From Levilactobacillus humaensis (GTDB lineage: Bacteria > Bacillota > Bacilli > Lactobacillales > Lactobacillaceae): DNA of 64,000 bases. The position numbers and the translations under genes are program-made. The stretch lies in the NCBI RefSeq assembly GCF_024345185.1, contig NZ_BROB01000017.1:1-64000 (forward strand). The letters are read 5' to 3'. Under the pieces are notes generated by a model that was not told where the DNA came from, ran no database searches, and was given only the letters and a program-made list of their open reading frames with translations. Positions 1 to 64,000 of this stretch are shown here, piece by piece (positions within the stretch are counted from its first letter, which is position 1; each line of letters begins with the position of its first letter).

Positions 1-30
1 AATTGACTACTATATTTGGACATAAGAAAA

Positions 31-70
31 CCCCACAATCGTTAGATTTATCTGTCTAACAATTGTAGGG
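31..70 (-). terminator. Intrinsic terminator of the 105-566 gene
   Basis: An imperfect hairpin (CCC.ACAAT.GTTAGA paired with TCTAAC.ATTGT.GGG) is followed on the minus strand by TTTTCTT. It sits just downstream of the minus-strand gene. Confidence 0.6.
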
Positions 71-104
71 CACTTCAGCCGATCAGTCTTTTTATAATTG
101 TCAT

Positions 105-566
105 TTATTTATGGTAGCGTTGTGCCAGAATTTTAACGCTGGCACCTTGCCAAGGACGGCCCACAATAAAGCGATTGACCTTAACCTTCATGGTGTTATC
201 ACCATCGCTGAGCATGAGGGTGTAACTGAGACCAAAACCCTTGAAGGTGATTTTTTCCAAGTCGGTAAACTTAACAAAGGCATTTTCACCGGTAAAGTGT
301 GAAGTAATGTCCAAACCTAGGAAGAGAATCCCGTCGTCTTCAAAGCTAATCATATAATATTCGGTCGCTAGCACCCCGACGACGCCGACGAGCAGGGTCA
401 GCCCGGTGTCGAGCATATAACCGTAAACGACGGGGTTATCGGCACTCGTGTAACCCAGTGCCTCACGGTAACGCTTAATATTTTCGAGGTTGGGGGCTTT
501 ACCAAAACTGCGGGGATCGGGGACTTGAGATGGATTTTGTGAGCCTGATTCGGGTGAGTTATTCAT
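105..566 (-). CDS. Hypothetical protein, single-TM, PH-like C-terminus
   Basis: A 153-residue protein that I do not recognise by name. The first ~45 residues are polar and Pro/Ser/Asn-rich. Residues ~48-72 form one hydrophobic segment (YGYMLDTGLTLLVGVVGVLA). The rest alternates short hydrophobic and polar stretches, as in a beta-rich cytoplasmic domain of the bacterial PH/YcxB type; that resemblance is inference from pattern only. The ATG is preceded by a usable TAGGAG. A TATACT -10 box lies on the minus strand at 626-631, which gives a short leader. The gene stands alone, divergent from the DMT exporter operon and closed by its own terminator. Confidence 0.75.
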   Translation of the reverse strand: MNNSPESGSQNPSQVPDPRSFGKAPNLENIKRYREALGYTSADNPVVYGYMLDTGLTLLVGVVGVLATEYYMISFEDDGILFLGLDITSHFTGENAFVKFTDLEKITFKGFGLSYTLMLSDGDNTMKVKVNRFIVGRPWQGASVKILAQRYHK

Positions 567-655
567 AGTAAGGTTTACTCCTAGATTAGATTAGTGAAGC
601 TAATGAAGTAGTTCGATTAGTTTTTAGTATAGCATAAGCAGTCACGCTAGAACCG

Positions 656-696
656 TGGCATTCATGAATGCCAGCAATAATTATGCTGTAACATAA
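656..696. promoter_or_regulatory. Two palindromes in a divergent intergenic region
   Basis: TGGCATTCATGAATGCCA (656-673) is a perfect 18-bp palindrome. It is followed by ATTATG-ctgtaa-CATAAT (679-696). They lie between the minus-strand gene at 105-566 and the exporter operon at 931, upstream of the minus-strand -10 box. This is typical of a repressor or activator operator pair; the cognate regulator is unknown. Confidence 0.45.
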
Positions 697-930
697 TGGG
701 TTAATAGGATAACCGAATTGTAGACTTAACCGCAATACGTTGGATGGTGTTTCTCAAGGTTGCATGCCGCAAGATTATCGACGTTCGGGGCTGGCAGTGA
801 CTGAAAAAAGTCGCCGTGCGCGGGCCTACGATCTCATGGTAAGATAAGCAGTGAAAGCATTTCGGGGAAACGGAGTGTCAGGGTGACCCCGGCCCTTGTT
901 TGGTAAATGTTGTAAAAGAGGTAATGATTC
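697..930. other. Intergenic region before DMT operon, possible gene remnant
   Basis: No complete gene is visible. A 27-codon plus-strand reading frame (764-847) has a coding-like, Arg-rich composition (MPQDYRRSGLAVTEKSRR at its start). It may be the tail of a lost gene. The end of the region carries the AAGAGGT ribosome-binding site for the gene at 931. Confidence 0.3.
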
Positions 931-1842
931 ATGAAGAGATTGGCACCCTTGTTTGTTGCGGTTGGGGCGGTAAGTTTCGGGATTTCCGCATCGATTGTGA
1001 AGATGGCTGGAAATGCCGGCATCACCAACGGTCCCCTGCTATTCTGGACGTTCTTGAGTTCAGTGGTGTTACTGGGAATCGTTCACGTTGGTCGGCGAAA
1101 TTGGCTCAGTCACCAACACACGAGTTGGCAACAGGTGGTCGCGGTAATTGCGGCCGGCACGACGTCAGGGATCACGGAAACCCTCTACATCGCGGCTCTC
1201 CATCATATTTCGGTAGCGATTGCGGCGGTGATGCTGATGCAATCGGTCTGGTTATCCGTTTTGATCGGAGCAGTGGTCCAGCGTAAATGGCCGTCTCGCC
1301 TGCAGGTCATTAGTATCATCTTGGTATTGGCCGGAACGGTCTTAGCGGCAGAACTCTTCCCAATGACCCAGGCCGTCTCACTGTGGGGGCTATTCCTCTG
1401 TTTTCTGTCGGCGGTTTCCTATGCTTTAACCATGCAGTTTACGGCCAGTCTCGGGAATAATTTGGACCCACTGACGAAGACTTGGCTGATGTGTATCGGG
1501 GCACTAGTTCTGGTCACGGTAGCCTGGGTACCACAGTTGTTAAGCACGCCAGTCACCTGGTCCGCTGTGGGTTGGGGCGCCTTGTCGTCAATCTTCTCGA
1601 TGACGTTACCCCTGATGTGCTACTCGATCTTTATGCCGATGCTCAAGCTAGGTGTCGGCCCCATCCTATCCTCACTAGAACTACCGGCTTCGGTAGTCTT
1701 TGCCTTTCTCTTATTAGGTGAGGGCGTCACCTGGCTACAGATTGTGGGGGTTCTCGTGATTATCGGCGCGGTTATTCTGAGTAACGCTGGAGACAAGGCC
1801 GTCACCGAACGTGAACTAGAACAGGCCTCGAATGAACAATGA
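931..1842 (+). CDS. DMT-superfamily (EamA/EmrE-like) exporter, copy 1
   Basis: A 303-residue inner-membrane transporter of the drug/metabolite family. It shows about ten hydrophobic segments in two repeated halves: the first begins at the N-terminus (APLFVAVGAVSFGISASIVK), the second around residue 150 (LWGLFLCFLSAVSYALTMQF). The substrate cannot be read from sequence. AAAGAGGT precedes the ATG. The stop lies 16 bases before a second, closely similar exporter gene, so the pair is an operon made by tandem duplication. Shared motifs include NGPLLFW, VMLMQSVWLSV and SLGNNLDPL. The two products may work separately or as a heterodimer; this is inference. Confidence 0.85.
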   Translation: MKRLAPLFVAVGAVSFGISASIVKMAGNAGITNGPLLFWTFLSSVVLLGIVHVGRRNWLSHQHTSWQQVVAVIAAGTTSGITETLYIAALHHISVAIAAVMLMQSVWLSVLIGAVVQRKWPSRLQVISIILVLAGTVLAAELFPMTQAVSLWGLFLCFLSAVSYALTMQFTASLGNNLDPLTKTWLMCIGALVLVTVAWVPQLLSTPVTWSAVGWGALSSIFSMTLPLMCYSIFMPMLKLGVGPILSSLELPASVVFAFLLLGEGVTWLQIVGVLVIIGAVILSNAGDKAVTERELEQASNEQ

Positions 1843-1858
1843 TTGAGGAGACGATGTT

Positions 1859-2740
1859 TTGAAGAAATTAGCCCCATTTTTTGTCGCCATTGGGGCGATT
1901 AGTTATGGGATTCCGGCGTCCTTATTCAAATTAGCCGGACGAGATGGGGTGGCTAATGGGCCACTCCTCTTTTGGTCTTTTCTGACTTCGGCGGTGGTCC
2001 TGACCGTCATCCACTTGGTTCGCGGGCACCGCTTGTCGACTCAGGCCACGGGTTGGCGCCAGATCCTCTTGGTGACAGTGGCCGGAACCACTTCTGGATT
2101 GACCAATACCTTCTATATCACGGCGTTGCGATCGATCCCCGTGGCCGTGGCGGCGGTCATGTTGATGCAGTCCGTCTGGTTGTCGGTCTTATTGGGAGCG
2201 GTCATTCATCATCGCTGGCCGTCACGGTTACAAGTGATCAGTATTGTCTTAGTTCTTGGGGGTACGGTCCTGGCGGCCGGACTTTTGCCGATAACGGGAA
2301 GTTTGTCGTTAGCTGGTGTCCTACTGAGTTTCCTAGCCGCCGTGGCCTACGCTGCCACGTTGCAGGCCACAGCTAGTCTGGGCAATAACCTCGATCCCTT
2401 GAGTAAAACCTGGCTAATGGCCATTGGGGCCTTTATCCTGATTGCTATTGTCTGGGGGCCACAACTCTTACAGGTTCCCCTGACTGGGACAGCCATGGGG
2501 TGGGGTGCGTTGGTGGCGGTGTTCTCAATGATTCTGCCGCTGGCCTGCTATTCAATCTTTATGCCGCGGTTACTTCCGGGCGTGGGTCCCGTCCTATCTT
2601 CGTTGGAACTCCCAGCATCGATTGCCGTGGCCTTCCTGTTGCTCGGCGAACGGGTATCGATGAGCCAGTTACTCGGCGTCCTCGTGATTATTGGCGCGGT
2701 CACGCTCAGTAATGTTGGATCACGACTCTGGCACCATTAA
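1859..2740 (+). CDS. DMT-superfamily (EamA/EmrE-like) exporter, copy 2
   Basis: A 293-residue paralogue of the preceding gene with about ten TM helices. It starts at TTG 1859: GAGGAG lies 7-9 bases upstream, and the nearby ATG at 1854 runs straight into a stop. The product begins KKLAPFFVAIGAISYGIPAS, aligned residue for residue with copy 1, and the same NGPLLFW, VMLMQSVWLSV and SLGNNLDPLSKTWLM blocks recur. It lacks copy 1's charged C-terminal tail. A bidirectional hairpin terminator follows. Function as a small-molecule exporter is inferred from family. Confidence 0.85.
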   Translation: MKKLAPFFVAIGAISYGIPASLFKLAGRDGVANGPLLFWSFLTSAVVLTVIHLVRGHRLSTQATGWRQILLVTVAGTTSGLTNTFYITALRSIPVAVAAVMLMQSVWLSVLLGAVIHHRWPSRLQVISIVLVLGGTVLAAGLLPITGSLSLAGVLLSFLAAVAYAATLQATASLGNNLDPLSKTWLMAIGAFILIAIVWGPQLLQVPLTGTAMGWGALVAVFSMILPLACYSIFMPRLLPGVGPVLSSLELPASIAVAFLLLGERVSMSQLLGVLVIIGAVTLSNVGSRLWHH

Positions 2741-2756
2741 CCATAGAAAAAATAAA

Positions 2757-2784
2757 AAATGGCAGGCCAGGTGGTCTGTCATTT
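2757..2784. terminator. Bidirectional terminator
   Basis: The hairpin AATGGCAGGCCA/TGGTCTGTCATT has A-runs before it and T-runs after it. It separates the exporter operon from the convergent small gene at 2788-2910. Confidence 0.7.
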
Positions 2785-2787
2785 TGT

Positions 2788-2910
2788 TTAGAGCTGTATC
2801 AGCCAAAGTGGGAGTGCACTGGCGATCGTCCCCCAGTGGCGGAGGCAGATGCTGGCGGTGGCTCCCAGAATGATAATGGCCAAGATGATTTTAATCACCC
2901 GTTTGTTCAC
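2788..2910 (-). CDS. Small 40-residue membrane peptide
   Basis: This gene is too short for ordinary ORF cut-offs. A GTG start at 2910 has AAGGAGG eight bases upstream. An extended -10 promoter (TGCTATACT, TATACT at 2941-2946 on the minus strand) gives a leader of about 25 bases, and the bidirectional terminator follows the stop. The peptide starts MNKRVIKIILAIIILGATAS and has one hydrophobic helix (residues ~5-20) after a basic N-terminus, with a hydrophobic C-terminus (PLWLIQL). The full set of expression signals supports a real gene. Function is unknown: a small membrane regulator or a type I toxin-like peptide are both possible, and no antisense RNA was identified. Confidence 0.55.
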   Translation of the reverse strand: MNKRVIKIILAIIILGATASICLRHWGTIASALPLWLIQL

Positions 2911-2974
2911 GACCAGGGCCTCCTTGGAAATTTTGTCTTCAGTATAGCATCTCTGTGGAATAGGGGCTAAATGA

Positions 2975-3013
2975 AAGGTGACTGACGAGCTGGGTTCACG
3001 CGTCAGTCACCTT
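2975..3013. terminator. Hairpin terminator
   Basis: The perfect arms AAGGTGACTGACG/CGTCAGTCACCTT stand between the small gene's promoter and the stop of the secreted-protein gene at 3025. Confidence 0.6.
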
Positions 3014-3024
3014 GTTTTTAAAAG

Positions 3025-3933
3025 TTAACCACTGATCCCATCATAGCCGATAAATGTGTAGTATTGTTTACCATCAATCAAATACAGACTATTAAAAGTT
3101 CCGGCAATGCCGGCATCCTCGTTACCCCAAGTATGTTGTGGGGTATGCAGGTTCTTCAAGGTCAGCTTGTACTGCTGATTACCCGTCTGGGCCACGCGCT
3201 TGAGGCGGAGTCCAGTGATCGGTTCCTTGAAATACAGATCACGGTAGGGGTCATGAAAGTTTGTTCGAGTGATTTTAGCCATGCCAGTTGGCCGTTGCAT
3301 GAAGCCTAGGCCCGGGTTGACTGTACCGTCATATGTGATGTATTCCAGGTAGCCATCCGGGGTAATCCGAATACTCTGGCTGTTGGGTTCTTGGGAACTG
3401 AGGGCCGATTTTGCCCCGCCTAAGTAGAGGTCGCCATGGCTATAGGCTGGCATGTAGCGGGGGGCTGGAACCCGTTTGAAGGCCGAGAGCTTATCCGTAG
3501 CCTTCAGGGTTACCTGAGCATCATAGGCGCCCGCACCCGGGTCAATCGTGTAGCCCATGGGGGCCTCGCGATGAACCAAGGGGTAGCTGATCCGTGCCAA
3601 GTAGAGTTGCAAAGTTGGCACGAGAAAGTCCCCGGACTTGGTCGTTGTGAGAGAACCAGCGACGATTGTGCCTTGGGGCAAGGTCAGAGTTCGCCGTAGC
3701 GGATGACCAACTTTGGTGGTCGGAACGTAGTTAACTTTGACCTGCAGTGGGCTGGTCAGCTGAAAGTATTGACTGAGATTAAGAAAATCGGTACTGGCGG
3801 CATATCGGCCGACTTTGACAATGGCACTCGGCTTCTCGGTTTGTGCCCGAGCGGCGGACCAGCTCCCAACGAGAGCGATCACGGCTACAATAAGACCGGT
3901 GCCAAAGCTGAACCATCGTCGTTTCGTTGTCAA
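3025..3933 (-). CDS. Secreted protein of unknown function
   Basis: I prefer the TTG at 3933: AAGGGAGG (3935-3942) is right beside it, although the spacing is short. A TTG further upstream at 3987 overlaps a TATACT promoter box and is unlikely. The product (302 residues) opens with a signal peptide (TKRRWFSFG, then a hydrophobic stretch to GSWSAARA) and continues without TM segments or sorting motif. The mature part is rich in Tyr, Thr and Gly and has short conserved-looking blocks such as PMGYTIDPGAGAYD and YLEYITYDG. I do not recognise the family. Export to the cell surface is inferred. Confidence 0.7.
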   Translation of the reverse strand: MTTKRRWFSFGTGLIVAVIALVGSWSAARAQTEKPSAIVKVGRYAASTDFLNLSQYFQLTSPLQVKVNYVPTTKVGHPLRRTLTLPQGTIVAGSLTTTKSGDFLVPTLQLYLARISYPLVHREAPMGYTIDPGAGAYDAQVTLKATDKLSAFKRVPAPRYMPAYSHGDLYLGGAKSALSSQEPNSQSIRITPDGYLEYITYDGTVNPGLGFMQRPTGMAKITRTNFHDPYRDLYFKEPITGLRLKRVAQTGNQQYKLTLKNLHTPQHTWGNEDAGIAGTFNSLYLIDGKQYYTFIGYDGISG

Positions 3934-4168
3934 AACCTCCCTTAAATAAGAATCGTTAATGTCTAGTATACCGAATTTTAGGGGCAAATGATCGGTAAAA
4001 TTGAAAGGATTAGTTGCGGGTCCTCACCACTCACAACCCGGGTTATATTTTGGGAGAATATTTTCCAGTTCGGGAAATTTTCGGGTTAAGATGATTCGAC
4101 CGTTCGGCTGTTGCAATTAAAGCCACAGATGATACACTGGATAAAATGAGTTGAGAGGAGCGGTTCCC

Positions 4169-4606
4169 ATGAAGTATTCCTACAAGTTGAGTGATGCCGT
4201 CCACATTCTGGCATACATCGAGATTGCCCCAACGGTGGCGTTGGATAGCGTGACCATTGCCACAAGTGTGGAAGCCAATCCGAGTGTGGTTCGGCGACTA
4301 ATGGCTAGCTTGAAGAAAGCCGGGCTGTTGGTCAGTCGAGCCGGAGCGGCGAAACCCCATCTCGCGCGGCCAGCGAGTGAGATTAGTTTACTCGATATTT
4401 TTAAAGCAGTAGAGGTGAACAACGACCTCTTACACGTTGATCCCAAAACGAATATGGCTTGCCCGGTTGGAGCGCATATCCAGCAGACGTTGGATCAAGC
4501 CTATGATCGGGTTCAACAGGCAGCGGAGGCCGAGATGGCCCAATTGACCTTACAGATGATGATTGATGACTTACGACAGCGGCAAGCAGACACGCCTGTC
4601 GTTTAA
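4169..4606 (+). CDS. Rrf2-family transcriptional regulator
   Basis: A 145-residue protein. The ATG at 4169 follows GAGAGGAG. An in-frame TTG at 4151 is part of that ribosome-binding site and is rejected. Residues ~1-60 form the winged-helix DNA-binding domain of the Rrf2/YwnA type (SDAVHILAYIEI, then NPSVVRRLMASLKKAGLL). It has only one cysteine (NMACPVG), so an Fe-S cluster of the IscR type is unlikely and the YwnA-like branch fits better. It is a single-gene unit with a strong terminator; the target is unknown. Confidence 0.85.
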   Translation: MKYSYKLSDAVHILAYIEIAPTVALDSVTIATSVEANPSVVRRLMASLKKAGLLVSRAGAAKPHLARPASEISLLDIFKAVEVNNDLLHVDPKTNMACPVGAHIQQTLDQAYDRVQQAAEAEMAQLTLQMMIDDLRQRQADTPVV

Positions 4607-4613
4607 ACCCAAT

Positions 4614-4645
4614 AAAGGTCCACTTCGATTATGAAGTGGACCTTT
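4614..4645 (+). terminator. Strong intrinsic terminator
   Basis: AAAGGTCCACTTC/GAAGTGGACCTTT form a perfect 13-bp stem. It is downstream of the Rrf2 gene and convergent with the LysM gene. Confidence 0.85.
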
Positions 4646-4673
4646 ACTGTTTGGAGGAGTTAGGGGGTCACAG

Positions 4674-5612
4674 CTAATTTAACGTAATATAGTAGCTAGG
4701 CTTCCAATTGGATTGACTGAAGACGCCGATACCATCATTTTCATTCTGTGCGGCGACGTAGGTGCCATTACCGAGAGAAATCCCATCATGGTATGGGGCA
4801 CTGTCGGACCCCCAGAAGAGAATGGCGCCGTATGGGGCATTTGCCACGTCATAGTGGTGGGTACCCAAGTTGGTTTGTTGGTAAGTGGTTCGGGCACTCA
4901 GCCCAAAGACGTATTGAACCAGACCGGAACAGTCGAAACCGGACATTGACGTCCCACCATAGACGTAAGGAACGCCACTTTTGGCGATTGACAGGGCTTC
5001 AGTGACGCCACCGCCAGAGGTGCTAGTGGCACTTGAAGTCTGGCCAGTGGATTGGCTAGAACTTGATGAGGTGGCCGCAGAACTACTAGTCGTTTGGCTA
5101 GATTGACTGGCCTGCGATGGGGTTGTTCTTGAACTGTGGGCGTAGGAGTTGCTTGCTTGTGCCTGTGAGGTTTGAGTCGCACTAGATGAGCTAGCTTGGG
5201 TTGTGCTTGTCGCTGCCTGGGATTGGGTGGCTTGGGAACTAGCAGCTGATGAACTGGATTGACTCGTTGTTGACTGGGCAGTCGAGTCGTCAGAGTTAGT
5301 TTGGCTGGCTTCATTCGTCGTCGCAGTAGAAGCTCCTGTGTTGTTGGTAACCTTGGCTGTTGTTTGACCATTGGTTGGAATTTCTAACTTTTGATCGATG
5401 TAAATCAGGTTGGCGTCTGCCAGACTGTTGGCCTTCACGATGTCTTTGATGGACACGTGATAGTTTTGGGAGAAGCCCCAGACGGTATCGCCGGCCTGAA
5501 CCTTAACGGTGTTGGCGGATGCCGTCTGCATGCCGCCTAGAAGTAGGGCAACCGCGCCGGCCGTCCCGAGTAAGAGTTTTGCTGTTGCTGATTGAATAGT
5601 GATCACTCGCAT
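4674..5612 (-). CDS. Secreted LysM-NlpC/P60 peptidoglycan hydrolase
   Basis: A 312-residue wall hydrolase. Residues 1-33 are a signal peptide ending ASA. Residues ~34-79 are a LysM peptidoglycan-binding domain (VKVQAGDTVWGFSQNYHVS). Residues ~85-200 are a low-complexity Ser/Thr/Gln/Ala linker. Residues ~203-312 are an NlpC/P60 (C40) endopeptidase with the catalytic Cys228 in GFDCSGL and His275 in YHDGISLGNG. The family cleaves D-glutamyl-meso-DAP or -Lys stem-peptide bonds in cell separation and turnover. The ATG has only a weak ribosome-binding site. A TATACT box lies on the minus strand near 5660. The Ser-rich linker is probably glycosylated or wall-spanning (inference). Confidence 0.9.
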   Translation of the reverse strand: MRVITIQSATAKLLLGTAGAVALLLGGMQTASANTVKVQAGDTVWGFSQNYHVSIKDIVKANSLADANLIYIDQKLEIPTNGQTTAKVTNNTGASTATTNEASQTNSDDSTAQSTTSQSSSSAASSQATQSQAATSTTQASSSSATQTSQAQASNSYAHSSRTTPSQASQSSQTTSSSAATSSSSSQSTGQTSSATSTSGGGVTEALSIAKSGVPYVYGGTSMSGFDCSGLVQYVFGLSARTTYQQTNLGTHHYDVANAPYGAILFWGSDSAPYHDGISLGNGTYVAAQNENDGIGVFSQSNWKPSYYITLN

Positions 5613-5939
5613 TCTTTATGTAATTTGTTTGGTGAACTCCTGAACACAAGATTTAGTATAGGGGTTCGGGATTACATGTCCTTGGCAGCACGGTGACAAA
5701 TGGCAACGATTTGATGACCAACATGTCATTATTTACAGACTTTCAAGGTGGTTAATGGTGTGCCCACTACGATCCGAGTTGTGGCCTGATCGCGTCAGGT
5801 CACGGCGCGAGGGTTACACTAAACCGGGCAAGGGAGAGCGTGATTTTTAGCGGCGTATGTTTCACCCGAGACAATCTTGTAAAAATTGTGGGCTTAACAT
5901 TATTGGCGATAAATAATTAAAAAAAGAGATGTTTAGGGC
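5613..5939. other. Intergenic region between hydrolase and MerR-type promoter
   Basis: It carries the minus-strand promoter of the LysM-NlpC gene (TATACT near 5657). The remaining ~250 bases up to the MerR-type promoter at 5940 show no gene or clear hairpin to me. Confidence 0.4.
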
Positions 5940-5970
5940 TTGCCTTGAAGTGTACATGAAGGTTTAACCT
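5940..5970 (+). promoter_or_regulatory. MerR-type promoter/operator 1
   Basis: -35 TTGCCT (5940-5945) and -10 TAACCT (5965-5970) are separated by 19 bases, the over-long spacer that marks MerR-activated promoters. The spacer carries the dyad CCTTGAAGTGTACATGAAGG (5943-5962). It drives the reductase-MerR operon, so the regulator is probably autoregulated. Confidence 0.8.
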
Positions 5971-6015
5971 AGGGTCATTCAAGTCGTGAGTGACACAAAC
6001 AAAGGAGAATAACTG

Positions 6016-6669
6016 ATGACAAAGAAAGTTATGATTTTAGCTGCTAACGGGCAAATCGCCCGGATCGTTGAACACCGGATTTTAACGGAGGACACCTTCG
6101 CTGATGTCAACTTAACACTATTCTTGCGAGATGCGAGTCGCTTGGATCAGTTGCAAGATAATCCCCGTGTGACGTTAGTTGAAGGCGATATTACGGATCA
6201 GGCGGCAGTCACTGCCGCCATGGCTGGTCAAGACCTGGTCTTCGTTGCCGTGGTCGATCACGACCCACAAAACCGGTTGACGACGGCCGTGATGGCTGGC
6301 ATGCAGGCTAACCACGTTGACCGCGTGCTCTTTACCAATGTCTTGGGACTCTATAATGAAGTTGGCGGCGAGTTCGGTCGTTGGAACCTTGAGATGATTG
6401 GGGCCGGCATGGCACCCGCCCGGAAGTCCGATACGTTATTGGCTGCGTCCGGCCTGGACTACACCACGTTACGGTTGCCTTGGTTGAATGACCGGGACAT
6501 TAAGTACACGGTGACCACGAAGGACCAAGCCTATGATGGGGTCTCCGGATCGCGGGCTAGCGTGGCCGACGTGGTGTTGAGCATCATTGCTGACCCGAAG
6601 CGTTACAGTCGTGATAGTATTGGGATGGCGGACCCCGCAACTGAGGGTCAAGATCGACCAGTTTATTAA
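6016..6669 (+). CDS. NmrA/SDR-like NAD(P)-binding oxidoreductase
   Basis: A 217-residue atypical short-chain reductase with an N-terminal Rossmann motif (MILAANGQIARIV) and a typical NmrA-like layout (QDLVFVAV, DRVLFTNVLGLYN, SGLDYTTLRLPWL). It lacks a full YxxxK pair, as usual in NmrA-like proteins. It is likely to reduce a small carbonyl or quinone or to sense NADP(H). AAAGGAG precedes the ATG. It is the first gene of an operon with the MerR regulator, 20 bases apart, under MerR-type promoter 1. Homologous to the reductase at 14461, which is under the same promoter type. Confidence 0.85.
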   Translation: MTKKVMILAANGQIARIVEHRILTEDTFADVNLTLFLRDASRLDQLQDNPRVTLVEGDITDQAAVTAAMAGQDLVFVAVVDHDPQNRLTTAVMAGMQANHVDRVLFTNVLGLYNEVGGEFGRWNLEMIGAGMAPARKSDTLLAASGLDYTTLRLPWLNDRDIKYTVTTKDQAYDGVSGSRASVADVVLSIIADPKRYSRDSIGMADPATEGQDRPVY

Positions 6670-6689
6670 GCCAAAGGAGTTAAGCAACG

Positions 6690-7124
6690 ATGAATATTAA
6701 AGAAGCCAGTGAAAAAACCGGAGTTTCCTCTGCGGCTATTCGGTACTACGAGAAGGAATCCTTAATTCCTGCGATTGACCGGACGCCAGTGGGAAACCGC
6801 GACATTGATGACCGAATCATTCGGCGGATTCGCTTTGTGACGCAAATGCGGGCGGCGGGGATGAGTATTGAAAACCTGCGTCGCTATATCGAACTCTTCG
6901 ATGCCCAAGAAGACAATACCAAGGAACAAAAGGCATTGCTTCAGGAACAACTTGCTGTGATGGAAGAAAAGCGTGACGATCTCCAGGCTGCCATCGATCA
7001 CCTGAACTACAAGTTGAATCACTTCTATGACCACATGGAGGCCACGGAAGAGGAGCTACGGCAGTTGGAAAAGGAACACGCCGACAAGATCACTCAGGAA
7101 GACGACACACCTGATGGATTTTAA
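6690..7124 (+). CDS. MerR-family activator of the local detoxification regulon
   Basis: A 144-residue MerR protein. Residues 1-70 carry the winged helix-turn-helix (MNIKEASEKTGVSSAAIRYYEKE). Residues ~75-135 form the dimerising coiled coil (KEQKALLQEQLAVMEEKRDDLQ). It resembles the NmlR/AdhR branch (aldehyde and electrophile response), but the cysteine usual in that branch (position 54 in the two other MerR proteins of this window) is Gln here (RFVTQMRAAGM), and the whole protein has no cysteine. It sits second in the operon behind operator 1. Four matching operators in the next 9 kb suggest that it controls a local regulon (inference). Confidence 0.9.
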   Translation: MNIKEASEKTGVSSAAIRYYEKESLIPAIDRTPVGNRDIDDRIIRRIRFVTQMRAAGMSIENLRRYIELFDAQEDNTKEQKALLQEQLAVMEEKRDDLQAAIDHLNYKLNHFYDHMEATEEELRQLEKEHADKITQEDDTPDGF

Positions 7125-7176
7125 CATTTAATAGTATTGATTGTGGTAGTTATCATAGGGGTGGCTACCTTTCTAC

Positions 7177-7207
7177 TTGCCTTCAACCCACTCTAACCCA
7201 GTATGAT
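7177..7207 (+). promoter_or_regulatory. Possible degenerate MerR-type promoter before flavodoxin
   Basis: TTGCCT (7177-7182) and TATGAT (7202-7207) again have a 19-base spacer. The spacer starts TCAA rather than TGAAGT and lacks a clear dyad. It may be a decayed member of the operator set or a coincidence. Confidence 0.4.
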
Positions 7208-7240
7208 TAGGATGGAAGTTAAATCAAAGGAGATCTTCAT

Positions 7241-7717
7241 ATGGCAACAAAAGTTTTAATTGTCGATTATTCATGGTCCGGCACAACCGCTAAGCTGGCT
7301 ACGGCCCTCCAACAGGTAACGGGGGGCACCAAGGTCGATCTGACCGTGGCCGCCGGAACTTTTCCCAATGACATGTACGCCACTAACGATGTGGCGGGCG
7401 AGCAGTTGGCGAGTGGCAAATTACCAGAATTAACCAACACGCTTCCTGATCTGACGGCGTTTGACGTCATTCTAGTTGGGGGTCCAGTCTGGTCGGCTCA
7501 GGTGGCGACACCGGTCCGGACATTTATGAAGCAGCTCCAAGGCTTCACGGGCACGGTCGCGCCATTCTACACGGATGCTGGGACGCCGGGGACCTACGAA
7601 CAGGACTTCGCGAGCCTGATCACCTCGGCCACGGTGGCTCGAGGTGTGGGGATGACGGCTGGTGATCTGGCCAATGCGCAGGATCGTCTGTCCACTTGGT
7701 GGGAAAATTTTAAATAA
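7241..7717 (+). CDS. Flavodoxin
   Basis: A 158-residue flavodoxin-like FMN protein. The N-terminal phosphate-binding loop follows the first beta strand (VLIVDYSWSGTTAKLA), and VILVGGPVWSAQVATPVRTF contains the second FMN-contact loop with Trp. It probably transfers electrons or reduces quinones in the cytoplasm. AAAGGAG precedes the ATG. It lies between the MerR operon and the alcohol dehydrogenase, in a neighbourhood of redox and detoxification genes. Confidence 0.88.
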   Translation: MATKVLIVDYSWSGTTAKLATALQQVTGGTKVDLTVAAGTFPNDMYATNDVAGEQLASGKLPELTNTLPDLTAFDVILVGGPVWSAQVATPVRTFMKQLQGFTGTVAPFYTDAGTPGTYEQDFASLITSATVARGVGMTAGDLANAQDRLSTWWENFK

Positions 7718-7722
7718 TCCCC

Positions 7723-7753
7723 TTGCCTTGAAGTGAACTTCAAGGGTTACACT
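7723..7753 (+). promoter_or_regulatory. MerR-type promoter/operator 2
   Basis: TTGCCT (7723-7728), a 19-base spacer and TACACT (7748-7753). The dyad CCTTGAAGT-ga-ACTTCAAGG (7726-7745) is perfect over 9-bp arms and is the best copy in the set. It drives the zinc alcohol dehydrogenase. Confidence 0.85.
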
Positions 7754-7784
7754 CATCTCGAGTTAAAAATTGGAGGATGAATTT

Positions 7785-8828
7785 ATGAAAACAGCTGTCT
7801 TTGTTGAACCAGGTAAGATTGACGTTCAAGACTTGCCGAAACCCGAGGTCAAGAACCCTACCGATGCCGTCCTAAAGATTGTGCGGGCCTGTGTCTGTGG
7901 CTCCGACCTGTGGTGGTACCGGGGAATCAATCAGCGGCAGGCCAACACCCCGGTCGGGCACGAAGCCATTGGGATCGTCGAAAGTGTCGGGAGTGCCGTA
8001 ACTAACGTGAAACCCGGGGACTTTGTGATCGCGCCCTTTACCCATGGTTGTGGCCACTGTGCGGCTTGTTTAGCCGGCTTCGATGGCAACTGTGAGAATG
8101 CTCGGACCGATGACGAGATCGTCGGCTACCAAGGGGAATACTTACGGTTTAAGAATGCTGATTGGGCCTTGGTTAAGGTTCCTGGTCAACCTAGCGATTA
8201 CACCGATGACCAACTCAACGACCTGTTAACGCTGGCCGATGTGATGGCTACCGGTTACCACGCTGCCGCTTCTGCCGAGGTTAAGTCAGGCGACACGGTG
8301 GTGGTTATGGGCGACGGTGCCGTGGGTCTGTGCGGGGTAATTTCCGCTAAATTACGTGGCGCCAAACGCATCATTGCCATGAGTCGTCACGCCGATCGGC
8401 AGGCCCTGGCCAAAGAATTTGGCGCGACCGACGTCGTCGCTGAACGCGGGGACGACGCCGTTAAACGGGTCCTTGAACTGACAAATGGTGCCGGTGCGGA
8501 TGCCGTGCTGGAATGTGTCGGGACAACGCAGTCCGTGGACACCGCGGTTAAAGTCGCCCGTCCCGGAGCCGTCGTGGGCCGCGTCGGTGTGCCACAGAAG
8601 GCTGAAATGAACACCAACAACTTATTCTGGAAGAATATCGGGTTACGCGGTGGAATTGCCTCAGTGACGACGCATGACCGTGAAATCCTGTTGGATGCCG
8701 TTCTGAAGGGTGACATTCACCCTGGCAAGGTCTTTACCAAGCGTTTTGACCTCGACCATGTGGCGGAAGCTTACGACGCCATGGATAAGCGTGAAGCCAT
8801 TAAGTCGTTGTTAGTTATTAGTGACTAA
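7785..8828 (+). CDS. Zinc-dependent alcohol dehydrogenase (MDR family)
   Basis: A 347-residue medium-chain dehydrogenase. The ATG at 7785 follows GGAGG; an in-frame TTG at 7770 overlaps the ribosome-binding site. Catalytic zinc ligands are in CVCGSDLWW and GHEAIG. The structural-zinc lobe is CGHCAACLAGFDGNC (four cysteines). The NAD(P) Rossmann motif is VVMGDGAVGLCGV (residues ~170-182). It oxidises or reduces alcohols/aldehydes; the substrate is undetermined. MerR-type control suggests aldehyde detoxification, as for AdhA of Bacillus (family knowledge plus inference). Confidence 0.92.
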   Translation: MKTAVFVEPGKIDVQDLPKPEVKNPTDAVLKIVRACVCGSDLWWYRGINQRQANTPVGHEAIGIVESVGSAVTNVKPGDFVIAPFTHGCGHCAACLAGFDGNCENARTDDEIVGYQGEYLRFKNADWALVKVPGQPSDYTDDQLNDLLTLADVMATGYHAAASAEVKSGDTVVVMGDGAVGLCGVISAKLRGAKRIIAMSRHADRQALAKEFGATDVVAERGDDAVKRVLELTNGAGADAVLECVGTTQSVDTAVKVARPGAVVGRVGVPQKAEMNTNNLFWKNIGLRGGIASVTTHDREILLDAVLKGDIHPGKVFTKRFDLDHVAEAYDAMDKREAIKSLLVISD

Positions 8829-8858
8829 TCACACTGAGAATTTAGATTTGAGCAAACG

Positions 8859-8893
8859 AAGGGGCCGTGACGTCATTGTCACGACCCCTTTTT
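8859..8893 (+). terminator. Intrinsic terminator
   Basis: AAGGGGCCGTGAC/GTCACGACCCCTT stem followed by T5, between the convergent alcohol dehydrogenase and helicase genes. Confidence 0.85.
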
Positions 8894-8906
8894 ATAATCT
8901 TAAGTG

Positions 8907-10712
8907 TCAGTTGAGGAGTGTTAAACCCTTAGTTCCCCGTGAAGCCGCGACATAGCGGCGGTTAGGACCGTGCTGGGGGTCGGTATAGAAGGCCGATTGC
9001 CAGTGGGTGACGGCAGCAAAGTCGAACTCTAAGCCCTTAGCCAAGGCGAGGGGCATGATATTTAACCCCGGACGAACGGTGTGAAGCGTCTGTTCTTCGA
9101 GGAGCTGGGCAGTGGGGTACTGGGTAGCCAATTCGGCGGCAATTTCAGCCGTGGGGGTGATGATCCCCAGACTTTGGGTCGCTGAGAGGGATTGCTTGGT
9201 CAGCATCTGTGAGAGCGTGCTAGTCGTCCCCATTTCTGGCGCCGAGCCTTCCTCCTGGACCGCCGAAATTTCATTTTGCCAGTCGCCAGCAAACTGGGCG
9301 AAGAACCGGGTGATTTGGCCGGTGGCACGGTAGCTGGTGGTGAGGCGCAACTGCGCGGTCTGGTCCGGGTCGAAGAAGTCTGAAATGGTCGTTGTCTGGC
9401 CACTTAGCCGCTGACGATGATCCCCGACGATGGTAATCGCCGTTTTCTGGAAGAGAGTCGCGATAAAGAGCCAGGCATCCGGGCCGTAGTCCTGCGCCTC
9501 GTCGACGAAGAGGGCCTGCGTGACGGTTTGCTGGTAAGCGGTGAAGTTCAGCAGGAGGTACAACCGATCGTAGGCCGTGAGGGGCGTGATTCCCAAATCG
9601 CGGCCAAATTGGTCCCAGTCTAGCCAGTCATTGAGATCTTCCGGAACTAGATTGACGGCATTTAGCCAGCGCCAAGCGGTCTGCATGCGGTTTAAGAGGG
9701 GCTCACGATCGTTGGATTGGTCGTAGGCCCGTTGGAACAGGCCGGCTGGTGTCTGGGGATAGGGTTGCTGGAGACGGGCGGCGAGTTCCACCAGATGATT
9801 GTCAGTCGTTGAAATTGTCAAGCCAAAGCGCTGACCCCAAGATTGGACTAAATTGAGATAGGTGGTGCTCAGTGGTTCAGCTTCACCCAAGGCTGGCAAC
9901 ACGCCACGAATGTAGCGACTGAAGGCGGTATTCGGGGTGAGAATCAGAATGTCCGCGGGGGTCCAGCTGTCGCGATGGCGATAGAGCTGGTAGGCCACGC
10001 GCTGGAGGAGCACGGAGGTCTTGCCACTCCCGGCGACCCCATCAACAATCACGATGGGGTGGCGGCTTTCTCGGATGATGGCGTTTTGCTCCTGTTGAAT
10101 GGTGGCCGTGATTTCTTGTAAGCCACCGCTGCGGTTGCTAGCGAGAACTTCCAATAACAAGGGGTCGCCGATAGCGGCATCGGTGTCGACCACCTGGAGC
10201 AATTGGTCGTGGTCGATGACAAATTGTTGGCGTTGTTTGATGGTAACGGGGATGTCACGGCCATTGGCACGGTAAGTGGTGGCACCCGTTCGATTGGCGT
10301 AATAGGCATCGGCGACGGGCGACCGCCAGTCATAGACCAGATCGCGACTGATTTCGTCGGTGTAGCCCACCTTACCTAAATAGAGTTCTTCAAGGTCATC
10401 GTCGCCAAAGTCCAGTTTGAGTTTCGCAAAGTAGGCCTGTGGTAACAGTAATTTAGCGTGATTCAAGCGGGTCACCGCGGTATCATGGCGGGCATTCAGC
10501 GTGTCGATCTGCCGATTGTTGGCCTCGATACTGGCAAAAGTTTCCAACTGATCACTGAAAGTCCCGAGATCGAGGTGGCCCTCGCTATTGAGCTGTTGCT
10601 TCATGGACCGAGCGGATTGGGCGAGATCGTTCAGTTGTGTTGTGAGCCGGTCGATGTCGCGGGTTAAACGTTGGTAGATTACCTGTAGATGGTGTGCCTC
10701 ATTTTGTCCCAT
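8907..10712 (-). CDS. helD: HelD-like UvrD/Rep superfamily 1 helicase
   Basis: 601 residues. A coiled-coil N-terminal arm (residues ~1-90) is followed by the conserved YLGKVGYTDE / VYDWRSPVADAYY block typical of the RNA-polymerase-recycling factor HelD. Walker A is GVAGSGKT (225-232) and Walker B is LFVDEAQDYGP (~400). Motif IV/VI equivalents are LRLTTSYRATGQITRFF and YVAASRGTKGL at the C-terminus. HelD removes stalled RNA polymerase from DNA, using ATP. It is shorter than the ~770-residue Bacillus protein, as in other lactobacilli. It stands alone; the ATG has a modest AGGTGATT upstream. Confidence 0.88.
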   Translation of the reverse strand: MGQNEAHHLQVIYQRLTRDIDRLTTQLNDLAQSARSMKQQLNSEGHLDLGTFSDQLETFASIEANNRQIDTLNARHDTAVTRLNHAKLLLPQAYFAKLKLDFGDDDLEELYLGKVGYTDEISRDLVYDWRSPVADAYYANRTGATTYRANGRDIPVTIKQRQQFVIDHDQLLQVVDTDAAIGDPLLLEVLASNRSGGLQEITATIQQEQNAIIRESRHPIVIVDGVAGSGKTSVLLQRVAYQLYRHRDSWTPADILILTPNTAFSRYIRGVLPALGEAEPLSTTYLNLVQSWGQRFGLTISTTDNHLVELAARLQQPYPQTPAGLFQRAYDQSNDREPLLNRMQTAWRWLNAVNLVPEDLNDWLDWDQFGRDLGITPLTAYDRLYLLLNFTAYQQTVTQALFVDEAQDYGPDAWLFIATLFQKTAITIVGDHRQRLSGQTTTISDFFDPDQTAQLRLTTSYRATGQITRFFAQFAGDWQNEISAVQEEGSAPEMGTTSTLSQMLTKQSLSATQSLGIITPTAEIAAELATQYPTAQLLEEQTLHTVRPGLNIMPLALAKGLEFDFAAVTHWQSAFYTDPQHGPNRRYVAASRGTKGLTLLN

Positions 10713-10787
10713 CCAATCACCTCCGGATTCCCTAGTCTACGCGCTTTAGCAACAATAACCAGTCTGTTTTTAAGGCGCTAGGCATGC

Positions 10788-10885
10788 TATAATAGATATG
10801 GGAAAGAGTTAGTGCATCACAGATGATTTCGGAGTGATAGTAAAAAAGGGCACCGCGTTAACTGATGGTTGACGGGTGTCCTTTT
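10788..10885 (+). ncRNA. Candidate small transcript (promoter plus hairpin, no ORF)
   Basis: A consensus -10 TATAAT (10788-10793) points rightwards into ~90 bases without a coding frame. They end in the hairpin GGGCACC/GGGTGTCC followed by TTTT. The -35 is poor, and the hairpin may simply serve the convergent oxidoreductase gene. A small RNA is possible but unproven. Confidence 0.25.
10849..10884 (-). terminator. Terminator of the oxidoreductase gene
   Basis: On the minus strand AAGGACACC...GGTGCCC is followed by TTTTTT, just beyond the stop at 10890. Confidence 0.7.
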
Positions 10886-10889
10886 GGGT

Positions 10890-11480
10890 CTAAAGCTTGA
10901 AGTTACGGAGAATCGCTTCCCGTTGGGCCAGGGTCTTCTTTTCCACCTGAGCGAAGTTATGCCATTTGAAGTGCCGGAGTCGGGTCTTGAGGAACGTTCC
11001 CCGGAAGAGGAGCTTGGCTAGGGGTGCCCCGAAGATCAGCCGATAAATCCAGTTGGGGGTACTCATGGTGGTTACGATATCGATTCGGGGTTGTTTCGTC
11101 AGTTTTGTTTTCATGGTATCGGCTTGGTACAGTTGCCCCTTAGCGTAAACCTTGTCGAGGAAGCCCTTCGTCATGGCCGGCATGACTTCCCACCAGACGG
11201 GAAACATGAAGATAATGCGGTCCGCGGCTAACAGGCGTTGCTGATAGTCGGCGACCATGGGATCGGTGCTCTGACCCCGGCGCCAGTTTGTGAGATCGGC
11301 GGCGGACATGACGGGATTAAAGCCATCGGCGTGGAGATCGATGAGGTCGACGTCGTTATTTTCCTGGCGCTGTTGGGCCATGACGGCCTTGAGTAAGGCG
11401 GCTAGGAAAGAGCGATGGTGTGGCACGTTGTCCCCGGCAGTGGCGGTGTATGGATGATCAAAGATAATAACTGTTTTCAT
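10890..11480 (-). CDS. NAD(P)H-dependent quinone/flavin oxidoreductase
   Basis: A 196-residue flavodoxin-fold oxidoreductase of the NQO1/KefF/MdaB type. N-terminal VIIFDHPYTATAGDNVPHHRSF is the flavin phosphate-binding start, and FMFPVWWEVMPAMTKGFLDKVY is the family's hallmark FMN/quinone loop. It catalyses two-electron quinone reduction, which avoids semiquinone radicals. It is divergent from a Crp/Fnr regulator, with a 16-bp palindrome between the two, so that regulator probably controls it. Confidence 0.9.
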   Translation of the reverse strand: MKTVIIFDHPYTATAGDNVPHHRSFLAALLKAVMAQQRQENNDVDLIDLHADGFNPVMSAADLTNWRRGQSTDPMVADYQQRLLAADRIIFMFPVWWEVMPAMTKGFLDKVYAKGQLYQADTMKTKLTKQPRIDIVTTMSTPNWIYRLIFGAPLAKLLFRGTFLKTRLRHFKWHNFAQVEKKTLAQREAILRNFKL

Positions 11481-11540
11481 TTTTAAGCCCTCGTTTTTTT
11501 AATTGATAAGGTGAGTATAGCCGAGGGTTGGTGGGGCGGC

Positions 11541-11556
11541 ATTAACAAATGTTAAT
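11541..11556. promoter_or_regulatory. Palindrome between oxidoreductase and Crp/Fnr genes
   Basis: ATTAACA-aa-TGTTAAT is a perfect palindrome with 7-bp arms in the 99-base divergent gap. It lies upstream of the minus-strand -10 TATACT of the oxidoreductase, a position expected for a Crp/Fnr-family operator. Confidence 0.55.
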
Positions 11557-11579
11557 TGCGCGTCGAAGGAGGAGAAAAG

Positions 11580-12149
11580 ATGGCATTGTCGGCCTATTTA
11601 GCACAGAAGTTTCCGGAAATTGCGGCGCATTGGGATGAACTGGGTCCACTATTTGTGACGAAGACCGTTCCGGCAGAGACCACGTTACTGGCGGAAGGGG
11701 ATGTCGCCACGGCGATCTTCTTCGTGACGCAGGGTGCTCTGCGTCTGTGGCACAATAGCGAAGAGCGGGAAGTGACCCTGCAGTTCTTCTTCGAAAATCA
11801 GATTGTATCTTCATTTGAGAGTTTCTACCTCGACCAACCCAGTGCCTTTTCGATTGAAAGTTTTGAGGACACTCAGGTATTGATGCTGAGTAAGGCCGAC
11901 TTCAATCGGCTACGGCAAGCTTATCCGTCGATTGAACCGGCCATCACCCGGTTTATTTGTGAGCGGTTCATTGCCTACCGAAATATCTTTTTTACGCAGC
12001 TTCAAGATTCACCAGAAGACCGGTATCGCCAACTAGCGGCCGACGAACCCGAGATTTTAGAGCGCGTGCCGTTGCGGCTAGTTGCCTCGTATTTGGGCAT
12101 TACCCCGGTCTCGTTGAGTCGGATTCGGACGCGGTTGGGGGAAAATTAG
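11580..12149 (+). CDS. Crp/Fnr-family transcriptional regulator
   Basis: 189 residues. The ATG at 11580 follows GGAGGAG. The N-terminal cyclic-nucleotide-binding-like beta barrel (PAETTLLAEGDVATAIFFVTQGALRLWH) is followed by the long dimerisation helix and a C-terminal HTH (VASYLGITPVSLSRIRTRLG). No N-terminal cysteine cluster is present, so it is not an oxygen-sensing Fnr. The ligand is unknown. It is likely to regulate the divergent quinone oxidoreductase through the palindrome at 11541. Confidence 0.87.
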   Translation: MALSAYLAQKFPEIAAHWDELGPLFVTKTVPAETTLLAEGDVATAIFFVTQGALRLWHNSEEREVTLQFFFENQIVSSFESFYLDQPSAFSIESFEDTQVLMLSKADFNRLRQAYPSIEPAITRFICERFIAYRNIFFTQLQDSPEDRYRQLAADEPEILERVPLRLVASYLGITPVSLSRIRTRLGEN

Positions 12150-12182
12150 GTTGTAAAATTGCGAGTCTTTGATTGCTAATTA

Positions 12183-12208
12183 ACATCAAATGTATGGTAT
12201 ATTGATGT
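12183..12208 (+). promoter_or_regulatory. Operator/promoter of dinJ-yafQ
   Basis: The inverted repeat ACATCAA (12183-12189) / TTGATGT (12202-12208) brackets a TATGGT -10 region, with a TTGATT -35 upstream. This is the expected autoregulatory operator for a RelB/DinJ antitoxin. Confidence 0.6.
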
Positions 12209-12226
12209 CACAAAGAGGTGATTTCA

Positions 12227-12523
12227 ATGAGTTCAACGCCAACAACGATTCGACTGGATGATAATCTACGAAAAGAGCTAGATGCGCGACTAGAAGCCGC
12301 TGGTATCAGTTTAAATACCTACTTTACGATGGCTGCCAAGCAATTTGTGATTCAAAATCGGATTCCCTTTGATGTGATTACGCCAGAAAAAGAAGAGCCT
12401 AACGAAACGACTAAGCGGGCCATGGTTTTAGCGGAAGCGAAGGAACTAGGTTTAGTTCCAGAAGATTCACCACTATTCACTGATGTTGATAAGATGATGG
12501 CTTACTTAGATCGCGGGAAATAG
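12227..12523 (+). CDS. dinJ: RelB/DinJ-family antitoxin
   Basis: 98 residues. The ATG at 12227 is preferred over the GTG at 12218, which lies inside the AAGAGGTG ribosome-binding site. The N-terminal ribbon-helix-helix is TTIRLDDNLRKELDARLEAAGISLNTYF. The acidic C-terminal half binds the toxin. It neutralises the YafQ-type RNase and represses the operon. The toxin gene begins one base after its stop. Confidence 0.9.
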   Translation: MSSTPTTIRLDDNLRKELDARLEAAGISLNTYFTMAAKQFVIQNRIPFDVITPEKEEPNETTKRAMVLAEAKELGLVPEDSPLFTDVDKMMAYLDRGK

Positions 12524-12524
12524 G

Positions 12525-12833
12525 ATGTATCGACTAAGTTTCGAACCACAGTTTGTAAAGGATTTTAGAGACTTGAAGCGACATCATCCAGAGTTAATTA
12601 GTGAGTTAAGGCGGGCTTTGCTGGAATTAGAAGTCTCAGGGCATGTGCCTGCTACATATTCGCCACATGTTTTACTTAATCGTGGCGGTAATTACAATGG
12701 TTACTTTGATTTTCATTTGTCGGATGGAAAAGTTGATGTTTTGGTCTTGTATTTGCCACATAAGTCCCATCCTAAAATTAGATTAGTCAGAATTGGAACA
12801 CATGAAGATTTATTTCGTGGTGAACTAAAGTAG
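12525..12833 (+). CDS. yafQ: YafQ/RelE-family mRNA interferase toxin
   Basis: A 102-residue RelE-superfamily ribosome-dependent endoribonuclease. YRLSFEPQFVKDFRDLKRHHPEL is the N-terminal strand-helix, and LVRIGTHEDLF near the C-terminus carries the conserved His and Phe of the YafQ active site. YNGYFDFHLSDGKVDVLVLY is the central sheet. It cleaves mRNA in the ribosomal A site. It immediately follows its antitoxin. Confidence 0.88.
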   Translation: MYRLSFEPQFVKDFRDLKRHHPELISELRRALLELEVSGHVPATYSPHVLLNRGGNYNGYFDFHLSDGKVDVLVLYLPHKSHPKIRLVRIGTHEDLFRGELK

Positions 12834-12904
12834 AGTTAATTATTCAGGACGCTAAAGCATGCCAATGAAGAGGACAATTAGTTTGAATTTACATAAAAAT
12901 TTAC

Positions 12905-12935
12905 AGTCGCAGGTCCCCACAGACCGCGACTTTTT
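12905..12935 (+). terminator. Terminator of dinJ-yafQ
   Basis: AGTCGC...GCGACT stem followed by TTTTT, downstream of the toxin gene. Confidence 0.7.
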
Positions 12936-12965
12936 AATTTCTCAAAAATTAATTCGAAAATCCCC

Positions 12966-12996
12966 TTGCCTTGAAGTGTAGATGAAGGTCTAAACT
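12966..12996 (+). promoter_or_regulatory. MerR-type promoter/operator 3
   Basis: TTGCCT (12966-12971), a 19-base spacer and TAAACT (12991-12996). The dyad CCTTGAAGTGTAGATGAAGG (12969-12988) matches operator 1 at all but one position. It drives the 14-TM efflux gene. Confidence 0.83.
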
Positions 12997-13034
12997 CCTA
13001 AGCATTCACTTAAAGACGAGGAGCAAATACACAA

Positions 13035-14375
13035 ATGACAAAGAACAAACGCTTTGACTGGATTTTACTGGTCATTCTCATGAGTTACTTTATGATTCTA
13101 CTAGACAATTCGATTATCTTTACCGGGACGGTCAAAATCGCCCAGGATCTGAACCTCAATCAGGCGACGTTATCTTGGGTCAGCAGTGCCTACTCACTGA
13201 CATTTGGTGGGTTCCTGTTACTAGGTGGCCGTGCCGGCGATCTATTTGGCCGGCGGCGCGTCTTCCAGATTGGGCTGGTGATCTTCGGTTTGGGCTCACT
13301 GCTGGTGGGACTCGCGGTTAATGCGCCGATGATTATTGCTTCCCGGGCCTTTCAAGGAATTGGTTCTGCCATCCTAGCGCCAACCACGCTGGCAATTCTG
13401 ATGGACACCTATGAGGGAGCCGATCGAACCAAAGCCATTGCTTACTATGGGGCGATGGCCGGTATCGGGGCCAGTGTGAGCCTGGTGATTGGCGGTATCT
13501 TTGCCAGTCTCCTGACTTGGCGGGTAGGATTTTTCATTAACGTGCCAATTAGTATCTGGATGTTCTATTTAGCGGTGAAGCATTTACGGACCGACGATGC
13601 GCAATCTGGTAAATTAGACTGGATTGGGACATTGACGTCCTTGATTGGTATGAGTGCTTTGGTTTACAGCATTATTGGAGATTGGGCCAAGCTGCCAGCC
13701 TTGATTTTGGCTGTCCTTTTCCTGGCAGGTTTCATCTATCAGGAACACCGGACGGGTCAACCCATTATGCCCTTGCGGATTTTCACCGATCGTGAACGTA
13801 TCGGGGCCTACGTGGGCCGGTTCCTCTATATGGGCGCGATGATGGGCTTCTGGTTCATCACCCCGCAGCTAATGCAGAATCAACTCGGTTTTAGTGCCCT
13901 GATGGCCGGTATGGCCTTCTTCCCCTTAACTATCGTGAACTTCATCGTGGCCTTGCAAGTCGCCCGCTTAACGGCAAAATGGGGCAATGGTGGCCTGCTG
14001 GTCATTGGGATCGCCCTGACGGCGGCGGGGATGCTTTGGATGAGCTTCTTCACGCCATCCGTGGGCTATTGGTGGGGGATTGCCGCACCAATGGTTATCG
14101 TCGGAATTGGTCAAGGTTTCTCACTGAGTCCCTTCACGGCGGCCGGCGTGGCGCATACTCAAGGGGCCGACGCGGGTGCTGCGTCGGGGGTTGTCAACGT
14201 AATGCACCAGATTGGTGGATCGGTTGGGCTCTCAATTTTGGTCACTGTTCAAGGCCTCTTTAGTGGGCAGGTCGTGGGATTCCAACACGCTATTCTAGTG
14301 GGTGCGGGTCTCCTATTATTGGCCTTATTCGCCGCAATTTTCCTGATTGTTCCGGGAGAGCATCAGCAAGTTTAA
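13035..14375 (+). CDS. DHA2-family (14-TM) MFS efflux transporter
   Basis: 446 residues, EmrB/QacA-like. TM1 carries the DHA2 motif LDNSIIFTGTVKIAQDL. Loop 2-3 is GGRAGDLFGRRRVFQIG (MFS motif A), and motif C is GAMAGIGASVSLVIGG. Proton-driven export of toxic organic compounds is the family role; the substrate is unknown. Its expression from MerR-type promoter 3 links it to the reductase/dehydrogenase regulon. Confidence 0.9.
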   Translation: MTKNKRFDWILLVILMSYFMILLDNSIIFTGTVKIAQDLNLNQATLSWVSSAYSLTFGGFLLLGGRAGDLFGRRRVFQIGLVIFGLGSLLVGLAVNAPMIIASRAFQGIGSAILAPTTLAILMDTYEGADRTKAIAYYGAMAGIGASVSLVIGGIFASLLTWRVGFFINVPISIWMFYLAVKHLRTDDAQSGKLDWIGTLTSLIGMSALVYSIIGDWAKLPALILAVLFLAGFIYQEHRTGQPIMPLRIFTDRERIGAYVGRFLYMGAMMGFWFITPQLMQNQLGFSALMAGMAFFPLTIVNFIVALQVARLTAKWGNGGLLVIGIALTAAGMLWMSFFTPSVGYWWGIAAPMVIVGIGQGFSLSPFTAAGVAHTQGADAGAASGVVNVMHQIGGSVGLSILVTVQGLFSGQVVGFQHAILVGAGLLLLALFAAIFLIVPGEHQQV

Positions 14376-14393
14376 TGATTTTGAAAATCGGCC

Positions 14394-14424
14394 TTGCCTT
14401 GAAGTAACTGCAAGGGTCTACACT
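14394..14424 (+). promoter_or_regulatory. MerR-type promoter/operator 4
   Basis: TTGCCT (14394-14399), a 19-base spacer and TACACT (14419-14424). The dyad CCTTGAAGT-aact-GCAAGG (14397-14415) is one base shorter than the other three. It drives the reductase/SnoaL-like pair. Confidence 0.8.
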
Positions 14425-14460
14425 GAATTTATCACCTAAATTAATTGGAGGAATTTAATC

Positions 14461-15066
14461 ATGACAAACGTTTTAATTATTGGCGCAACGGGTTCTGTGG
14501 GCAGCGTCACCCGTCAGTATTTCTTAGACAATACAAACGATCAGCTCACCCTGATGGCTCGGAGCACCAGTCGATTAGGTCGTTTGAATGCCGATCGGGA
14601 ACAAGCCATCGCGGGAAGTGTGACCGATGCCACTGCTTTAAAGGCGGCCTTACAAGGGCAGGATGTGGTCTTCGCCGCTCTGAGTGGTAACCTGGGTGGC
14701 ATGGCCCAGAGTCTGGTTGCCGCCATGGATGAAGCCGGTGTTAAGCGCCTGTTATTCATCGCGTCGATGGGCATTTATAATGAAATTCCCGCTAGTTTAG
14801 GTGCCAGTGGCAATTTGCAAAGTAATCCCATGTTACGGGGCTACCGGGCCGCAGCAGACGTGATTGAAGCCTCTGATCTGAACTATACGGTCATTCGTCC
14901 CGGCTGGTTTGACAGTGGCGATGATACCAATTATGAAGTGACCAAGAAGGGGGAACCCTTTGGTGGTCACGATGTTTCTCGCAAGAGTATTGCGGACTTA
15001 GTCGTTCGCTTGGCTCATGATAACGCATTGGGTTCCCGTGACAGTCTTGGGATTAATCGGAAGTAG
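14461..15066 (+). CDS. NmrA/SDR-like NAD(P)-binding oxidoreductase
   Basis: A 201-residue Rossmann protein with IIGATGSVGSVTRQYF as the dinucleotide-binding motif and FIASMGIYNEIP and LNYTVIRPGWF as later conserved blocks. It is a paralogue of the reductase at 6016. GGAGG precedes the ATG. First gene of a two-gene operon under MerR-type promoter 4. A role in carbonyl/quinone stress is inferred from that promoter. Confidence 0.87.
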   Translation: MTNVLIIGATGSVGSVTRQYFLDNTNDQLTLMARSTSRLGRLNADREQAIAGSVTDATALKAALQGQDVVFAALSGNLGGMAQSLVAAMDEAGVKRLLFIASMGIYNEIPASLGASGNLQSNPMLRGYRAAADVIEASDLNYTVIRPGWFDSGDDTNYEVTKKGEPFGGHDVSRKSIADLVVRLAHDNALGSRDSLGINRK

Positions 15067-15081
15067 GGAAGTCGACTAATA

Positions 15082-15444
15082 ATGAATGAAGAAATTTTAA
15101 ACTTATATCGAGCTTACAACGTGGCCATGGCAGCCGATGACGTTGCGGCCTTGGATAAACTACTCGCACCAGACTTCACGTTAACCCATATGACCGGGTA
15201 TGTGCAGCCCCGGTCAGAATGGTTAGGTGAACTCCAGCGGGGGACGATGCGCTACTTCTCTTCAATAGAAGATCATGTAGAGATGAAGTCCGAGGCCAAG
15301 GGTTGGCGCGTCATCGGTCAAAACCGAGTGGTAGCCAGTATTCACGGTAGTGGCCGGCACGAGTGGCCCTTGAATACCGAAATGACGGTTCGCCAGATCG
15401 CCAGTCAGTGGCAGATTATGGCAGCCGTCGTGACGACTTATTAG
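15082..15444 (+). CDS. SnoaL/NTF2-like small protein
   Basis: A 120-residue cone-shaped alpha+beta fold protein. LNLYRAYNVAMAADDVAALDKLLAPDFTLTHM is the typical N-terminal helix pair plus first strand, and the C-terminal strands (MTVRQIASQWQIMAAVVTTY) complete the sheet. Such proteins bind or convert small ligands; the reaction is unknown. It is co-transcribed with the reductase 15 bases upstream. Confidence 0.82.
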   Translation: MNEEILNLYRAYNVAMAADDVAALDKLLAPDFTLTHMTGYVQPRSEWLGELQRGTMRYFSSIEDHVEMKSEAKGWRVIGQNRVVASIHGSGRHEWPLNTEMTVRQIASQWQIMAAVVTTY

Positions 15445-15455
15445 GTCGAAGACAA

Positions 15456-15471
15456 TGTTTCACGTGAAACA
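15456..15471. promoter_or_regulatory. parS site, perfect consensus
   Basis: TGTTTCACGTGAAACA is identical to the widely conserved 16-bp parS palindrome bound by chromosomal ParB (Spo0J). It lies in the gap after the SnoaL-like gene. parS sites load ParB and SMC near the replication origin. Confidence 0.85.
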
Positions 15472-15475
15472 TAAA

Positions 15476-15506
15476 AAAGGGCGCTATCGCAGTGGTAGCG
15501 CCTTTG
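15476..15506 (-). terminator. Terminator of doc, copy A of a duplicated hairpin
   Basis: The hairpin GGCGCTA...TAGCGCC is followed on the minus strand by T6. Its sequence nearly repeats that at 16244-16275, on the other side of the toxin-antitoxin module. Confidence 0.8.
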
Positions 15507-15518
15507 CCGTCTCTTAAA

Positions 15519-15911
15519 TTAAGCCTTAATTAAGTGCTTCTTAATCGCCTGGTAAATGGCGTCATAATTAAGTTGGCGATCTTCAATTTGTGCCGTTTCT
15601 AAGGCAATTTGTACAAGCTCCTCATTTGTAAACGTTAAATGATAGCCGTTTAGGCCGGCCATGGTCCACAAGGCCGCCACGGCTGTTCGCTTATTTCCGT
15701 CTGCGAAGGGGTGAAGATTAATGATCTTTATAAAGACAATACCTAGTTTCCGGTCTAATGTCGGATAGGCGTCGGTTTCAAAGAAGGCTTGTTGTGGAAG
15801 AGCAGCAATAGATTCTAAACCAGCGGCATTACGTATGACGGGCTCTTGATGGTGCGCTAACAAAACGCGAGTGGTTAGAGCGATGAGCTCAGTAGCTGTT
15901 AGATACCGCAC
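15519..15911 (-). CDS. doc: Doc/Fic-family toxin
   Basis: 130 residues with the Fic/Doc signature HPFADGNKRTAVAALW (residues ~68-83). Doc proteins phosphorylate EF-Tu and halt translation; classical Fic proteins AMPylate. Here the motif reads DGNKR rather than Doc's DANKR, so the activity is not certain. The GTG start at 15911 overlaps the antitoxin stop by one base. The partner is AbrB-like rather than Phd-like. Confidence 0.88.
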   Translation of the reverse strand: MRYLTATELIALTTRVLLAHHQEPVIRNAAGLESIAALPQQAFFETDAYPTLDRKLGIVFIKIINLHPFADGNKRTAVAALWTMAGLNGYHLTFTNEELVQIALETAQIEDRQLNYDAIYQAIKKHLIKA

Positions 15912-16162
15912 TATTCGTCACTCTTCCGCAACGTTTCCAGGGCCTGATGATATTTTTTGAATCCCTTTTCCATATTTTCGATAAATTCAGGATCTAAACT
16001 TGGCTTCTTAGTGACAGTAAAGCCGTTTTCAGTTGGCTGAATTTCGACATTGGCGCCACTAGAGAGTCCCATTTGTTTAACTAAGTCTGCGGGGATTGTA
16101 ATGCCAATTGATCCGCCAACGCTGATAACTTTTCTATCAATCGGGTTATTTTTCATTTGCAT
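15911..16162 (-). CDS. AbrB/MazE-type antitoxin
   Basis: 83 residues. The ATG at 16162 has AGGTG six bases upstream; the GTG at 16171 is part of that site. The swapped-hairpin AbrB domain (DRKVISVGGSIGITIPADLVKQMGL) is followed by a charged C-terminal helix that would bind the toxin. It is translationally coupled to doc. Confidence 0.87.
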   Translation of the reverse strand: MQMKNNPIDRKVISVGGSIGITIPADLVKQMGLSSGANVEIQPTENGFTVTKKPSLDPEFIENMEKGFKKYHQALETLRKSDE

Positions 16163-16243
16163 TTGGTTCACCTGATTTCCAATTTTCCTATATTATAAAG
16201 TTAAATAGTTTAATATTCTACTTCTTTGCTTGAAATGACACAC

Positions 16244-16275
16244 AAAGGGCGCTACCGCAGTGGTAGCGCCCTTTG
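16244..16275 (-). terminator. Terminator of mleP, copy B of a duplicated hairpin
   Basis: AAAGGGCGCTACC/GGTAGCGCCCTTT is a perfect 13-bp stem downstream of the permease gene. It shares nearly its whole length with the hairpin at 15476-15506. Confidence 0.75.
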
Positions 16276-16299
16276 TATACTCCCCCAGAAGTTAAGAAA

Positions 16300-17271
16300 C
16301 TAGATGAATTGAATCAGTGACATCAGAATTGGCACCACGATGATGAATAATACGGTACTGGTGGTCACGATGTTCGTAGCATATTCCACGTCACCGTGGG
16401 CTTCGTTAGCCAGGATTGGTAAGACCGCAAGCATTGGCGTTGCGGATTGCACAATCAAGGTTTGAGAAGCCAAGGTTGGGAAGCTAGCACCGAAGTGACC
16501 AGCAGCCAACAGAACCGCTACCATCAAGATTGGTGACATGACGAACCGACCCAAGAGGGCCACGATCGTGTCACGGTCAAAGTGAATACTCTTCAGCCCG
16601 GCGTCCGCTAAGACAATCCCAATGTAGATCAGGGAAAGTGGGGTAACCAGATTCCCAACGTAAGTCAACGTCGAGTTAACGAAGCTGATCTTTAAGATTG
16701 GGATGTTGAGGAGCAAGAAGATTAAGGCCACTAAGAAACCAACCAGTGGCATGGGGATAACTTTCTTCCAGTCGATCTTGTTGTGATGCTTTTCCTTAGG
16801 CAACGTTGGATCGTCGTTGGAGATCAGGAAGACCCCGAAGGCCCAAGTCGAAACGGTGTTGACGATATAGTAAACCAGGAAGTAGGTCATACTCTTATCC
16901 CCAAACAGCGCGATGTTCAAAGGCAACCCAATGAAGATGGTGTTGGCGTTGACGATGGCGTTGATGAAGATCCCTTTACGACCGGGCTTCACGTGCATGA
17001 TGCGAACGAGGCCAAACGCGATGATATAGCCAATGATGACGGCAATAAAGGCGTAGACCAGGTAGCCGGAGAAGGAGACCAGTTGGCCCCGAGTTAACCG
17101 ACTCAATACCGAAACGAAGATTGATGCTGGCAGTGCAATGTTTTTGATAAATTTAGAGATGGTACCGCCGAACTTGTCGTCGAACCAACCTTGCCGCCGC
17201 AGAACATAACCAAGAATCATGATTAAAACAACGACGAGGACACTTTGAATTGAGTTCCATAAAACAGCCAC
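16300..17271 (-). CDS. mleP: AEC-family malate permease
   Basis: A 323-residue auxin-efflux-carrier-type transporter with about ten TM helices (first LVVVLIMILGYVLRRQGWFDD; last FIIVVPILMSLIQFI). The position directly downstream of the malolactic enzyme gene, on the same strand, identifies it as the malate/lactate permease MleP. It imports malate in exchange for lactate, which generates proton motive force. A hairpin separates it from the enzyme gene and may tune its expression. Confidence 0.87.
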   Translation of the reverse strand: MAVLWNSIQSVLVVVLIMILGYVLRRQGWFDDKFGGTISKFIKNIALPASIFVSVLSRLTRGQLVSFSGYLVYAFIAVIIGYIIAFGLVRIMHVKPGRKGIFINAIVNANTIFIGLPLNIALFGDKSMTYFLVYYIVNTVSTWAFGVFLISNDDPTLPKEKHHNKIDWKKVIPMPLVGFLVALIFLLLNIPILKISFVNSTLTYVGNLVTPLSLIYIGIVLADAGLKSIHFDRDTIVALLGRFVMSPILMVAVLLAAGHFGASFPTLASQTLIVQSATPMLAVLPILANEAHGDVEYATNIVTTSTVLFIIVVPILMSLIQFI

Positions 17272-17307
17272 GAGAGACGTCCTTCTTTCAAGTAATGTTT
17301 AGATTAA

Positions 17308-17356
17308 CTCACGTGCTGGTCGTCAGCGAGAGGTCGCCAACAAACTAGCACGTGAG
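17308..17356 (-). promoter_or_regulatory. Intercistronic hairpin between mleA and mleP
   Basis: CTCACGTGCT (17308-17317) and AGCACGTGAG (17347-17356) form a perfect 10-bp stem with a 29-base loop. There is no T-run, so a role in mRNA stability or processing between the enzyme and permease genes is more likely than termination. Confidence 0.5.
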
Positions 17357-17404
17357 GGATTACTATTCAGTTTTGGGTGAACCTAATGCCAGAAACGCGG
17401 CGTC

Positions 17405-19042
17405 TTAGTCGACAGTCTTGTATTCTGGTACCCACTTCATGTCAGCAACAGCTTGCTTGGCATCAGCGATAGGTTCCTTGTTCAGCTTTTGGTCGAGGAC
17501 GCTTTGGGCCACGATTTCAGCTAACTTTTGTGAGAAGCTGGTTAATTGGGAAACGGGTGGTAAGACAGCGGCACCGGCTTGCGTGGTGTCCACAATTCCA
17601 CCAAGGGCGTGGCAAGCGGCGGAAAGCGTTTCGCCATTTAAGACCTTGGCAGTTGAAGCAATCAACCCGAAACCTAAACCAGGGTACATCAGGGCGTTGT
17701 TTCCTTGGCCGATGTGGTAAGTGACACCCTTGTAGTCAACGTCGCCGGCTGGAATTCCAGTTGCGATGAGAGCTTTTCCGTCGGTCCACTTGATCAGGTC
17801 GGCAGCAGTTGCTTCGGCCAACTTGGTAGGGTTAGACAGAGGGAAGATGATTGGACGTTCCGTGTGAGCAGCCATGTCCTTAACGATTTCTTCCGTAAAG
17901 GTCCCAGGTTGAGTGGACGTTCCGATCATAACCGTTGGGTGCACCGTCTTCACGATGGCGGCCAGGTTAGTCAGCTCATCAGCGTTGTCGAATTCGCTAC
18001 GTTGACGAGTGAAGTCCTTTTGAGCGGCCGTTAAGTCAGGGGTGTCATCGAAGAGTAACCCTTGCTTGTCGACAGCGTAGAAGTGCTTGCGAGCTTCTTC
18101 GTCAGAAAGACCGGCGCGCTTCAATTCATCGAGAATTTGATTGGCAATCCCCATGCCGGCAGTCCCAGCACCGAAGGTTAAGAACTTTTGGTCTTTGATG
18201 TCTTCCTTAGAGATGTTCAGGGCACCTAGGATTCCGGCCAGAACGACCATCCCAGTTCCTTGAATGTCATCGTTAAAGGTCGCAAATTGGTCCTTGTACT
18301 TGTCCAAGATAACTTGCGCGTTGGAGCGTCCGAAATCTTCCCAGTGCAAGAGTGATTCAGGGAATAACTTCTGTTCTGCGGTTACGAAGCGGTCAATCAC
18401 GTCGTAGTAAACGTCACCGTAAACCCGCTTGTGGTGGTTACCCAAGTAGAGTGGGTCATCTAATAGGGTTTGGTTGTTGGTCCCGGCGTCGATACTTACA
18501 GGTAACACTTGGGCAGGGTCAATGCCGGCGGCGGCGGTGTAAACCATCAGTTTACCAACGGCGATATCAACCCCATTGACACCCCAGTCACCCATACCGA
18601 GGATTCCTTCGGCGTCGGTTACAACGACCAGACGAATGTCGCGGCCATCAGCGGCGTTCTTCAGCGTTGCTTCAATGTTGTCAGGGTCATCGATTGAGAT
18701 GAAGGCGGCGTTTTGAGGATCGGTGAAGAGGTGGCTGTATTGTTCAATAGAATCTGCAACCGTTGGGTCATACACGATTGGCATGAATTCAACGACGTGT
18801 TCGTCCATCAAACGGAAGAATAACGTCCGGTTTTCATTGAATAAGTTCATTAAGAAAAGGCGTTTTTCTAAATCACTAGCTTTGTTTTGGAATTGTGCGT
18901 AGGCTTGGGTTGCCTGTTCGTCCAAGGTTTGGACGTGGCTAGGAAGCGTCCCGACGATTCCGAGGGCCTTACGTTCGGCCTGAGTGAAAGCAGTTCCCTT
19001 ATTTAAGAAGGGGTTATTTAAAATTGAAGCAGTGGTTGTCAT
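17405..19042 (-). CDS. mleA: Malolactic enzyme
   Basis: A 545-residue NAD+- and Mn2+-dependent enzyme that decarboxylates L-malate to L-lactate and CO2. It has the malic-enzyme layout: N-terminal domain with [20 protein letters not shown], metal site [14 protein letters not shown] and [15 protein letters not shown], the NAD Rossmann motif [14 protein letters not shown], then [13 protein letters not shown]. The length is typical. GGAGG precedes the ATG. Its divergent neighbour is the LysR activator and its downstream neighbour the permease, the standard mle cluster. Confidence 0.95.
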
Positions 19043-19124
19043 AAATTGTTTCCTCCAATCGCGAATTAAGTTTACGAGTCATACTATAAATCGCTAACAA
19101 AAGTATAGTCAAATGTGGCATCCG

Positions 19125-19143
19125 TTATAAAATTAATTTATAA
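19125..19143. promoter_or_regulatory. Likely MleR-binding palindrome
   Basis: TTATAAAATTAATTTATAA is a near-perfect 19-bp palindrome in the divergent mleA/mleR gap. It contains LysR-type AT-N11-AT spacing. Confidence 0.55.
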
Positions 19144-19178
19144 TAGGCACATAAATGCCGATCTAGAGGGGATAAATT

Positions 19179-20063
19179 GTGAACACAAAAGACTTGGCCT
19201 ATTTCGACCAATTAATAAAACAAAAAAACTTTTCCAAGGTGGCTGCCTCATTTGGGGTAACGCAACCCACAATTACCATGGCCGTCAAGCGTTTGGAGAC
19301 GGAATTCAACACCAAACTCTTTTTACGTGATCGCGCCCATCACGAGCTGATCGTGACGGACAGCGGCCAACAATTGGCGGTTCATGCCCAGTCCATTCTG
19401 GGAGAGTTAGACATTGCGCACCAGGAGCTGGATCACCTGACGCAACAGCGGATTATCTTGGGCTTGCCGCCGATTATTGAAAATCACTACTTCCCCCGGG
19501 TGGCGGCGCGGCTACAGGAACTGGGAATGCTCGAGAATATTCAGACGTTAGAGGGCGGTTCCGTGTGGCTCCGTAACGCGTTGCGAGATGGTCAGGCCGA
19601 CATTGCTCTTTTGGGGTCGGCCGAACCCTTGTCCTACCAGACTTTGTTAGCCGAAGAGTTCGATCGCAAGCCTTTCAATATCTTCGTTTCGGCCCAGCAT
19701 CCGTTGGCGAAGCGTAAACGGATCTACTTTAGTGAACTCAAAGGCGAAAAGTTTGTCTTGTTTACCAGTAGTTTCGTGCATAACACGGCCTTCAATAAGC
19801 TAACTCGCCGGAATCATTTCCGTCCCGATGTGGTCTTCCGGGCCGCCGATACCCACGTCATCATGAACCTGGTGGCGGAGAACGTCGGGGTGAGCTTCCT
19901 GACGGATATCGTGGACCAACACCGGCATGACGTGGTGCGATTGGAGTTACTGGATGACGAGCAACCGGCCTTTATTACCAGCATTGTCACCCGGACCTCA
20001 CATGTCTTAACGGGAACGCAACAACGGGTGCTGAAGGTCCTACGTGAAACGCTGGAAGAGTGA
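19179..20063 (+). CDS. mleR: LysR-family activator of malolactic genes
   Basis: 294 residues. The GTG start follows AGAGGGG. The N-terminal wHTH is NTKDLAYFDQLIKQKNFSKVAASFGVTQPTITMAVKRLE; the co-inducer domain follows from residue ~90. LysR proteins bind T-N11-A sites and activate when ligand, here presumably L-malate, is bound. It is divergent from mleA. Confidence 0.92.
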   Translation: MNTKDLAYFDQLIKQKNFSKVAASFGVTQPTITMAVKRLETEFNTKLFLRDRAHHELIVTDSGQQLAVHAQSILGELDIAHQELDHLTQQRIILGLPPIIENHYFPRVAARLQELGMLENIQTLEGGSVWLRNALRDGQADIALLGSAEPLSYQTLLAEEFDRKPFNIFVSAQHPLAKRKRIYFSELKGEKFVLFTSSFVHNTAFNKLTRRNHFRPDVVFRAADTHVIMNLVAENVGVSFLTDIVDQHRHDVVRLELLDDEQPAFITSIVTRTSHVLTGTQQRVLKVLRETLEE

Positions 20064-20110
20064 TCCCGGCTTAAATGTAGCAAACCAAAATTCAAAAAAT
20101 TTGCCAAATA

Positions 20111-20153
20111 AAAACCGTTCGATCAACAGTGTTGTTGGTCGAACGGCTTTTTT
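20111..20153. terminator. Terminator between mleR and a convergent gene
   Basis: CCGTTCGA...TCGAACGG stem with A-run before and T6 after; it can serve both directions. Confidence 0.8.
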
Positions 20154-20157
20154 ACAG

Positions 20158-20481
20158 TTAATGTTTGGTCGTCCAGAGGTGGTGGCCGTTCGCGAAGGCG
20201 AAGAGGTCAGCCATGGCCTGACGATTATGGGCCGTATCGCTCAGGGCGAGGGTGAGATTCGCCTCATCTAGGAAATAGCGAAAGTCACGGATGCCCAGTG
20301 TCTGTTGGGCGGTGCGGTAGGCCCGACCCGAGATGATGCCGAGCACGTGATCTTGGAGGGTCAGGTGTGCGAGCTGTTGGTCACCAGTTAATAACCGGAG
20401 ATCCGTCAGCTTCAGCGTGACCCGATCGGGACGCCGCGATCGGACGTTGGTGCCGGTTAGCGTTAGGGTGGAGATTGACAT
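20158..20481 (-). CDS. Hypothetical protein
   Basis: 107 residues; I do not recognise the family. AAGGAGG lies six bases before the ATG at 20481. An upstream in-frame ATG would add a peptide MFHVKH, which is only the translation of the parS site and is rejected. The first 50 residues alternate as beta strands (STLTLTGTNVRSRRPDRVTLKLTDLRLL) and the rest is helical. It may be co-transcribed with cadD, which ends 40 bases upstream of it. Confidence 0.65.
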   Translation of the reverse strand: MSISTLTLTGTNVRSRRPDRVTLKLTDLRLLTGDQQLAHLTLQDHVLGIISGRAYRTAQQTLGIRDFRYFLDEANLTLALSDTAHNRQAMADLFAFANGHHLWTTKH

Positions 20482-20497
20482 GGGGGGCCTCCTTGAA

Positions 20498-20513
20498 TGT
20501 TTCACATGAAACA
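20498..20513. promoter_or_regulatory. parS-like site
   Basis: TGTTTCACATGAAACA differs from the parS consensus at one position (central G to A). It is intergenic. Confidence 0.7.
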
Positions 20514-20520
20514 TGTCTTT

Positions 20521-21093
20521 CTATAGTAGAATTAATAATCCAATTCCAATGAAGAGGAGCGGTGACAGCCAGGCCCCGAAGCGCGCGAAGAAACGGCTGG
20601 CGATGGTTGACTTGGCCAACTGATGACTTAGCAGGAGCCACAATCCCACCATAATCAGGAAGATCAGACACACATTGGCAAATTGCGGCGTGGTGAGGTG
20701 GGTGAAGTAGGGAATATAGATACTGAGATTGTCACCACCATTACTGACGGTAAGGGCCCAAACGAGAGGCCAACGAATGGATTTCGTCAGCTGTGGGGGA
20801 AGACCGGTGGCATCGCGATGCTGCCACCAGGTCTTTAGACCCCAGATCCCGAGAAATAGGGGGATGAGGCCAAACCAACGGGTCCAATGGACGACATTAA
20901 AGTGGATGATTCCTCGGCTGATAATCCAGGCGACGGCAATGAGGGTCATGATTCCCAGATATTGACCGATCACCACGGCATGTTTCTGCCGGGCATTCTT
21001 GGCCGTCAGCCAAAGCAGGAGTAAGACGATGAGGTCATCGGTGTCGGTAACGAAGAAGACGCCAATGCTGGTGAGGAGAAACGTTAGAGACAT
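20521..21093 (-). CDS. cadD: CadD-family cadmium resistance transporter
   Basis: 190 residues, five or six TM helices. VTDTDDLIVLLLLW near the N-terminus and VIGQYLGIMTLIAVAW are characteristic of CadD. It exports or sequesters cadmium at the membrane; some members handle quaternary amines. The start ATG at 21093 has AAGGAC ten bases upstream; 14 further codons upstream have no ribosome-binding site. No CadX-type regulator is next to it. Confidence 0.85.
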   Translation of the reverse strand: MSLTFLLTSIGVFFVTDTDDLIVLLLLWLTAKNARQKHAVVIGQYLGIMTLIAVAWIISRGIIHFNVVHWTRWFGLIPLFLGIWGLKTWWQHRDATGLPPQLTKSIRWPLVWALTVSNGGDNLSIYIPYFTHLTTPQFANVCLIFLIMVGLWLLLSHQLAKSTIASRFFARFGAWLSPLLFIGIGLLILL

Positions 21094-21174
21094 GGCTACA
21101 CGGTCCTTCTGTTCGGAATATCTTCTATCATACACCAGTTAACAGGTTGATTTTATACAAAAATTGAATAAAAA

Positions 21175-21201
21175 AACCGAGGCCAGATGGTCTCGGTTTT
21201 G
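21175..21201 (-). terminator. Terminator of the GtrA gene
   Basis: AACCGA...TCGGTT hairpin with A- and T-runs, just downstream of the stop at 21212. Confidence 0.75.
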
Positions 21202-21211
21202 ACGATTAAAT

Positions 21212-21724
21212 TTAGTCGGCAGGTGCGGGTTGGTTCTTGAAGACCAACTTCTTGGAAACGAAGAAGTTCAGAACTAACGCGATAATGTGGCCGATAACCT
21301 TCACGATGGTCTTGTTGCCACTGAGGACGGAAACACCGAACCACAGGAGGACCGTTTCAATTAAGAAGGTAATAATCCGGGTCATGTAGAACGTTCCCAT
21401 TTCCTTCATTGGCTTGTCTGACTTGTGCATGAAGACGAACTGCCGGTCTAACCAGAAGGAAACCTGAACACTAATTAACCAGTCAATAAAGTTGGCGATT
21501 TGGTATTCGATACCCATGGTGTGATAGAACAGGTAGAACAAGACGATGTTGACGACCACTGAGACGGCACCGAACAAGAGATACCGGGAGACTTGTCCCT
21601 GGACCTTCTGCTCAACCTTTTGGAGCTCGGCAGCGTGTTCGTTTTCTGTTTCGGTCAATTCGGCTTCATACTCCGCTTTCGTCGTCGGGTAATGGTCGTG
21701 GCGTAGAGGGGTTTGATTATCCAT
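21212..21724 (-). CDS. GtrA-family membrane protein
   Basis: 170 residues. A charged coiled-coil N-terminus (AEYEAELTETENEHAAELQK, residues ~17-42) is followed by four TM helices of the GtrA domain (YLLFGAVSVVVNIVLFYLFY to VIGHIIALVLNFFVSKKLVF). GtrA-like proteins help flip or transfer undecaprenyl-linked sugars for wall polymer glycosylation. No glycosyltransferase is adjacent, so the partner is elsewhere. Confidence 0.85.
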   Translation of the reverse strand: MDNQTPLRHDHYPTTKAEYEAELTETENEHAAELQKVEQKVQGQVSRYLLFGAVSVVVNIVLFYLFYHTMGIEYQIANFIDWLISVQVSFWLDRQFVFMHKSDKPMKEMGTFYMTRIITFLIETVLLWFGVSVLSGNKTIVKVIGHIIALVLNFFVSKKLVFKNQPAPAD

Positions 21725-21885
21725 AACTTTAGGAACCTTTCTGTAACGTTTTTTCGCCGGGTGAAACCGTATAGGAAAAACGTCAGCGGCCCACCGAAGT
21801 TATGAAAACGCGTAATTGTCGTATCACACTTAATTATACCGTAATTTACGGTCACTGCAATGCAACGCCCCTCTAATTTTGGTGG

Positions 21886-23526
21886 TTATTTGGCAATAGA
21901 AGCGGTCCGATAGTCCGCACTCCCGTTAAATTGATTATAGACGACACCTTTTAGCTTAGGATTGACCAGAACGCCGGTCCGTCCCTCATAGAGTGGGGTG
22001 ACGGCTTGGTCCTTGAGCGCGATGTGGGCGGCCTTAACTAGGTCGGCGTAGCGCGCTGTTGGTTTGAGGGCGTCGGTGCCTTCAGCGGCGTCTAAGGCAC
22101 TGTCGTAGGCCTTGCTGCTGTAGTGACCCATGTTGGAGTTGTTCGTCGATTCCAGAATCTGTAAGGACTGAATCGGGTCGGCGTAGTCCATGCTCCAGCT
22201 AGTCAGGTTGATCTGGAAGTTCCCCTTGGAGACGTTGCTGAGCATCGAGGTAAAGGGCATGGATTGCACAGTAACCTTTAAGCCCAACTTGGTGGATAAG
22301 GCACTCTGGATGAATTCGGAAAGTTTCTTGCTGGCGTCATCGTCGCCACAGGTGATAGTAACCGTCAGACTCTTCTTGCCCAACTGCTTTAAAGCCTGTT
22401 GGTACAGGGATTTGGCCTTGGTAGGTTGATAGCTCACGGTACTGGTTTCCGCAGCGTCTTGGGTGAAGTCGGCGCCGGTCTTAGGGTTCTTGAGCATGCT
22501 CTTAATCCCAAAGGTCTTGGCGGGAAGTGACCCGTTCTTTAAGACTTGGTCGGCCAGTTGTTTCCGGTTAATGGCCAATGAAATGGCAGTTCGGAGGTCG
22601 CGGTTAGCGGCGACCTTGTCCTTTTCGTTGTATTGCATGAACCCAATCCGACCTTGCGAGAGAGATTTCAAATTAGGATTGTTCTTGTTCTGGGTGGTTT
22701 GTTCCCCATCCAGGGTGACGGCGTCCAGGCGCTTGGACTGGTAAAGGTTGTAGGCCGTTGTCGTTGATTTAATGACCTTGTAGTTGAGCTGTTGCAGCTT
22801 AACTGCCTTGGCATTAGCGTAACGGGCGTTTTTCTTTAAAGTCCAAGTGTCGCTAGTGCCAGTCCAGTTGGTCAAGACGAATGGCCCATTGTAAACGGTG
22901 GTCTTAGCGGATGACCCGTACTGTTTGCCGTACTTGTTCACGGCCTTTTTATTCAAGGGGTAGTAGGTGGTGCTGGCCAGCATTTGTTTGAAATAAGCAG
23001 CTGGTTGGCTGAGGGTGATCGCGAGGCGATACTTGCCCACGGCCTTAACCCCGAGGGATGATGGGGATTTCTTGCCAGCGGCGATGGTCGTGGCATTCTT
23101 AATGTTGGCAAATTGGTAGGTGAACTCCGACTTGGATTGCGGGTTCAGGGTTCGTTCCCATGAGTACACGAAGTCCTGGGCGGTTACCGGGTCGCCATTG
23201 CTCCATTTGCCGTCGTGACGCAGGTCAATCGTGTAGCGATGACCGCGATCGGAGACCGTGGTCTTGGTCGCTAAGGCGTTCTCTGCTTGGCTCTTGGCGT
23301 TCAAACGGTAAAGGCCTTCGCCCACCTGACTCAGGGCGGTACTGGAGACACTGTCGGTAATCTTGGCAACATCGAGACTGGTGATTGGCGCTGTTTGTGA
23401 TAGGTTCAGGGTCTGTTGAGTTGCCGACTTAGTAGTCTTAGAGTGTGCTGTGACGGCGAAGATGCCGCCCCCGACTAGGATAACGCCGCAAAGAAGTAAG
23501 ACTTGTTTCTTGGTTAATAGACTCAT
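21886..23526 (-). CDS. Oligopeptide ABC transporter substrate-binding protein
   Basis: 546 residues, SBP family 5 (OppA/MppA-like). Conserved blocks include RHDGKWSNGDPVTAQDFVYSWERTLNP and LRTAISLAINRKQL. Unlike its paralogue at 55244, it has no lipobox: the N-terminus (LLTKKQVLLLCGVILVGGGIFAVTAHSK) is an uncleaved-looking hydrophobic anchor. The ATG at 23526 is used; GGAGG is upstream. No permease or ATPase genes follow, so it must serve a transporter encoded elsewhere. It is expressed through a T-box leader, so uptake rises when an amino acid is scarce. Confidence 0.9.
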   Translation of the reverse strand: MSLLTKKQVLLLCGVILVGGGIFAVTAHSKTTKSATQQTLNLSQTAPITSLDVAKITDSVSSTALSQVGEGLYRLNAKSQAENALATKTTVSDRGHRYTIDLRHDGKWSNGDPVTAQDFVYSWERTLNPQSKSEFTYQFANIKNATTIAAGKKSPSSLGVKAVGKYRLAITLSQPAAYFKQMLASTTYYPLNKKAVNKYGKQYGSSAKTTVYNGPFVLTNWTGTSDTWTLKKNARYANAKAVKLQQLNYKVIKSTTTAYNLYQSKRLDAVTLDGEQTTQNKNNPNLKSLSQGRIGFMQYNEKDKVAANRDLRTAISLAINRKQLADQVLKNGSLPAKTFGIKSMLKNPKTGADFTQDAAETSTVSYQPTKAKSLYQQALKQLGKKSLTVTITCGDDDASKKLSEFIQSALSTKLGLKVTVQSMPFTSMLSNVSKGNFQINLTSWSMDYADPIQSLQILESTNNSNMGHYSSKAYDSALDAAEGTDALKPTARYADLVKAAHIALKDQAVTPLYEGRTGVLVNPKLKGVVYNQFNGSADYRTASIAK

Positions 23527-23627
23527 TATAAATTCCTCCAAAAGTTAGTTTAGTTGGGTTTAGAAAGAATAATGAGCTTTGCCATCGTGTCAACATAAGT
23601 GAATCCCCCTCGGTTAAATTTGGATAC

Positions 23628-23918
23628 AAAAAACCGTCCTCAACAGCCAATGTGTTAAGGACGGTTTTAACCGCGGTGCCACCTTAATTAGACGGGTCCC
23701 GAAAAAGAGACCGCGCCCCTCTCCACAGGAAACTAACATTTCCCTGACAACTGACGTATGTCGCACGTCTTCCCGTACTTCTAATGGTTCGGGGAAGCCC
23801 TCGGTGGTCCATTTAACTATCTGCGTTCGGCCGTACTCTCAGCAACGACGGCTCTCTTGACGTGCACGATAATCTTGATCTCCACCTCAATGGTTTGTTT
23901 CGGACGATTTATTGAATT
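23628..23918 (-). promoter_or_regulatory. T-box riboswitch, probable Met specifier
   Basis: On the minus strand the leader contains the conserved T-box AAGGTGGCACCGCGG (23671-23685) before a terminator (arms ACCGTCCT/AGGACGGT, then T6). Stem I closes with GGTGG/CCACC, and the 3' side of the internal loop reads UAAAUGGA. AUG (23810-23812) falls at the same loop position as in the second T-box at 56921-57197. Uncharged tRNA would stabilise the antiterminator and permit transcription of the peptide-binding-protein gene. Confidence 0.88.
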
Positions 23919-23924
23919 GAGGCT

Positions 23925-23953
23925 AGTGTACCGCTGAGAAAAAATGCTGTCAA
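23925..23953 (-). promoter_or_regulatory. Consensus promoter of the T-box/peptide-binding gene
   Basis: Minus-strand -35 TTGACA (23948-23953), 17-base spacer and -10 TACACT (23925-23930), just upstream of the T-box leader. Confidence 0.85.
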
Positions 23954-23994
23954 CTAGAAATCTTAAAATTTGATCGTGGCCGTGCCTTCCGGGC

Positions 23995-24146
23995 GGCGCA
24001 AATGGGCTGGAACGCTGTGAGGAGGACGGTAAAAGCCTGGGGGGCGGTCTTTTACCTCGCTTTGAACCGCCAAGAGCGCGTTTCAAAGACGCCATTCTTG
24101 GGAGTTAGGAACTCCCAAGAATCCCACGGCTGAGCCCATTTGCGCC
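23995..24146. repeat. Branched palindromic element (outer stem with three inner hairpins)
   Basis: GGCGCAAATGGGCT (23995-24008) pairs perfectly with AGCCCATTTGCGCC (24133-24146). Inside are three further hairpins: GGTAAAAG/CTTTTACC (24028-24056), CTTTGAA/TTTCAAAG (24060-24088) and TTCTTGGGAGTT/AACTCCCAAGAA (24096-24122). The result is a multibranch fold. Imperfect pairing seems to extend outward to ~23961 and ~24181. No ORF is present. It may be a structured RNA or a non-autonomous repeat. Confidence 0.7.
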
Positions 24147-24285
24147 ACCCTCCAGGCTGAGATTGGTCGTGATAAATTAAGTTTCATTTTTTCTGGTGAG
24201 ACACAGCGTGTGGTCTGGCCTGATGACTTTGTATTAGTGTAAAGTTGTGTCTAAATACGAATTAATAATTATAACCGTTTAATTA

Positions 24286-24645
24286 TTAATATTTAATAAC
24301 TGATTGATAACTACTGTCCAGTAGCTGGAAAAGTGAGTCGTGATCCGTGTTTTGATCCAGAATAATTGAGATCCAGTGTTCCTTGTTCATGTGGTAACCC
24401 GGGAGGTAGCCGGGCTTACTGCGTAGGATGCTGCCAAGTTCAGGATCGACCTTGACGTCGAGGATGTCAACCTCCTCGGTGCCTTCCAGTCCCAGCTTAT
24501 TTAGGGGGACATTCATGACTAGCCCAAACCATTTGCCCTGACGATTCTTGAGGGCCGCGTACTTCGGGAAAGACTTGAAGGTGTACTCTGGGGTCACGCC
24601 GTAGTTATCTTCTGTATAGGTGAAAATTTCTTTACGAGTAACCAT
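24286..24645 (-). CDS. MmcQ/YjbR-family protein
   Basis: A 119-residue MmcQ/YjbR (CyaY-like fold) protein: ALKNRQGKWFGLVMNVPLNKLGL and DVKVDPELGSILRSKPGYLPGYHMNKEHWISIIL are the family's core. The function is not established; a DNA-binding role has been proposed from structure. GAGG lies upstream of the ATG. Single-gene unit. Confidence 0.88.
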   Translation of the reverse strand: MVTRKEIFTYTEDNYGVTPEYTFKSFPKYAALKNRQGKWFGLVMNVPLNKLGLEGTEEVDILDVKVDPELGSILRSKPGYLPGYHMNKEHWISIILDQNTDHDSLFQLLDSSYQSVIKY

Positions 24646-24726
24646 CTCAAAACCTCCTCATGAGATTAACTAACTCTAGTTTACCGCCCAGATAGGGGGA
24701 AGGGCAATGAAACGAGAGGAAACAAA

Positions 24727-24755
24727 AACTGGCGGCCAGGTGGTCGTCAGTTTTT
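24727..24755 (-). terminator. Terminator of the SPFH gene
   Basis: AACTGNCGNCCA/TGGTCGTCAGTT hairpin with T5 on either side. Confidence 0.7.
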
Positions 24756-24761
24756 AATAAA

Positions 24762-25607
24762 TTACTTTTTAGGTTTAGGGGTGACATCGGCCAGGCCGCT
24801 CTTCAGTGCGGCGCCGATGGCGGGAATCTGACCCAGATCGGCGACGTGATCACTTGGAACGACCACGACATTGGCCGGTGAATTAGCAAGGTCACTGAAG
24901 GCCGAGATCGATTGATTTTCGAAGAATTCTTTGGTTGCTGAGCTCAGACTAGAGTTCACTGTGTCGATCCGATATTTTTCGGCGTCGGCGCGGGTCCGCG
25001 TCGCGGTGGCTTGGGCCGTGGCGGTGGCCATCAGGGCATCGTTCTTGGCCTTGGTGGTCAGCTCGATGGATTTGGCTTCCCCTTCAGCCTTAGCAATGGC
25101 AGCGATTCGTTCCCGGTCGGCCGTCAGTTGCTTGTCCATGGCGGATTGGATGGCCTTGGATGGCGTCAATTCGTCGATATTGGTTCGATCGACGTTGATG
25201 CCATAGGTATCGGTCAGATCCCCAATGGCCGTGGCTAACTCCTGGTTGATTTTGGCCGTGGACCCCAGCGCTTGGTTCAGGTCCATCCGCCCGATGATAT
25301 CCCGCAGGTGGCCCCGGACCAACTGGGCCATGGATTCGACGGAGTCAGTATTTTCGTATTGGTATTTGACGGCGTTCGTGACGTGGTAATTCAGCGTCAG
25401 GCTGGCCGAAACGTCCGCGTTATCCTTGGTGATGACCGAGTAGTTTGGCAGGGCCAATGGTGACATGGCCAGGCTAACGGTCCGGATCTTTTGGACACCG
25501 GGGATGTAAAAGTGAATCCCTGGTAAGACGGTGTGTTTGTACTTCCCCAATGTTTCTACTAAGCCTTCGTTATTTTGTCGAACAATTCGAATACCGAACA
25601 TGTTCAT
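24762..25607 (-). CDS. SPFH/prohibitin-homology (stomatin-like) protein
   Basis: 281 residues. The Band 7 domain spans residues ~5-180 (FGIRIVRQNNEGLVETLGKYKHTVLPGIHFYIP; VTKDNADVSASLTLNYHVTNAVKY). A coiled-coil segment follows (ELTTKAKNDALMATATAQATATRTRADAEKYR). Such proteins oligomerise on membranes and scaffold proteases or microdomains. No long TM helix is present at the N-terminus. The gene follows a small ribbon-helix-helix protein gene by five bases, so both form an operon under the palindrome at 25967. Confidence 0.9.
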   Translation of the reverse strand: MNMFGIRIVRQNNEGLVETLGKYKHTVLPGIHFYIPGVQKIRTVSLAMSPLALPNYSVITKDNADVSASLTLNYHVTNAVKYQYENTDSVESMAQLVRGHLRDIIGRMDLNQALGSTAKINQELATAIGDLTDTYGINVDRTNIDELTPSKAIQSAMDKQLTADRERIAAIAKAEGEAKSIELTTKAKNDALMATATAQATATRTRADAEKYRIDTVNSSLSSATKEFFENQSISAFSDLANSPANVVVVPSDHVADLGQIPAIGAALKSGLADVTPKPKK

Positions 25608-25612
25608 TCCCC

Positions 25613-25942
25613 CTAGATTTTTTTCAACGTCAAAATATTCCCGTGGCTCTCGATGATTGTATACTTTGCGGCTTTATCTGGTTTCTCCGGTGACTCCAAC
25701 AGATACCGATAGTAAATTCCGGCGACTAAGACCAGGCCAGATTTAACGTCTAATTCCTTGCCTGGGATAGCGCGGCCGATTAACTGCCGCTGTTCCCAGT
25801 TCCCCGCTGGAGCGGCCTTAGAGAGCACCTGAACGATGTAGGCGTTGATGCTCCGGCCATCGGCGTCTGCGGCTTCCGAAATTCGGTTAAAAAGACCTTC
25901 ATCTAGCCGTAAGAGAAACCGCTTCTGTGATTCTTTTGCCAT
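25613..25942 (-). CDS. Ribbon-helix-helix (Arc-like) DNA-binding protein
   Basis: 109 residues. The N-terminal RHH is QKRFLLRLDEGLFNRISEAADADGRSINAYIVQVLSKA. The C-terminal part (~60 residues, beta-rich, VKSGLVLVAGIYYRYLLESP) is unfamiliar and could bind a ligand or partner. GGAGG precedes the ATG. It probably represses its own operon with the SPFH gene through the perfect palindrome just upstream. Confidence 0.82.
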   Translation of the reverse strand: MAKESQKRFLLRLDEGLFNRISEAADADGRSINAYIVQVLSKAAPAGNWEQRQLIGRAIPGKELDVKSGLVLVAGIYYRYLLESPEKPDKAAKYTIIESHGNILTLKKI

Positions 25943-25966
25943 GATAAGTGCCTCCTGATGATAGCT

Positions 25967-25991
25967 TTATGATATCACCGTGATATCATAA
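25967..25991. promoter_or_regulatory. Operator of the RHH-SPFH operon
   Basis: TTATGATATCAC (25967-25978) and GTGATATCATAA (25980-25991) are perfect 12-bp arms around one base. RHH dimers usually bind such tandem half-sites. Confidence 0.75.
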
Positions 25992-26103
25992 GAACAAGAT
26001 TTTAATTCGATTTTTTTGCATTATTGTCGGCATTGTAAAAATAACAAGGCCAATAATTCCTTACGTTTGCCTTTACCTTACGATCAATGAGCCGGTATAC
26101 TCA

Positions 26104-26262
26104 TTGAAAATAGATGTGGGGGATGACGGTGAAGTGATCGTGGAACGTGAACAGCCAGATGAGTTTTGGTCAGTCGTCGAGAAGCAAGAAAAAATTTATG
26201 GAAATCTCTCGACACCGGAACCGGACTGGGGCACAGACGTCGGTGCGGAGGAATTTGATTGA
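26104..26262 (+). pseudogene. Remnant of a MazE/PemI-like antitoxin
   Basis: A plus-strand frame from TTG 26104 (or GTG 26134) to TGA 26260-26262 gives an acidic 42-52-residue peptide (GEVIVEREQPDEFWSVVEKQ...). It lacks the N-terminal AbrB-like DNA-binding part. A TATACT box at 26096-26101 stands directly before it. Its stop overlaps the ATG of a MazF-like fragment as TGATG, the coupling seen in toxin-antitoxin operons. I read this as a truncated antitoxin; confidence is moderate. Confidence 0.4.
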
Positions 26263-26336
26263 TGCAATTACATCAAGGAGACATTGCTTATTTTGATTTG
26301 AACTCTGCGGATGACAAAGAACGGGATACCTGGTAG
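26262..26336 (+). pseudogene. N-terminal fragment of a MazF/PemK-like toxin
   Basis: 24 codons: MQLHQGDIAYFDLNSADDKE resembles the start of MazF/PemK toxins (QGDI-x-x-x-DLNP). A TAG at 26334 ends it, inside the terminator hairpin of the convergent MerR gene. The remaining ~85 residues of a normal toxin are missing. GGAG lies ahead of the ATG. Presumed non-functional. Confidence 0.45.
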
Positions 26337-26357
26337 GGCTTCCCGTTTTTTGTCATC
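26310..26357 (-). terminator. Terminator of the MerR gene at 26353
   Basis: GATGACAAA..ACGGGA / TCCCGT..TTTGTCATC form a long interrupted stem that overlaps both the end of the MerR gene and the toxin remnant. Confidence 0.7.
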
Positions 26358-26796
26358 TAAGTTTAGAAAAGGGGTCCGGTAGCCCATTGGCAGTCTTTTC
26401 TTTCCGGGCGGCCGCCAGTTCCAGACCAACCAGGTCGGTGGCCATCGGCGAGTCGTAGAGACTGAGTTTGCGGTCGACCTCTTGGAGATTGCGGGCAATC
26501 GCCCGTTGTTGTGCCAGAACTGCGTCGCGGTGGGTCCGCAACAACTGTTGACGCTGGGGGATCGAAGATGGTCCCTGCATGACCAGGGTCATGTACTGAC
26601 GAATATCACTGATCTTCATACCGGTATCCTTGAGGCAACTGAGGGTGTGGAGGAGTAGGAGATCACCATCGGTGAAAGCCCGGTAGCCGGACTGATCGCG
26701 GCTAACAAAGGGGAGCAGTCCCTGTTTATCATAAAAACGGAGGGTGTAAATCGATAAGTGGGTCTTCTCTGCCACCTGTTTGATGGTATAAGTCAC
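26353..26796 (-). CDS. MerR-family regulator (NmlR/AdhR-like)
   Basis: 147 residues. wHTH at residues 1-70 (YTIKQVAEKTHLSIYTLRFYDKQGLLPF), then a coiled coil. Cys54 (LHTLSCLKDTGM) occupies the conserved position of the thiol/aldehyde-sensing NmlR/AdhR group. It is divergent from a reductase gene whose promoter has a 19-base spacer with a perfect dyad, so it very probably activates that gene. Confidence 0.9.
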   Translation of the reverse strand: MTYTIKQVAEKTHLSIYTLRFYDKQGLLPFVSRDQSGYRAFTDGDLLLLHTLSCLKDTGMKISDIRQYMTLVMQGPSSIPQRQQLLRTHRDAVLAQQRAIARNLQEVDRKLSLYDSPMATDLVGLELAAARKEKTANGLPDPFSKLR

Positions 26797-26815
26797 AAAA
26801 ATTCCTTCTTTCCGG

Positions 26816-26846
26816 TTGCCCTAGAGCATGGTCTAGGGTTTATGCT
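26816..26846 (+). promoter_or_regulatory. MerR-type promoter/operator of the 26893 reductase
   Basis: TTGCCC (26816-26821), a 19-base spacer and TATGCT (26841-26846). The dyad CCCTAGA-gcatgg-TCTAGGG (26819-26838) differs from the CCTTGAAGT operators, so it fits the adjacent MerR rather than the one at 6690. Confidence 0.82.
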
Positions 26847-26892
26847 GAGCTTAATCAAAATTAGCGAAATAAGCAAATAAGGAGATTTAACT

Positions 26893-27906
26893 ATGCAGCC
26901 ATTGATCTTAGTTACCGGCGGAAATGGGTTCTTAGCTCGCCACATTATTCGCGAATTATTACGTCAGGAATACGCCGTACGGGCAACGCTCCGGTCCTTG
27001 GATCAGGCGGAAGCGGTTCGAACGGATCTGGGAATTGCCGGGACACCCCATCTCGATCGATTGACCTTTGTGCCCGCCGATCTCACTCAGGATGCCGGCT
27101 GGGCGACGGCGATGGCCGGGGTGACAACAGTTATGAGCGTGGCCGCACCAGTCTTTGTCAATGAGACTAACGTGACCGATCAGGTGGCGACAGCGGCTGA
27201 AGTCGGCACGAAACGAATCTTACGGACCGCAGAAGCTGCCGGTGTTAAGCGAGTGGTCATGACGGCCAACCTGGGTGCGGTGGGCTTCAGTAGCTTTGGC
27301 GATCACGTCGTTACCGAGGCAGATTGGACGGATCCCGAACAGCCGGGCCTTTCCGCTTATGAACGGGCCAAACTACTCGCGGAACGGGCGGCCTGGCAGT
27401 ATACCCAACACCATCCGGCATCCCCCGAGCTGGTCACGGTTAATGCCGGTGCCATGCTAGGACCGGCATTGGGTGGTCACGTCACCAGTAGTTTTGGCCT
27501 CTTGACGCGGCTGATAGCGGGTAAGCCCACACCAAATCTCGTGGTCAACGTCGTCGATGTTCGTGATGTGGCCGACATCCACGTCCGGGCCATGCAAACC
27601 CCCGAAGCCGCCGGACAGCGAATCCTGGCTGTCGAAGAACCTGCAATTTCTATGCAGGCGATCAGTACCCTAATTCGAAACCAATATCCGGAAATGGCAG
27701 GAAAGTTGCCTCACCGGCTATTGCCAACCTGGCTGGTAAATGGCCTGGCACCCTTTAACCAAGCGGTGAAGGAGGCCCAACTGATGATGCGGGTGAGTCA
27801 TCGCGTCAGTAATCAGCGAGCGCGACAACTGTTGAAATGGCAGCCAGTTAGTAGCAGTCATCAGGCAGTTTTGTCAGCTTTAGCTAGTATGCAAGAAATG
27901 AATTAA
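26893..27906 (+). CDS. NAD-dependent epimerase/dehydratase-type aldehyde reductase
   Basis: A 337-residue extended SDR. The N-terminal motif is VTGGNGFLARHIIREL (GxxGxxA/I). The active-site YxxxK equivalent is YERAKLLAERAAW (residues ~156-168). DVRDVADIHVRAM is typical of the dihydroflavonol-4-reductase/aldehyde-reductase group. It probably reduces aldehydes or ketones with NADPH. AAGGAG lies upstream of the ATG. Controlled by the divergent MerR. Confidence 0.88.
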   Translation: MQPLILVTGGNGFLARHIIRELLRQEYAVRATLRSLDQAEAVRTDLGIAGTPHLDRLTFVPADLTQDAGWATAMAGVTTVMSVAAPVFVNETNVTDQVATAAEVGTKRILRTAEAAGVKRVVMTANLGAVGFSSFGDHVVTEADWTDPEQPGLSAYERAKLLAERAAWQYTQHHPASPELVTVNAGAMLGPALGGHVTSSFGLLTRLIAGKPTPNLVVNVVDVRDVADIHVRAMQTPEAAGQRILAVEEPAISMQAISTLIRNQYPEMAGKLPHRLLPTWLVNGLAPFNQAVKEAQLMMRVSHRVSNQRARQLLKWQPVSSSHQAVLSALASMQEMN

Positions 27907-27921
27907 CAATTGAATAAGTGA

Positions 27922-28147
27922 ACTAAAGGTTGAAAGCACAAAAATAGATCACACTTCTTGAGCCACTTGGGATGTGGGACGAATTTACAATTGAAGTGCA
28001 ACACTCTATAGAACATAAAGGAAGACTCATATATATTGGTTTCAGCGACTTAATTATAAGAATATGAGTAAGCTCATGTCTATTTTTGTACAATAAAGCC
28101 CCAGCATGCCGGGGTTATTGTGTGATATTCAACTTTCAACCTTTAGT
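27922..28147. mobile_element. MITE-like element with 15-bp TIRs
   Basis: Perfect 15-bp terminal inverted repeats ACTAAAGGTTGAAAG (27922-27936) and CTTTCAACCTTTAGT (28133-28147) are flanked by the direct repeat AAGTGA (27916-27921 and 28148-28153). A second inner inverted repeat, ACAAAAATAGA/TCTATTTTTGT (27938-27948, 28079-28089), continues the symmetry. The 226-bp interior has no transposase. It contains a terminator hairpin (28092-28119) and a stretch, TTGAAGTGCAACACTCTA (27992-28009), that resembles an IS30-family end. Confidence 0.55.
28092..28119 (+). terminator. Terminator inside the MITE-like element
   Basis: AATAA..CCCC/GGGG..TTATT hairpin. It can terminate transcripts of the 26893 gene. 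Confidence 0.6.
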
Positions 28148-28163
28148 AAGTGAATTTAAAAGA

Positions 28164-28209
28164 TCACAAAAAAACGAGATACCTCACAGGATATCCCGAT
28201 TTTTTGTGA
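28164..28209 (-). terminator. Terminator of the aryl/alcohol dehydrogenase gene
   Basis: Interrupted stem CACAAAAAAACG.GAT / ATC.CGATTTTTTGTG, just beyond the minus-strand stop. Confidence 0.65.
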
Positions 28210-28222
28210 CTATTTTTTGCGA

Positions 28223-29347
28223 TTATTTACCAGGAACGTAACTGTCATCAATGACCAGAATTGGTTTGATGGTCTTCCCAGAAACGGAGTCTGCATTGGC
28301 TTCGTTGATTTGACTGAACTTGTAGAACTTTTCAGTCTTGTCAAAGTCGAACATGCCGAGCTTGTAGAATTCGATCAAGCGAGGAATGTCGATCTGAGGG
28401 ATGGAGTCACCCATGTTAACCCCGATGACACTCTTGTCGTTGACACAGAGGTCATTCCAAGTGTCGAGGTCAATGTGGTGGTTGGTAACGGCAATAGCAG
28501 CCGAAGTCCCACCTTGAGCCAAGGCAGCGATGGAGTTGGAGATGACGCTGGCAACACCAGTCGTGTCAACCGCGTAGTTAACCCCGTAGCCGCCAGTCAA
28601 GTCTTGAACAGCCTTGACCACGTCGTCAACGTTCTTACTGTTGATGACATCGGTAGCGCCAAGTTCCTTCGCTAATTCCAAACGAGAATCAACGATATCG
28701 ATGGCAATGACCTTGGTACAGCCGGAAATCCGGCCGGCCATCATGGCAGCTAACCCAACGGCACCCGTCCCGAAGACGGCGATAGTGTCACCAGGCTTTG
28801 GCTTCAAGGTGTTGAGCACAGTCCCGGAACCGGTAACGTACCCACAGCCCAGAGGCCCAAGTTTCCGTAAGTCGAGGTCCTTATCAACCTTGACGGCGTT
28901 CCGTTCACGAACCACGGTCGTGGAGGTGAAGGAACTTTGGTCAAACATGTCGGCCACTTTCTTGCCGTTTTCCGTAAAGTGCGCACTGCCGTCGGGACGA
29001 ACCCCAGAGAGGTTGTTAGCCGCGTAGTTTTCACACTGGGTTGGAATCCCCTTGAGACAACTCTTACAGTTCCCACAGCCGTAGAAACTCAGAACGACGT
29101 GGTCGCCTGGCTTGAACTGGGTAACTTCAGGGCCGACCTTTTCGACGATCCCGGAACCTTCATGCCCTAAGACGATTGGGTAGTCGATAACGGCAACCCC
29201 GGTCCGTAAGGCTTCATCGGAGTGGCAAATCCCACTAGCAACCATGTGGACCTGAATATCATCAGGACCCATGTCCGTCAGTTCAACGTCATCACGAATT
29301 TCAAAATCAGCATTTTGCTTATCAACAACTGCAGCTTGAATCTTCAT
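28223..29347 (-). CDS. Zinc-dependent NAD(P) alcohol dehydrogenase (class III/aryl-alcohol type)
   Basis: 374 residues. The ATG at 29347 follows GAGGTG; a GTG nine bases upstream is inside that site. Catalytic zinc ligands sit in GICHSDEAL and GHEGSG. The structural zinc lobe is CGNCKSCLKGIPTQC. GxGxxG is VAVFGTGAVGLAAM (residues ~195-207). The length and the long insertion after the zinc lobe fit the class III/aryl-alcohol group. It interconverts alcohols and aldehydes and lies beside an aldehyde dehydrogenase gene on the same strand. A cre-like site lies upstream, so CcpA control is possible. Confidence 0.92.
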   Translation of the reverse strand: MKIQAAVVDKQNADFEIRDDVELTDMGPDDIQVHMVASGICHSDEALRTGVAVIDYPIVLGHEGSGIVEKVGPEVTQFKPGDHVVLSFYGCGNCKSCLKGIPTQCENYAANNLSGVRPDGSAHFTENGKKVADMFDQSSFTSTTVVRERNAVKVDKDLDLRKLGPLGCGYVTGSGTVLNTLKPKPGDTIAVFGTGAVGLAAMMAGRISGCTKVIAIDIVDSRLELAKELGATDVINSKNVDDVVKAVQDLTGGYGVNYAVDTTGVASVISNSIAALAQGGTSAAIAVTNHHIDLDTWNDLCVNDKSVIGVNMGDSIPQIDIPRLIEFYKLGMFDFDKTEKFYKFSQINEANADSVSGKTIKPILVIDDSYVPGK

Positions 29348-29418
29348 AATTGGCACCTCGTTTAGTAGATTTTAATGTTTGCCTGTACAATGATCATTAT
29401 CAAACAAACAGGTGAAAA

Positions 29419-29432
29419 AGCAAGCGCTTTCA
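29419..29432 (-). promoter_or_regulatory. cre-like site (CcpA)
   Basis: On the minus strand TGAAAGCGCTTGCT matches the TGNAANCGNTNNCA consensus at all but the last base. It is upstream of the alcohol dehydrogenase. Confidence 0.5.
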
Positions 29433-29545
29433 AAATGGCTTTCAGCACTTAAATTGACGGTGAACACCGCCGTTATCACGTTTATATCGATTGGAATTTA
29501 ATGAGAAAAGTTCACGAACTCACCGTAAAGCCCTCATTTTCACAG

Positions 29546-29576
29546 AAAAAGTTTGGGCATGAATCCCAAACTTTTT
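29546..29576 (-). terminator. Terminator of the aldehyde dehydrogenase gene
   Basis: AAAAAGTTTGGG/CCCAAACTTTTT perfect stem right after the stop at 29588. Confidence 0.85.
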
Positions 29577-29587
29577 GATAAGACAGA

Positions 29588-31069
29588 TTAGCCTTGCGCT
29601 TTCTCAGGATGACCTTGCAGGTAGATGACGTGGGTGTTCAGGAATTCTTCGATCCCATGCTTCCCATCGTCCCCACCAATGCCGGATTCCTTCCAGCCAG
29701 AGTGGGATCCATTCATGGCTTCGAAGTTGAACCGGTTGATATAGGTTTCCCCGTCTTCCAGCTCGTTAGCGGCGCGCATGGCGTTGTCGAGGTTCTGGGT
29801 GAAGATGGACGAGGTCAACCCGAAGTCGCTGTCGTTGGCCATGTTAATGGCGTCATCTAAGGTCTTAAACGTCAGGACTGGGAGAACCGGTCCGAAGATT
29901 TCGTCTTGGACGATCTCGGAATCCTGGGTCACATTGGTAATGACCGTTGGTTCGTAATAGAAGCCATTGGCAATGTTTAAGACGTGGCCCCCGGCGACGA
30001 TCTTCCCACCGGCTTCGACGGCTCGGTCAACCATTCCAGCAACCTTATCTAAGGCGGCTTGGTTGATCAGAGGTCCCATACCAACAGACTCGTCAGCCAT
30101 GGGATCACCCACCGTAACGGCGGCCATCTTGGTGGCTAATTTCTGGGTAAATTCTTCGGCGACATCCTCCTGAACGTAGATCCGTTCACAGTTGTTGCAG
30201 AGCTGCCCGTTGTTGTCGATCCGGGAGTCGATAATGGCTTGGACGGCCAAGTCGATGTCGGCATCCTTGCAGACGATGGCTGGCGCTTTCCCACCGAGTT
30301 CCAGGGAAACCTTGGCCATGTGGGTTGCGGCCGCAGTCATGACACGCTTTCCGGAATTGACGGACCCAGTCAGGCTGATGATACCAATCTTTTTGTTCTT
30401 GGAGAGTTCATCCCCAATGACCGCACCAGGACCGGTGATGATGTTGACGACCCCTTTAGGGATGCCGACACGATCACAAATCTTCCCGAATTCCAGGCCT
30501 AAGTTTGGTGTATCGGTACTTGGTTTCATGACGATAGTATTCCCAGTAACCAGAGCGGGTCCCATCTTTCTGGCGATGAGGAAGAATGGGAAGTTCCATG
30601 GGAGAATCCCGGCGGCAACTCCGATTGGTTGTTTAGCAATCATGATATTTTCATTGGCGTTGTCGGACTGAACGATTTCCCCTTCATAGTTCCGAGATGC
30701 GCTGGCCATGTAATCGAAGTAGTCCGCGGAGAAGAGAATTTCAGTGGTGGCCAGCGACTTAATCTTGCCTTGTTCCTCTTGGAGCATGGCGATCAGGTGG
30801 TCTTGGTCCTTACGAATCTCAGTCGCGCAGTCGTGGAGATACTGTCCCCGAGTCGCGGCTGGCACTTGCTTCCAGGTCTTCTGAGCCTCGTAGGCGGCAT
30901 CGATGGCCTCCCGAGCTTCGGCGACCGTCGCACTGGGAACCGTCGAGATCGGTTCTCCAGTAGCGGGGTTAATGACGGTGATGAGATTGCCGGAAGTGGA
31001 GTCTCTGAATTCACCGTTGATGTACATTTGATAGTGTTTTAACGATACGGAATTTTGTGACTGTGACAT
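29588..31069 (-). CDS. aldA: Aldehyde dehydrogenase (lactaldehyde/glycolaldehyde type)
   Basis: 493 residues. The ATG at 31069 has AAGGAAGG ten bases upstream; 19 further in-frame codons upstream are rejected. GILPWNFPFFLIARKMGPAL is the ALDH N-terminal signature, LELGGKAPAIV the catalytic Glu motif, and NNGQLCNNCERIYV the catalytic Cys motif. It oxidises aldehydes to acids with NAD+. Similarity to AldA-type enzymes is my impression; succinate semialdehyde is an alternative substrate. The promoter TTGGCA-18-TATAAC lies on the minus strand near 31220-31250. Confidence 0.88.
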   Translation of the reverse strand: MSQSQNSVSLKHYQMYINGEFRDSTSGNLITVINPATGEPISTVPSATVAEAREAIDAAYEAQKTWKQVPAATRGQYLHDCATEIRKDQDHLIAMLQEEQGKIKSLATTEILFSADYFDYMASASRNYEGEIVQSDNANENIMIAKQPIGVAAGILPWNFPFFLIARKMGPALVTGNTIVMKPSTDTPNLGLEFGKICDRVGIPKGVVNIITGPGAVIGDELSKNKKIGIISLTGSVNSGKRVMTAAATHMAKVSLELGGKAPAIVCKDADIDLAVQAIIDSRIDNNGQLCNNCERIYVQEDVAEEFTQKLATKMAAVTVGDPMADESVGMGPLINQAALDKVAGMVDRAVEAGGKIVAGGHVLNIANGFYYEPTVITNVTQDSEIVQDEIFGPVLPVLTFKTLDDAINMANDSDFGLTSSIFTQNLDNAMRAANELEDGETYINRFNFEAMNGSHSGWKESGIGGDDGKHGIEEFLNTHVIYLQGHPEKAQG

Positions 31070-31473
31070 AAGCGAGAAGCCTTCCTTTCCAAAATTGAGA
31101 ACGAAAACGACTGCCAACAGGATCACTCGGAACGAATAGGTTGATTTGAGTGATCGGGTGAAAAATCGAGCAATTAGAGTTGTTAATAAATTACCCGTCT
31201 ATTTGCTTACCCATAACTAGTTATAACGTGAAAAAGGATAGATTGCCAAATATATCACAAGGAATTGTTTCCCAATAATTTGTTGAGCATGTGTGTCGCC
31301 CGGGGGCCTAGACGTGAGCGGCTTCGGTAAGAAACTTACTAAACTCAACGACATAAGGCGCATCACGGGTGGTGATGGTTGTGGGTGAAAATGAGGATGA
31401 CTGCCAATGGTGAAACACTTGACAGATCAAACAGCCGTGATCAATGAACACAATTTCACAATTACTTTCAAAA
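31070..31473. other. Intergenic region upstream of aldA
   Basis: It holds the aldA promoter and a perfect palindrome ATAACTAGTTAT (31213-31224) overlapping its -10 region, a likely operator. Another dyad, GTAAG-aaa-CTTAC, lies near 31328-31340. No gene was found. Confidence 0.45.
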
Positions 31474-31505
31474 AAATCCCCTGATCAATTTTGATCAGGG
31501 GATTT
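31474..31505 (-). terminator. Terminator of the amidase gene (bidirectional stem)
   Basis: AAATCCCCTGATCAA/TTGATCAGGGGATTT is a perfect 15-bp stem. On the minus strand it is read after other signals of the gene ending at 31525. Confidence 0.85.
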
Positions 31506-31524
31506 CTGACATATTGTGACAGGT

Positions 31525-32214
31525 CTACTTGATAGTCTCATTGGTGATAGCTTCGATATAAGCTTTCGCAATCTTAGCTCGGTTCTTCTTGAGGTGCTTG
31601 AAGTTGGACTTGTTGGTAATGAAGCCCATTTCGACCAGGCTGTAGTCGATGTGCCGGTGGCGCAACACGTTACAGTTCTTGAGGTCGGTCCGGTAGCTGT
31701 AACCATTGTAGGCGTGGTTCAAGCCAACGGACTTCTTGATGACCTTGGCCATCCGCTTGTCACGAGCCGTCGGGTGCTTCTTGTGAATGATGACGTGACC
31801 ACCGCGACCGTATGGGGCATCGAGATGGAACATGATGACCGTTGTCTTCTTATTAATCTTGTATGACCCCTTGTGGTGAACCAGGGTATCACGAACGATG
31901 TCGTGCTTTGAGTTGTAGAAAACGACCTTGCTGTTCTTGATCTGCTTGGCGTACTTCTTTAATTGCGGGAGGTAGTACTTCCGTAAGAACTTGGCTTCGT
32001 TGGTCCCATTCCCATGAGCACCGGGATCGCCGGCACCGTGACCCATCACGATGAGGTAGGTATGCTTAGCCTTCTTCTTTTTCGTGACCTTCTTGGTTGT
32101 CTTGGCTGTCGACGTGCTAGCGGCTTTGACCGCCGTTTCGGGTGTCGTGGCCAGAGTGGCCGGTAAAAGTAGTAGAGCAGCGGTGAGCAAGCTTAGTTTC
32201 CATTTCAAACGCAT
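31525..32214 (-). CDS. Secreted N-acetylmuramoyl-L-alanine amidase (Amidase_3)
   Basis: 229 residues. Signal peptide (residues 1-~32, ending VKA), then a Thr/Lys-rich linker and a zinc amidase domain: IVMGHGAGDPGAHGNGTNEAKF supplies the first His and the Glu ligand, MFHLDAPYG the second His, and LVEMGFITNKSN the catalytic Glu. It cleaves between muramic acid and L-Ala in peptidoglycan. The very basic composition (many Lys/His) would favour wall binding. GGAGG precedes the ATG. Confidence 0.9.
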   Translation of the reverse strand: MRLKWKLSLLTAALLLLPATLATTPETAVKAASTSTAKTTKKVTKKKKAKHTYLIVMGHGAGDPGAHGNGTNEAKFLRKYYLPQLKKYAKQIKNSKVVFYNSKHDIVRDTLVHHKGSYKINKKTTVIMFHLDAPYGRGGHVIIHKKHPTARDKRMAKVIKKSVGLNHAYNGYSYRTDLKNCNVLRHRHIDYSLVEMGFITNKSNFKHLKKNRAKIAKAYIEAITNETIK

Positions 32215-32703
32215 ATTTAACTCCTCCGGATATGTATTGTCTTAACTAGTTCAATCATACATCAATCTAGTGTTGACCGGTAGCGGTATTTATAACGAAA
32301 ACCAGTCTTTAGATAGCGGCAAACGATGGGGTTGGAAAAATATTCATAGAACTTATGGTGGTAAAACGGTGAGCTAATCATCGGCGTCTCCAGATTAATG
32401 CCGTGGAAGCAAGCTGCTCGATTGGCGATAGACCGCCGAATAAAGGGTCTCAAGATTTAAATGTTTAGCTCGGCGACAATGCCAAAACGTTGATTATTTG
32501 AGGTGATATAGACATTTGTCGTGAAAAGGTCAACAGAAATGGCCAACTCAACCGGGTAAGCTAATCAGTAATAGAACCGCGCCGTAGCACAGGTTGAGTC
32601 GCGCTGTTAAGTGTTCCAGAGATAAAAGAAAGGGGTCGTGAGAACGCCTTTTTCGGTGACATAATTCAGATTTCTAATGTGAAGTAAGGGTGGTTAAGAA
32701 AAT
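32215..32703. other. Gene-poor gap of ~490 bases
   Basis: No convincing gene. A 63-codon minus-strand frame (32262-32453) rich in Tyr, Phe, Arg and His lacks a ribosome-binding site and looks spurious. A T-rich stretch near 32648 could be a weak terminator. The end of the gap leads into the Mor-like gene. Confidence 0.35.
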
Positions 32704-32979
32704 ATGGAAAAGACGGAAAATTGGCAAACACTTTACCAGGAGATGGCTCGGATCATCGGAGCGGCGGCAACGGAGGAACTTTTTAAGCACTTCACGGGGT
32801 CCCAACTCTACTTTCCCACCCGATTACTCGACCCTAAGAAAGAAGCCGAGATGATTTGGCAGGAGCGACAACACGGCGTTCCGGTCGATGTCTTGGCCCA
32901 GTCTCACGGTTACTCGGCCCGACATATTCGCCGATTATTGAAAGAAATTGAATCGGAGAAAAACGATAATCAGCACTAA
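32704..32979 (+). CDS. Mor-like HTH protein 1
   Basis: A 91-residue protein of the Mor transcription-activator/CD3324-like type. The N-terminal helical part (NWQTLYQEMARIIGAAATEELFKHFTGSQLYFPTRL) is followed by a C-terminal HTH (QHGVPVDVLAQSHGYSARHIRRLLKEI). Mor-type proteins activate phage or mobile-element promoters; small stand-alone members in Firmicutes are mostly uncharacterised. Two paralogues lie at 34837 and 35211. Confidence 0.82.
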   Translation: MEKTENWQTLYQEMARIIGAAATEELFKHFTGSQLYFPTRLLDPKKEAEMIWQERQHGVPVDVLAQSHGYSARHIRRLLKEIESEKNDNQH

Positions 32980-33018
32980 TAATTAAATACTTATAATTAA
33001 TCATACGGAGATCCTAAA

Positions 33019-33054
33019 AAGCGTCACAACCGAGATTTAACGGTTGTGACGCTT
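33019..33054. terminator. Terminator after Mor-like gene 1
   Basis: AAGCGTCACAACCG/CGGTTGTGACGCTT perfect 14-bp stem followed by a T-rich stretch. Confidence 0.8.
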
Positions 33055-33089
33055 CTATTTTTCGTTGGCGTGGGTCCACTGAAAATATA

Positions 33090-33126
33090 AAAACGTCCCC
33101 ACTACTGATTGGTAGCGGCGACGTTT
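33090..33126 (-). terminator. Terminator of the DUF2798 gene
   Basis: AAACGTC.CC.CTAC/GTAG.GG.GACGTTT hairpin just after the minus-strand stop, with T-run on that strand. Confidence 0.7.
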
Positions 33127-33134
33127 AGTTAGGT

Positions 33135-33641
33135 TTAATCTTCTGCTGATTCGGTTTCCATTTTGGCTGCCTTGGAAGCAGTCTTCTTTTGAACAGCGCC
33201 CAGGATTGCCCGAGCGATGGGGCCGACCACGATAAGTTGCAGTGGTAAGGCCATAAATAAGTTAAAGATCCAGGTGTGCAGGTAGGTCAGGAAGAAGTTC
33301 CCACCAAAGTTCTGGGTCACGATGATCCCAAACAGGGACATCAACGTAACCATACCGGCAACCATCATGACGGAGATTGTCAAAGCAATCCGGATTTGTT
33401 TCTTTTTCATGTAATCATTAATAATGAAGTGGAAAAAGATGTATTTAACCCCGGGGCCGATAATCCCCAGGTCGCAGATAGCGGCCACCAGTAAGGCCAG
33501 CGGATATCCCGTCAGGACCTCACGGATGAAGTGGTTGGAAAAGCCATCGGCTAAAGCGATGTTGTAGCCAGCCATGACCAGGACCATCAGTCCCGCCATA
33601 ACGGCAGTGAAAAGTAATTCTTCTTTGAAATTTTTAGGCAT
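33135..33641 (-). CDS. DUF2798 integral membrane protein
   Basis: 168 residues, four TM helices arranged as two DUF2798 repeats (FTAVMAGLMVLVMAGYNIAL and IALTISVMMVAGMVTLMSLFGII begin each repeat; each ends in a hydrophobic segment with conserved PL). Function unknown. GAGGAGCAAC lies upstream of the ATG. Single gene. Confidence 0.82.
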   Translation of the reverse strand: MPKNFKEELLFTAVMAGLMVLVMAGYNIALADGFSNHFIREVLTGYPLALLVAAICDLGIIGPGVKYIFFHFIINDYMKKKQIRIALTISVMMVAGMVTLMSLFGIIVTQNFGGNFFLTYLHTWIFNLFMALPLQLIVVGPIARAILGAVQKKTASKAAKMETESAED

Positions 33642-33814
33642 TGTGTTGCTCCTCGTTTAAATTTCCCACGAGATGCTAGCATAACACGTTTCCAAAATTG
33701 TCGTAAGGATTATTTTTGATTTATTGGCGGCTAAAACGATTTCATTTGAAATGAGTGGCTTGAGTGCGGGTCACTCATACGTTTATAGCACGTCATGAAG
33801 TTCAGAACGGGGCG

Positions 33815-34762
33815 TTAGTACCGATCCAAGGTTCGTTGTAGTTCAGCCCGGATATCCGCGACAAAGTCACTGGGTGCTTGAACCTGAACCAAGGAACCTT
33901 GGCTCAGCAACCACATCTTGGCCCCGCGATCGAATGCGGTGGCTTCAATCAAAACAGCCCCTTCGTCGGGGTAACGGTCCATCACTTCGGCCGTCGGAAA
34001 ACGGTCGAGGGCGGCCTCCACGATTCCCCAGAACTTAAAACGTACCGTGATTCTCTTCCCTGGTTGCATGTAGTGAACCAGCCGGCGGAGTTCACCATCC
34101 TCGACACGTTCCGCGTGGGTCCGGGTGATCGGCTGTTGATTATTGACTTGAATGTGGCGAATCCGGTCGACGCGATAGAAGAGGTTGCTCTTGTATTTGG
34201 CATTATAAGCCACCACGTAGAAGTAATATTCGGAGAAAATGATAGCCTCGGGCAGGATGGTCCGCGTCACAATTTCGCGGTGTTGCCGTTGATAGGTAAT
34301 GGTGATTGTTTGGCGTTGGCTGATGTAGCCGCTGAGTTGCCAAACGATGTCGAGTAGCGGCTGGCCATGATGGACCGGCTGGTAGTAGAAGCGTTCGTTC
34401 TTGATGATGGGGCGAATCTCATTTTGATCGGTGATGGGGATGAGTTGGAGGAGGCCGTCGATGGTCTTATTCATTTCATCCGTCGTGAGGGCCCGACTGG
34501 CTAGGACGATCTTTATCAAGAGGAGCAAGGCTTGCTTGGAAACGGTGGCCTGAGTGGTTTCTAACTGGTAGCCTCCGGATTGGCGGTTATAAGCCAATTG
34601 ATAGAAGAGGTGCTGGTCGGTAATAAACTGACGAATCTGGCTGATATCACGTTGAATCATGCGGGGGCTAACGTTGAACCGATCGGCCAGCGTGGCCTTT
34701 TTGACGAGATGATTGGTTAATAATAATTGAAAGATGGTTAGTTGACGATAGGCGGCATTCAT
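33815..34762 (-). CDS. WYL-domain HTH transcriptional regulator (YafY-like)
   Basis: 315 residues. The ATG at 34762 follows AAGGAGG. N-terminal DeoR-type HTH (TLADRFNVSPRMIQRDISQIRQFI), then a WYL domain (YQPVHHGQPLLDIVWQLSGYISQRQTITITYQ; FSEYYFYVVAYNAKY) and a WCX-like C-terminus. WYL domains bind nucleic acid or nucleotide ligands and often regulate phage-defence loci. It is divergent from Mor-like gene 2 with a 74-base gap. Confidence 0.88.
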   Translation of the reverse strand: MNAAYRQLTIFQLLLTNHLVKKATLADRFNVSPRMIQRDISQIRQFITDQHLFYQLAYNRQSGGYQLETTQATVSKQALLLLIKIVLASRALTTDEMNKTIDGLLQLIPITDQNEIRPIIKNERFYYQPVHHGQPLLDIVWQLSGYISQRQTITITYQRQHREIVTRTILPEAIIFSEYYFYVVAYNAKYKSNLFYRVDRIRHIQVNNQQPITRTHAERVEDGELRRLVHYMQPGKRITVRFKFWGIVEAALDRFPTAEVMDRYPDEGAVLIEATAFDRGAKMWLLSQGSLVQVQAPSDFVADIRAELQRTLDRY

Positions 34763-34836
34763 TTGGCGGCCTCCTTTTTTGTAGGTGGACATATATTGTC
34801 TATTTGTCATTGTAAACTCAAGTCAATTAGGAAGCA

Positions 34837-35106
34837 ATGGAGTTGATGACAGTGGATGACACTGAAAATTGGCACGCGGTCTATCAGAGACTAGCACAAG
34901 TCGTCGGAGTTGTGGCTACGAAAAAAATATGTGCTTACTTTGGCGGATCACAGATCACCTTTCCGAGACGGTTGTTGGACCGGAAGAAGGAAGCTATGGC
35001 GATTCGGCAGGCCTATAACCAGGGCGTTAGCGTGGCGATGCTGGCTCACGATCACAATTATTCGAGCCGCACCATTCGCAGAATCTTAGCAAAACCGGAG
35101 GCATAG
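34837..35106 (+). CDS. Mor-like HTH protein 2
   Basis: An 89-residue paralogue of the gene at 32704: ENWHAVYQRLAQVVG, GSQITFPRRLLDRKKEA and YNQGVSVAMLAHDHNYSSRTIRRIL align block for block. AGGA lies six bases before the ATG. It is divergent from the WYL regulator. Confidence 0.8.
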   Translation: MELMTVDDTENWHAVYQRLAQVVGVVATKKICAYFGGSQITFPRRLLDRKKEAMAIRQAYNQGVSVAMLAHDHNYSSRTIRRILAKPEA

Positions 35107-35149
35107 TGCGGGGAAGATTGCCGGTATCGTGTACGGCTAAGGCCATTTT

Positions 35150-35170
35150 AGCAAAACGTGCACGTTTGCT
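35150..35170. promoter_or_regulatory. Palindrome upstream of Mor-like gene 3
   Basis: AGCAAAACGTG/CACGTTTGCT (one-base asymmetry) lies 40 bases before the gene, a likely operator. Confidence 0.5.
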
Positions 35171-35210
35171 ACTCTGTGAAGTGTAGAAGTCAATGAAGGA
35201 GGAGTTTTAA

Positions 35211-35474
35211 GTGAAGATGCGCGTGGATTTATTACAGGATACGTACGCCCAGTTGGTGGATTTGGTTGGGGAGGATCTGACCGAGAAAATTTATCAGTTA
35301 TATCGTGGTCAGCAGGTGTCGTTTCCCATGCGGCTCTACAATCGGGACAAGGTGGCCAAGCAAATCCTAACGGAATACAACGGCCATAATATTGCGGAGT
35401 TAACCAGAAAATATGATTATTCGCAGCGTTGGGTACGGCAGATGATTCAGTTAGGGCGGGGAAAGAAAAAATAA
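35211..35474 (+). CDS. Mor-like HTH protein 3
   Basis: 87 residues. The GTG start has AAGGAGGAG six bases upstream; an ATG two codons later is spaced less well. It shares the pattern of the other two (LVGEDLTEKIYQLYRGQQVSFPMRL; HNIAELTRKYDYSQRWVRQMI) but is the most divergent. It is the gene immediately upstream, on the same strand, of the AT-rich 718-residue protein gene and may regulate it (inference). Confidence 0.8.
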   Translation: MKMRVDLLQDTYAQLVDLVGEDLTEKIYQLYRGQQVSFPMRLYNRDKVAKQILTEYNGHNIAELTRKYDYSQRWVRQMIQLGRGKKK

Positions 35475-35622
35475 TGTTAAATATAGGGATTATGAAAAGT
35501 AGATAGCTAAAAATAAAACTAGGATGGCAGACTTTGCGGTAATATACTGGAAATAAGAGCATAGCGTTGACCTGAATGTCCTTGAATAATTCGCAACAAA
35601 AAATGCAAGGGAGTGTCATCAT

Positions 35623-37779
35623 ATGGAATTTATTTTAATAATTGCAATTATTGCGATTGCCGCAACTGTTGGGAAAAAATATTGGAAATGGATTGTAGGA
35701 GTGCCCATAGCTTTAGTTGTGGTTGCTTTGCTTAGAAATTATCCACTCAGTCTTTTAGTTGTAGCTGCTGTCGCAGGTATTTGGATTTATGAGAATAGCG
35801 AGACTGTTCAAAAGCAGCGAATAGAACGTCGATTTAATGCATGGGTAAATCAAAAGTCCGAGTTTAATTATAACTATGATCAAGTAACACAAAGAATGGA
35901 CAAAATTGGCCAGGCCTTGCCTTTTGCGAAAGATGAGATTCCTTTTGGACGTGCGGAGTATTTCGCTAGTTCATTTGAAAACTTATTTAGTAATGGTGAT
36001 GTTGTATATGGGTACTATCCAATTAGGAGTCTAATTGATTCGGAATTACGTGAATATGGTATTGTCGTGACTAATCGTGGTATTGGAATTGCAACGCAAA
36101 GTCTTACAAAGGATGAAAAAAACAAGCAAACAAGGTCAATTGTTAAAAGCGTTGAACTCTTATTTTCTGGTATGTGGTTTATTAATTATGATGAAGAAAA
36201 ACAAGTTATAACGATTCGTTCAAAATTAAAGGAAGTTCAAGTATTATTAGAAGACTACCCACTCCTCAATTACGGATTGTTAGTTGCTAATGTAGACCGG
36301 CTTATTAGCTCTGGATTTACTCGCGCTCTATATACAGGGGCGATTGATGAAGGGTTTCAAGAGGGGTTAGATAATGATCTAGCAAATCTTGAGGTGGTAG
36401 AAAAAAACAATAAGAAGACTATGTTTGACGAGTACAGTCATGAGGCTGAAAAAAATTTAAATGCTAGTGCTGATGCTAGTGCAATTATTACTGGATCACG
36501 TGCACAATCTGGCATTGCAGCAGCTGGTAACTTACATAATATTCAAATAAATCAGATGGTAAATGGGCGTCAAGGACACGGTGTTGCGGCAGAATATGCG
36601 AATTCGGTTTTGGATGGTGGTTTCTTAACTAATAGTGGTTTGCGAGGCCAAGACAATGCTAAACATGGACCCGATCGCTTGAGTTTTGGGAAAAAGGTTC
36701 AGGTAAAAACGTCTATTAAACTGGATAGTAACGGACAATACGCAGGAAAGAATACAGCTGATAGTATTAAGCTTTCATTTAAAGATGGAAAAACTCAAAA
36801 AATGGGTAAATATCAGTATGGTGATATGCCAACAGAGGTTCCGAAGGATCAGTACCGTAGTTCTGTTGAGTATATGAGAAAGCAAATTGAAAAAGGAAAT
36901 GTCGAAGGACATACTAATCCCAATGATGCTGAAAAAATGGTCAAGTGTGGACCATTAGACGGGGGACAACTTGCTAGAATTGCCAAGGCAGGAACTATTG
37001 AATCTCTTACAGTAGACTCTTTAAATGCTGTGGAGATGTCGTTACCAACAGTCGGTATCACTTTTATAATGACGTATGCTTCTGCAAGATGGCAAGGGGC
37101 TGACAAGAAGGATGCCGCAAGAATTGCCGGCGGGTCAGCCCTCTCAGCTGGGGCTATGTCGGCTGTTGTTATATTATTCTCTAGTCAGACAGCCAAGTCT
37201 CAAATTGGTAAGAAGCTAGTAAGTTCTGGATTGGCTAAGAGTATTGGATTGAAGCAAGGGGCAGAGGATATTGGCAGATATGCGGGTAACGTCTTCATGG
37301 TGGGGATTACGTTTGGACCACTAGTCGTAGATGCCCTTCGCGGTCGAATCTCAACAGGACAATTATTTAAAGGATCCGTTGTTGGTGGCGTTTCAATTGC
37401 TGTTGGGGTTATTTCTGGTCCAGCTGGATTAATTACTGCCCCAGTTGCGGGTTACTTCACCAAAAAAGTCTTGGATATTTTTGTTGAAGATGATGCAAAA
37501 GAAATGTATCAAGTATTCAAAGAAGAGTTCTTGGACGTCGTTATGTCATCGGGACTGACCCATGAAGAATTCCAGAAGGTGTTAGAGATGACATTTCAAA
37601 ATAAAAAACTTGGTTCGTGGTTAAAAGATATGTTTGCGGCAAATGATTCTAGAAACTTTGCGCGAAATATCTTGGTGGGTGAAGCAGTTACCAGTGTACT
37701 GAGTAAGCGTGAAACGATTACTGATGAAGAAATTCTAGATGCGGTTGAAGATGTCAAAAGTGACTACGTAATGGCTTAG
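35623..37779 (+). CDS. Membrane-anchored 718-residue protein with nuclease-like motif
   Basis: No named family recognised. Residues ~2-16 and ~22-57 are TM segments. Residues ~125-240 are a beta-rich PH-like region (YGYYPIRSLID; YGIVVTNRGIGIATQ). Residues ~316-420 hold GHGVAAEYAN, GQDNAKHGPDRL and VQVKT: E324, D351 and Q360-x-K362 fit a PD-(D/E)XK spacing. I recall similar GxDNAKxGxDR...xQxK blocks in uncharacterised proteins of other bacteria. Residues ~447-475 (GGQLARIAKAGTIESLTVDSLNAVEM) lead into a Gly/Ala-rich hydrophobic region (~475-615), then a soluble helical tail. Base composition is clearly more AT-rich than its neighbours, suggesting transfer. AAGGGAG precedes the ATG. A defence or toxin role is a hypothesis. 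Confidence 0.8.
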   Translation: MEFILIIAIIAIAATVGKKYWKWIVGVPIALVVVALLRNYPLSLLVVAAVAGIWIYENSETVQKQRIERRFNAWVNQKSEFNYNYDQVTQRMDKIGQALPFAKDEIPFGRAEYFASSFENLFSNGDVVYGYYPIRSLIDSELREYGIVVTNRGIGIATQSLTKDEKNKQTRSIVKSVELLFSGMWFINYDEEKQVITIRSKLKEVQVLLEDYPLLNYGLLVANVDRLISSGFTRALYTGAIDEGFQEGLDNDLANLEVVEKNNKKTMFDEYSHEAEKNLNASADASAIITGSRAQSGIAAAGNLHNIQINQMVNGRQGHGVAAEYANSVLDGGFLTNSGLRGQDNAKHGPDRLSFGKKVQVKTSIKLDSNGQYAGKNTADSIKLSFKDGKTQKMGKYQYGDMPTEVPKDQYRSSVEYMRKQIEKGNVEGHTNPNDAEKMVKCGPLDGGQLARIAKAGTIESLTVDSLNAVEMSLPTVGITFIMTYASARWQGADKKDAARIAGGSALSAGAMSAVVILFSSQTAKSQIGKKLVSSGLAKSIGLKQGAEDIGRYAGNVFMVGITFGPLVVDALRGRISTGQLFKGSVVGGVSIAVGVISGPAGLITAPVAGYFTKKVLDIFVEDDAKEMYQVFKEEFLDVVMSSGLTHEEFQKVLEMTFQNKKLGSWLKDMFAANDSRNFARNILVGEAVTSVLSKRETITDEEILDAVEDVKSDYVMA

Positions 37780-37882
37780 TGAAACTGAAGCGTTCTCGGA
37801 TCTAAAGGTAAAATGAATAGTTTCACTCTGCACTTTGGCGGTATACTAGACTGAACAAAATCCACAGGAGGTCCACACCAAA

Positions 37883-38443
37883 ATGACACCCGAATCCCAA
37901 GTCCAAGCCATCGTCACCGCCAACCCAGAACTCATGCAGATTCTACGGATTATCCGCGACTGTCACCTCGAGCAGGGGGCACTGGCGGCGGGGAGTATTC
38001 GCAATACGGTCTGGCAATCGTTGAGTGGGCAACCATTTCAACTCCTCAGCGACGTAGATGTGGTTTTCTTTGACCCTGCGCAGCCGGCTAGCGATGACAT
38101 GAAGATTTACGAACACCTGACCCAGCTAGCACCGCAGTATCAATGGCAGGTGAAAAATGAGGTCTACATGGCACATTACAATTTCAGTGATACGCCCGAG
38201 TTCACCTCTGTGGCGGATGCGATTGGCCATTTCGTTGAGGTACCCACCTGTGTTGGGGCTTACCTGGATGGGGATGAAGTCACCTTGATTGCTCCCCATG
38301 GAGTGGATGATTTGGTTAATCTCCGGTGTCGGCCAATTCCCTTTTACCAGCAGGACGCCGCGCACTTAGCGATTTATCAGCAGCGGATGGCGGCCAAACA
38401 GTGGCAGAAAACCTGGCCCCGGTTGCGGGTCGCAGAACGTTAG
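37883..38443 (+). CDS. Nucleotidyltransferase-family protein (NTP_transf_6/DUF925)
   Basis: 186 residues. AAGSIRNTVW followed by LSDVDVVFFDP supplies the Gly-Ser and D-x-D of the nucleotidyltransferase fold. Conserved WQVKNEVYMAHYN and CVGAYLDGDEVTLIAPHGVDDL define this family. The substrate is unknown. AGGAGG precedes the ATG and a TATACT box lies at ~37842. Confidence 0.87.
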   Translation: MTPESQVQAIVTANPELMQILRIIRDCHLEQGALAAGSIRNTVWQSLSGQPFQLLSDVDVVFFDPAQPASDDMKIYEHLTQLAPQYQWQVKNEVYMAHYNFSDTPEFTSVADAIGHFVEVPTCVGAYLDGDEVTLIAPHGVDDLVNLRCRPIPFYQQDAAHLAIYQQRMAAKQWQKTWPRLRVAER

Positions 38444-38475
38444 TGTCGTTTGCTAAATAAGAATAATTGATTTTT

Positions 38476-38510
38476 AGGGTCACTTGTCATTAGATGAGTG
38501 GCCCTTTTTA
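38476..38510. terminator. Terminator after the nucleotidyltransferase gene
   Basis: AGGGTCACT/AGTGGCCCT stem followed by T5. Confidence 0.75.
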
Positions 38511-38645
38511 ACTGAATTTAGCTGAAAGGCCATTTTGAAAGCGAGACCTTTACCAATAAAATACAGAGAATTTGCTGAAAAGCGATCTGAATTTGCTACA
38601 CTAAGGCTGAAAATGATGTCGGGGCTAAACCTTAGGAGGGGTCTG

Positions 38646-39002
38646 ATGAAAAGTTCAGTCGTACGATCATTGGGATTGGTGTGGGTCACGTTGACATTGG
38701 CGGGTTTGGGCGGGCCGCGGGCCTTTATTGCGGCGGCAACTGCTGCCAGTCTGCCACGGCCGACGTCGAGTCCGGCTAGTGTGGCTTTACTGACGCTGAC
38801 CGCGACGGAATTACGACAACAGTTGGCATTTAGCATGGATGGTCCACATCTATTAGTAGTGAAGGCCCCGATTGCCGCAGAAATGCCGCAACCGATGTCG
38901 TTACCTACGGAAGGTAACCGCACAGCTGACAAGCTGGTCAAGCGAGCCGGGCAACTGAAGTTGGGTGCTGAAGACATGACCGATGAGCGGTTAGCACGAT
39001 AG
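38646..39002 (+). CDS. Small secreted protein of unknown function
   Basis: 118 residues from the ATG at 38646, which follows TAGGAGGGG. A signal peptide (KSSVVRSLGLVWVTLTLAGL, cleavage likely near AAATAAS) precedes a short mature chain. No family recognised. The leader has a TACACT -10 box near 38596. A longer upstream frame has no ribosome-binding site, and the overlapping minus-strand frame lacks one too. Confidence 0.6.
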   Translation: MKSSVVRSLGLVWVTLTLAGLGGPRAFIAAATAASLPRPTSSPASVALLTLTATELRQQLAFSMDGPHLLVVKAPIAAEMPQPMSLPTEGNRTADKLVKRAGQLKLGAEDMTDERLAR

Positions 39003-39033
39003 ATCTGAAGGATGCCAGTTATCAAATAAATTA

Positions 39034-39068
39034 TGGAAGAGCTGAGTCGTTTTCAGCTTTTTTTGCGT
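39034..39068 (+). terminator. Terminator after the small secreted protein gene
   Basis: AGCTGA/TCAGCT stem followed by T7. Confidence 0.75.
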
Positions 39069-39137
39069 TTTCACGAATCCGTCGATGGTTTTCATTCTCC
39101 GAAAAAAAGGCTAAACTGCTATGAGGAGGTTTTTCTA

Positions 39138-40322
39138 GTGAATACACATGCAACACTGTCGAAGAAGACAGTCCTACTCATGGCAGTGGTGACCGGGGTC
39201 ATCGTTGCCAACCTAAACTTTATCCAACCGATTGAGAACCTGATTGCCGCGGACTTTAACCTGTCGAAGGCGGTGGTCGGGACGCTTGCCATGGTGACAC
39301 AGCTGGGCTATGCGTTTGGCCTGTTACTGATTGTCCCTTTGGGTGACATCTTTGATCGCTATCATCTTATTCAAGTCATGATGCTTCTCTCGATTGGATC
39401 CCTATTACTGGCGTTTTGGGCACCGACGGCCGGGGTCTTTGCCATCGCCACGGCCTTGGTGGGGATCACCTCGGTAGCACCGCAGATCATCATCCCCTAT
39501 GCGGGCTATTTGGCGCCAGCGCTTCAACGCGGCAAGGTTCTGGGCATCGTGCTCAGTGGTCTCTTGACGGGGATTCTGTTATCACGGTCATTCAGTGGTC
39601 TTCTCGGGAGCATCATGCCGTGGCAAGATATCTATCTGCTGGCGGCGGGAATCGACCTCGTGTTTCTCCTCATCGTGCATGCCAAACTACCGCGGGATGA
39701 ACGGGGTCACCAGAACTTGAACTACCTAAAGGTCATTGGGATGTTACCAAAACTCTTTACTAGTCAACGGGCGTTACGGGGGTCGGCGATCAACGGCTTC
39801 TGCCTGTTTGGTATGTCGAACGTCCTGTGGTCGACGCTGGTCTTCTATCTGGCAGACACCTATCACCTAGGCAGTAGCGTGGCTGGGCTTCTGGGGCTGC
39901 TAGGCATCGCTGGGGTGTTGGCGGCTCCGATGATTGGGAATCTTGTCGATCAGCGCTCACCGCGGCTGACAGTGGGTCTGGGGATGGTCTTCTCGGGGAT
40001 CGCCTTCGTGATCTTCTGGTTAATTGGCCACTGGATGCTGGGTCTCATCGTTGGCATTATTCTCCTGGATTTGGGAACGCAATTCAGTCAGGTCTCCAAC
40101 CAGGCCATCGTCCAGTCCCTGAATCGCCGGCAGAGTAGCCGAAACAACTCCGTCTTCATGTTCAGCTACTTCCTGGGTGGGTCGATGGGAACACTATCGG
40201 CCACCTGGGCCTGGGGGCATGCGGGTTGGAACGGTGTCTGTGGCGTGGCCATGGTCTTCTTGCTCTTGGCCTTGCTGGGGCACTGGCTGATCGGTGAACC
40301 ACAGAAATTAGCACAGGATTAG
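39138..40322 (+). CDS. MFS transporter (DHA1-type)
   Basis: 394 residues, twelve TM helices. The GTG at 39138 follows GAGGAGG; a longer frame from 39033 would run through the preceding terminator. TM1 is LLMAVVTGVIVANLNFIQPIENLIA; motif A-like loop GDIFDRYHLIQ. Proton-coupled efflux of an unknown small molecule is the family expectation. Confidence 0.88.
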   Translation: MNTHATLSKKTVLLMAVVTGVIVANLNFIQPIENLIAADFNLSKAVVGTLAMVTQLGYAFGLLLIVPLGDIFDRYHLIQVMMLLSIGSLLLAFWAPTAGVFAIATALVGITSVAPQIIIPYAGYLAPALQRGKVLGIVLSGLLTGILLSRSFSGLLGSIMPWQDIYLLAAGIDLVFLLIVHAKLPRDERGHQNLNYLKVIGMLPKLFTSQRALRGSAINGFCLFGMSNVLWSTLVFYLADTYHLGSSVAGLLGLLGIAGVLAAPMIGNLVDQRSPRLTVGLGMVFSGIAFVIFWLIGHWMLGLIVGIILLDLGTQFSQVSNQAIVQSLNRRQSSRNNSVFMFSYFLGGSMGTLSATWAWGHAGWNGVCGVAMVFLLLALLGHWLIGEPQKLAQD

Positions 40323-40330
40323 GTTGTTTT

Positions 40331-40363
40331 CCGGCCTTACCATGACGGTAGGGCCGTTTTTAA
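40331..40363 (+). terminator. Terminator of the MFS gene
   Basis: GGCCTTACC/GGTAGGGCC stem followed by T5. Confidence 0.8.
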
Positions 40364-40373
40364 TGGGTAGATG

Positions 40374-40426
40374 TTGACACGGTGTCACCTACGTGATAGA
40401 CTCCTTAATAGTGACACGATGTCACT
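40374..40426 (+). promoter_or_regulatory. TetR-controlled promoter with two operators
   Basis: -35 TTGACA (40374-40379), 17-base spacer and -10 TAGACT (40397-40402). One palindrome, TGACAC-g-GTGTCA (40375-40387), overlaps the -35. A second, AGTGACA-cga-TGTCACT (40410-40426), follows the -10. Both share the TGACAC/GTGTCA core, so the TetR product probably represses its own operon. Confidence 0.8.
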
Positions 40427-40446
40427 AACTGGCGAAAGGAGTTTTA

Positions 40447-40959
40447 ATGATGCCATTATCTAACTTTGAAAATTTACCACAACCTAAAAAAGACCGCATT
40501 ACCGCGGCGTTACTAACCGAATTTTCGGACCACAGTCTAGCCGAGGCCCAGGTCGCTCGGATCGTTACGGGCGCCGACATTGCCCGCGGAGCCTTCTACA
40601 AATATTTTGCCGATCTGACCGATGCCTACCAGTACCTCTATGGCGTGGCGCTCACCCATATTCACCACGAGTTTGGCCGGCCGACTGGCGCGGCGTTTAA
40701 TCCCGATAGCTACTATGAGGCAGTGGCTAGCTTCGTGGACCACGTGGCCGCGAGTCCCTACGACCAGCTGATTAAGCGCCACTACCGGGAGAACGAGAGC
40801 TTGCTCCCGACCCGGGCCTTACCAGAGGATTTACCAGTGGCAGATTGGGCGGCGATGACGCTGAGTCACGCGACAATCAAAGAGATTATGTTACAGCCGG
40901 ACCAGCAAAATACGGCCCTGGCACGCTTCCGTCAAGCCTTAACGTTACTGGCGGGTTAG
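40447..40959 (+). CDS. TetR/AcrR-family regulator
   Basis: 170 residues. HTH at residues ~10-55 (KKDRITAALLTEFSDHSLAEAQVARIVTGADIARGAFYKYFADLTDAYQYL). AAAGGAG precedes the start. It is the first gene of an operon with an ABC permease and ATPase, and two operators lie at its promoter. Confidence 0.88.
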   Translation: MMPLSNFENLPQPKKDRITAALLTEFSDHSLAEAQVARIVTGADIARGAFYKYFADLTDAYQYLYGVALTHIHHEFGRPTGAAFNPDSYYEAVASFVDHVAASPYDQLIKRHYRENESLLPTRALPEDLPVADWAAMTLSHATIKEIMLQPDQQNTALARFRQALTLLAG

Positions 40960-40967
40960 GAGGGCCT

Positions 40968-42023
40968 ATGTTTTTAGCCTTAAGAGAGATTCGACATGAA
41001 AAATTACGCTACGGGCTCATCATTGGCATGATTGTTCTGGTGAGTTACCTGGTGTTCATTTTAAGTGGCTTGGCATACGGTCTGGCGCAACAGAATACCC
41101 AGGCTATCAGTAGTTGGCGGGTCGATAGGATTGCCCTGAACAAGGATGCCAACGACAGTCTGTCGCAATCGGTGATGACGAAACAGGTAGCCGATAAGGT
41201 CAAGCTGACCAGTCACGAGGCTTACTTGGGACAGACCGGTGTCGTCGCCAAGGCCAAGGGCCAAGCCAAACTTTCGGCTCAATTTCTGGGAATTGACCGC
41301 GACCAACTGGTCTACCGGCGCCTCAAGGTTACCGCCGGGCACAAGCCGACCAAGGCCAACCAGATTTTAGTCGACGATAGCTTCAAGGATAACGGTTACC
41401 ACTTGGGGGACAAGGTGACGTTGAACGCCGCCGATGGCCAGTATCGCATCGTGGGCTTCACGCATAACGCCAAGCTCAGTGTCGCTCCCGTCATATATGG
41501 GTCGCTGGGAACTTGGCGTACCCTGAGTCACTTGACTCCAGACTTCCAAGCCAGTGGGATTGTCTCGACTCGAGCCAATTTCAAGGCCAAGGGTCTGAGT
41601 ACGTTACCGATGAGTAAATTTATCAACAAGCTGCCAGGTTATTCTGCCCAGAACACGACCTTTTCTTTTATGATTGGCTTCCTGATGGTGATTGCCATGG
41701 TGGTGATTGCGGTCTTCCTCTACATCCTCACAATGCAGAAGTTACCAAACTACGCCGTCTTACGGGCCCAAGGAATTCCAGCTAAGGTGTTGGTCACGAC
41801 GACCGTCACCCAAGCGTTGTTGCTAGTGGTAGCGGGTCTAGTCATTGGTGCCGGGCTGACGCTGGCGACCGTTCTGGCAGTGCCAGCGGGTGTCCCGATG
41901 AGCTTCAATTTACCCTTATTGGGCGCAGTCAACGGAGGAATTCTGTTAACTGGGGTCGTCGGGGCCTTGATTCCCGTCAAAGTCATTTTAAACGTTGACC
42001 CCGTCAGCGTTATGGGAGGTTAG
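40968..42023 (+). CDS. FtsX-like ABC transporter permease
   Basis: 351 residues. The ATG at 40968 has AGGAGG seven bases upstream. One N-terminal TM (YGLIIGMIVLVSYLVFILSGLA), a ~200-residue extracytoplasmic domain, and three C-terminal TM helices (MIGFLMVIAMVVIAVFLYIL onward) match the DevC/MacB-like permease layout. With the downstream ATPase it forms an exporter; substrate unknown. Confidence 0.88.
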   Translation: MFLALREIRHEKLRYGLIIGMIVLVSYLVFILSGLAYGLAQQNTQAISSWRVDRIALNKDANDSLSQSVMTKQVADKVKLTSHEAYLGQTGVVAKAKGQAKLSAQFLGIDRDQLVYRRLKVTAGHKPTKANQILVDDSFKDNGYHLGDKVTLNAADGQYRIVGFTHNAKLSVAPVIYGSLGTWRTLSHLTPDFQASGIVSTRANFKAKGLSTLPMSKFINKLPGYSAQNTTFSFMIGFLMVIAMVVIAVFLYILTMQKLPNYAVLRAQGIPAKVLVTTTVTQALLLVVAGLVIGAGLTLATVLAVPAGVPMSFNLPLLGAVNGGILLTGVVGALIPVKVILNVDPVSVMGG

Positions 42024-42026
42024 ACT

Positions 42027-42698
42027 ATGCCAGCATTAGCGTTACAACACGTCAATAAGGTCTTCGGCCACGCAACCAATGAGGTGACGGTGCTCGATGA
42101 CATCAATTTCGAAGCCGTCAGTGGCGAGGTCAGCCTGGTCATTGGGCCGTCGGGTTCTGGGAAGAGTACCTTCCTGACGATTGCTGGGGGAATTCAGACC
42201 CCAACTTCAGGGTCTGTGATGGTGCAGGGACAGGCACTCGATGACTTGTCCGCCAAGGATCGCGACGCCTTACGGTTGAATCGAATTGGGTTTATCTTGC
42301 AAGCCTATAATCTGGTTCCCTATCTGACGGTCCGTGATCAATTTACGTTGGTTGATCGGGTGAAACCGACCGGTAATCTGGACGAGTCAGCCCTGCGGCA
42401 CCTGCTGGAACAACTGGGGATTGCCGCATTGATTGACCAATACCCGGCGGAGCTGTCTGGTGGGCAAACGCAACGCGTGGCGATCGCCAGAGCGCTTTAC
42501 CAGAACCCCGACATCGTATTGGCCGACGAACCCACGGCGGCCTTAGACAGTGCCCGGGTAAAGGTGGTGGGGCAGCTACTCCGCGACTTGGCTAAGGCCC
42601 ACAACAAAGCCATCGTGGTGGTGACTCATGACCTGCGTTTACAGGAATTCGCCGACCGTACCTACGCCATTATGGATGGGCAGATGACCTTAAATTAA
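42027..42698 (+). CDS. ABC transporter ATP-binding protein (MacB/LolD-like)
   Basis: 223 residues. Walker A GPSGSGKST (~residues 38-46), Q-loop LQAYNLVPYLT, signature LSGGQTQRVAIARAL, Walker B IVLADEPTAALD and the switch His in VVTHDLRLQ are complete. It pairs with the permease three bases upstream. Confidence 0.93.
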   Translation: MPALALQHVNKVFGHATNEVTVLDDINFEAVSGEVSLVIGPSGSGKSTFLTIAGGIQTPTSGSVMVQGQALDDLSAKDRDALRLNRIGFILQAYNLVPYLTVRDQFTLVDRVKPTGNLDESALRHLLEQLGIAALIDQYPAELSGGQTQRVAIARALYQNPDIVLADEPTAALDSARVKVVGQLLRDLAKAHNKAIVVVTHDLRLQEFADRTYAIMDGQMTLN

Positions 42699-42699
42699 T

Positions 42700-42743
42700 A
42701 AATGCTCAGTAACTGTGAATTAGCGCGGTTACTGAGCATTTTT
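42700..42743 (+). terminator. Terminator of the TetR-ABC operon
   Basis: AAATGCTCAGTAAC/GTTACTGAGCATTT stem followed by T5; a parS-like site starts right after it. Confidence 0.85.
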
Positions 42744-42758
42744 GTTTCACATGAAACA
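42743..42758. promoter_or_regulatory. parS-like site
   Basis: TGTTTCACATGAAACA, identical to the site at 20498. It sits in a two-base gap before the WYL regulator's stop. Confidence 0.7.
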
Positions 42759-42760
42759 TC

Positions 42761-43720
42761 TTAGGGCAGGCTTGCCAATAGGTCGTTGGCGAGTTGACGC
42801 AGGTCATTGGTCACCGCTATCGGGGCCATTTCCAGATGCGCGCTTGGTCCCAAGTAGCGGAACCAATTCGAGAAATCACGGACCGCTTGGGTGTCTGTGG
42901 GCTCGACGGTGCACTCTAGTAGGGCGGTCTGTTGAAAGGGATCGCGGTACTGGAGAACAGCCGTGGGATGGGGATGATTGTGAAATTGTTGAATGGCGGG
43001 GGCAGTCAGGCTGATGCGGACGTTCACGGCCGGTTGGGCCTGACGGATGGCCGCGGTAATGACGTCAGGATCCAACGCCTGTTCCTTAGTAACGGGTTGA
43101 ACGTCCTGCATATCGGCAACGGCTAATTGGCAGAAACGCTGGGTCGTCAGATCCCACGCGGCAATGTACCAGGTGGCCTGGCGGGTGAAGACGTGTTGGA
43201 TCCAGACCGTGTGCCGACCGGTGCTATCCGTGATGATCAGCTGACGCGTTCGCAGACAGGTGTTGAGTAAGGGTTTTAAGAGCGCGGGCGCGAAGTCCGT
43301 GAGTTCGGTTAATTTCGGATTGCGGGGATTCGTGTGATCAAAGACTAGGAGTTCCTGCAGCGTTAGTAGATCGTCCTGTTGGGTCTGCGAGGCAATGGCC
43401 ACAAGCTTCTCGGTCAACGTATTTCGATTCTCCAAATAGGGAAGCTGGGTGTTGAGGGTGGCGAGAAAGCTCACGAAGAGGGCTTTCAATTCCTCATTGT
43501 TGAACTGCACGGCCGGTAGGAGACGATTGGCGAGAACGGCATAGCCACCGTCACGCCCTACCGTGGCGGTCAGGGGCATCCCCAGCTCCTGAATGCTGTT
43601 GAGATCGCGAATCACCGTGCTCCGTGAGACTTGAAATTGGGTCATCAGTTCACGAATGGTAAAGACCTGGCGATTGTTGATATAGCGCATCATGGTATTG
43701 ATTCGCGATGTTTTTGTCAT
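42761..43720 (-). CDS. WYL-domain HTH transcriptional regulator (YafY-like)
   Basis: 319 residues. The ATG at 43720 follows GGAGG. N-terminal HTH (FTIRELMTQFQVSRSTVIRDLNSIQELGMPL); WYL core RHTVWIQHVFTRQATWYIAAWDL; C-terminal WCX-like part. It is divergent from a GyrI-like gene, and the pair is the classic arrangement of a YafY-type regulator beside a GyrI-like ligand-binding protein. Confidence 0.88.
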   Translation of the reverse strand: MTKTSRINTMMRYINNRQVFTIRELMTQFQVSRSTVIRDLNSIQELGMPLTATVGRDGGYAVLANRLLPAVQFNNEELKALFVSFLATLNTQLPYLENRNTLTEKLVAIASQTQQDDLLTLQELLVFDHTNPRNPKLTELTDFAPALLKPLLNTCLRTRQLIITDSTGRHTVWIQHVFTRQATWYIAAWDLTTQRFCQLAVADMQDVQPVTKEQALDPDVITAAIRQAQPAVNVRISLTAPAIQQFHNHPHPTAVLQYRDPFQQTALLECTVEPTDTQAVRDFSNWFRYLGPSAHLEMAPIAVTNDLRQLANDLLASLP

Positions 43721-43797
43721 GATTGCCTCCAAATGGTGTCAGTTTTTGATACGTTTAACGATTATACTCAGTGTATCAAGAAATGGAGGTCACGAAC

Positions 43798-44268
43798 ATG
43801 ACAACTTATGCAATCGAAGAAAAACCAGCTTTTACAGTTTTAGGTATTGGGATGGTGCTGACCGGCGGCTTCTCTGAAATGGGGCAACAGAAGGCAGATT
43901 TCTGGCAGAAAATCAACGCGGGCCACGCCTTAGATGATTTGGCCGGGGTCACCGACTATCCCTATGCGGTGAACGAAGCCGTTAATGGGGAATTCCATTA
44001 CTATGCTGGCAAGCAGGTTGATCCTAGCGCGACGGTAGCGACTGGGCAACGGCTGATTGCCTTTCCAGCCGGGAAGTACCTGGTGATCCAGGGAACGGCC
44101 AGCGATCAGATGGGGTTGTATAATGCGTTAGAGGGACCGGCCTTCGGTGAAATTCTCCCGAAACTCGAGGACTACGCTTACGTGGGTGGCCCCAATACCT
44201 CCTACATGACGGGACAAGATGCTGACGGTGTGCATGGTGAGATGTTAGTTCCATTGGTGGAAAAATAA
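43798..44268 (+). CDS. GyrI-like/AraC effector-binding domain protein
   Basis: 156 residues. The ATG at 43798 follows GGAGGTCACG. Starts YAIEEKPAFTVLGIGMVLTGGFSEMGQQKADFW, a typical SHS2-fold effector-binding entry; VATGQRLIAFPAGKYLVIQGTA is the second repeat. Probably binds a small amphipathic ligand. Divergent from the WYL regulator. A long hairpin follows. Confidence 0.85.
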   Translation: MTTYAIEEKPAFTVLGIGMVLTGGFSEMGQQKADFWQKINAGHALDDLAGVTDYPYAVNEAVNGEFHYYAGKQVDPSATVATGQRLIAFPAGKYLVIQGTASDQMGLYNALEGPAFGEILPKLEDYAYVGGPNTSYMTGQDADGVHGEMLVPLVEK

Positions 44269-44270
44269 GA

Positions 44271-44381
44271 GTGTGACAAAAGGCGGTTAGCCAGCGAGCA
44301 TTAACGTCGATAGTCGGACAATCCTGATTTTGGATTGTTTGACTATCGGGGTTAAGCGGAGTTGGCTGCCTTTTGGCACAC
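44271..44381. repeat. Long stem-loop element
   Basis: GTGTGACAAAAGGC/GCCTTTTGGCACAC (13 of 14 paired) enclose a second stem, GATAGTCGGACAATCC / GGATTGTTTGACTATC. The whole 111-base segment folds into one long interrupted hairpin between the two GyrI-like genes. No T-run follows, so it is not a standard terminator. Confidence 0.55.
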
Positions 44382-44419
44382 GTTTCAGCTAGATAAGTTT
44401 GGCGCCAATTGAAACGGAG

Positions 44420-44435
44420 GGTTTCACGTGAAACA
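44420..44435. promoter_or_regulatory. parS-like site overlapping a start codon
   Basis: GGTTTCACGTGAAACA matches parS at 15 of 16 positions. The GTG start codon of the next gene lies inside it. Confidence 0.7.
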
Positions 44436-45057
44436 CGAGTGGCGAAAAGCCGAAAAAGAGTGGTATCTCCCTAAACAACCAACGATCTTAACGTTACCCC
44501 AGATGAATTTCATCACTCTGGCGGGGACCGGTGATCCGAACCGTCCCGAATTCAGCGAGCAGATCGGGGCATTATATCCCGTCGCCTATGACTTAAGAAT
44601 GGCCTTGAAGCGCGGTGAACTGGGCGATCCTTACGAGTATACCGTTTACCCCTTGGAGGGCGTCTGGACGACCGATGATGGGTCTAAGGGGGCCGACCTG
44701 AATAAGTCGGCGTTACGTTATCAGATTATGTTGCGCCAGCCAGATCGCCTGACGGAGGTAAATTTCCAGGCGAGTCTGGAACGAGTCATGCACAAGAAGG
44801 ATAATCCCTGGTTGTCCAAACTGAAATGGACCTCGTACACAGAGGGCCGGGTTATTCAGGCAATGCACCACGGGCCCTTTGATGAGGAACCCGCAACCTT
44901 TGCGAAGATGCAGGCCATTGTCAGCGAACAGCATGAACAGGTCATCTCCACGATGGGCGACTACTGGCACCGTGAAATCTATTTGACAGACTCGCGGCGG
45001 ACAGCGCCAGAGAAGGCTAAGACGGTGTTGCGTTACCGTTTGGCGGCTAAAGATTAA
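44428..45057 (+). CDS. GyrI-like small-molecule-binding protein
   Basis: 209 residues. The GTG start has GGAGG seven bases upstream. LPQMNFITLAGTGDPNRPEFSEQIGALYPVAYDLRM and YTVYPLEGVWTTDD are characteristic of the GyrI-like YdhR/CD1104-type proteins. It is the second ligand-binding protein beside the WYL regulator. Confidence 0.85.
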   Translation: MKHEWRKAEKEWYLPKQPTILTLPQMNFITLAGTGDPNRPEFSEQIGALYPVAYDLRMALKRGELGDPYEYTVYPLEGVWTTDDGSKGADLNKSALRYQIMLRQPDRLTEVNFQASLERVMHKKDNPWLSKLKWTSYTEGRVIQAMHHGPFDEEPATFAKMQAIVSEQHEQVISTMGDYWHREIYLTDSRRTAPEKAKTVLRYRLAAKD

Positions 45058-45077
45058 ATCAAGACTGTGAAATAAAG

Positions 45078-45108
45078 AAGACCAGGACAAAAATGTCCTG
45101 GTCTTTTT
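45078..45108. terminator. Terminator between convergent genes
   Basis: AAGACCAGGAC/GTCCTGGTCTT stem with T5. Confidence 0.85.
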
Positions 45109-45116
45109 AAATTGGA

Positions 45117-45773
45117 CTAATGTAACCATTGCAGAACCTGGTCCAAGGTTGAAACGGTATGCGTTGGCATGGCTGCGGTGGTTGGCGCCTCGTTATCCCG
45201 GTTGACCCAGATCGATGGCCAGCCCAGGTCGTCAGCAGGAACGATGTCACTCAGGTAGCCTTCGGCGATATGCCAGTGATTTTCTGGCGTTAGATCATAG
45301 TGCTGGGCAACCGTATTGAAGAAGTGGTGATCCGGTTTGTAGGCGTGAACATCCTCTGCCGTCCAAATGTCGAACGGTACCTGAAGGGCCGCCGCATTAG
45401 CCGGGATGATGTCCCAGGAGGAATTCGACATCATAATGAGGTGGTAGCCACGATCCTGTAAGGTCTTCAGCGTGGCGATCACCTCGGGAAAGGGCTTGAG
45501 GGTACGGTGGGCAGTTAGAACATCAACGAAGTAGCGTTCAAACTGATGTGTGAGTCCAAACTGGTAATCCAGATGAATCAGATTATTTCGGGTCAGGAGA
45601 TCGTAGTCTAGGTAAGGGTGCATATTATTTCGGTCGCTCTGATAGGTGGCGAAGCGTTGGCGAGCCAACTGGGGATCGACCTCTAATTTCTGAGCAATTT
45701 CGGCAACTTTGGCGTAGGTATCTTCTTCCCGTAATAGGGTGCCATAGCAGTCAAACGTTAAGTATTTAGTCAT
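45117..45773 (-). CDS. HAD-superfamily hydrolase (haloacid-dehalogenase type II-like)
   Basis: 218 residues. The ATG at 45773 follows AAGGAAG; 59 in-frame codons upstream would run through a terminator hairpin and are rejected. Motif I is LTFDCYGTLL (nucleophile Asp), motif II MMSNSS, motif III AYKPDHHFF, motif IV SDIVPADDLGW. Likely a phosphatase or dehalogenase; substrate unknown. Confidence 0.9.
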   Translation of the reverse strand: MTKYLTFDCYGTLLREEDTYAKVAEIAQKLEVDPQLARQRFATYQSDRNNMHPYLDYDLLTRNNLIHLDYQFGLTHQFERYFVDVLTAHRTLKPFPEVIATLKTLQDRGYHLIMMSNSSWDIIPANAAALQVPFDIWTAEDVHAYKPDHHFFNTVAQHYDLTPENHWHIAEGYLSDIVPADDLGWPSIWVNRDNEAPTTAAMPTHTVSTLDQVLQWLH

Positions 45774-45868
45774 CGTAAAACTTCCTTCTGACGGATTTGA
45801 CATGAGGGGGAGGTCGCCGCCTGTTCCAAACAGAAAAACGATGTCCCCGAATGCCTTCAGTATGTAAC

Positions 45869-45898
45869 AAAAAACGCCACCCGGCAAGGTGGCGTTTA
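45869..45898 (-). terminator. Terminator downstream of the iron alcohol dehydrogenase gene
   Basis: AACGCCACC/GGTGGCGTT stem with T6 on the minus strand, between the two minus-strand genes. A second dyad GGTCC/GGACC lies just before it. Confidence 0.8.
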
Positions 45899-45992
45899 AG
45901 GCTGGTCCGCAATCCATGGACCTAATGGCTATGTGATTAGTTAGGCGCATAGCTTTCGCATGAGTTGTTGTTAAAATGTCGAACGAAAGGGC

Positions 45993-47165
45993 TTATTCAT
46001 CGTCGTAAGCGGCTTGGAAAATCTTGATGATATCTTCCTTCGTCCCCTTACGAGGGTTGGAGAAGGCGTTCCCGTCCTTCAAGGCGTTTTCAGCCATCAG
46101 TTCGAAGTCTTCTGGCTTAGCACCGATTTCCTTGATGGAAGCTGGGATACCAACGTCTTGTGACATTTGCTTCATGGCCTTGATGGACAATTCGGCGGCG
46201 TCACGCGTGGACAAACCAGTGGTATCTTCACCCATGATTTCAGCTAATTCGGCAAAGCGTTCTGGACAAGCGATGATGTTATATTGTTCAACGTAAGGGA
46301 GAAGCAATGCACAGCAGACACCATGTGGGGCGTCGTATTGGCCACCGAGTTGGTGAGCCATGGCGTGAACGTAACCTAAGTTGGCGTTGTTGAAGGCCAT
46401 CCCGGCTAACATTTCAGCTTCAACCATCTTGGTCCGAGCGTCGAGGTTGTGACCGTTAGCAACGGATTCACGTAAGGAACCTTCAATTAACTTGATGGCT
46501 TCGATACATTGTGAGTCGGTGATTGGGTTGTGGTCAACGGACACGTAGGGTTCGATGGCTTGGACGAAGGCGTCCATCCCAGTTGCGGCAGTCAAGTTCT
46601 TAGGAATGTCGAGCATTAAAGTTGGGTCGTTGAAGGAAACTAATGGAATGTTCCGCCATGAAACGACAACGAACTTCAAGTGGGTTTCTTCATTAGTGAT
46701 AACGGCGTGACGGGTTAATTCGGAACCAGTCCCGGCAGTCGTGTTAACGGCAATCAGTGGTGGTAAGGCGTGGTCGAGCGTTTCGATCCCGGCTAACTTG
46801 GTAATGTCGTCGCCGTTGGTCAAAATGTCACCGGCACCCTTACCAGTATCGTGAGCGGAGCCCCCACCAATGGTGATGATGGAGTCGGCACCAGAGTCTT
46901 CATAAAGTTTCTTAACTTCTTTGATATTCCGGATCTTGGGGTTGGGTTCAACGTTGTTGTAAATAACGTAGTCCACACCAGCCGCTTTAAGAGAAGCAAG
47001 GGTTTGTTGAACGGCACCATTTTCCATGTTTTCGAGAATCTTCCCAGTCACGATGACGGGCTTCTTCATCCCTAACATCTTTGCACGTTCACCAATTTTG
47101 CTAATTACGCCAGGGCCAAAAAAGTTGACACTGGGCATAAGAAAGTCATAACTACGTTCAGCCAT
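45993..47165 (-). CDS. Iron-containing alcohol dehydrogenase
   Basis: 390 residues, family III ADH. NAD-binding GGGSAHDTGKG (residues ~100-110); metal ligands in MDAFVQAIEPYVS and HAMAHQLGGQYDAPHG. Candidate reactions are 1,3-propanediol, lactaldehyde/1,2-propanediol or ethanol dehydrogenation, all used by heterofermenters to recycle NADH. It has a near-consensus promoter. Codon choice is strongly biased, which suggests high expression. Confidence 0.92.
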   Translation of the reverse strand: MAERSYDFLMPSVNFFGPGVISKIGERAKMLGMKKPVIVTGKILENMENGAVQQTLASLKAAGVDYVIYNNVEPNPKIRNIKEVKKLYEDSGADSIITIGGGSAHDTGKGAGDILTNGDDITKLAGIETLDHALPPLIAVNTTAGTGSELTRHAVITNEETHLKFVVVSWRNIPLVSFNDPTLMLDIPKNLTAATGMDAFVQAIEPYVSVDHNPITDSQCIEAIKLIEGSLRESVANGHNLDARTKMVEAEMLAGMAFNNANLGYVHAMAHQLGGQYDAPHGVCCALLLPYVEQYNIIACPERFAELAEIMGEDTTGLSTRDAAELSIKAMKQMSQDVGIPASIKEIGAKPEDFELMAENALKDGNAFSNPRKGTKEDIIKIFQAAYDDE

Positions 47166-47223
47166 AATTCATTTTCCCTCTTTCAGAAGTTTTGAAAATC
47201 TTTAACACCTATTTCACAAAGTA

Positions 47224-47252
47224 ATTATAACGTAGGCACTTACAGTTTGCAA
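47224..47252 (-). promoter_or_regulatory. Promoter of the iron alcohol dehydrogenase gene
   Basis: Minus-strand TTGCAA (47247-47252), 17 bases, TATAAT (47224-47229). Just downstream, TTGTGAAATAGGTGTTAA resembles a Rex operator in its first half only. The rest of the gap to 47485 holds a TATAAT box for the CDF gene and no gene. Confidence 0.75.
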
Positions 47253-47485
47253 TAACTTTTCTAGAAAGATTAGTTCGGCCATTTAACAATTGGAGGTTAG
47301 ACGTTGGGACAACTCGCTTTTCGGCTATCACTGGAAATAAAAGTAGCCGTTTCCAACGAAAAAATTTAATTAATGAAAAAACGAACAAATTTCATTGCTA
47401 TCTCGGTCATTGGTGTCATGACCTGCTCGCTTCCGACGAAAAATACTATAATAAGAGTATCGAATTGGGAGCAGGGGGTTAGAAC

Positions 47486-48463
47486 ATGAAAGACTTAAAG
47501 GCACACCGTCAATCCGAACAGATTGTGTGGGAAGAACGGCAGGCGGCTGAATTGAAGAAGTTAAAGGGCGCGCGCCTTCATCTGTCGATGAACGTTGTGG
47601 CCTACGTTGGGATCTCGGTTGTCGAGTTTTATTTGGCGATAGTTGGGCGTTCGCAAACTTTGCGGGCGGATGCCTTGAATAACTTATCCGGAATTATTTC
47701 GACGGCGCTGTTATTAATGGGAAATCACATCGCCAGTGATATCGACGACGATGACCTGATCGGACAGCCGTTGTCCGCAGAGTTACAACAGGACGATCAA
47801 CGTCTACAGCTGACCCGTTTTCGCTACGAGACCGTCTTCACGCTCATCACGGGGATTGTGATGGTGGCCATCGCCGGTAGCGTCATGTTCAGCGGCGTAA
47901 AGAGCCTGCTACATACTGGAACCCAGACGATTCCTCAGCCGATTACCCTGGTTGGGGCAGGGATTGCCGCAGTAGTCATGTTGGTTGTCTGGTGGTCCAA
48001 CCGGCGTGCCGGGCGGAAGTTGCAAAATGCCTCATTGACGGCGGCCGCGCAGGATAGTCTGAGTGATGCCGTGACGAGTGTCGGCACCCTGGTCGCCATT
48101 GCCGGTGCACTGCTCTTTCGTTTCGAATGGTTGGATGGTGCCGCCAGTATCGTGGTTGGGATCTTTATCCTGACGGCGGGCGTCAAGATCTTCCGGGAGA
48201 GTAGCCTGAACCTGGCAGATTACTTTGACCCCAAGGCGGAGGAACAGTTCCGTCAAGCCGTGTTGGCCTTTCCCGCGGTTCAAGGGGTTCGCGAACTGAA
48301 TGCACATTACAATGGGAATGTCGTCACGTTAGATCTGATTATTGAGGTGGATCCCCACATGGAGGTTCAAGACAGTTACCGGTTGGGCGAGGAAATTGAG
48401 GCCACGATGCGTCGCCAGTTTGGAATTGTGGATACGGACGTCATGGCGGTGCCTAAGGATTAG
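47486..48463 (+). CDS. Cation diffusion facilitator (CDF) transporter
   Basis: 325 residues. Six TM helices with the CDF metal site RADALNNLSGIIST in TM2 and QDSLSDAVTSVGTLVA in TM5, plus a C-terminal cytoplasmic domain (GVRELNAHYNGNVVTLDLIIEVDPHMEVQDSY). Exports Zn, Mn, Fe or Co in exchange for protons. A consensus TATAAT lies ~35 bases before the start and GGGAGCAGGGGG precedes the ATG. Confidence 0.9.
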   Translation: MKDLKAHRQSEQIVWEERQAAELKKLKGARLHLSMNVVAYVGISVVEFYLAIVGRSQTLRADALNNLSGIISTALLLMGNHIASDIDDDDLIGQPLSAELQQDDQRLQLTRFRYETVFTLITGIVMVAIAGSVMFSGVKSLLHTGTQTIPQPITLVGAGIAAVVMLVVWWSNRRAGRKLQNASLTAAAQDSLSDAVTSVGTLVAIAGALLFRFEWLDGAASIVVGIFILTAGVKIFRESSLNLADYFDPKAEEQFRQAVLAFPAVQGVRELNAHYNGNVVTLDLIIEVDPHMEVQDSYRLGEEIEATMRRQFGIVDTDVMAVPKD

Positions 48464-48610
48464 TGAACGTGTTGAGTTGCTGGGTCTGAGAGGATTCGGC
48501 AACTTTTTGGTTACCCACGTTCTCGGTTTAATTATTATTAATATAATAATCATTAATAATAATTAATTTTAAAATGACGAGTCGTGCGTCTTACCATCGA
48601 GTTGATGGTT

Positions 48611-48662
48611 ACCAAAAGGTACCTACTACCCAAAAGGTCATTTACCATGTACAATGGGTAAA
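48611..48662 (+). promoter_or_regulatory. HxlR promoter with repeated operator half-sites
   Basis: ACCAAAAGGT (48611-48620) and ACCCAAAAGGT (48628-48638) are followed by TTTACC (48641-48646) / GGTAAA (48657-48662), a dyad that encloses the -10 box TACAAT (48650-48655). This is the likely HxlR autoregulation site. Confidence 0.6.
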
Positions 48663-48684
48663 ACTATCAAGGAGGGTCCGCGAG

Positions 48685-49059
48685 ATGAAGAAAATGTACA
48701 CTTTAGGAGTCGAGGCCACTTTAGCCGTAATCAGTGGGAAATGGAAGCCACAGTTACTCTGCCACTTAAGTGTCCAACCTCAGCGGACCTGTGACTTACG
48801 GCGGATGTTACCCGATATTTCGCAGAAGGTGTTGACGCAACAGCTTCGGGAACTAGAGGACGATGGCATTATCGATCGACAGGTTCAGGGTGACCGGGCC
48901 CCATTTAAGGTGGTCTACAGTCTGACAGAGACAGGTCGGTCGTTGGGGAAGATTCTCCTCCAGATGTCACTCTGGGGTGAGCAGCGGGCCAATGAGCTGC
49001 CAAACGTGGAGATTGAAAATGACCACGCGGGGTTCAATCATCTCTTAGAGACGCTCTAA
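48685..49059 (+). CDS. HxlR-family winged-helix regulator
   Basis: 124 residues. The ATG at 48685 follows AGGAGG. VEATLAVISGKWKPQLLCHL and LRRMLPDISQKVLTQQLRELEDDGIIDRQV are the HxlR core. HxlR proteins often sense aldehydes or quinones; no Cys sensor is obvious besides LLCHL. Co-transcribed with a small gene 24 bases on. Confidence 0.9.
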   Translation: MKKMYTLGVEATLAVISGKWKPQLLCHLSVQPQRTCDLRRMLPDISQKVLTQQLRELEDDGIIDRQVQGDRAPFKVVYSLTETGRSLGKILLQMSLWGEQRANELPNVEIENDHAGFNHLLETL

Positions 49060-49083
49060 GACCAACGAAAGTGGGGGATACCC

Positions 49084-49344
49084 ATGGAAACCAGAATTTC
49101 GGGGATGCAACGCACGCAACGGATGGTGACCTCGCCAGCGCAGTGGTGCCTGTTGTTACGGTTGGCTGTCGGTCCGGCCACGGGTGGGCAACTACGCTTG
49201 CTGGGATCGTGGTATGAGTTATGGCGACTGTGGCAACGCCACTTGATAATGTTTCATGTGAAACAATGGCGCTGGACCCTGACGGCCGACGGTGAGAGTC
49301 TGCGACCGGTGTTACGCGCCATTCAGGCTTGTATTACGGACTAA
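49084..49344 (+). CDS. Small protein, possible degenerate winged-helix
   Basis: 86 residues, with GTGGGGGA before the ATG, 24 bases after the HxlR stop. PAQWCLLLRLAVGPATGGQLRLL...LTADGESLRPVLRAIQ loosely follows the HxlR/PadR winged-helix layout (helix, recognition helix, wing, C-terminal helix), but the middle is short. A parS-like site lies inside the frame and encodes MFHVKQ. It may be a shrunken paralogue or a non-coding host of parS. Confidence 0.5.
   Translation: METRISGMQRTQRMVTSPAQWCLLLRLAVGPATGGQLRLLGSWYELWRLWQRHLIMFHVKQWRWTLTADGESLRPVLRAIQACITD
49250..49265. promoter_or_regulatory. parS-like site inside a reading frame
   Basis: TGTTTCATGTGAAACA differs from the consensus at one position. 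Confidence 0.68.
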
Positions 49345-49390
49345 ATATTTAAAAATAAAAACGGCGGGGAGTCCTGATTTTTCCGCGATT

Positions 49391-49435
49391 AAAGGGGACT
49401 TAGATATCATCGTTTGATTTCTAAGTCCCCTTTTT
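49391..49435. terminator. Strong terminator
   Basis: AAAGGGGACTTAGA / CTAAGTCCCCTTT (13 paired bases) followed by T5; convergent region. Confidence 0.8.
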
Positions 49436-49466
49436 GAGTTGATTTACAATTAGTTGGAAATGACAG

Positions 49467-49832
49467 TTAATGAGAGATCTCAACCTGCAAGAAGCAGATT
49501 CGATGGTTCTGATCGAAGCGATAGGTGTCAAAGCCATGAAGCGCAAACAGCTGACCACTTTTCTTGCGACCGGCAACGGCCCATTCGGCGGTATAATTGG
49601 CCGCCGAACCGGTAATGACCTGACAAAGATGGCGTAAGTCTTGATTGTCTTTGAAAAAGTGGTCAAAGAAGGTGGCCACCTTAGTCGGATTATCCGCGAT
49701 AAACCCATTAGCCCCTTCAACGACGGCCTTGCTGGAAAAGAGGCCAACGATGTCACTGAGTGCCTGAGAGTCATGCGAGGCCAAGTCTGATAGCTCAAAG
49801 TAGCGCTTAATTGTTGCCACATTTTGATCCAT
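49467..49832 (-). CDS. SnoaL/NTF2-like protein
   Basis: 121 residues. VATIKRYFELSDLASHDSQALSDIVGLFSSKAVVEGANG is the typical N-terminal part; TAEWAVAGRKKSGQLFALHGFDTYRFDQNHRI the C-terminal sheet. Ligand or reaction unknown. GAAAGAAGG precedes the ATG. Single gene. Confidence 0.83.
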   Translation of the reverse strand: MDQNVATIKRYFELSDLASHDSQALSDIVGLFSSKAVVEGANGFIADNPTKVATFFDHFFKDNQDLRHLCQVITGSAANYTAEWAVAGRKKSGQLFALHGFDTYRFDQNHRICFLQVEISH

Positions 49833-49930
49833 GTCGAATCCTTCTTTCCGTTAAGTGTTTAGTTTAGCCTGAATGGTTAGGAAGTAAAGAAATCAAGTGC
49901 GATTTGGGGTCAGTCGGTCATTAAGCTTAC

Positions 49931-50614
49931 TTATTCTGCCGTGGTTAGTTTCACTTGCCCGTTTCCACTACGAATCATAAGGGGGTGTTGCCCAGCCTGA
50001 TGGTAGGATTGGTGATTGCTAGCGACGCGCTGGCCGTTGAGCTTGGCCTGACCGTTCTTGACGGAAACCTGAAGGCCTTGTGTGGTCAGGTCGGTGAGTG
50101 TCGTGGCCCCATTCCGTTTGATGAGGGCCCCGCCTTGACGAACAGTCAGGTGATCGGCAGTGGTCGTGCCATTCTGATGGGTGATCTGGACCGTGTTAAT
50201 GGTCAATCCATGTAGGTTTAGTGTGCCGTTAAGCTGGTTGATTTGTAGGCGATCCACCTGGCTAGTTGGGAGGGTAATCGTGATGGTTGGGGTGTGACCA
50301 ATCGCTAATTGGTGCTGATGATCCAAAGGTTCGGTGATGCTGAGGCGATCGGTTGTCGCTACCACCTTGTATTGGGCTTTGGCGACTTGATTAAGGGTAA
50401 TGGCCGGGGTAGATCCAGTCCGAATCGTCACCCGAGCGGTTCGAACGGCCAGTTGTAATTGGCGTGGTTGCTTCGTTAAGGGAATGGTCTGATGGGTGAG
50501 GTGTTCGAGGTGACCAGTGTTGATGGTGAGTCGGCGTTGACTAGCGATGATACCGAGGGTACCAGCAATAAGGACAAGAATGATAATAGCGAGGATGAGG
50601 AAGAATTTTTTCAT
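49931..50614 (-). CDS. DUF4097-family membrane-anchored beta-helix protein
   Basis: 227 residues. The ATG at 50614 follows AAAGGAG; an upstream frame overlaps the TetR operator. N-terminal TM (FFLILAIIILVLIAGTLGIIA), then repeated short strands typical of DUF4097 (LQINQLNGTLNLHGLTINTVQITHQNG...). Function unknown, often linked to cell-envelope stress operons. It lies directly downstream of a TetR gene and behind a TetR-type operator. Confidence 0.83.
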   Translation of the reverse strand: MKKFFLILAIIILVLIAGTLGIIASQRRLTINTGHLEHLTHQTIPLTKQPRQLQLAVRTARVTIRTGSTPAITLNQVAKAQYKVVATTDRLSITEPLDHQHQLAIGHTPTITITLPTSQVDRLQINQLNGTLNLHGLTINTVQITHQNGTTTADHLTVRQGGALIKRNGATTLTDLTTQGLQVSVKNGQAKLNGQRVASNHQSYHQAGQHPLMIRSGNGQVKLTTAE

Positions 50615-50635
50615 GGGTGGAGACTCCTTTGATTT

Positions 50636-50665
50636 GAATGAATACTTATTAAATTCATTCATTTT
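50636..50665. promoter_or_regulatory. TetR operator copy 2
   Basis: GAATGAATA (50636-50644) ... TTC.TTCATTTT (50654-50665) in a 30-base frame that aligns without gaps with 51281-51310 and matches most positions. It lies between the TetR gene and the DUF4097 gene. Confidence 0.7.
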
Positions 50666-50690
50666 TGTTTTAAAAAAATAACCGAAACGG

Positions 50691-51257
50691 CTATTTTAGG
50701 ATAAACAAGAGAATGCTAGCGATGAGGTCGTTAAGCAGTTGATAGTAGCTGTCGGTTTGGATCTCGCTCTGGTGGAAATCGACTACTGTGAGGGCGTTGA
50801 AGAGGCTGATGATGCGGTCCTGATCCAGGCCCTCCTTCAGCTTTCCCGTTCGGCGCCACTGGTCGATGAGCTTCATCAGTGTGGCGTAGACTAGGCTTTC
50901 CTCGACGGCGGACTGATTCGTCTGTGCGATGATATTGTTGAGTTTGGGATTGGTGAACCACTCTTGGAGAATTTGGTTGTCGGCCGAGCAGGTGAAAATC
51001 TCCTGAACCACCGTTTTCACCACGGTGGCGGGGTCGTCGGTGAGGTCGACGCGGGCTAATATTTCCGCCTTGACGCGTTCATTTTCGGCGTTGTAGATGC
51101 GAACAAAGATATCATCCTTGGACGCATAGAAATTGTAGAAAGTCCCCACGGCAACGTCGGCGTGCCGGGCGATCTGTGCGATGCTGGTGTGCTTAAAGCC
51201 TTGTTGCAGAAAGAGGTCATGTGCACTATTAGCTAAACGCCGTTCCTTATCGTCCAT
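50691..51257 (-). CDS. TetR/AcrR-family regulator
   Basis: 188 residues. N-terminal HTH (RRLANSAHDLFLQQGFKHTSIAQIARHADVAVGTFYNFYASKDDIF). Ligand-binding domain is generic. It has a TTGACA/TATAAT-type promoter overlapped by its operator, and it probably controls itself and the DUF4097 gene. An MFS exporter gene lies upstream on the same strand, behind its own terminator. Confidence 0.9.
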   Translation of the reverse strand: MDDKERRLANSAHDLFLQQGFKHTSIAQIARHADVAVGTFYNFYASKDDIFVRIYNAENERVKAEILARVDLTDDPATVVKTVVQEIFTCSADNQILQEWFTNPKLNNIIAQTNQSAVEESLVYATLMKLIDQWRRTGKLKEGLDQDRIISLFNALTVVDFHQSEIQTDSYYQLLNDLIASILLFILK

Positions 51258-51280
51258 CTTAAATCGCTCCTTTTGATGAT

Positions 51281-51310
51281 GAATGAATATTATAACGGTT
51301 CGTTCATTTT
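51281..51310. promoter_or_regulatory. TetR operator copy 1 at its own promoter
   Basis: GAATGAATA...TTCGTTCATTTT; the dyad TGAA..TTCA covers the spacer and -10 of the minus-strand promoter (TTGACA then TATAAT region). Confidence 0.75.
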
Positions 51311-51348
51311 GTCAAGCCTGATGTTTATCTAGTTAGCAGATCCCACGA

Positions 51349-51374
51349 AAAAACCGATTGCCAGGGGCAACCGG
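51349..51374 (-). terminator. Terminator of the MFS gene
   Basis: CCGATTGCC/GGCAACCGG stem with T6 on the minus strand. Confidence 0.8.
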
Positions 51375-51381
51375 TGAGGGA

Positions 51382-52632
51382 TTAATTTTGTTGATTAAGT
51401 TTTTCGTGAAGTCGCTGATCATAGGTCCGAACACTAGGCATGACCAACATCATAAGTCCACAGAACAGCGCCCCGATACCCCCGATGATGAAGAGTTTTT
51501 GGACCCCAATATTATCGGCGAGGGGACCGGCAAAGATTAAGCCGACCGGCCCGGTAAGACTCATGATTGAATTTAACACACCGAGAACTCGGCCGAGTTC
51601 GGCGGCAGGGAAGGTCTGTTGAATCATGGCCATGAGCAGGGTGTTAAAGAATGGTCCCATGAGGCCCGCCAGTGCATTGAAGGCGACGAACCAAATGAAG
51701 CTTCGCTGATTACCGGGGAGAAAGCCGCCGGCACCGAATGCAATTCCCAGAACAATTGTGGACCAGATAATGGGCCTCATACGATCTTGCCAGTTCCCAA
51801 AAATCCCAATGATCGCGCCGCCGGCTAACATGCCTGCCGAGAAAACGACTTCGATAAGGCCGGCTTGGCCCACGGTGCCATGGAAGTAACTCATGGTCAT
51901 CAGTGGATAGAGGCTGGCCGCTGGCATGAAGAACAGGGTGAAGAGGGCGCCGAGTAAGGTGATGGCCCACAGGCCACGAGTGTTCCGGAGTCGGGTCAGA
52001 CCAAATTTGGCATCGCTGAGAACACGAACAGGGTCGTCAATGACGGGATGTTCGGGAATTCGCACAGCCCAGAGGATACTGATGCCAATGATCGCGCCGA
52101 CCACATCCAACAGAATCAGATAATTAATGGGGATGAGGGCGAACAGGAAGGCTCCCAGGGCGGGGGCAATAATCATGTTGGCCGATTGGACCATACCCAG
52201 CTGACCGTTAAGTTTGGTCAGTTGGTCCGCTGGAATCATGGTGGGCATAATTGCCTGAACGGTTGGCATCTGGAAGGTCTGAGCGACCGCTCGAACGAAC
52301 AGGGAGACGAAGACTAACCACAGGGGGAAATGACTCTGAATGGTCCCGGAGATGGAAAGAATAATGGCAAAAATGGCAGCGACGACGTCTGGCACAATCA
52401 ACAAGAGTTTCTTATTGAGCCGATCGACGAAGGGGCCGACAAAGGGACTGAGAACCACCATGGGAATCATCCCCAACAGGGTGGCAAAACTTAGGACCGT
52501 CGCCGATCCCGTCTGTTTGGTAAGGTACCAGATGATGGCGTACTGGACCACCATACTGGTGATACCAGAGAGAAACTGGCTGGTTAGAAACAGGTAGATG
52601 TTGCGCCGCCAATGCGGCAGTGTTTGGGTCAT
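51382..52632 (-). CDS. MFS transporter (DHA3/MefA-like)
   Basis: 416 residues, twelve TM helices. LTSQFLSGITSMVVQYAIIWYLTKQTGSATVLSFATLLGMIPMVVLSPFVGPFVDRLNKK is the DHA3 (macrolide-efflux-like) N-terminal pattern in pieces. Drug or metabolite efflux is the family role. TTAGGGGGG precedes the ATG. Confidence 0.88.
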   Translation of the reverse strand: MTQTLPHWRRNIYLFLTSQFLSGITSMVVQYAIIWYLTKQTGSATVLSFATLLGMIPMVVLSPFVGPFVDRLNKKLLLIVPDVVAAIFAIILSISGTIQSHFPLWLVFVSLFVRAVAQTFQMPTVQAIMPTMIPADQLTKLNGQLGMVQSANMIIAPALGAFLFALIPINYLILLDVVGAIIGISILWAVRIPEHPVIDDPVRVLSDAKFGLTRLRNTRGLWAITLLGALFTLFFMPAASLYPLMTMSYFHGTVGQAGLIEVVFSAGMLAGGAIIGIFGNWQDRMRPIIWSTIVLGIAFGAGGFLPGNQRSFIWFVAFNALAGLMGPFFNTLLMAMIQQTFPAAELGRVLGVLNSIMSLTGPVGLIFAGPLADNIGVQKLFIIGGIGALFCGLMMLVMPSVRTYDQRLHEKLNQQN

Positions 52633-52770
52633 ACATAACCCCCCTAATAAAATGTTCGTCGGATAATTTATATTAGCATGCTAGTTAAGGGGGATCAAGA
52701 TACAGTGGCTGTTTCTTTGGCCGATAAAAAAGACCAAGGAACGCGTCCCTGGTCTAAATGCAATGACAAG

Positions 52771-53187
52771 TTATTTGCCAACCGCTTCTGTTCGCAGGTT
52801 GGATGGCACGAAACTATCGGGTTCGTTGTTTTCAAGAATGCTGGCATAGTGGGCGACCTTGTAGTTGATGGTGTCCAGATGCTTCTTCAAGTCGGCAATT
52901 TCGGCCAAGGTTTGTTCCTGTTGGGCGCACATCATGGCGTAGCGCTCGTTGACCGTGTCGTCTCCCTCTTGGATCAGATCCTGATAGTGTTTGATACTCT
53001 TCACGGACATGCCCGTCTCACGGAGGCAGACGATCATATTCAGCCATTCGAGGTCGGTGTCGTGGAAAATACGGTTGTTATTGGCATCGCGTTGAACGAA
53101 CGGTAACATCCCGTGATCGTTGTAGTAACGGATGCTATAGGTCGAGATGCCGAGCTTTTCGGCAACTTCGTGGATGGTATAAGTCAA
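52771..53187 (-). CDS. MerR-family regulator (NmlR/AdhR-like)
   Basis: 138 residues. wHTH YTIHEVAEKLGISTYSIRYYNDHGMLPF, coiled coil to residue ~120. Cys54 in MIVCLRETGM is the conserved sensor position of NmlR/AdhR proteins. AAGGAGG precedes the ATG. A dyad related to the 5.9-15 kb operators lies upstream. Paralogous to the regulators at 6690 and 26353; target not certain. Confidence 0.9.
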   Translation of the reverse strand: MTYTIHEVAEKLGISTYSIRYYNDHGMLPFVQRDANNNRIFHDTDLEWLNMIVCLRETGMSVKSIKHYQDLIQEGDDTVNERYAMMCAQQEQTLAEIADLKKHLDTINYKVAHYASILENNEPDSFVPSNLRTEAVGK

Positions 53188-53211
53188 GTTGAGATCCTCC
53201 TTAAACGCAGG

Positions 53212-53230
53212 CCTTCGTCTAACATGAAGG
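53212..53230. promoter_or_regulatory. Dyad upstream of the third MerR gene
   Basis: CCTTC-gtctaacat-GAAGG; the right half ACATGAAGG is the same as in MerR operator 1. No 19-base-spaced promoter is clear here. Confidence 0.5.
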
Positions 53231-53372
53231 TAAGTAGTCCTAGCATACGGTAAAATACCCGTTGCCGCAAGGATTTGGCTCTGATTTTGGGAATGTTGTG
53301 GGGCCTGAACGAATTTGAGGGAAGAAGGTTCGTAATTTTAAATATATGCGAATTTAATAAGCAAAATTATAC

Positions 53373-53429
53373 CGAATGTTCGTCTAACGAATGATAATCA
53401 TGGACTATGCCCGGGATATCCCGTATGAT
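53373..53429 (+). promoter_or_regulatory. Promoter of the purine permease operon with PurBox-like dyads
   Basis: TGGACT (53401-53406), 17-base spacer and TATGAT (53424-53429). Upstream, CGAATGTTCG (53373-53382) and TTCGT-cta-ACGAA (53379-53391) overlap; CCGAATGTT loosely resembles a PurR PurBox. Confidence 0.55.
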
Positions 53430-53477
53430 GTTGATTGAAAGACGAATATCAAGACAATTGAAGTGGGGGACAAGTCT

Positions 53478-54554
53478 ATGCATTGGCTAGCCGATCTGTT
53501 AGCAGCCATCGGAGTTGTATTAAACGGCATTCCACAAGGGATCATGGCGATGTCGTTAGGATTTGCTATTTTTCCAACCATGTTTTCATTTCTATTCGCA
53601 TCCGCGGTCAATGGGGCCTTTGGGGCCGTCGCACCGCTCTCTTTTCAAGCGGAGTCGCTGGCCTTAACCGGGAGCCTCGGTCGTGACTTACGCGAACGAA
53701 CATCCATCATTCTTGGTGGATCGATCGTGATGTTGCTGATTGGGGTGACGGGGACGCTGACCAAGATCGTCGACGTCCTCGGTAACGGGATCATGGCGGG
53801 GATGATGGCCGGGGTTGGCCTGATGCTCGCTAAGATTGCCCTGGGTATGGCCAAGAAGGAACGACTTACGGGCTGGGTTTCCGTCGGACTAGCGGCGACG
53901 ACCTACCTGATCAGTAAGGACTTGGTGTGGACGATCGTGATTTCCGTGGTTGGGTCCAGCCTGGCCGCCGTCTTCATCGAACACTACCGCGCAGAACTAC
54001 CGGAACACGTGACCGCGCGACGCTTCGTCTTCACCAAGCCGACAGTGAATGTGCGGGTGGTTCGTGGGGCACTGAGTCTGGCGTGTTTAAACGTTGGGGC
54101 CAACATCTCGTACGGCCTGATTACCGGACAGATGACGGGAATCAAACCCAATCCGGTAAACTTGAACCTCTTGACGATCACCCAGTCCGTTGCGGATATG
54201 GGAACGAGTCTCTTGGGTGGGGCGCCGGTGGAAGCCATTATCTCGGCGACCGGAAGCGCCCCGGAACCAGTCGTGGCGGGAATCATGATGATGCTCATCA
54301 TGGCCGCTATCCTGGCGCTGGGCTGGTTGCCCAAGCTAGGGAAGTATGTGCCAAGTGCCTCCATCGCGGGGTTCCTGTTCATCTTGGGAACTGTCGTGAT
54401 CTTCCCGGTTAACGCGACCACCGCGCTACAAGGACCAACGGGAACCATCGCGGCCATTACGCTAGTGATTACCGCGATAGCCGATCCGTTCGCAGGTCTA
54501 TTGACGGGTGCCGTCTTGAAATTTATTTTGCCACTTCTGGGACTGGGGGTCTAA
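53478..54554 (+). CDS. NCS2-family nucleobase permease
   Basis: 358 residues, at the short end for the family, with about twelve hydrophobic segments. The ATG at 53478 follows GTGGGGGA. GAFGAVAPLSFQAESLALTGSLGRDLRERT and LLGGAPVEAIISATGSAPEPVVAG are NCS2-like, but divergent from AzgA and uracil permeases. The partner gene is a phosphoribosyltransferase, so a purine or related base is a plausible substrate. Confidence 0.78.
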   Translation: MHWLADLLAAIGVVLNGIPQGIMAMSLGFAIFPTMFSFLFASAVNGAFGAVAPLSFQAESLALTGSLGRDLRERTSIILGGSIVMLLIGVTGTLTKIVDVLGNGIMAGMMAGVGLMLAKIALGMAKKERLTGWVSVGLAATTYLISKDLVWTIVISVVGSSLAAVFIEHYRAELPEHVTARRFVFTKPTVNVRVVRGALSLACLNVGANISYGLITGQMTGIKPNPVNLNLLTITQSVADMGTSLLGGAPVEAIISATGSAPEPVVAGIMMMLIMAAILALGWLPKLGKYVPSASIAGFLFILGTVVIFPVNATTALQGPTGTIAAITLVITAIADPFAGLLTGAVLKFILPLLGLGV

Positions 54555-54557
54555 GTC

Positions 54558-55109
54558 ATGCAAAAGTATTTTGAACTACAGGTGGGGCCACTGACGCGGC
54601 AATTGCCGATCATGCCCATCAGCGACACGCTGGCGATTGCCTCATTCGTGTTATTGGGCGATGCCGAACTCACCGACTATGCTGCCAGCGAGCTGGCTAA
54701 ACGGGTGCCCACGGACTTCGATTACTTGGTAACTTTGGAGAGTAAGGGGATTCCGCTAGCTCAGGAACTCAGTCGTTGTACCAATCACGCGCAGTACGTG
54801 GTGTTGCGTAAGAGCGTCAAGGACTACATGCGTGCGCCACAAACGGTGCCGGTATCGGCCATCACAACCAGTGCGCCACAACAGCTGGTCCTCGATGGAA
54901 CGGATGCTGATCGCTTGGTGGCCAAGAAGGTAGTTATCGTGGACGACGTGATCAGTAGTGGTGGATCGCTTCAGGCCGCCAAGACATTGGTTGAACGCGC
55001 CGGGGCCACCGTTGTTAGCCAGGTCGCCATTTTGGCGGAAGGGGATGCGGTCGACCGGACCGACATTCATTATTTGGCAGAATTACCCCTGTTTCCGATT
55101 AACGATTAA
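54558..55109 (+). CDS. Purine-type phosphoribosyltransferase
   Basis: 183 residues. The PRPP loop VVIVDDVISSGGSLQAA (residues ~135-151) is diagnostic, and DYLVTLESKGIPLAQELS matches the adenine/xanthine PRTase hood region. It converts a base plus PRPP to the nucleotide. It follows the permease by three bases, so transport and salvage are coupled. Confidence 0.88.
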   Translation: MQKYFELQVGPLTRQLPIMPISDTLAIASFVLLGDAELTDYAASELAKRVPTDFDYLVTLESKGIPLAQELSRCTNHAQYVVLRKSVKDYMRAPQTVPVSAITTSAPQQLVLDGTDADRLVAKKVVIVDDVISSGGSLQAAKTLVERAGATVVSQVAILAEGDAVDRTDIHYLAELPLFPIND

Positions 55110-55115
55110 GATTGC

Positions 55116-55151
55116 AATCCCCCGGCTTGTTCGACAGGTTGGGGGATTATT
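55116..55151 (+). terminator. Terminator of the permease-PRTase operon
   Basis: AATCCCCC...GGGGGATT stem, then ATTATT. A second hairpin, ATGGGGCCGTGC/GCACGGTCCCAT (55164-55194), follows and may serve the convergent gene. Confidence 0.7.
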
Positions 55152-55243
55152 ATTAGCTTAGAAATGGGGCCGTGCACAATCGCACGGTCCCATTATCTTT
55201 GAAGCTATTAAACAAGTTTCTTCTATATAAGTACAGTTACTGT

Positions 55244-56896
55244 CTACTTGGCGATGTAGGTCGTCTTGAAGTCATAAGGCACACCAGCGGGGTTGTAGTT
55301 GATGTTCTTGACGTTCTTCCGCAGAAGTTGTGACTTGGCGCCTTGGTACAGAGGAATCGTGCCTTGGTCGTTCATCAGAACCTTTTCAGCTTGAACCAAT
55401 TCGGACCAACGTTTGTTGGGTTGGTTACCATCACGGTTCTCGGCGTGATCCAGGAGTTGGTCAAATTGCGAATTCTTCCAGCCCGTAGTGTTGAACGTCG
55501 AATCGGATTCGAAGACTTCCAGGAAGTTGATCGGGTCGGCGAAGACGGATTGCCAGCCGCTCATGGTCAGATCGTAATCCCCGTTGTCCTGTTGGGTCAT
55601 CAACTGAACGTAAGGAACCGTCTTGATGTTAATCTTGACCCCGGGCAGCTTCTGAAGGGCACTCTGTAGGAACTCGGCAGTCTGCTTGGAGGAGTCCGTA
55701 TCGGACACTGAGAGGGTCACGTCCAGCGACTTGTCCTTGGTCTGCTTGAGACCCTTAGCCAGCAGTTGTTTGGCCTGGGTGAGATTGTAGCTGGTGGCAC
55801 TGGAGACGGCTGCCTCCTGATTGAATGCCTGTCCCGTCTTAGGGTTGTTACCCATGCCGGATGGCACGAAGCCATTCGAGGCGACGGAACCGTCTTGCAG
55901 GACGTTCTTGACCAGGTCCTGCCGGTTGATGGCCAATGAGAAGGCCCGCCGCACGTCGAGGTTCTTGAAGGCGGGAACCTTCTTGGTGTTCAGATCCAGG
56001 CGTTGCGTGCCGGATGGTAGGCGTTTGACGAAGTTCTCGTTGTTTAAATTATTCTTGACCTGTTGGCCACTGAGGAGGGTTTCATCGGTCTTCTGGGCGT
56101 TGAAGAGGTTGTAGCTAGTTGTCGGACTCTTGGTGACGACCTCGTTAATCTTGGTGAGGTGCACGTGGGACTTGTCCCAGTAGGTTGGGTTCTTGGCCAG
56201 CGTCCAGGTACCGGACGTGCCGCTCCATTTGGTCAGGCGGTAAGGGCCGTCGGAAACAATGGTGGCGGAGCTGGTTCCGTAGCGTTTGCCATACTTGTTC
56301 ACGGCATTTTGGTTAATCGGGTAGAAGAGCGGCCAAGCCAGGAGTTTCTTGAAATACGAGACGGGACGCGTCAGTGAGACCGTCAGTTTGTATTTGCCAG
56401 TGGCCTTGATCCCCAGGTTTTTCAGGGGTTGCTTGCCCTGGTTGATGGCTTCGGCGTTCTTCACGGGGAAGAGGTAGAAGGCGTCCTGTGAGGCGGTCTT
56501 GGGGTCAACCGTTCTTTGCCAGGAATAGACGAAGTCCTTGGCTGTCAGGGGGTCGCCGTTACTCCACTTTACGCCGTGACGAAGGTTAAAGGTGTAGGTC
56601 TTTCCGCCATCGGTTAACTTGGTTGAGGTGGCTAAGGCGTTGGCCGGGGTTCCCTTGCTGTTAAGGCGGTAAAGGCCTTCCTGGGTATTCTGTAAAACGG
56701 TGAAGCTCAGCGTATCCGTGGCCTTGGAAAGGTCGGCGGAGGCCAGGTCTGAGGACTCGGTCCAATTCAAGACTTGGTTGGCGGCGTACTGGCCACTGTG
56801 GCCGGCGGCGGTGGACTGGTTACCACACCCCGCGAGGGTGACAAGACTGAGTGCTGACAGGGTTAAAATTGTGTAAATTGCGTGCTTTTGGTGCAT
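55244..56896 (-). CDS. oppA: Oligopeptide ABC transporter substrate-binding lipoprotein
   Basis: 550 residues. The ATG at 56896 has AGGAG nine bases upstream; an ATG at 56905 abuts it. Lipobox LVTLAGCGNQ gives a lipid-anchored protein. SBP family 5 blocks include NLRHGVKWSNGDPLTAKDFVYSWQRTVDP and VRRAFSLAINRQDL. Paralogue of the 21886 gene. No permease/ATPase adjacent. Controlled by the T-box leader. Confidence 0.92.
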   Translation of the reverse strand: MHQKHAIYTILTLSALSLVTLAGCGNQSTAAGHSGQYAANQVLNWTESSDLASADLSKATDTLSFTVLQNTQEGLYRLNSKGTPANALATSTKLTDGGKTYTFNLRHGVKWSNGDPLTAKDFVYSWQRTVDPKTASQDAFYLFPVKNAEAINQGKQPLKNLGIKATGKYKLTVSLTRPVSYFKKLLAWPLFYPINQNAVNKYGKRYGTSSATIVSDGPYRLTKWSGTSGTWTLAKNPTYWDKSHVHLTKINEVVTKSPTTSYNLFNAQKTDETLLSGQQVKNNLNNENFVKRLPSGTQRLDLNTKKVPAFKNLDVRRAFSLAINRQDLVKNVLQDGSVASNGFVPSGMGNNPKTGQAFNQEAAVSSATSYNLTQAKQLLAKGLKQTKDKSLDVTLSVSDTDSSKQTAEFLQSALQKLPGVKINIKTVPYVQLMTQQDNGDYDLTMSGWQSVFADPINFLEVFESDSTFNTTGWKNSQFDQLLDHAENRDGNQPNKRWSELVQAEKVLMNDQGTIPLYQGAKSQLLRKNVKNINYNPAGVPYDFKTTYIAK

Positions 56897-56920
56897 CCCA
56901 AACATCTCCTCTGAAGGTTA

Positions 56921-57197
56921 AAAAAATCGTCCTTATGCTTAAACATAAGGACGATTTACTCGCGGTACCACCTTGATTTACACTGAACTCACGCCCAGTG
57001 CCTCCGTAACTTCTGTTGCCAAAAGTCGGAAGCGGTAACGTGCTTCAATCCGGGTAGTCAGCTTGCACCGACTACTAGCAACCAGGCTCATCTTCGTTAT
57101 ACCGTTGTAAGCCACCTTTTCAGCTACCGGTGGTCTCTGCGTCTTAGCGGGTACGACTACTCTTCCTGGTAATGCGTTCCTGTATATTTCTAACTTG
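56921..57197 (-). promoter_or_regulatory. T-box riboswitch, probable Met specifier
   Basis: Minus-strand leader with T-box AAGGTGGTACCGCG (56961-56974) and terminator AAATCGTCCTTATG/CATAAGGACGATTT plus T-run. Stem I CCAGG/CCTGG; the internal loop has the usual AGUA on its 5' side and AAGAUGAG on its 3' side, with AUG (57089-57091) as the probable specifier. Confidence 0.9.
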
Positions 57198-57203
57198 GCT
57201 CTA

Positions 57204-57232
57204 ATAATAGTCGCGCAATTTCGCTTTGTCAA
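57204..57232 (-). promoter_or_regulatory. Consensus promoter of oppA
   Basis: Minus-strand TTGACA (57227-57232), 17 bases, TATTAT (57204-57209). Confidence 0.87.
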
Positions 57233-57307
57233 CCAGAAGTTTTAAAAAGTTAAACCGCGGTGTGACGGGGATTATTAGCATATAGTAGAATGATTGGCGG
57301 GGGATTT

Positions 57308-57431
57308 GATTATACGCCAACTGTATAATCCGATAGATGTATCTCAAGATAAATTTGAATATTTATGCGTTATAAAATGCCAACAATAAGCCACTTCAGT
57401 TGTCGACGGATCCACGCCATTCTCGTATACT
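57308..57431 (+). promoter_or_regulatory. Wadjet operon upstream region
   Basis: A perfect inverted repeat GATTATAC (57308-57315) / GTATAATC (57323-57330) lies ~100 bases before a TATACT -10 box (57426-57431) that gives a short leader to jetA. No other gene lies between the T-box promoter and jetA. Confidence 0.5.
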
Positions 57432-57474
57432 TAGAGCAAGGTTTCTGCCGGGAGGGATAATCATCGCAATTGAA

Positions 57475-58968
57475 TTGAATCCGTTACTTAAAAACTTACT
57501 ATTAGCCACTAATCTAGGCCTGAGTCGAGCACACCCACTGGCTGGTTGGTCAATCTTGACAATACTTTACCGTGATAGCACGGTGGGTGGTGAACCCATT
57601 ACGTTAGGTTATTTGGCTCGGAAATATAACAGTACATACCTAAACACGGATGAACAACCCCTGAAAGATGATGTCCTCAAGCGAATATTAGACAACATCA
57701 GTACGAAGGCGAAACTAATTGAAGTGTCGCCGCAAAAGGTTCGGGTGCGGATGAAGAGTGGTAATTATCATACGCAGCAATCTTACGTTTATCAGATTAC
57801 GAGTAGTGGGATCGAATATCTTTCGGCGATGCAACGGGTGGTAGATGCTGATAATACTGTTGCGGCGAATATTACGCGGATTTCTGAATATTGTCAGTTG
57901 GTCAATCGCCTCTCAAAACCGATTCTAAAGGCTGATAGCACGCAATTATACAATGATTTTCAGAACATGGTCTCAGCCTATAACGATGTGATGAAAGGGA
58001 TGCATAAACTGGACAGTGATCTTAGTGAATTAGCCAACAATCTGGCCTTCAATCATGGCGGGGTGGCAGCGATCCACCTCCAGACAATGTTGAAGGAAAA
58101 GGCGATTCCGGCCTTTTCTAAAATGTTGGATCAGGGTCCACAGCTCCAAGCCTTGGCTAACTCAGAAACTTTTAGTACGCGAGTGGCACACAGTCAACAG
58201 GGGAATGACGATCTAGATACAGCGCGGGCTGTGGGCGACGAGAGTAAATTATTGGTGAGATTTAATCGGGCAGAAGCGTATGTTCAGCGGCAGCTTCACC
58301 GGCTATCTGCCAGTTTTGATCCGAGTACGAGTGCGATTGATAACAGCTTGGATACGGTGTATCTGTTGTTTCAAACAATCTTAAGTGCCATTCGACTCTT
58401 AGGCCAAGAGTATGATCATATTCAGCAACAATCTGTCGATATTAAAGAACTTACGGCCGAAATTGACCAATTATTAACCAGTTATCAAACCATCAAGATT
58501 CCTGAAGAAATTCCTCAACATTTGGCACAAGACCGGCCGCTTGCAGAGCCGGCGGATTTACTTCAGGCTGGTGAGATTGCACCAGTTGGATATGTGGCAA
58601 CTAGTAAGCCCCAGGTTAAATTAACTGCGGCCGATAACCCCACAGTTGTCGGAACCACCGATACTGGAGAGACCCAGGCGCAGCAGGCGTTGGCGGAATT
58701 TAAACGGCTAGTCATGCGCGATGACAATCATGGTATTGTCAATCATGATTTGGAATTAACGTCGTTGCAAGCACGAGATGAAGTTGTTCGCTTATATGCC
58801 GCGACTGCCTATGACTATGACACGAACTTTGCCTTGTTCGGACGACCGCTGTATCGCGTGGCAACGCTGGCAGGTGGTGCAATTAACTTACATTGCACGG
58901 GTGAGGATTATCAAGTGACATTGCCGAATTGCTTTGAATTTTGGTTTGACGAGGAGCGGGTAAAATGA
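57475..58968 (+). CDS. jetA: Wadjet JetA (MukF/kleisin-like)
   Basis: ~497 residues, start uncertain. A strong GGGAGGG (57450-57456) is followed in frame only by ATA, ATC, ATC and ATT before the first normal codon, TTG 57475, which is spaced too far; a rare start (ATC 57463 or ATT 57469) is possible. N-terminal winged-helix region (RAHPLAGWSILTILYRD), central helical/coiled region, C-terminal conserved FALFGRPLYRVATLAGGAINLHCTG. It is the kleisin-type subunit that joins JetC heads. Identification rests on operon order and fold pattern with JetB-D. Confidence 0.82.
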   Translation: MNPLLKNLLLATNLGLSRAHPLAGWSILTILYRDSTVGGEPITLGYLARKYNSTYLNTDEQPLKDDVLKRILDNISTKAKLIEVSPQKVRVRMKSGNYHTQQSYVYQITSSGIEYLSAMQRVVDADNTVAANITRISEYCQLVNRLSKPILKADSTQLYNDFQNMVSAYNDVMKGMHKLDSDLSELANNLAFNHGGVAAIHLQTMLKEKAIPAFSKMLDQGPQLQALANSETFSTRVAHSQQGNDDLDTARAVGDESKLLVRFNRAEAYVQRQLHRLSASFDPSTSAIDNSLDTVYLLFQTILSAIRLLGQEYDHIQQQSVDIKELTAEIDQLLTSYQTIKIPEEIPQHLAQDRPLAEPADLLQAGEIAPVGYVATSKPQVKLTAADNPTVVGTTDTGETQAQQALAEFKRLVMRDDNHGIVNHDLELTSLQARDEVVRLYAATAYDYDTNFALFGRPLYRVATLAGGAINLHCTGEDYQVTLPNCFEFWFDEERVK

Positions 58969-59963
58969 AAGATTTAAGCGGATCCGAACGATTCATTATC
59001 AATGATCTATTTGATTCTGGTATTTTTACCAGCACCGTTACCGATCAGACGTCACAGGCCAAAGCGGATGCGATTGTGGCGTTACGACGCCCAGCGACGC
59101 AGCAACGGTTGCGTTCCTTTCTGGTTGACTTAGTGGGTGTTGGGCCGACTAATTTCCAAGAAAATTTAATCTTTTTGTCTGGTGAAAAGAGTCTGCCAGC
59201 TGAGACAACCCACGTGTTACTAGCAACGATCAAAGCGGTCATTAATTTACCAGAACTTCAAAATACCCAGGCCGATCGGGTAGTTGCCGTGCGAACCGTG
59301 GTTCGGCAGGTGCATAGTGAGGTTGTCGAACTAAATGAGAAAGAAATCCGGAATCAAATCATTGCCTTATTTGTTGACCGATTTGGTTTATTTATTGAAG
59401 ATGAACCGGAACAAATCCCTGAAGATCAAGCACAAGAAATCGAAGAATATTGGAGTGTTAGCCCAGACTTTGCTGCGGTTGCCCAATGCCTAGTGAATCG
59501 GATACGAACAATGACTGATCGGCCGACGCCATCAACGATCCAGCAAATTAATCAGACCTTGCTTAATCGCTATTACTTGTCTGCGGCTTCCTATCTTTGG
59601 CCAGAGCTCGTGAAAAATAAAGAAGTGATTGCCGCACAGTGGCAACAAACCGATCGTTTTGTCTTAGAGTGTGGGGATAATTATGCAGTATTATTGGATA
59701 AAAAACGTTCGCCAAGTACGGCCAAACCATTTGTGATTGCGATTGGTGTGGCACAGTCGCTAGGCATTGGCATACCTAGTGCTCAGTTGCTGGATCGTAT
59801 TCATAATGTGGCCGAACGCCTAATACCGGGCTATCCCATCAATGTTAGTTTGGTCAAGGAAGCCTTATACGTCAACGGTTTAGCACTTGAACGAGATGGG
59901 TATGTTGTGGCAACACCGTTGGTTAAGCGCTTTGGAATTAAACAGGCGGAAAGAGAGGCATAG
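58965..59963 (+). CDS. jetB: Wadjet JetB (MukE/KITE-like)
   Basis: 332 residues. Overlaps the jetA stop as ATGA. Helical, winged-helix-rich (SGSERFIINDLFDSGIF at the start; LVKEALYVNGLALERDGYVVATPLVKRFG at the end). In Wadjet, JetB is the KITE subunit that binds JetA. The family assignment comes from gene order; the sequence itself is weakly conserved. Confidence 0.8.
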   Translation: MKDLSGSERFIINDLFDSGIFTSTVTDQTSQAKADAIVALRRPATQQRLRSFLVDLVGVGPTNFQENLIFLSGEKSLPAETTHVLLATIKAVINLPELQNTQADRVVAVRTVVRQVHSEVVELNEKEIRNQIIALFVDRFGLFIEDEPEQIPEDQAQEIEEYWSVSPDFAAVAQCLVNRIRTMTDRPTPSTIQQINQTLLNRYYLSAASYLWPELVKNKEVIAAQWQQTDRFVLECGDNYAVLLDKKRSPSTAKPFVIAIGVAQSLGIGIPSAQLLDRIHNVAERLIPGYPINVSLVKEALYVNGLALERDGYVVATPLVKRFGIKQAEREA

Positions 59964-59964
59964 T

Positions 59965-62900
59965 ATGACTATTCAAGAACACCTCGTACCGGTAAGTTTT
60001 CATCTTCGTAACTTTGACAAATACCGGAAACTAGATCTGCCAGCAGCAGAGAATGGAAATTTAACACTTATTGGTGAAAATGCGGCCGGAAAGACAACTT
60101 TGGCAAACTGTTTCTTTCCAATGTTAATTGATGGGTCAATTGCGACGCCATCATTCAATTCGGCCAAAGGAACGGATAAACTCGATCGAACAACCGGTCC
60201 GCGAAACAGTGCTCAGGATGCACGGACCTTCAATAGTATGTTACTCGACTGGGGTCCTGGTGCCATGAAGGTTCGGACTGGGTACAGCTATCTTTACCTA
60301 CGTTCCAAGCGACGTCAGGTGATCTTAGGAATTGGGGCTTACCGAAATGTCAGTGAAAAGCGGCAACCGACTTGGTGGTTTGTCGGTATGACGACTGATG
60401 TGGCAACCCCCCTGACAGTGGTGACGACTGACGAAACCGGTGCTAGCTTAAACTTATCTGATTTTCTCAGCGTCAATCAGAACTTAGGCGAAGACTTACA
60501 TGTTTTCAAAACAGTTGAAGAATACCACGCCTTTGTGGCCGGGCAAGTGTATGGGTTTAGTGACAAGTCATTGACCAAGTTAGCTTCAGTTTATCGGTTG
60601 TTGGCATCACCAATTTTAACGGGTGGTGATGTCCGGTTTACCCCTATCCGGGAAGCTTTAAAAAATGCCCAGGAGGGAATTGATTCTCAAATCATTCAAG
60701 CTGTTGCGTCGGCGCAGCGTGAGGTCAACCGAACGAAAGGGAGTTTGGATCGGGTTCGGCGAGCACAAGAACGGCTTCGAAGAATGAAGAAAGAAATATT
60801 CTGGCGAAATTTGAATCGGATTGAGGAGAAAACGTTACGTCCATACAGTGCCAGTCAACATCAATACAAGGAAAACTTGGAGCAATGTGAACAGGCTAAG
60901 CAGAGAATTGGAAAACTTGAACATGAACTAGAGCGGCTGGCAGTGGCTTTGAAGGATGCTGCCACTGAGTTAGATGGTCTGCGCCAAGAGAAGGCTAACC
61001 AAGCCAACATTGTGGAGCAACGTCAGCAGTATGAGAATCGGCTATTAGATTTAGAGCGTCGGTTAAAACAGTTTCGGAAACAGAAGCAGCGGTTAGCGGT
61101 ATTGGAGGATCAAGCGACGGCGCTGGCGGAACAGTTGTCACAGTTAAAGACTCGGCAAGAGCAGTTAAATCAAGAACAACTACAGCCCCTGTTGTCCTAT
61201 CTGGCAACACATGCGGCAGAGATGCCCGAATTAACGAAAGTGGTTACCGAAGTTGATGCCAGCGTTTTATTAGAAAAGTTAACGCAATACATTCGCGAAC
61301 AGCGACGGGCGAGTGAACGTTACCAAGAAGATGAACGGGCCAAGCAACATGCTAGCCAAGATGTTCGGATCGTTATGACGATGCGTGAAACACTTGATGG
61401 GCGAATTGACCAGCGGGTGAACGCCATACAAGCGCGCACACGGAAGGACTTACATCAGGATAATCAAGAAGTTCATGATGCCGGGGCGGCAAAAATGGAT
61501 GCTGAATTTCAGCAATTTGTAAAGCATCAAGAGCAACTCTTACAGGCCCATGCGGATTTGAAGGTTAATCTGACTGAAGCAACGCGGTTGGATGAGCTCA
61601 CAGTTCGTGAGCAAAAGCTGACTGAGGTTCTCGCCGATTTAGCAGCGGTTAAACAAGATCAGCGGCGACAAGCCGAGAAACAATCGGATGTCATCGGTCG
61701 TATCCAAGAAATTCAAGCGGATACAGAAACTGATTTTGATGAACAGCGGGTGACAGCTGAGATTGCGGAGACACAACGACGTCACGACGCGTTGGTCATT
61801 GATAATAGTATTGACGAAAAGATTCGGCTGGCTGACCTCAAGCAAAGCAAAGTGGAAAAGCAACAGCGAGAGTTTTTGACCCAAAAGGCTGCGGATGAAG
61901 GAAAAATTGCGACGATCCGGATTCAAATGGATCAACAACAGAAGACGTTATCAGAATTGAAAAAGAGTATCGAGACAGCCTTAGAAGCTTTGGCGCCCTA
62001 TCAGCCTGAACAAGTCCAGCTGACGACGGTTGAGAAAGTCTTGGCCTTTGTCCAACAACATGCAAGTGAGGTTCGGAATAATCGAATCGATGATTTGACC
62101 AGTCAGATCAGCAAGCTTATTCACCGAAATAATCAAGATGGTATCGACAGAAATGCCTTAGATACTGTGTTCGAAGAACGTGGTCACAGTGCTGAAGCAA
62201 GTGCCATGCGTCAAAATCGCTCTGTACTTGAAAAGGGATTGACCGTGGTGGCCTTTGATATTAATCAGTCCATAGCACTGATGGTGGCAGATGAAAAACA
62301 TATTGAGAAGGCCTTAGAAGTCTTACAATCTGGGAATGACACGGCTCAGACTTACTACCTTAATTCGGCGGTTATCACAATTGCAGCTCAGTATCGGTTG
62401 ATTACTGGCTACAATCGGATGTTGGGTGAGGGGCTGACGCACGAGCAGAATATTAAGCTGAAAGTTTCGTTAACACCCACTAGTGTGTCCACCCAGGTTA
62501 TTGAGGAGGCCTGCAATCCCAGTTTGACTGCTCGTCCTGAATTGGAAGCGGAAGTTCAAAATCGGTTGCAAAAGCTAGCGAATGACTTATCGATTGCTGA
62601 CGATGACGAGGCCTTCATGGAGAAGGCTCAGGAGATGTTAGATACGCGGCAGTGGTCAGATTTTAAGGTGTTGATTAAACGGCGGCAAAGTGATGAAAAC
62701 CATTATGAAGAAGTGAACGATAATTTTGTTAAGTCTGGGGGATCAGGAGCGGAAAAAGCCCAGGCAATGGTGTTACCACTACTGTTAGTGCCCAAGATGG
62801 TTTTAGAGCAAGCTTCCCAAAAGGACGCCCCACATTTAGTCATGTTTGATGAATTTGCTGACAAGTTGGATCCTGAGACAGCGAAGTCTTTTGCTAAGAC

Positions 62901-63090
62901 GATTGCCCGGTTTGGCTTTAATTTCATCGCAACCATGCCAGGTGGCGCACAAAATAAAATCTTAGCCGATGGGGTGGATAATATTGCCTACGAAGTTATT
63001 TCACCAAGCTTGAAAAAGGATAACCAGTTCCATCTGAATAAAGTTCGTCAGGCATTAGTTTGGGGGCCAGCACATGAGTCCGTATCGTAA
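59965..63090 (+). CDS. jetC: Wadjet JetC (SMC/MukB-like ATPase)
   Basis: 1041 residues. The ATG at 59965 lies one base after the jetB stop; GAGAGG is upstream. Walker A LIGENAAGKTTLANCFFPML (~residues 36-54). Long coiled coils span ~240-560 and ~580-690. The C-terminal signature VKSGGSGAEKAQAM (~922-935) and Walker B LVMFDEFADKLD (~958) complete the ATPase head. It extrudes DNA loops with ATP to detect small circular DNA. Overlaps jetD by 17 bases. Confidence 0.93.
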   Translation: MTIQEHLVPVSFHLRNFDKYRKLDLPAAENGNLTLIGENAAGKTTLANCFFPMLIDGSIATPSFNSAKGTDKLDRTTGPRNSAQDARTFNSMLLDWGPGAMKVRTGYSYLYLRSKRRQVILGIGAYRNVSEKRQPTWWFVGMTTDVATPLTVVTTDETGASLNLSDFLSVNQNLGEDLHVFKTVEEYHAFVAGQVYGFSDKSLTKLASVYRLLASPILTGGDVRFTPIREALKNAQEGIDSQIIQAVASAQREVNRTKGSLDRVRRAQERLRRMKKEIFWRNLNRIEEKTLRPYSASQHQYKENLEQCEQAKQRIGKLEHELERLAVALKDAATELDGLRQEKANQANIVEQRQQYENRLLDLERRLKQFRKQKQRLAVLEDQATALAEQLSQLKTRQEQLNQEQLQPLLSYLATHAAEMPELTKVVTEVDASVLLEKLTQYIREQRRASERYQEDERAKQHASQDVRIVMTMRETLDGRIDQRVNAIQARTRKDLHQDNQEVHDAGAAKMDAEFQQFVKHQEQLLQAHADLKVNLTEATRLDELTVREQKLTEVLADLAAVKQDQRRQAEKQSDVIGRIQEIQADTETDFDEQRVTAEIAETQRRHDALVIDNSIDEKIRLADLKQSKVEKQQREFLTQKAADEGKIATIRIQMDQQQKTLSELKKSIETALEALAPYQPEQVQLTTVEKVLAFVQQHASEVRNNRIDDLTSQISKLIHRNNQDGIDRNALDTVFEERGHSAEASAMRQNRSVLEKGLTVVAFDINQSIALMVADEKHIEKALEVLQSGNDTAQTYYLNSAVITIAAQYRLITGYNRMLGEGLTHEQNIKLKVSLTPTSVSTQVIEEACNPSLTARPELEAEVQNRLQKLANDLSIADDDEAFMEKAQEMLDTRQWSDFKVLIKRRQSDENHYEEVNDNFVKSGGSGAEKAQAMVLPLLLVPKMVLEQASQKDAPHLVMFDEFADKLDPETAKSFAKTIARFGFNFIATMPGGAQNKILADGVDNIAYEVISPSLKKDNQFHLNKVRQALVWGPAHESVS

Positions 63091-63880
63091 AGCTTATGAG
63101 TCGTCGACGGGGCTAACAGCACCGAAGGAGGCGGCACAACTGGATGGCTTGTTTCAGCGAATTGTACGTGGTGATCGACTACCACCACGTGGGCAGCAGG
63201 CTGTAGATGCTGGACTAACGGCGCACAGCTTGAATGATCGTCGAGAAAATCCGCAGCTTTTTGATTATTACCAGTGGGTCTTGGCAAATGTTCTAACAGA
63301 TTATCCGGTAAACGAATTGTCGGCAAAGCTGATTGAAATGGCGTTCACATGTATGTCAATATTTAAGACAGATTTACCACAACCACTCACACTCAATCCT
63401 TGGCAGGTTCCGGCGATGCAAGATTATCCCTTAGAAACGAAGAAGGCTGTGGTTATCGAGAATAATGGCGTTTTCGTTTGGCTGGCCACGTTACATCCAG
63501 AGTGGCCTTTGATTAATCAAGCTGGTAATGACCTTAACTCGGCGTACATCCAGTTAATGCAGTGTCTGGAGTTGCGCGGGGTCCAGCTTACTTATCTAGG
63601 GGACTTGGATAGTCGTGGTATTCAAATGGCGGACAGCCTATTTCGTCAGCTATCACGAACGTCGATTGAAACCTTTACGGCCATTCAATCACCTGCAAAT
63701 GTCAGTTATTGGCTGACTTTGAAGGGAAAGAAGGATGTTAGACGTACACGTCGATTAGCGGTGAAGACGCCCATTCTTTGTGAAGAATTGGACTCAATCC
63801 GGTTGTTTGGTAAATTTGTTGAGCAAGAGCAACTGGTTTCAAACTATGAACGGCTGATTGAAGAGTGGCTAATTGAGTAA
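63074..63880 (+). CDS. jetD: Wadjet JetD (Toprim/topoVI-like nuclease)
   Basis: 268 residues. The Toprim active site is visible: E129 in VVIENNGVF, and D177/D179 in TYLGDLDSRGIQMADSLF. This matches the DUF2399/Spo11-TopoVIA-like Toprim fold that makes JetD cut plasmid DNA once JetABC has extruded it. It is shorter than type I JetD (~400 residues), so this is another Wadjet subtype. Starts inside jetC. Confidence 0.9.
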   Translation: MSPYRKAYESSTGLTAPKEAAQLDGLFQRIVRGDRLPPRGQQAVDAGLTAHSLNDRRENPQLFDYYQWVLANVLTDYPVNELSAKLIEMAFTCMSIFKTDLPQPLTLNPWQVPAMQDYPLETKKAVVIENNGVFVWLATLHPEWPLINQAGNDLNSAYIQLMQCLELRGVQLTYLGDLDSRGIQMADSLFRQLSRTSIETFTAIQSPANVSYWLTLKGKKDVRRTRRLAVKTPILCEELDSIRLFGKFVEQEQLVSNYERLIEEWLIE

Positions 63881-64000
63881 TTCGAGTTGGTGCGGTACCA
63901 AACAACTTATGATCCTAAGAACACAAATTTAGGCGACATTTAATTCCAACAATTCACCTTCCATACGAGTGGTCAAAACCCCGCAATGCCGCGAAAAAGT
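63881..64000. other. Window end after jetD
   Basis: 120 bases with no gene or clear terminator; the next gene lies beyond the window. Confidence 0.3.

What the first reader, a model, noticed from the sequence alone, without database searches (positions are those of the whole stretch)
57475..63880. Complete four-gene Wadjet (JetABCD) operon of a non-type-I form
JetC has full SMC head motifs. JetD has a Toprim E..DxD site but is only 268 residues, with a DUF2399-like core. JetA does not resemble the DUF3375 form. Gene order A-B-C-D with overlaps is intact. Wadjet cleaves small circular DNA, so the strain may resist plasmid transformation.
Basis: partly seen in the sequence, partly recalled or inferred. 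Interest (0 to 1): 0.6.

Follow-up and report, generated by a model that had tools for sequence, protein, structure and literature searches.

The report
Compact Wadjet anti-plasmid defence operon
Four neighbouring genes of a food lactobacillus look like a slimmed-down relative of Wadjet, a DNA-reeling machine that finds and cuts small circular plasmids; it forms its own branch beside the known types, and its first gene seems to begin with an unusual, weak start signal that many related species keep.

Summary
The four-gene operon is real and intact, and it is a Wadjet-type system: JetC is an SMC ATPase and JetD a Toprim nuclease by sequence; JetA and JetB resemble kleisin and KITE subunits only by low-confidence predicted folds. 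It is not type I or III, nor canonical type II: JetA and JetB match no known model, JetC (1041 aa, type II about 1380) forms its own clade beside type II, and JetD (268 aa, type II about 440) lacks the N-terminal third. In draws of relatives this compact form was patchy and seen only in Lactobacillaceae. Comparative data support function: Rep_3 plasmid replicons occur in 6 of 38 genomes with an intact operon, 9 of 12 with a broken one, 113 of 347 others.

The codon aligned with ATG in relatives is ATC (24) or ATT (1) in 25 of 53 loci, mostly behind a strong Shine-Dalgarno site; infC of the same genome also lacks a canonical start codon. A poor, IF3-discriminated start may throttle the operon. 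Plasmid cleavage and AUC initiation are inferred and need bench tests.

The parts
57426..57431 (+). TATACT -10-like element of the presumed jetA promoter (weak -35-like TCGACG at 57403)
   Evidence: 9 of 12 matches; the number of such sites in the region is not above shuffles. TATACT or TATAAT lies 33-57 nt before the ATC in 17 of the 19 ATC loci examined (19 of 25 ATC/ATT loci were given).
57450..57456 (+). Shine-Dalgarno sequence GGGAGGG, 6 nt before the ATC
   Evidence: Read; duplex energy with the anti-SD -12.8 kcal/mol.
57463..57465 (+). Proposed AUC start codon of jetA
   Evidence: Aligned with ATG/GTG/TTG of relatives; ATC or ATT in 25 of 53 loci; in 12 Levilactobacillus-type loci the codon is ATC every time and the codons after it are under moderate purifying selection.
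   Evidence: No significant HMM match. Fold of a low-confidence model: MukBEF/MukEF chains in ranks 1-3, a chain of E. coli JetABCD rank 4; N. vireti Wadjet-II chain E first, Z 13.4.
58965..59963 (+). jetB, KITE-like subunit, 332 aa
   Evidence: No significant HMM match. Best Foldseek match N. vireti Wadjet-II chain D, E 2.1e-3, prob 0.96; by VIA-align P. aeruginosa and E. coli JetABC chains first (Z 9.2 to 9.0, 59-63 residues), N. vireti chain D only Z 6.0 at rank 44.
59965..63090 (+). jetC, SMC ATPase, 1041 aa
   Evidence: PADLOC JetC2 1e-24; TIGR02680 77.7 bits against a cut-off of 462.85; only PDB match at E 0.01 is N. vireti JetC 9qe0, 1.5e-19.
60073..60096 (+). Walker A of JetC (GENAAGKT, residues 37-44)
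   Evidence: Alignment A4.
62734..62757 (+). ABC signature of JetC (SGGSGAEK, residues 924-931)
   Evidence: Alignment A4.
62836..62856 (+). Walker B of JetC (LVMFDEF, residues 958-964)
   Evidence: Alignment A4; Pfam SbcC_Walker_B 3.7e-9.
63074..63880 (+). jetD, short Toprim nuclease, 268 aa
   Evidence: Pfam DUF2399 2e-10 and JetD_C 6.5e-5, both over cut-off; PADLOC JetD2 2.9e-13 over residues 104-194 only.
63458..63460 (+). JetD E129 (ENNGVF), presumed metal ligand
   Evidence: Invariant in 25 of 25 and 48 of 48.
63602..63610 (+). JetD D177-L-D179 (GDLDSRG), presumed metal ligands
   Evidence: Both Asp invariant in 25 of 25 and 48 of 48.

Best explanation
A chromosomal Wadjet-type plasmid-restriction operon of a compact lineage of Lactobacillaceae, sister to type II. 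Inferred mechanism by homology: JetC dimers (SMC motor), bridged by the JetA kleisin with the JetB KITE, load on DNA and reel it in as a loop; on a small circle the two motors of a dimeric complex collide, and the JetD Toprim dimer then cuts the DNA; linear DNA and the large chromosome escape. Shown here: gene content, motifs, family placement, patchy distribution, and the shortage of Rep_3 plasmid replicons where the operon is intact. Inferred: loop extrusion, cleavage, and low expression set by an AUC start codon of jetA.
For: SMC and Toprim-nuclease homology. Kleisin-like and KITE-like folds for JetA and JetB. A-B-C-D whole in 38 of 397 family genomes. JetC clade 100/99, sister to type II 98/82. 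Rep_3 replicons: intact 6/38, broken 9/12, others 113/347; intact against broken p = 0.0003, genus-stratified p = 0.003. Rep_1 rolling-circle replicons: broken 3/12, intact 1/38, and that one a 102-aa fragment, p = 0.04. No match in 72,556 plasmid records at E 1e-5 nor in the viral-contig scans.
Against: No biochemical or genetic test of this lineage was found in the papers searched. Six of 38 genomes with an intact operon still hold a Rep_3 replicon, and Rep_2 goes the other way (2 of 38 intact, 0 of 12 broken). Replicon data are correlative, on mostly draft genomes, with only 12 broken cases; intact against others is weak (p = 0.04). A genome whose jetC is deleted (G049) was missed by the JetC search and has no Rep_3; with it, 9 of 13 broken, p = 0.0007. 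JetA and JetB folds rest on models with mean pLDDT of 51 and 53. The JetD Toprim tree does not place the clade beside type II, although profile comparison does. Two genomes have A, B and C but no D.
Confidence: 0.85

Rival explanations
1. A MukBEF/MksBEF-like chromosome condensin in which the adjacent jetD is incidental.
For: JetA's best Foldseek matches are chains of MukBEF and MukE-MukF entries; two genomes of one genus keep A, B and C without D.
Against: Of 41 loci with whole A, B and C, 39 have jetD in the same place, and the catalytic residues are invariant in 48 of 48 JetD. Presence is patchy, 17 of 35 in the genus, unlike an essential condensin. JetC is nearest type II Wadjet JetC.
Confidence: 0.07
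2. A fast-diverging branch inside canonical type II Wadjet rather than a separate type.
For: JetC sister to type II, JetD profile best with type II, JetA and JetB fold matches to the N. vireti type II complex, same gene order.
Against: JetA and JetB score at the reversed-sequence background against type II profiles, JetC and JetD are far shorter, and the ten type II JetC form a clade without it, 100/99. Only ten type II operons, all from one phylum, were sampled.
Confidence: 0.3
3. Anti-phage rather than anti-plasmid defence.
Against: The Rep_3 and Rep_1 pattern points to plasmids and known Wadjet acts on circular plasmids.
Confidence: 0.05
4. jetA starts at a canonical codon (for example TTG 57475) and the conserved ATC is only an isoleucine codon or leader base.
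For: A canonical codon lies in frame at -7 in several loci, TTG in the window; purifying selection on the ten codons is moderate (pN/pS 0.47, control frames 0.65 and 2.30). Some loci have a GTG at -14 inside the SD, or a canonical codon at -18 or further up. Three of the 25 (L042, L180, L182) have an ATG two codons downstream.
Against: 14 of the 25 have no in-frame ATG/GTG/TTG from codon -25 to -8 relative to the motif; six of them (L004, L005, L046, L051, L169, L170) have none between the upstream in-frame stop and the conserved motif. The SD is spaced for the ATC; the aligned codon is ATG/GTG/TTG in 23 other loci; jetB and jetD show 0 of 47 and 0 of 48 ATC/ATT at their start columns, a control that is blind to 1 and 2 rows with a gap there.
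Confidence: 0.12

Closest known systems
Wadjet type II (JetABCD of Neobacillus vireti, PDB 9qe0/9qe1)
   Same: Gene order A-B-C-D; nearest JetC by tree and only PDB sequence match; nearest JetD profile; best JetB match by Foldseek and best JetA match by Z.
   Different: JetA2 and JetB2 models do not match; JetC about 340 aa shorter, most of it in the middle third between the heads (type II columns 413-878 against residues 404-563); JetD about 170 aa shorter, with the first ~130 residues missing.
Wadjet type I (E. coli GF4-3, P. aeruginosa PA14, MksBEFG of C. glutamicum)
   Same: Order A-B-C-D, SMC + kleisin + KITE + Toprim nuclease, catalytic E...DxD.
   Different: No JetA1 or JetB1 match; JetB 332 against about 210 aa; JetC outside the type I clade.
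Wadjet type III
   Same: A fairly short JetD (340-397 aa in the ten sampled) and the Toprim site.
   Different: Order D-A-B-C, JetC about 1480 aa; JetC profile match hardly better than the reversed control.
Conserved non-canonical start codons (infC AUU/AUA; S. aureus cvfC1 AUU and ccpN AUA, PMC13009471, passages read)
   Same: Conserved start other than AUG/GUG/UUG behind a strong SD; infC of this genome also lacks a canonical start.
   Different: AUC rather than AUU/AUA; a defence gene that opens an operon of overlapping or adjacent genes; repeated swaps with canonical codons across the family.

Membership tests
Wadjet (JetABCD) in the broad sense | SMC-type ATPase with Walker A, signature and Walker B | tested here: met
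Wadjet (JetABCD) in the broad sense | Toprim nuclease JetD with E...DxD | tested here: met
Wadjet (JetABCD) in the broad sense | Kleisin (JetA) and KITE (JetB) | tested here: inconclusive
   No significant sequence match. Folds of low-confidence models rank MukF-like/JetA-like and JetB/MukE-like chains first.
Wadjet (JetABCD) in the broad sense | All four genes together in one operon | tested here: met
   whole in 38 of 397 genomes.
Wadjet (JetABCD) in the broad sense | Restriction or cleavage of circular plasmids | not testable with these tools
   Only correlative replicon counts.
Wadjet type I | JetA1 (DUF5716/DUF3375) and JetB1 (DUF4194) match | tested here: not met
   the same library does name the reference type I operon L145.
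Wadjet type II | JetA2 (DUF2397) and JetB2 (DUF2398) match | tested here: not met
   No PADLOC hit at E 1, no TIGR hit; profile comparison at background; positive control L135 hits both.
Wadjet type II | JetC within the type II clade | tested here: not met
   Sister to, not within, ten type II JetC; the program warns that long branches meet.
Wadjet type II | JetD2 match | tested here: inconclusive
   2.9e-13 over residues 104-194 only; Toprim tree does not join it to type II.
Wadjet type III | Gene order D-A-B-C with JetA3/JetB3 | tested here: not met
   Order A-B-C-D; no JetA3/JetB3 match.
MukBEF/MksBEF condensin | No JetD nuclease in the operon | tested here: not met
   jetD overlaps jetC by 17 nt.
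Genes with a conserved non-canonical start codon | Conserved ATC/ATT/ATA at the homologous start with a fitting SD and no canonical start nearby | tested here: met
   14 of the 25 ATC/ATT loci have no canonical codon from -25 to -8.
Genes with a conserved non-canonical start codon | Initiation at that codon shown by ribosome profiling, peptide or reporter | not testable with these tools
   No such data at hand.

The most novel reading that the evidence does not exclude
A fourth Wadjet type: a minimal lactobacillar SMC nuclease with its own kleisin/KITE pair, shortened arms and a JetD cut down to little more than Toprim, whose first gene has a conserved AUC start codon, so that translation of the whole operon of overlapping genes is kept low and tied to initiation factor IF3, the way infC controls itself. 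Defence dosage would then respond to the state of the translation machinery.
Probability: 0.45. Interest if true: 0.7.

Novelty: new variant of a known kind. Interest (0 to 1): 0.52.

Why it matters
It widens the Wadjet family by a lineage whose JetA and JetB no PADLOC, Pfam or NCBIfam model recognises, and gives natural comparative evidence (Rep_3 plasmid replicons mainly where the operon is broken) that such systems restrict plasmids in their own hosts. The lineage's JetD, typically about 270 residues, is shorter than each of the type I-III JetD compared here (340 to 568), useful for asking which part is needed for activation. If jetA starts at AUC, gene callers misplace its start, and there is a directly testable link between translation initiation control and plasmid immunity. 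For lactobacillus engineering it names a likely barrier to transformation.

Tried and rejected
Profile comparison was first run in global mode by mistake and repeated as local with reversed-sequence controls; only the latter is used for significance, global alignments only for lengths. JetC against type III (92.8%) was hardly better than its reversed control (91.1%), so it is not counted. The reversed controls of JetC against types I and II reached 23% and 39%, a coiled-coil background. One type I reference row, the 568-aa D of L166, is probably not a JetD (branch length 10); it stayed in the type I profile and tree. The MecI winged-helix match to the JetD N-terminus (E 0.036) is not significant and is only a hint that a winged helix remains. 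Viral-contig scans found nothing, so the AlphaFold alignments stayed shallow: window plus five Levilactobacillus loci. VIA-align warns that long helices can give Z near 13 by arrangement alone; JetA's best rows (13.4, 13.3) have rmsd of 22.6 and 35.8. I suspected a T-box RNA upstream (56.9-57.2 kb); Rfam gives no match at gathering scores, so it is not claimed. The promoter scan is not above shuffles as a count. An early start-codon listing printed only 12 of 17 genus loci because its motif was too strict, the first SD score was crude, and the first jetB control picked a wrong column; replaced. In one search two rows (L056, L067) were mis-anchored; searches show ATG for both. Of 55 loci given, two (L037, L080) gave no jetA start and were dropped; L076 and L077, the two most divergent, were left out beforehand. 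One of the 53 JetC hits (G261) is a weak coiled-coil match and is counted among the others. Classes and replicons were combined by hand; one search recounted the intact class by script (39 of 50 loci, one of them outside the 397). A jetC-less remnant (G049) was found only afterwards and is counted separately; more such cases may hide among the others. Rep_2 (PF01719) goes the other way: 2 of 38 intact, 0 of 12 broken, both on contigs that reach beyond 68 and 122 kb. Paper searches for Wadjet with Lactobacillus and JetC, with start codon and JetA, for lactobacillus genera with Wadjet and PADLOC (15 of 764 listed) and for AUC start codon with IF3 listed no report of this lineage or of its start codon by title or abstract; most subscription papers are not in that library.
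Full report
WHAT IS THERE. Four ORFs run head to tail on the + strand: jetA (ends 58968), jetB 58965-59963, jetC 59965-63090, jetD 63074-63880, with an ATGA overlap, a 1-nt gap and a 17-nt overlap. Before them is a TATACT element and a GGGAGGG Shine-Dalgarno sequence; after them come ordinary chromosomal genes, among them an AEC-type transporter, a 2-hydroxyacid dehydrogenase and a LepA/TypA-type GTPase by my reading of the ORFs, not by a search. The genome is a draft of 2.37 Mb; the nearest named relatives of JetC are five Levilactobacillus species at 57-59% identity.

FAMILY. PADLOC gives JetC2 (1e-24) for C and JetD2 (2.9e-13, Toprim part) for D, nothing for A and B at E 1. Pfam gives SbcC_Walker_B for C, DUF2399 and JetD_C for D, nothing over cut-off for A and B. 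NCBIfam gives TIGR02680 for C and TIGR02679 for D, both far under their cut-offs. Reference operons drawn from the same phylum (12 type I, 10 type II, 10 type III; one truncated type III dropped) show A/B/C/D of about 480/210/1120/425, 495/393/1380/440 and 510/244/1480/350 aa, against about 500/335/1040/270 here; one operon of each type was checked in whole or part with PADLOC and got the expected names. Local profile comparison: C with type II 99.7% (E 1e-25), with type I 99.4%; D with type II 98.5%, with I and III 95.6%; A and B at most 1.5% with any family of any type, as for reversed controls. Known types also match each other poorly in A and B: I-II 38% and 28%, I-III 52% and 0.4%, II-III 0.3% and 0.8%. 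So A and B here are at least as separate as the known types are. In a tree of JetC heads the compact form is one clade (15 rows, 100/99), sister to type II (98/82), apart from I and III; the program warns of long branches. The JetD Toprim tree, less well supported, does not put it beside type II.

FOLDS. With six-sequence alignments, AlphaFold models are poor (mean pLDDT 50.8 for A, 52.8 for B) but their best matches are specific. The outputs name entries, not chains; I infer the subunit from chain length. JetA: chains of MukBEF and MukE-MukF entries in ranks 1-3 (E 9e-5 to 5e-4), a chain of the E. coli JetABCD core rank 4; by VIA-align, chain E of N. vireti Wadjet-II first with Z 13.4 (270 residues, rmsd 22.6) and 13.3 (360 residues, rmsd 35.8), next rows winged-helix regulators at 11.8. 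JetB: N. vireti Wadjet-II chain D first (E 2.1e-3), then P. aeruginosa JetABC, Nse1-Nse3-Nse4 and MukE-MukF among cullins; by VIA-align P. aeruginosa and E. coli JetABC chains first (Z 9.2 to 9.0 over 59-63 residues), N. vireti chain D at Z 6.0, rank 44. JetC's only PDB sequence match is N. vireti JetC.

WHAT IS SHORTER. In a global profile alignment most of the roughly 340 residues that JetC lacks fall between residues 404 and 563, opposite type II columns 413-878, that is in the middle third between the heads, where coiled-coil arm and hinge lie (the domain reading is inference). JetD starts opposite type II residue 131 and type I residue 140, so it lacks the first ~130 residues; E129, D177, D179 and the two Glu of a VEQE motif are invariant in 48 of 48. 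Called ORFs of these 48 JetD span 234-352 aa, median 271, some with doubtful starts.

DISTRIBUTION. JetC relatives: 53 of 397 Lactobacillaceae genomes, 13 of 40 genera by the tool's tally. By length rules set, before any plasmid search, 38 have all four genes whole, 12 are broken or remnants, 2 have A, B and C without D, 1 is a chance coiled-coil match. JetA: 17 of 35 genomes of the genus. A JetD profile over 246 genomes of the order rings in 17: four are the compact form, all Lactobacillaceae; 13 others sit in open frames of 351-454 aa and match only in the Toprim part. One of the four, G049, has jetC deleted, with jetB fused in frame to jetD. None in viral contigs or among 72,556 plasmid records at E 1e-5 (records near this genome may be left out there).

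FUNCTION. If the operon restricts plasmids, replicons should be rarer where it is intact. Rep_3 (PF01051): 6 of 38 intact, 9 of 12 broken, 113 of 347 others. Intact against broken p = 0.0003; genus-stratified permutation p = 0.003; intact against others p = 0.04; contig numbers do not differ (medians 63.5 and 70). With G049 as broken, 9 of 13, p = 0.0007. Rep_1 (PF01446): 1 of 38 intact (a 102-aa fragment) and 3 of 12 broken, p = 0.04. Rep_2 (PF01719): 2 of 38 and 0 of 12, the other way. All three together: 8 of 38 and 10 of 12, p = 0.0002. The p values are uncorrected. The window's genome has none of the three. This is correlative, but it is what known Wadjet would leave behind: in the literature JetABC is thought to extrude circular DNA and JetD cuts it, sparing linear and large DNA (PMC10586767, passages read; PMC12287153 and PMC12647877, passages read). 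The last describes nvJET, a type II complex with one JetB per JetA and a channel-less hinge.

THE START OF jetA. Aligned on the conserved LLLA..LG motif, codon -11 is ATG, GTG or TTG in 23 of 53 loci, ATC in 24, ATT in 1, and five start elsewhere. In 14 of the 25 there is no in-frame ATG/GTG/TTG between -25 and -8 (five of these have one further up, at -26 to -33); in six there is none at all between the upstream stop and the motif. Three others (L042, L180, L182) are ambiguous because ATG lies two codons on. An in-frame stop closes the frame at -14 to -24 in 14 of the 25. In 12 Levilactobacillus-type loci the codon is ATC every time; pN/pS is 0.90 in the 11 codons before it, 0.47 in the ten after it, 0.13 further on; the two other frames of those ten codons give 0.65 and 2.30. 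SD duplex energies average -14.5 for ATC/ATT and -11.9 for canonical loci, p = 0.035 uncorrected; L051 is weak at -6.4. On a quick JetA tree of 51 rows, ATC/ATT and canonical starts need ten changes, at least seven forced by well-supported branches. Controls: jetB 0 of 47 and jetD 0 of 48 with ATC/ATT at the start column (1 and 2 rows gapped there); jetC 1 of 43 with ATT, 7 gapped, not examined further. These controls start from ORFs called with ATG/GTG/TTG and lean towards them. The same genome's infC reads TGGAGGTGGATTACC-ATA-GCA with no canonical codon in frame among the codons printed around it, as S. aureus infC uses AUA; there, AUU and AUA starts gave about 10% of AUG output in poor medium (PMC13009471, passages read). 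In E. coli, IF3 discriminates against its own AUU start (PMC9410913, passages read). Because B, C and D follow with overlapping or adjacent starts, weak initiation at jetA could throttle the whole operon; that step is inference.

VERDICT. Observation confirmed, interpretation supported and sharpened: a compact, lactobacillar, type-II-related Wadjet with unrecognised JetA and JetB, a trimmed JetC and JetD, and probably an AUC-initiated first gene. DefenseFinder calls Wadjet in 9.38% of 1344 lactic acid bacteria genomes (PMC13304284, passages read); whether that includes this form I could not tell, so I do not claim that it escapes all detection.

Noticed in passing
window 57463-57465; L002-L006, L036, L038, L039, L041, L045, L046 (ATT), L049-L051, L063, L064, L078, L169, L170, L177, L178: jetA appears to start at a conserved AUC (once AUU) codon; ORF callers limited to ATG/GTG/TTG place its start wrongly.
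   Followed up: yes
L184 around position 1500 (infC of the same genome): infC starts at a non-canonical codon, probably ATA (ATT two codons earlier is possible), like jetA.
   Followed up: partly
L051 and L053 (genomes G106 and G009, one genus): Full-length jetA, jetB and jetC with no jetD beside them and no JetD profile match in either genome (the same profile does ring in other genomes): possibly an orphan condensin left after loss of the nuclease.
   Followed up: partly
L188 661-2199 (genome G049): jetC is deleted and jetB runs in frame into jetD, giving a 512-aa fusion: a clean inactivating deletion, or conceivably a new fused protein.
   Followed up: partly
L036, L037, L041, L056, L060, L062, L077, L078, L080: Broken copies of the operon; 7 of these 9 genomes carry a Rep_3 plasmid replicon.
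   Followed up: yes
L076 and L077 (genomes G221 and G295): A more distant compact operon (JetC 25-28% identical to the window's) in the same family, a deeper sub-branch.
   Followed up: partly
window 56900-57250: Leader-like region on the minus strand before an oligopeptide-binding-like protein gene, which I took for a T-box; no Rfam match at gathering scores.
   Followed up: partly
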